From assembly GCA_040757115.1 (NCBI GenBank), contig JBFLYA010000111.1, forward strand, positions 1 through 12,722: a DNA stretch of 12,722 nt, given 5' to 3'. How positions within the stretch are numbered: the first letter of the stretch is position 1; every line of letters begins with the position of its first letter. Below are positions 1-12,722 of this stretch, one piece after another. A model generated the notes under the pieces. That model did not search any database and was not told the DNA's origin. It saw nothing but the letters and a program-made list of their open reading frames with translations. Made by a program: the position numbers and the translations under genes. The stretch is from a bacterium. GTDB lineage: Bacteria; UBA9089; CG2-30-40-21; SBAY01.

Positions 1-307
1 ATATTTAAAAAATTCACTTGTATCCGAACATACTATTTTTGTGCCTTTTTAGGGATATAAGTCAAGAAAAATATTTTTAAAAAAACTTAATTTTTTACTT
101 GACATTTCACCATAAGACTTTGTGCCCTGTAGGGGCATGAGCGTTCTCCTGAAAATAGGCTGAAGACTGAAGGCTGAAGGCTGAAGATTTTTTATCCTAT
201 GTCCTTCAGCCTTCAGCCTATAGCCTATTTTCATCGCTCTGTCCTCCACAGGTTAATATTCATCCCCCAAAATGCCTGACGGATTACAAATCCAAAATTC
301 TTCATTC
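1..307. other. Intergenic stretch downstream of tolC
   Basis: No gene is supported here. The first 110 bases are A/T runs with a TTGACA at 99-104 but no matching -10 hexamer 16-18 bp further on. A small hairpin TGCCC-TGTAG-GGGCA lies at 123-137, followed by the long CTGAAG-word palindrome at 151-232. Genes for a membrane fusion protein or an RND/ABC pump, which commonly follow tolC in such operons, are absent from these bases, so tolC is either the last gene of its operon or its partners lie elsewhere. The open frame across 49-249 on the minus strand is made of the repeat and is not a gene. Confidence 0.6.
151..232. repeat. Palindrome built from the word CTGAAG
   Basis: The outer arms GAAAATAGGCT (151-161) and AGCCTATTTTC (222-232) pair perfectly. 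Inside them AGGCTGAAGGCTGAAG (171-186) pairs with its complement at 204-219. The left arm contains four CTGAAG words, each separated by a base or two. The element lies about 75 bp beyond the tolC stop and could fold as a long hairpin in the tolC transcript, but no U-run typical of an intrinsic terminator follows it on that strand. Confidence 0.8.
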
Positions 308-1588
308 TTAGTTTCTTCCAATTGCCTTTTGTAATCTTGCCCAGGCTAAATTGTAATCATACAGTGCCTGGTAATAATTAGTCTTTGCTTGCGTTAGTAA
401 GGTTTGAGCATCTAAGACATCTGTGGTCGTCGCCATTCCTTCTTTGTACATCTCTTCAGTAATACGCAGATTTTCTTCTGCCTGTCCGATAGACTTCCGG
501 GCAACTCCGATATTCTTTTCTGCCTCTTCTAAACTAAGGCAGGTCTGTCTAACCTCCAGTAAGATTCTATCTTTTAGTAAAAGTAACTGCTCCTCTACAC
601 CTGCCATTTCAGCCTCAGCCTGTTTAACCCTCGAATCTCTTGCCTTCCAATCCCAGAGGTTAAAATTTAAACAAATCCCTGCCATCCATGTTTTTTCCCA
701 TTCATCAATTGGTGTCTTTTGTCCCTTTTGATAGTCATAATTTCCTATTAGATTAACTGATGGATAATAGTCGCTTCTGGCTATCTTCACTTTTTGCTTC
801 AGAATCTCAATGTTAGCCTTTAATTGCTTTAATTCCGGACGCATCTCTTGAGCTTCCTTGAGACATTCATTCAGGTTTATAATCTGTGGCCTAAGCTCCA
901 GGATGTCAATAACTTCAACTGGAGTGTTCTGGTCCTGAGCCAGTACCTGGTTAAATGAAACTTTAGCCAGATTAACCCTATTTTCTGCCTGAACCAGATT
1001 TTGCTGGACATTAGCTAACTGCACCTCTGTCTTCAAGACATCTACTTTAGCCACCATGCCAGCATCATAGAAGTTGGTAACTACTTTCAGGTGAGATTCT
1101 ACTTGTTTAACTGTCTCCTGAGCGATTTGCTGAAATTTTAATGCCTTTAAGATACCCAAATAAGCACTTTTTACTTCTAATATTAATTCGTTTTTTACCT
1201 TTTTATATTCATATTGAGTTGATTCATAGTTATCTTTAGCAAGTTCATAGTTAGAAGAGATTTTGCCGCCGGTAAACAAGGGTTGCTGAATTACACCTTT
1301 AGCCTCATAAATTTCATCATCACTCATAGCCATTGATAGACCCTGAAAATCTACCGTGGTAGCTTCATTTAATCTTGTATAACTTGACTCTAATTTTAGT
1401 GTTGGATAAAAGCCTGTTTTAACCTCCAAGATACCTTCTTTTGATAGAATTACCTTTTTTGAGGCGGCACGCAGACTATGATTATTACTGATAGCCAACT
1501 CAATGCTTCTCTCCAAATTTAGTGGCTCTGACCAGGCTTCAGAAACTACACAAACAACTATAACAAACATAACTCCAAAAATTCTCAT
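308..1588 (-). CDS. tolC: TolC-family outer-membrane efflux channel
   Basis: Predicted outer-membrane channel that would connect an inner-membrane pump (RND, MFS or ABC type) and a periplasmic adaptor to the outside. At 426 residues it is normal length for the OEP family. An N-terminal signal peptide of about 20 residues (hydrophobic GVMFVIVVCVV, likely cleavage after EAWS) precedes two OEP repeats, roughly 25-210 and 225-420, rich in heptad-like A, L, Q and E helices. The second repeat ends with the typical pattern AQTLLTQAKTNYYQALYDYN. I chose the ATG at 1588 rather than an in-frame ATG 24 bases upstream. It overlaps the TetR relic stop as ATGA, has a GGGGG/AGGG ribosome site 10 bases upstream, and puts the signal peptide at the true N-terminus. 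The family assignment is firm; the substrate is unknown because no pump gene is adjacent. Confidence 0.93.
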   Translation of the reverse strand: MRIFGVMFVIVVCVVSEAWSEPLNLERSIELAISNNHSLRAASKKVILSKEGILEVKTGFYPTLKLESSYTRLNEATTVDFQGLSMAMSDDEIYEAKGVIQQPLFTGGKISSNYELAKDNYESTQYEYKKVKNELILEVKSAYLGILKALKFQQIAQETVKQVESHLKVVTNFYDAGMVAKVDVLKTEVQLANVQQNLVQAENRVNLAKVSFNQVLAQDQNTPVEVIDILELRPQIINLNECLKEAQEMRPELKQLKANIEILKQKVKIARSDYYPSVNLIGNYDYQKGQKTPIDEWEKTWMAGICLNFNLWDWKARDSRVKQAEAEMAGVEEQLLLLKDRILLEVRQTCLSLEEAEKNIGVARKSIGQAEENLRITEEMYKEGMATTTDVLDAQTLLTQAKTNYYQALYDYNLAWARLQKAIGRN

Positions 1589-1834
1589 TTTTTTACTACC
1601 CCCTTTAACCATATTTCTAAAATAGTATCCAACTCATTAGTGAGTGGATACTTCTCGTCGTTTATCAACCATTTGTAGATTATCGCATTAGATAGTCCAA
1701 TCAAGGCAATCTCATCTACATCTGCTTTATAGTATCCATCCCTTGAAAAAAACAGTCATAGCTGATTGTAGTATTTGTTCATTCTTCTCCTGCCTTTTTG
1801 ATTCCCTTTTTGCGGCAGATATTTGATGTTTCAT
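1585..1834 (-). pseudogene. TetR/AcrR-family regulator relic with internal deletion
   Basis: Reading the minus strand from ATG 1834 (ribosome site AAAGGG just upstream) gives about 30 residues typical of a TetR N-terminus, including KRQEKNEQILQSAMTVFF, then a frame change. A second frame supplies a TetR-like C-terminal ligand domain, LFFSRDGYYKADVDEIA and then GLSNAIIYKWL, ending in TGA at 1585-1587 inside the tolC start. An intact family member is about 190-200 residues; roughly 110, including nearly all of the DNA-binding helix-turn-helix, are missing. The junction is a 15-base stretch (1741-1755, CCTTGAAAAAAACAG on the plus strand) that is coding in both frames: MTVFFK in one, LFFSR in the other. 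Deletion between two copies of this short sequence is a natural explanation (inference). The surviving product cannot bind DNA. Confidence 0.8.
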
Positions 1835-1858
1835 AAGTTATCCCTTTGCACAAAGAAT

Positions 1859-1872
1859 ACGGACTTGTCCGT
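1859..1872. promoter_or_regulatory. Probable TetR-type operator
   Basis: ACGGAC-TT-GTCCGT is a perfect 6+6 dyad with a two-base centre. It lies 10 bp downstream of the -10 hexamer of the minus-strand promoter, covering roughly +3 to +17, and 25 bp before the regulator's start codon. That is where self-repressing TetR proteins usually bind. The cognate regulator next to it is broken, so the site is probably unoccupied unless a paralogue binds it. Confidence 0.65.
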
Positions 1873-1881
1873 TCTATTTTA

Positions 1882-1928
1882 ACAATACCATAATTATCTC
1901 AAATCGTCAATAAAAATTTTGACCTGTG
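1882..1928 (-). promoter_or_regulatory. Sigma70 promoter for the tetR relic-tolC operon
   Basis: On the minus strand TTGACG (1905-1910), a 17-bp spacer and TATTGT (1882-1887) form a good sigma70 promoter; the start of transcription would be near 1875. Upstream, CACAGGT (1922-1928) is followed by an 11-bp A/T-rich run leading into the -35. The same arrangement occurs at the fpg and SNF2 promoters. Confidence 0.7.
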
Positions 1929-1950
1929 CAATTAGAAATAAAAGGATAAT

Positions 1951-2035
1951 ATTTTTGGGACGCTGTCCCCAAGCCCCTGCTGGGGGTTTTGGGGAACGCG
2001 TTCCCCCAATGGGGTCTGGGACAAAACCCCAGAAC
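1951..2035. repeat. GC-rich multi-hairpin repeat element
   Basis: About 80 bp of G- and C-rich sequence in an otherwise AT-rich spacer. It contains GGGAC-GCT-GTCCC (1957-1969), CCCCAA (1967-1972) pairing with TTGGGG (1989-1994) around an inner CCCC/GGGG stem, a 16-bp perfect palindrome GGGGAACGCGTTCCCC (1991-2006), and TCTGGG (2015-2020) pairing with CCCAGA (2028-2033). Its composition differs sharply from its surroundings, which suggests a dispersed element. It occurs once in this window and codes for nothing I recognise. Confidence 0.7.
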
Positions 2036-2057
2036 ATCTTCCTTAATTTTCTACCTG

Positions 2058-2104
2058 CACAGGTGGAAATTTTTGTTGACTTTTGAATGATTTTGGCGTA
2101 TCAT
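2058..2104 (+). promoter_or_regulatory. Sigma70 promoter upstream of fpg
   Basis: TTGACT (2076-2081), a 17-bp spacer and TATCAT (2099-2104) make a likely promoter; transcription would start near 2112 and run through a leader of about 178 bases to fpg. CACAGGT at 2058-2064, part of the dyad ACCTG-CA-CAGGT, sits 11 bp before the -35. Confidence 0.6.
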
Positions 2105-2108
2105 AAAT

Positions 2109-2160
2109 TGTAACCGTTCAGGATATAGCCACAGAGCCACAGAGAACACAGAGGGAATAT
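2109..2160 (+). repeat. Dispersed repeat, copy 1 (CGTTCAGG / CACAGAG type)
   Basis: TGTAACCGTTCAGG followed by iterated CCACAGAG, AACACAGAG words and a GGGAATAT tail. A second, diverged copy lies at 8138-8195 in the same order: TGTAAGCGTTCAGG, GCAGAG, CGTAGAG, AAACAGAG, then GGAAAATAT. It begins directly after the fpg promoter -10 region, so it forms the start of the fpg leader. Confidence 0.65.
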
Positions 2161-2178
2161 ATAATCACGAATGAATCC

Positions 2179-2202
2179 CGTTAGATGTTCTACTATCTAA
2201 CG
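2179..2202. repeat. Small stem-loop in the fpg leader
   Basis: CGTTAGAT (2179-2186) and ATCTAACG (2195-2202) are perfect 8-bp arms around an 8-base loop. A further short dyad, CCAAATC (2211-2217) with GATTTGG (2235-2241), follows. They lie between promoter and start codon of fpg. The first looks like a mobile hairpin repeat rather than a regulatory structure, but with one copy here this is a guess. Confidence 0.5.
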
Positions 2203-2289
2203 AGGTGAACCCAAATCTCCCTGAACAACAAAAAGATTTGGTAATACAATTTATGAAAGTGCAGCGGTTACAAAGAGGATAACTTAAAG

Positions 2290-3138
2290 ATGCCAGAATT
2301 ACCTGAGGTAGAAACTATTGTTCGTGGATTACAACAACAGATTATTGGCCAAAAAATTATTAAGGTAAGTGTCCATCTGCCTAAAATTATCAAGCAGGAA
2401 ACAAAGGAGTTTGCCTCACAACTAAAGGATACACAGATACAGGGCATCAGTCGTCGGGGCAAGATGATTATCATTACTCTTTCAAATAACCTCAGTCTGG
2501 TTATTCATCTTAAACTTAGTGGTCAAATTGTTTATACTTCACCCCGGTCACCAATGGCAAATCATACCCACCTTGTTATTGAACTATCTGGTGGTAATCA
2601 ATTACGATATATAGACCTGCGTCAGTTTGGTTATGTTATCTTAACCAAAACATCGATATTATCCCAGCTTACGCAATTGGCGGGACTTGGTGATGAGCCG
2701 CTGAAGATTTCATTATCCGATTTCAAAAGATTAATTTCTACGAAAAAGGGGCGGATAAAGTCGTTATTACTTAATCAATCATTTCTGGCTGGAATTGGCA
2801 ATATTTATGCAGATGAATCCTTACATCTGGCACGGATTCATCCCCTTCAATTAGCCTCAACATTGACTCAATCGCAAATAAAAATACTTTATCAATCTAT
2901 CAGGAATGTCTTAACCGCGGCGATTCTGTATCGAGGTTCAAGTATCAGCAACTATGTTGATTCAAGTGGTCAGGAAGGCGGTTATCAGAGATTCCATCGG
3001 GTTTATCAACGGGAAGGGCAAATGTGCGTTACCTGTCAGGAAAAGATATCGCGAATAAAAATAGGCGGTCGCTCAAGCTATTTTTGCCCGCATTGCCAAA
3101 AACTGAACTTTCGTATGAATATGGATAAACACAGATGA
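2290..3138 (+). CDS. mutM: Formamidopyrimidine-DNA glycosylase (Fpg/MutM)
   Basis: Base-excision repair enzyme that removes 8-oxoguanine and ring-opened purines and nicks the strand by beta/delta elimination. The 282 residues begin MPELPEVETIVRGL, giving the catalytic Pro2 and Glu3 after Met removal. The conserved lysine is K58 (RRGK). The helix-two-turn-helix is FLAGIGNIYADES (165-177), and the zinc finger is C246-x2-C249-x16-C266-x2-C269 with the conserved Arg at 261. Two strand-probing positions differ from the usual pattern: HLKLSG replaces the HLGMSG-type loop (Leu for the intercalating Met) and DLRQFG replaces DPRRFG. The last residues (about NMDKHR) are encoded by a tandem decamer repeat, which also supplies the stop codon. 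AGAGGA lies 10 bases before the ATG. Promoter at 2076-2104; no operon partner. Confidence 0.95.
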   Translation: MPELPEVETIVRGLQQQIIGQKIIKVSVHLPKIIKQETKEFASQLKDTQIQGISRRGKMIIITLSNNLSLVIHLKLSGQIVYTSPRSPMANHTHLVIELSGGNQLRYIDLRQFGYVILTKTSILSQLTQLAGLGDEPLKISLSDFKRLISTKKGRIKSLLLNQSFLAGIGNIYADESLHLARIHPLQLASTLTQSQIKILYQSIRNVLTAAILYRGSSISNYVDSSGQEGGYQRFHRVYQREGQMCVTCQEKISRIKIGGRSSYFCPHCQKLNFRMNMDKHR

Positions 3139-3178
3139 ATTCTATGCACAAATAATCGAATTTTGGGATAAAATTTTG

Positions 3179-3207
3179 TTGACATGAGTTAAAATTTGTG
3201 ATAAAAT
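3179..3207 (+). promoter_or_regulatory. Promoter of tRNA-Thr
   Basis: TTGACA (3179-3184), a 17-bp spacer and TAAAAT (3202-3207) give a near-consensus sigma70 promoter with a predicted start near 3214, about 13 bases before the mature tRNA. The -35 is preceded by AAAATTTTG as at the other promoters in the window, but there is no CACAGGT word here. Confidence 0.8.
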
Positions 3208-3226
3208 GTCCTCAGATTCACTTAAA

Positions 3227-3301
3227 GCCGGTGTAGCTCAGGGGCAGAGCGGCTGATTCGTAATCAGTAGGTCGGAGGTTCAATTCCTCTCGCCGGCTCC
3301 A
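3227..3301 (+). tRNA. tRNA-Thr (anticodon CGT)
   Basis: A full cloverleaf can be drawn by eye. The acceptor stem GCCGGTG pairs with CGCCGGC (one G-T pair), the D arm is GCTC/GAGC with a short 7-base loop, and the anticodon stem GCTGA/TCAGT surrounds TTCGTAA with anticodon CGT at 3259-3261. The T arm is GGAGG-TTCAATT-CCTCT. CCA is encoded at 3299-3301 after discriminator T. It decodes ACG threonine codons. Confidence 0.96.
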
Positions 3302-3305
3302 AAGT

Positions 3306-3377
3306 AAATGGGAAGCGGGAAGTAGGAAAAAAATAAAACCATAACCAAAATACTTCTCCCTTTTCCATTTCCCATTT
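3306..3377. repeat. Palindrome built from GGGAAG words
   Basis: AAATGGGAA (3306-3314) pairs perfectly with TTCCCATTT (3369-3377). The interior continues the theme imperfectly (GCGGGAAGTAGGAA against CTTCTCCCTTTTCC). A T-run follows at 3375-3380, so it might end the tRNA transcript, but the loop is large and the core weak. Confidence 0.6.
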
Positions 3378-3446
3378 TTTCATTTGTTAGACTTCACCTG
3401 AGTAAATAATTACTTACTTTTTAATTAATTAACCGGGAGGGCTATT

Positions 3447-5165
3447 TTGGTCACAAGATCATACCGTGAGAGAATCCTTGTCTTTATTATTATTATTTCC
3501 TTGATTTCTTTTTTTCTGATTATCCGATTATTTTATATCCAGCTTGTCCAATCCAGGAAAATGAGTGGATTGGCAAAAGGTGAACATACTAAAATCTTAC
3601 AAATCGAATTAGCCAGAGGAACTATATTTGATTGCAACCTGCAAGAATTAGCCATGAGTATTGAGGTAGATTCAATCTATAGTCAACCAAACCGAATCGA
3701 AAGACCATACAAAACCGCAATTCAACTATCAAATATCTTAGGAATGAACCCAACCACTCTCTATAAAAAATTAACTCATAATTCATCTTTTGTCTGGTTA
3801 AAAAGGAAGGTAGAGAAAAAACAATCACAAAAGATAAGAGAATTAAATATTAAGGGAATAGATTTCTTGAAAGAGTATAAACGCTTTTATCCTAAAAATC
3901 ATTTAGGGGCTCATCTCATAGGTTTTGTTGGATTAGATAATGAAGGATTAGAAGGAATTGAATCAATCTATGATAAATATTTAAAAGCAGGAATTAATCG
4001 TCTGGTAGTTCTGAAAGATGGAGAGGGTAGAACTATTTTATGCCCACAAAATAATCCACTTGTAAAAAAGGCATCAAATGGAAATGATATTATTCTTACC
4101 ATAGATGAAATTATTCAACATCACGCTGAAGCAGAGCTGAAAAATATCTGTGAGGAGCAGAAGGCTAAATCTGGTTCAATAATTGTTATGGTCCCAAAGA
4201 CTGGAGAGATATTAGCCTGGGCTATTTATCCTTTTTATAATCCTAATTGTTTTTCTCAATTTCCATCTCATCAATACAGGAATACAATTGTTACGGATAT
4301 TTTTGAGCCTGGTTCTACTTTCAAGATATTTTCTGCCATTGCTTTACTCAAAGAAGGATTAATTCCATCTGAAAAAACATATTTTTGCCCGGGACATATC
4401 CAGATAGGGAATAAAACTATTCACTGCCATCATCCACATGGAACTCAAAATCTGGAAGGGATTATCGCCAATTCCTGTAATGTCGGAATGGCACAATGTA
4501 TTCACCGGCTAAGTGACAGAAAATTTTATTCACATATTTTAGAATTCGGTTTTAATGAGTCGACTAAAATTGGACTTTCTGGAGAAGAAAAAGGGTTATT
4601 ACCTAAACCTAAAGATTGGTCCAGACTGTCTAAATATACAATAGCTATTGGACAGGGAATCTCAGTTACTCCATTGCAATTAATTATGGCCGTCGGGGCG
4701 ATTGCTAATAATGGCGTTTTAATGAAACCAATCGTTATAAAGGCAATTAAAACTCCGCAAGGAAAAATAATCAAGGAATTTAAACCCACGCCGGTAAGAC
4801 AGGTTGTTCCTTTAGAATTAATTCCACAAATAAATAAGATGTTGACAAAGGTTGTAACTGATGGCACCGGGGAATCAGCCCAAATTAATGGCTATGAGAT
4901 TGCCGGGAAAACCGCCACGGCTCAGAAGGTCGATGCAAATGGCAAGTATAGTCCTGATAAATTTATTGCCTCTTTTATTGGTTACCTGCCCGCAGATGAC
5001 CCCAAAGTAATTATTTTGGTCATTGTAGATGAACCAAAAGGCACATATTGGGGAGGAACAATTGCCGCACCCACATTTAAAAAAGTGGCAAAAAGAATCA
5101 TATCCTATATGGGAATCCTTCCGACTAAACCATTAGCAGAGGAACAAAGTCAGCACAAAGGATAA
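3447..5165 (+). CDS. ftsI: FtsI-like class B penicillin-binding protein (transpeptidase)
   Basis: Predicted septal peptidoglycan transpeptidase anchored in the inner membrane. A short cytoplasmic start and one transmembrane helix (about 9-34) are followed by the dimerisation domain with its RGTIFD signature (57-62). The transpeptidase domain has the catalytic STFK (290-293), SCN (343-345) and IGQGISVTPLQ (401-411). The third motif reads KTA (488-490, GKTATAQK) instead of the usual KTG. There is no PASTA domain. It starts at TTG: GGGAGG (3435-3440) is six bases upstream, and the first in-frame ATG lies after the membrane helix. A weak promoter (TTGTTA 3384, 17 bp, TAATTA 3407) is possible; read-through from the tRNA promoter is an alternative. 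It stands alone rather than in a division and cell-wall cluster, so a SpoVD/PBP2-like role cannot be excluded. The class is certain, the exact symbol less so. Confidence 0.9.
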   Translation: MVTRSYRERILVFIIIISLISFFLIIRLFYIQLVQSRKMSGLAKGEHTKILQIELARGTIFDCNLQELAMSIEVDSIYSQPNRIERPYKTAIQLSNILGMNPTTLYKKLTHNSSFVWLKRKVEKKQSQKIRELNIKGIDFLKEYKRFYPKNHLGAHLIGFVGLDNEGLEGIESIYDKYLKAGINRLVVLKDGEGRTILCPQNNPLVKKASNGNDIILTIDEIIQHHAEAELKNICEEQKAKSGSIIVMVPKTGEILAWAIYPFYNPNCFSQFPSHQYRNTIVTDIFEPGSTFKIFSAIALLKEGLIPSEKTYFCPGHIQIGNKTIHCHHPHGTQNLEGIIANSCNVGMAQCIHRLSDRKFYSHILEFGFNESTKIGLSGEEKGLLPKPKDWSRLSKYTIAIGQGISVTPLQLIMAVGAIANNGVLMKPIVIKAIKTPQGKIIKEFKPTPVRQVVPLELIPQINKMLTKVVTDGTGESAQINGYEIAGKTATAQKVDANGKYSPDKFIASFIGYLPADDPKVIILVIVDEPKGTYWGGTIAAPTFKKVAKRIISYMGILPTKPLAEEQSQHKG

Positions 5166-5172
5166 TGGCAAT

Positions 5173-5402
5173 TATAGTGGTTATTAGTCAAAACTTTACT
5201 CAGAGTGGATAAGTAAAAATCCCAAATCCCAAGCACCAAATCCCACATACCAAAAAGCGAATTAGAGATTAGTGAATTAGAGATTAGATTTTACTAATTC
5301 GCTAATTCGCTTAATTCACTAATTCACTAAATGGAATTTGAAATTTGGAATTTGGAATTTCAGAGCTATATCTATGTCAAATTTTGACTAATAAGTGCTA
5401 TA
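5173..5402. repeat. Three-layer nested palindrome between convergent genes
   Basis: Outer layer: 21-bp arms 5173-5193 and 5382-5402, matching at 18 positions with a perfect 13-bp core (TTATTAGTCAAAA / TTTTGACTAATAA). Middle layer: AAATCCCAAATCCC-type words (5218-5244) against GGAATTTGGAATTT-type words (5333-5360). Inner layer: GCGAATTAGAGATTAG words (5257-5287) against CTAATTCGCTAATTCGC words (5294-5330). The left arm begins seven bases after the ftsI stop; the right arm covers the stop and last codons of the opposing gene. It could end transcription from both sides, although no classic terminator with a U-run is present. Confidence 0.8.
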
Positions 5403-7646
5403 TCCTGCAAATCTGCGTCCTATTTTAAAAACCAGAATAAAAGATGTCAGGTTAAGGAGACCGGAGATAAAACAACACTGAAATATTCCTAAGATAGGGA
5501 TAAATAAAATCGTAGATAAAAGCCCGCCCAGACAGGCTCCAAATAAATCAAACCCATAAATTAATCCAGCTGTTTTGCCAATTCGCTGGAAGTTTTTAAG
5601 GTAAAGTTTATTAGCTAATGGAAATTCTGCACCAACAAAAATGCCTGTAATAATGGTTAAAATCGGAAACAATATCTCAACCGCCATAAAAATACTTGCC
5701 TGACTATTTAGCCTGGAAAGGAGTAAGAATATTAATGGCAGGAGAAATGAATAAAGGAAGATAGAGAACTCTATTCTGGATAAGATGCGTATTCCCTGCT
5801 TATCATTAATCTTATTTAATATTTGATTCATCCATAAGGTGCCAATGACTAACCCAAACATAAATGAGGCAACGATTATCCCAATGCGATGATAAACATA
5901 GCCATACAAAACCTGAAAACCAAAGATTAATATTATCTCTAAGGATAATCCAGCATAGCCGGTGGTCATAATCGCTATGGGTATGGCAGTAATAGGTCTT
6001 TTTTTACAAATAACTAACTGGCTAATGAATAAGATAATTAGTATGCCCAGTATCCAGTTCAGATTTATTTTTGAAAACCAATTAAAGGTTGTCCCCAGGC
6101 GGGTATCAAACTGTGTTGACCAGAATACCATTTCATAAAAATAACCAATAGGATGAAAATCACTATTCACCAACCCCTTGTAATCCTCAATTACCTTTTT
6201 GACAAAGGTTATTCTATCTTGAAGCAGACGATATGGAAAATAATATTCATCGACATAGGTAGTTTGTATGTTTCTCCCGGTAAATCTTCTGGCTAAAGAT
6301 TGCGTATCATAGGTCAAAACCCCTTTTTGGGGGCTGGCAAAAAAGAGTAATTTTTCCCCGGGAGCAATGGTCACCGAAGGGAATACCGCTTTTAATGTTT
6401 TATAGATACAACCATTAAGGTTCTTTAACTCCTGACTAAAATAATTCTCATTTGAACTTATTTTTATTGAAAAGATACCGTCTGGATTTAAGATATTTTT
6501 TATCTCCTTAAAAAATTCTTTTGTGTAGAATCTATTTAACTGAGCAGTCGCGGGGTCTGGCAGGTTGACAATGATTAAATCAAATCTTTTTGTCGCTCTT
6601 TTAACAAATAATCTGCCATCCATAAGATGGACATTGGACTGCTTAAAACTTTGTAAATCTTCTTTTGGTAGATATTTTTTAGATAGTTCTATGACCATCG
6701 GGTCTAATTCAACATAATCAACTTCGGTCTGCGGGTGCTTAAGAATCTCTGTTAATCCGCCAGCAATACCTCCGCCAATGATAAGTATCTGTTTTGGCTC
6801 AGGATGCATCACCATTGGAAAATGAATAAGTTGTTCTGCAGAAACTTTATCTGGTAGCGAAAATATAGGCAGACCACTTTCATAAAAGGTGTATTGATTT
6901 TCTTCACGACTAATCGCAATATTCCCATAGATAGAGTCCTTAGTTATTATTAAATTATATCCCTGCCATTGAAGTTTTTGAGAGAGTTGTTGTAAAAAGT
7001 TAGGCAGACCAGAGAAGATAGTTAGAGTAACTAAAACTAAAAGGAAAAGACAGATAATGGGGAAACGGCGTAGAATCAAAAATCCACTGAGTAAATTAAG
7101 AATAAAAAGGAAGGAAAACATATCAAAGGAATGAAATAAATAGACCAGAACATAAGTGAAAACAATGCCTCCTAAAATATCACCCAGTCCATCGTAGATA
7201 TACACATAACCTATTTGTGGGGCAACCTCTTTTTTTGATACAGTATAGACTTTACAGCCAAGTGTAAATAAAAAGCCAGTTAAAAGACAAAGAGGCAGGA
7301 GCACAAAGAAACAACTTATCAGCATTGGGAAAAATCCAATCATTACCCCGGGCACAATGCCCAAAATATGCCGAATATCTCTTACCAGGAATATTTCCAG
7401 GGCAATGATTAGAGGAAAGAGTATTTGAAGAATAGCAAAGAGTTGTGCAGATTTTTTTAATCTATCTACCAGGCGACCGATAAGTGAACTGCCAATAGCC
7501 GTCCAGAATAACCAACCGGCTATTGTTATTCCAAATGATAGTTCATTGCCGTAAAATACGACGGCTAACTCCCGCATCAATAGTATCTGAGCCAGCGTAG
7601 AAGTAAAACCTATTAATATTAAGGCGAATATTAAATATTTCTTCAT
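5388..7646 (-). CDS. Membrane protein with spermidine-synthase-like domain
   Basis: A 752-residue fusion of membrane helices with an AdoMet-binding, aminopropyltransferase-like domain. About seven N-terminal helices lie within roughly 3-215. The soluble domain (about 225-500) has the nucleotide-binding glycine loop IIGGGIAGG (near 289-297), VELDP (near 312-316), a DG pair near 343, and NLPDPATAQLNRFYT (from 361). A C-terminal set of helices spans about 530-745. It belongs to the family often labelled fused MFS/spermidine synthase; the substrate is unknown. The catalytic segment reads NLPDP rather than the DSTDP-like motif of true spermidine synthases, so polyamine synthesis should not be assumed. 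I start it at 7646, where GGAGGG lies just before ATAATG. An in-frame ATG at 7685 falls inside a repeat relic and lacks a ribosome site. It has its own promoter (7782-7810) and no operon partner. Confidence 0.85.
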   Translation of the reverse strand: MKKYLIFALILIGFTSTLAQILLMRELAVVFYGNELSFGITIAGWLFWTAIGSSLIGRLVDRLKKSAQLFAILQILFPLIIALEIFLVRDIRHILGIVPGVMIGFFPMLISCFFVLLPLCLLTGFLFTLGCKVYTVSKKEVAPQIGYVYIYDGLGDILGGIVFTYVLVYLFHSFDMFSFLFILNLLSGFLILRRFPIICLFLLVLVTLTIFSGLPNFLQQLSQKLQWQGYNLIITKDSIYGNIAISREENQYTFYESGLPIFSLPDKVSAEQLIHFPMVMHPEPKQILIIGGGIAGGLTEILKHPQTEVDYVELDPMVIELSKKYLPKEDLQSFKQSNVHLMDGRLFVKRATKRFDLIIVNLPDPATAQLNRFYTKEFFKEIKNILNPDGIFSIKISSNENYFSQELKNLNGCIYKTLKAVFPSVTIAPGEKLLFFASPQKGVLTYDTQSLARRFTGRNIQTTYVDEYYFPYRLLQDRITFVKKVIEDYKGLVNSDFHPIGYFYEMVFWSTQFDTRLGTTFNWFSKINLNWILGILIILFISQLVICKKRPITAIPIAIMTTGYAGLSLEIILIFGFQVLYGYVYHRIGIIVASFMFGLVIGTLWMNQILNKINDKQGIRILSRIEFSIFLYSFLLPLIFLLLSRLNSQASIFMAVEILFPILTIITGIFVGAEFPLANKLYLKNFQRIGKTAGLIYGFDLFGACLGGLLSTILFIPILGIFQCCFISGLLNLTSFILVFKIGRRFAGYSTY

Positions 7647-7680
7647 TATCCCTCCAAATTTATTTGGTAACTGGTAAAAT

Positions 7681-7730
7681 GGCAATTGAAAACTGAGCCA
7701 TTTCTGACAATTGAAAATTGACCCATTTTA
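7681..7730 (-). mobile_element. Possible solo end of an IS21-family element
   Basis: Two adjacent 25-bp units (7681-7705 and 7706-7730) match at 20 of 25 positions. On the minus strand each reads GGG/GCTCA-TTTTCAATTG style words (GTCAATTTTCAATTGTC, CTCAGTTTTCAATTGCC). Such repeated TCAnTTTTCAAnTG units resemble the multiple transposase-binding repeats at the ends of IS21-family elements as I remember them. No istA or istB coding sequence is present, so this is at most a relic. It occupies the leader of the spermidine-synthase-like gene. Confidence 0.45.
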
Positions 7731-7743
7731 TTAGAAAAACTGG

Positions 7744-7810
7744 ATTGTTTCACAATACCAGTCTTATTCCTATTATTATCCATTATACTAAAAAATCTCG
7801 GTTTTTGCAA
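7744..7810 (-). promoter_or_regulatory. Promoter of the spermidine-synthase-like gene, with downstream dyad
   Basis: On the minus strand TTGCAA (7805-7810), a 17-bp spacer and TATAAT (7782-7787) form a strong -10 promoter with a start near 7775, giving a leader of about 130 bases. A 5+5 dyad ATTGT-TTC-ACAAT lies at 7744-7756 within the early transcribed region and could be an operator. The CACAGGT word of the other promoters is absent. Confidence 0.7.
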
Positions 7811-7833
7811 CATTATTTAATTGTAAGCCTGTG

Positions 7834-8129
7834 ATTCAGACACTGGACATCAGACACAAGACTATAGACTCTATTTATGCAGGAAATTAGTGACATTTGG
7901 AAAACCATCCTCAAAACTTCACTCCCTGAATTTTTCCTGAGCATTACCTATGTCAGTGACAGTGTCAGTGTCAGTGAAGAAACTCTTTCAACTCATCCAA
8001 CACTTCCAACTCTTTCTACTCTTTCAAGTCTTCCAGCAGAAGTATAGGCAGGTCTCCCAAGCCTTCATTCTTCTGCAATTTCTGCCCGCTTTAGTCTGAG
8101 GTCTGATGTCTATGGTCTACTGTCTGAAT
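7834..8129. repeat. Long inverted-repeat element with internal word repeats
   Basis: ATTCAGACA (7834-7842) and TGTCTGAAT (8121-8129) are perfect end arms. Both arms continue as imperfect strings of CAGACA/ATAGAC-type words on the left (to about 7870) and GTCTGATGTCTATGGTCTAC on the right (from about 8093). Inside are GTCAGTGACAGTGTCAGTGTCAGTG-type iterations (7952-7976) and CAACTCTTTC/CTACTCTTTC-type words (7981-8035). No gene is supported in 7811-8296. A 56-codon open frame at 7877-8047 is mostly these words. Confidence 0.65.
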
Positions 8130-8137
8130 TGCAGAAT

Positions 8138-8195
8138 TGTAAGCGTTCAGGTAATCCTTTACCGCAGAGACGTAGAGAAACAGAGAGGAAAATAT
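8138..8195 (+). repeat. Dispersed repeat, copy 2 (CGTTCAGG / CAGAG type)
   Basis: TGTAAGCGTTCAGG followed by CCGCAGAG, ACGTAGAG, AAACAGAG and GGAAAATAT. It is collinear with the copy at 2109-2160. Here it lies about 50 bp before the SNF2 promoter rather than after it. Confidence 0.6.
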
Positions 8196-8242
8196 CTTTT
8201 TTTCGCGTTTTTCGGTGTTTAAGAAGGATTAAAAACCTATTT

Positions 8243-8290
8243 CACAGGTTGAAAAATTTTGTTGACATAGCCACAAATCTGTAGTATAAT
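8243..8290 (+). promoter_or_regulatory. Perfect-consensus sigma70 promoter of the SNF2 operon
   Basis: TTGACA (8262-8267), a 17-bp spacer and TATAAT (8285-8290) match the consensus exactly; transcription should start near 8297. CACAGGT (8243-8249) sits 12 bp before the -35, separated by TGAAAAATTTTG. It is itself the right half of a short dyad (AACCT 8234-8238 with AGGTT 8246-8250). The promoter should be strong unless repressed. Confidence 0.85.
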
Positions 8291-8296
8291 TATTTT

Positions 8297-8396
8297 CAAT
8301 GTCTCATAAGGAACAAATAAAGGCGATATTGCACGAGCTGTTATAGAAATAACAGATAGAGAATTAAAGTCTTTAAGAGACACTGGGAGGGAAAAA
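8297..8396 (+). other. Structured 5' leader of the SNF2 operon
   Basis: About 100 bases lie between promoter and start codon. CTGTTAT-AGAA-ATAACAG (8338-8355) is a perfect 7-bp hairpin. GTCTT-TAA-GAGAC (8369-8381) is a second hairpin just before the ribosome site GGGAGG (8385-8390). TGTCTC (8300-8305) could instead pair with GAGACA (8377-8382), so two alternative folds exist near the ribosome site. The SNF2 frame is open for 29 codons upstream of the ATG but has no start codon. A 15-codon open frame begins at 8299, right at the predicted transcript start. Confidence 0.45.
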
Positions 8397-10991
8397 ATGA
8401 GTGCAAAAGGATGTAAATTCACCTCCGGAGGTATTATTAGAGATAGGCGGTTAGAGGTTGAAATATACCCACACAAACCACGAATTGAAGCAATAGTTAT
8501 CTCTGATAATCCTCAAAATCCCCCATTAGCATTAAAAATCTGGACTTTAGATGATGAAGGAATTACTGAATTATGTACATGTGCGAAACCTTGTAAATAT
8601 AACGAAGCATTAATTAAACCAGCATTACCTCAACATATCGATGCACAAATGCATCAGGAAATATGTAGATTCAGAAATAACTTTGGTATTCGCAATGATA
8701 AGGTAACAATATCAATGGTAAATGTCCCTTCCCAACCTTTCTTATTTGATTCTCTCGATAATTTTAAACTTAATGGAGCCTGGAAAAATAAATCATTAAT
8801 ACACCAAATTCGTAAAAGGTTTGATGCTATACCTAAAGATGAGGATAATGAAGATGGAATTTTATTATATGAAGAGCTTATTAAGCGGGCTAAACAACAT
8901 ATAACAAAAAAACAATTTACTAAAGCAGAGTATGTCCTTAAAGAGGCAATACGGACTCTTCCTGAATCTCCCCAAGCATATTATGAATTAGGTAAACTAT
9001 ATAAAGTGCAAGAAAGATTAAAAGAGGCAGAAAAAACAGTTAATATTGCTCTATCTTATCTAAGGAAAATAAGTACCACCATAGATCAACCACTTTATAA
9101 CCTACCGTATAAACAAGCAGAAGAGGAACTTATTGCTATAAAAAATCTTAGGGAGAAGAAAAAACAACAAAAAGAGGATAATATATGGAGGCAAATAGAG
9201 AAAAAAGATATAGAGCAGCCCAAAAGCCAGTATCAGCCAAAGGTAATAGTTTCTATTCAATTTGATAATTCTAACCAACAGATACTTACTGCTATTGCTA
9301 ATGAGCAGTTTGATGGACCCAGATTTTTTAATCTTTTAGTTCATGCACAAAGAATATCACTATTTCAGAGCTTTGAACAACTACTTTGTCTTGACTCAGT
9401 AAATATTGAGCATTATCAGTATCAGATTGAGAGTGCCAGAAAAGTACTACGACGATTTGCTGGTAGAGCTATATTAGCAGATGAGGTAGGCTTAGGTAAA
9501 ACTATTGAGGCAGGTTTGGTTTTAAAGGAGTACTTCATTCGTGGATTAGTATCTAAAGTATTAATATTAACTGTGCCATCATTAGTATCTCAATGGCAGG
9601 AGGAGATGGAGACAAAATTTGACCTAAAATTTATCACTACTGATTCAGCAGAATTTGACACTAAGGATACTAATTTCTGGGCAAAGCATGATTTAATCAT
9701 TGCCTCACTTCATACCGCTAAGCGAGAAAACCATCGCCAGGCAATACATCAGCTTGAATATGACCTGTTGATTATTGATGAGGCTCATCACCTAAAATCT
9801 AAATCTACCATTAGTTGGCAATTTGTCAATGATATAAAGAAAAAATTTGTCCTGCTACTTACTGCTACACCTGTCCAGAACAATTTAGAAGAACTTTATA
9901 ATATGATTACTATTCTTAAACCAGGACAATTAAAGACATTAAGTACATTTAAGCGAAATTTTGTCACAAGAGGTAATCCTAAAAAACCCAAAAATAAACA
10001 AAGACTACGAGAACTACTTGCAGAGGTAATGATTCGTAATACACGTGCCCAGGCAGATATTAGGATACCGAAAAGACATGCCAAAACTATTAAAATACAA
10101 CTACAACAACCTGAAATGGATATATACCTCCGTGTATCAGATTTTATAAGAGGTGAATATTGCTCATTAAACCTAAATAATAACGCTTTAAATAAATTTC
10201 TACTTATGATGTTACAGCGTGAGATTGGCAGTAGTGTTATGGCAGTAATACCTACTTTAAAGAAGATGAGTGAAAATCCTAACCTTAATGATACACAGAG
10301 AAAGAGGTTTTCAAAACTCTATAAAGAGGCATATGAAGTAAATGAAAGTACTAAAATAAATGCCTTGAGATATATCTTTAACTCTATAAATGGAGAAAAA
10401 TGCATAATCTTTACTCAATTCTTAGAGACACAAAAACTTATTCATCAATACCTTCATCAGGAAGGAATACCTACATCTATTTTTAATGGTAGAATGTCTT
10501 CAACAGATAAAAACTTAAGTATAAAGGAATTTCAAGACGAAAATCAAGTACTTATCTCCACTGAGGCAGGTGGTGAGGGGAGGAATTTACAATTTTGCCA
10601 TATAATGCTAAACTATGACCTCCCATGGAATCCAATGCGGATAGAACAGCGTGTAGGTAGAATTTGTCGGGTAGGGCAGAAGAAAGAAACATATATCTTT
10701 AACCTATCAAGCGAGAATACTATCGAGTCCTATATCCTGGCTATACTTGATGAGAAAATAAATATGTTTGAATTAGTCCTGGGTGAGATGGATATGATTT
10801 TAGGTAATTTAGATGATGATAAAGATTTTGAAGAAACTGTTATGGATATATGGACTGGAGTTACTTCTAATGATGAGTTAGATAAAAAGATGCAAGAGTT
10901 TGGCAATTTACTACAATCTGCTAAACAAAGTTACTTGAGTACAAAGGAATTAGATGCGGCATTATTTGGTGAGGATTATGAAGTAGAATGA
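8397..10991 (+). CDS. SNF2-family helicase-like ATPase with N-terminal TPR region
   Basis: An 864-residue DNA- or nucleoprotein-translocating ATPase. Residues 1-150 match nothing I know; C60, C62 and C66 are clustered there. Helical TPR-like repeats follow (about 158-226), then a lysine/glutamate-rich linker (250-285) and the two-lobed SNF2 core. Motifs seen: DEVGLGKTIEAG (Walker A, 362-373, K368), DEAH (461-464), LTATP (488-492), STEAGGEGRNLQ (721-732) and the arginine-finger motif RIEQRVGRICRVGQ (748-761). The core most resembles RapA-like bacterial SNF2 proteins. The chain ends about 100 residues after the last motif, without the long C-terminal region many relatives carry; the next gene appears to supply it. 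It starts at ATG 8397, after GGGAGG. Role unknown: RNA polymerase recycling, repair or defence are all possible. Confidence 0.9.
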   Translation: MSAKGCKFTSGGIIRDRRLEVEIYPHKPRIEAIVISDNPQNPPLALKIWTLDDEGITELCTCAKPCKYNEALIKPALPQHIDAQMHQEICRFRNNFGIRNDKVTISMVNVPSQPFLFDSLDNFKLNGAWKNKSLIHQIRKRFDAIPKDEDNEDGILLYEELIKRAKQHITKKQFTKAEYVLKEAIRTLPESPQAYYELGKLYKVQERLKEAEKTVNIALSYLRKISTTIDQPLYNLPYKQAEEELIAIKNLREKKKQQKEDNIWRQIEKKDIEQPKSQYQPKVIVSIQFDNSNQQILTAIANEQFDGPRFFNLLVHAQRISLFQSFEQLLCLDSVNIEHYQYQIESARKVLRRFAGRAILADEVGLGKTIEAGLVLKEYFIRGLVSKVLILTVPSLVSQWQEEMETKFDLKFITTDSAEFDTKDTNFWAKHDLIIASLHTAKRENHRQAIHQLEYDLLIIDEAHHLKSKSTISWQFVNDIKKKFVLLLTATPVQNNLEELYNMITILKPGQLKTLSTFKRNFVTRGNPKKPKNKQRLRELLAEVMIRNTRAQADIRIPKRHAKTIKIQLQQPEMDIYLRVSDFIRGEYCSLNLNNNALNKFLLMMLQREIGSSVMAVIPTLKKMSENPNLNDTQRKRFSKLYKEAYEVNESTKINALRYIFNSINGEKCIIFTQFLETQKLIHQYLHQEGIPTSIFNGRMSSTDKNLSIKEFQDENQVLISTEAGGEGRNLQFCHIMLNYDLPWNPMRIEQRVGRICRVGQKKETYIFNLSSENTIESYILAILDEKINMFELVLGEMDMILGNLDDDKDFEETVMDIWTGVTSNDELDKKMQEFGNLLQSAKQSYLSTKELDAALFGEDYEVE

Positions 10992-11107
10992 AGGCACAGA
11001 TTATACAGATGAAGACAGCCAATTTACAGAAGTCAGATTTATAAGATATTACAGACACATTTGGGTAGTGTATAACAATAGCTATAGATTATGAGGGGGG
11101 TTAAAAA
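10992..11107 (+). other. Gap inside the SNF2 operon
   Basis: The 116 bases between the two genes lack a clear terminator, so co-transcription is likely. An 18-codon open frame starts at 10988, overlapping the SNF2 stop as ATGA, and ends at 11044; it may only couple translation or be chance. A poor promoter match (TTACAG, 16 bp, TATAAC, near 11049-11076) is visible. Ribosome site GAGGGGGG occupies 11093-11100. Confidence 0.4.
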
Positions 11108-12169
11108 ATGCTGCCCTTTGGAAATGATGATTTAAGGGACTTTTGTCAACAAGCATTCTCTTCATTAGATGGATTGGTAGAATCTGAAAATGAGGATATG
11201 CTGGAGGTGGTACTAAGTGATGAATTAGCAACTAATTTTGACAATAGGTCTTATCTTAAGTTTATCTTTGACCGTAAACTATCAACTCAATTCCCAGATG
11301 CAGAGTTTATATCTTATGGACATCCGAATCTTGATATGCTTATCAATTTAGCATCACAAAAAGGCTTAGTAACAAGATGGTATATAAATGGACTAACAAC
11401 TACTACCGGATATCTATTTAAGAAAGTAGCTAACAAGGTAAAATTCTATGATTGTAAGACCAAATACTTATTGGACATACTTGAAAGATTTTCTTATTGC
11501 CTATTTAATTTCAAAATATCATATCTAACAGATGATAAAAAAGAAGAAATAAGAGCAGTTGTGGTAGATAGATTTTCATCCGCAGTAAATAATAAACTAC
11601 TTGATGTATTAAATACACTATCTCTTGAGACAGAATGTAAATTTAGGGGTATGTCTGAGGGTGAAATAAGACCATTACAAGAGGTCTATCAAGCTGCCTG
11701 TGACTATATTAAGAATGATATAGCTTCTACTATTGAGGAGACGAAAAAGGATATTTTAAAAAGGCTATCGAAAGAGATAATACGTGTAGAGAATTATTAT
11801 TTAGAAAATGAAGAAGAGATTAACCAGAAATTAAATAAAGAGGGTTTAAGTAATGAAAGACGCCAAAGACTAAAACAAAAACTTAAAATTAATGAACTTG
11901 AAAAGCAAAGGAAGATTTTAGACTTAGAGGAGAAATACAAACTTAAGGTCAATATTAAATTACTCAATGTAGCATTAATCTATCAACCTAAGATTAAATG
12001 TAAATTAGAGATAATTGGTAAAGGTAATAGATTTTATTTCAATGTCTTCTGGAATCCTATCTTTAAGGATATAGAGCTACCTTTTTGTATGAAGTGTAAA
12101 TCTGGTTCGTATGATATGTGGTTTGATACAGACTTTGGGCTTATATGCCCTAACTGTAAGACAAGGTAG
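11108..12169 (+). CDS. Coiled-coil, zinc-ribbon partner of the SNF2 protein (RapA-C-like)
   Basis: A 353-residue soluble protein of no named family that I recognise with certainty. Residues 46-76 read YLKFIFDRKL...EFISYGHPNLD, like the FDR...GHP segment I know from the region following the helicase core in RapA-like SNF2 proteins. Then comes a mixed region (80-200), a highly charged coiled coil (about 200-282) ending LEEKYKLKVNIKLLNVAL, and a C-terminal zinc ribbon C327-x2-C330-x16-C347-x2-C350. That order matches C-terminal halves of long single-chain SNF2 relatives, so I infer that a helicase has been split into two genes and that the products act together. Start ATG 11108 follows GAGGGGGG by seven bases. 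Base composition matches the helicase gene. The link to RapA-C is by eye and needs profile confirmation. Confidence 0.7.
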   Translation: MLPFGNDDLRDFCQQAFSSLDGLVESENEDMLEVVLSDELATNFDNRSYLKFIFDRKLSTQFPDAEFISYGHPNLDMLINLASQKGLVTRWYINGLTTTTGYLFKKVANKVKFYDCKTKYLLDILERFSYCLFNFKISYLTDDKKEEIRAVVVDRFSSAVNNKLLDVLNTLSLETECKFRGMSEGEIRPLQEVYQAACDYIKNDIASTIEETKKDILKRLSKEIIRVENYYLENEEEINQKLNKEGLSNERRQRLKQKLKINELEKQRKILDLEEKYKLKVNIKLLNVALIYQPKIKCKLEIIGKGNRFYFNVFWNPIFKDIELPFCMKCKSGSYDMWFDTDFGLICPNCKTR

Positions 12170-12238
12170 GGCAACTTGTTATTCATGAATCAGATTTTAT
12201 CTCTTCCATCATTATAATAATTAACAGTAACTATTCAG

Positions 12239-12282
12239 CCACTGATTAACACGGATTAGCACGGATAAATACAGAGGTCAGG
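12239..12282 (+). repeat. Tandem decamer repeat (GATTAACACG type)
   Basis: Three near-identical 10-bp units run GATTAACACG, GATTAGCACG, GATAAATACA (12244-12273). Related units GATAAACACA, GATGA occur at 3124-3138, where they encode the end of Fpg, and a degenerate pair lies near 10997-11014 just after the SNF2 stop. The rest of 12170-12376 holds no supported gene. A dyad TTGTT-A-AACAA is at 12331-12341, and a lone AAGGAG ribosome-like site precedes ATG 12377. Confidence 0.6.
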
Positions 12283-12376
12283 TACGTGTTTAGTGTCTTC
12301 CAAATTGTGTTGATTTGAGACGTAACCCTTTGTTAAACAATAGGATACCGGTGCGAAATATTCCACAAGGAGTTTA

Positions 12377-12722
12377 ATGCAAATATCAAAATGTAAAAAT
12401 CAAAAGGACAAAGCAAAATGCAAAAATATACCCAAATAAATTGAGTTTGCAAATATTTTGCTCTAAAAAGGGAGCAAGGATTCGAGGGGTCAAGGATTCA
12501 AGGGAGGTGAAAAATAAGGTGTTCACTCGCCCCCTGGATCCCTTGACCCCTTGAATCCTTTCAAGAAAGTTTTTGCAAACTTGTTTTCTTTGAGTATACT
12601 TGTAAGGCAATAAAAAAAATCAAATATTAAATATTAAAAATCAAAAATAAGAATAAAAGAATTCCTTAATTTTGATATTTGCTCTTTGATTTTTGATATG
12701 ATATTTGATATGTCATTTTGCA
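12377..12722. repeat. Nested palindromic element at the window edge
   Basis: Core: AAGGATTCGAGGGGTCAAGG (12476-12495) pairs with 12541-12560 at 19 of 20 bases and the arms extend further. Middle layer: AGTTTGCAAA (12444-12453) with TTTGCAAACT (12572-12581). Outer layer: degenerate ATGCAAATATCAAAA words from 12377 against complementary TTTGATATTTG/ATTTTGCA words ending at the last base of the window. The minus-strand open frame across it is repeat-derived. The element may continue beyond the window. Confidence 0.7.

Follow-up and report, generated by a model that had tools for sequence, protein, structure and literature searches.

A TPR-containing SNF2 motor and a separately encoded RapA-type C-terminal region: a probable two-chain translocase related to Bacillus YqhH-YqhG

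Two neighboring genes on the forward strand of the bacterial contig JBFLYA010000111.1 (assembly GCA_040757115.1), analysed here as a single window of 12,722 nt, probably encode one RapA-type SNF2 translocase made of two chains. The first gene (8397-10991) encodes an SNF2 motor of 864 aa with TPRs, an SNF2 ATPase core and a short conserved C-terminal tail, and the second (11108-12169) encodes a YqhG-like protein of 353 aa, hereafter protein 2, which profile and fold matches mark as a very likely equivalent of the RapA Spacer and CTD. The homology, conserved pairing, co-retention and correlated divergence of the SNF2 chain and protein 2 are all supported. From these two genes we infer a physical complex, and it is likely that the two chains form it obligately; that RNA polymerase is its main target is a more tentative proposal, to which we give slightly less than even weight.

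A sigma-70-type promoter-like site, TTGACA-17 nt-TATAAT, lies upstream of the pair on the same strand (8262-8290) and matches the consensus at 12 of 12 positions. It is the only such perfect site among the 22 promoter-like sites of the window, and shuffles give 22.4 promoter-like sites. Since a consensus match is not proof of activity, the strong promoter proposed in the first-pass annotation is best called putative. The two genes are separated by 116 bp, a gap that is unusually wide compared with the median of 0 bp in homologous pairs and in which no terminator-like site was found. The other genes of the window, whose context ends with the contig at 12722, encode a TolC-family protein, Fpg, tRNA-Thr, an FtsI/SpoVD-like PBP and a spermidine-synthase-like membrane protein.

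Among solved structures, the SNF2 chain is closest to RapA. Pfam assigns TPR_19 to residues 171-218, SNF2-rel_dom to 343-630 and Helicase_C to 653-760. The ATPase core (residues 337-800; 9405-10796, forward strand) holds motifs I (DEVGLGKT, 362-369), Ia (389-400), II (DEAH, 461-464), III (LTATP, 488-492), IV (FTQF, 672-675), V (STEAGGEGRN, 721-730) and VI (QRVGRICRVGQ, 751-761), after which about 103 residues remain, so that the earlier description of a TPR-SNF2 protein with all core motifs that stops soon after motif VI holds. The helical tail (residues 801-864; 10797-10988, forward strand) ends in FGEDYE, which is conserved among homologues and is a candidate docking site; that protein 2 docks there is a guess. 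RapA is the best PDB sequence match of the chain (E 5e-43), and RapA 115-636 is matched by a profile built from paired SNF2 proteins (E 3e-49). The NCBIfam RapA equivalog model scores 225 bits against a cut-off of 576, and the chain is thus outside that equivalog. At the position of RapA's Tudor-like N-terminal domain, Pfam shows the TPR region (about residues 160-220; 8874-9056, forward strand), and the first 130 residues of the chain are modelled without confidence. The predicted model of the whole SNF2 chain is poor (AlphaFold pLDDT 53) and played no part in the comparisons below.

Protein 2 comprises three recognizable parts, all on the forward strand. Its N-terminal domain (residues 7-84; 11126-11359), with FDR at 54-56 and GHP at 71-73, is a homologue of the domain that follows the helicase in single-chain SNF2 proteins. 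In the AlphaFold model, a long helical hairpin (residues 184-276; 11657-11935), with helices at 184-242 and 249-276, interrupts a beta domain between strands; its pLDDT there is 73-93 by blocks of ten residues. The C-terminal zinc ribbon, recognized from sequence, has the form C327-x2-C330 ... C347-x2-C350 (12086-12157). The motifs, helical region and ribbon that had been noticed at first reading on a second protein of the same strand are thereby all borne out. Many relatives carry extra CxxC units, whereas in the copies on cyanobacterial plasmids most of the cysteines are gone. Pfam YqhG (PF11079), a family filed as of unknown function, matches residues 7-248 with E 2.4e-5 and 23.9 bits, just below its cut-off of 25; NCBIfam gave no match to protein 2. 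Positions 700-773 of the PADLOC BrxHII profile match residues 6-82 (E 2.6e-5). A homologue from genome G005 is 69% identical and also keeps FDR and GHP, which are altered in most other members of the family; for that reason these two proteins are a useful bridge.

It is very likely that protein 2 is a detached RapA-type C-terminal region, as both structure and profiles point to it. The AlphaFold model, for which the input was the sequence of protein 2 together with 13 homologues, has a mean pLDDT of 72 and a pTM of 0.49. When it was compared with the PDB by Foldseek, RapA was the only match at E<0.001 (entries 8t0l, 6bog, 8spg and 8so8; E 3e-8 to 6e-8, probability 1.00), and the fifth-best match had E 0.66. 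The alignment places model residues 6-296 on RapA 712-968, that is, the Spacer and CTD. The model as a whole superposes poorly on RapA (TMq 0.27, rmsd 13-14 A); the evidence for the match is therefore local agreement of 3Di states and sequence, which does not fix the relative placement of domains. The hairpin by itself matches many unrelated chains, and we judged the structural matches to many long-helix proteins to be generic hairpin matches. In hhalign, a profile of protein 2 and its nearest homologue matches the post-helicase region of seven single-chain SNF2 proteins with E 6.6e-7, and the broader protein 2 family matches it with E 2.7e-8; among 100 column shuffles the best E was 0.043 and none fell below 0.04. 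A search of related genomes found six homologues of protein 2 and, in one further genome (G015), a match inside a single SNF2 protein of 1109 aa, after the helicase domain. Direct profile comparison with E. coli RapA only is weak (E 0.006; best shuffle 0.032), and we rejected it as standalone proof. In profile comparison, the Bacillota YqhG proteins on their own could be linked neither to RapA nor to the single-chain proteins. The expectation that longer RapA-like SNF2 proteins carry a comparable region on the same chain, and that protein 2 resembles it, is thus upheld by the fold match to RapA 712-968 and by the single-chain profile.

Because the motor profile covers RapA 115-636 and protein 2 covers 712-968, the two chains together are collinear with RapA 115-968. 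Compared with E. coli RapA (HepA), the window pair has both the motor core and the Spacer/CTD equivalent in identical order, but it consists of two chains, with the equivalent of the Spacer and CTD in a separate ORF rather than on the motor chain, has TPRs in place of the Tudor-like domain and carries an additional C-terminal zinc ribbon. The stretch of RapA that is matched by protein 2 includes D744, a Spacer residue that contacts the zinc-binding domain of RNA polymerase beta' (PMC8501970).

The pairing of the two genes is conserved. Within the phylum of the window (19 genomes), seven genomes have protein 2 as a gene of its own, in every case with an SNF2 gene directly upstream, and SNF2 proteins scoring above 500 bits are confined to exactly those seven, the next SNF2 scoring 119. 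In a sample of 386 genomes protein 2 was found in 24, and the SNF2 gene is directly upstream in 19 of them. Four of the 24 (G345, G071, G214 and G259) have the genes unlinked and encode a pair-type SNF2 elsewhere (47-50% identity); the remaining genome (G304) holds a broken protein 2 fragment, and no pair-type SNF2 was detected in it. Adjacency is also seen at 12 of 13 loci from named genomes (Nitrospirota, NPL-UPA2, Hakubella and others), one of which is apparently the G016 contig, and at all five loci on cyanobacterial plasmids. The median spacing is 0 bp, and overlaps of 4 bp are frequent. The protein distances of the SNF2 chain and protein 2 are correlated (Spearman 0.81; 0 of 2000 permutations as high), which we take as supporting evidence only, given that shared inheritance would produce the same result. 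Thus, the first-pass reading of a split SNF2 protein stands insofar as the region is encoded apart, resembles its single-chain counterpart and stays next to its motor, but no natural fusion of a YqhG-like domain with an SNF2 protein of the paired clade was seen in roughly 40 loci. Paired SNF2 proteins and single-chain ones (RapA and the HmaA/BrxHII/DrmD-like proteins) fall on separate branches of the SNF2 tree, in which the RapA branch is very long and rooting is unsafe. We use "split" in the sense of "encoded apart", which covers both a splitting and a later joining.

The window pair is a divergent relative of Bacillus YqhH-YqhG, a pair already known by name: a single deleted region of B. subtilis is listed as including both yqhG and yqhH (PMC6123443). 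The first-pass annotation described the pair correctly and missed this kinship. An SNF2 gene lies directly upstream of a YqhG-family gene in the window and its homologues, as it does in Bacillus, with the same order, strand and tight spacing. Profile-profile comparison of YqhG with the protein 2 family gives E 6.6e-7, and the Pfam YqhG model finds its match in the B. subtilis control genome. Two genomes with a Pfam YqhG match above the cut-off were checked, which we take from the family to be Bacillota, and both have an SNF2 gene of 581 or 586 aa immediately upstream. The two YqhG proteins compared differ from window protein 2 in having neither zinc ribbon nor GHP motif, and the SNF2 proteins paired with them are shorter, at 581-586 aa against 864 aa in the window. 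In the mainly open literature that names YqhH or YqhG, we found no description of YqhG as a RapA-type domain or as a subunit of YqhH; that YqhG-type proteins correspond to the RapA Spacer/CTD in detached form, in many cases bearing zinc ribbons, appears unreported in the literature searched.

Homology to RapA predicts that the two-chain form translocates on DNA and that targeting falls to a subunit of its own. The SNF2 chain would act as an ATP-driven motor on double-stranded DNA, equivalent to domains 1A/1B/2A/2B of RapA, with its TPRs standing where RapA has the Tudor-like N-terminal domain. The YqhG-like chain would contribute the Spacer/CTD equivalent and the zinc ribbon, whose role we can only infer, and would most likely dock at the end of the motor and confer target specificity. 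RapA removes or backtracks RNA polymerase (PMC12448304, PMC9303389), and the likeliest job of the pair may be the removal or backtracking of stalled or post-termination transcription complexes, or the clearance of other protein roadblocks from DNA. In B. subtilis, the RNA polymerase-associated RapA homologue named most often in the literature searched is YwqA, not YqhH (PMC12448304, PMC3797733); YqhH (HepA) is listed as such a homologue too (PMC7385302).

Alternatively, the pair could act in DNA repair or recombination, clearing forks or roadblocks with no special relation to RNA polymerase. In B. thuringiensis, yqhH is described as encoding an ATPase/helicase, and its loss is reported to make cells survive UV less well (PMC10054049), deletion of B. 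subtilis yqhH (hepA) cut MMS survival under PcrA depletion (PMC7385302), and two Nitrospirota loci carry an added DinG-like helicase gene. However, the UV and MMS phenotypes fit the removal of stalled RNA polymerase as well, and the nearest solved structures are those of RapA; we consider a repair role of this kind unlikely, though it is the strongest of the alternatives.

A defence role is less likely than action on transcription complexes, and we think it improbable that the pair works against phages as a module akin, in compact form, to the single-chain helicases of DISARM (DrmD), BREX (BrxHII) and Hma (HmaA). In PADLOC the SNF2 core scores highest on profiles of BrxHI/II and DrmD, protein 2 matches BrxHII, and HmaA, BrxHII and DrmD share with protein 2 a homologous post-helicase domain that bears motifs of the FDR/FDK...GHP type and leads into a charged helical region. 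Those proteins, unlike the window pair, are single chains of about 1100 residues with SNF2 cores on a separate branch; the one single-chain SNF2 helicase scanned ends in NOV_C/DUF3883, and most plasmid cases of such helicases have DUF1156 genes nearby. The patchy occurrence of the pair (24 of 386 genomes) would suit defence, as would the DinG-like genes of the two Nitrospirota loci, since the one scanned is related to the DinG of type IV CRISPR. Carriage on cyanobacterial plasmids, where two of the five copies adjoin RelE/ParE-type toxin-antitoxin genes, keeps this reading alive. Against it, the chromosomal copies examined have housekeeping neighbors, and no significant homologue of the pair was found in two scans of viral contigs or in BFVD. 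The window genes include no methyltransferase, DUF1998 or nuclease gene, and the initial view that the locus is not a recognizable DISARM or restriction system agrees with this. DISARM was rejected as the NCBIfam DrmD models score 253 and 251 bits against cut-offs of 610 and 950, and drmA, drmB (DUF1998) and a methyltransferase are absent from the window genes; a BREX or Hma helicase was rejected as the two ORFs are separate and no BREX or Hma partner is among them. Finally, it is very improbable that the genes are only co-transcribed and that protein 2 functions on its own as a zinc-ribbon coiled-coil protein, its match to RapA being spurious and due to a common arrangement, as the low global TM-score and the promiscuous hairpin might suggest, because RapA is the sole Foldseek match below 0.001, its alignment extends beyond the hairpin, the N-terminal domain matches independently of it and the partner SNF2 is co-retained where the genes are unlinked.

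We thus favor, with reasonable though lesser confidence than for protein 2 itself, the broader view that YqhG-type proteins are free-standing RapA Spacer/CTD subunits and that SNF2 and YqhG constitute a widespread two-subunit nucleoprotein remodeller parallel to RapA, in which TPRs and zinc-ribbon arrays take over from the N-terminal regulatory domain of RapA and set the target. YqhG, an uncharacterised Pfam family, hereby gains a testable hypothesis, namely that it is the detachable targeting subunit of a RapA-like motor, and Bacillus YqhG gains a first structural idea. If this is true, B. subtilis would possess a second machine of the RapA type, one for which the literature searched has studied the motor, YqhH/HepA, without its partner, and the pair would offer a natural two-piece system in which the roles of the RapA motor and its C-terminal domains could be separated.

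Within the window, several features lie around the SNF2/protein 2 operon. Positions 5388-7685 encode a 765-aa membrane protein in which a spermidine-synthase-like domain is flanked by membrane segments, and this protein matches NCBIfam MFS_SpdSyn at 66 bits against a cut-off of 40. Upstream of the operon promoter, the intergenic DNA holds a short tandem array of 9-nt, AACTCTTTC-like units (7981-8043), together with the inverted arms that flank it (7829-7870 and 8093-8134). Shortly 3' of the operon is a dispersed palindromic repeat (12476-12575) with arms of 29 nt and 86% complementarity, of which about 12 further copies are found in the rest of the same genome at 76-99% identity; this repeat is REP/MITE-like.

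On five cyanobacterial plasmids (loci L066-L070), protein 2 keeps the WNP...ribbon region and has lost most of the zinc cysteines, and its SNF2 partner is core-only, at 567-569 aa. In two Nitrospirota, a gene for a DinG/XPD-type helicase is located directly 3' of the pair (L071:5192-7171 and L081:4592-6607), overlapping the protein 2 gene by 8 bases in both, and the L071 helicase matches the PADLOC type IV DinG model at 441 bits. Finally, one protein 2 subfamily (loci L048, L049, L050, L051, L054, and L057) carries long C-terminal cysteine arrays, with 10-24 CxxC motifs in the homologues counted (L050, L051, L054, and L057), and it takes in all four protein 2 members that are unlinked from SNF2.
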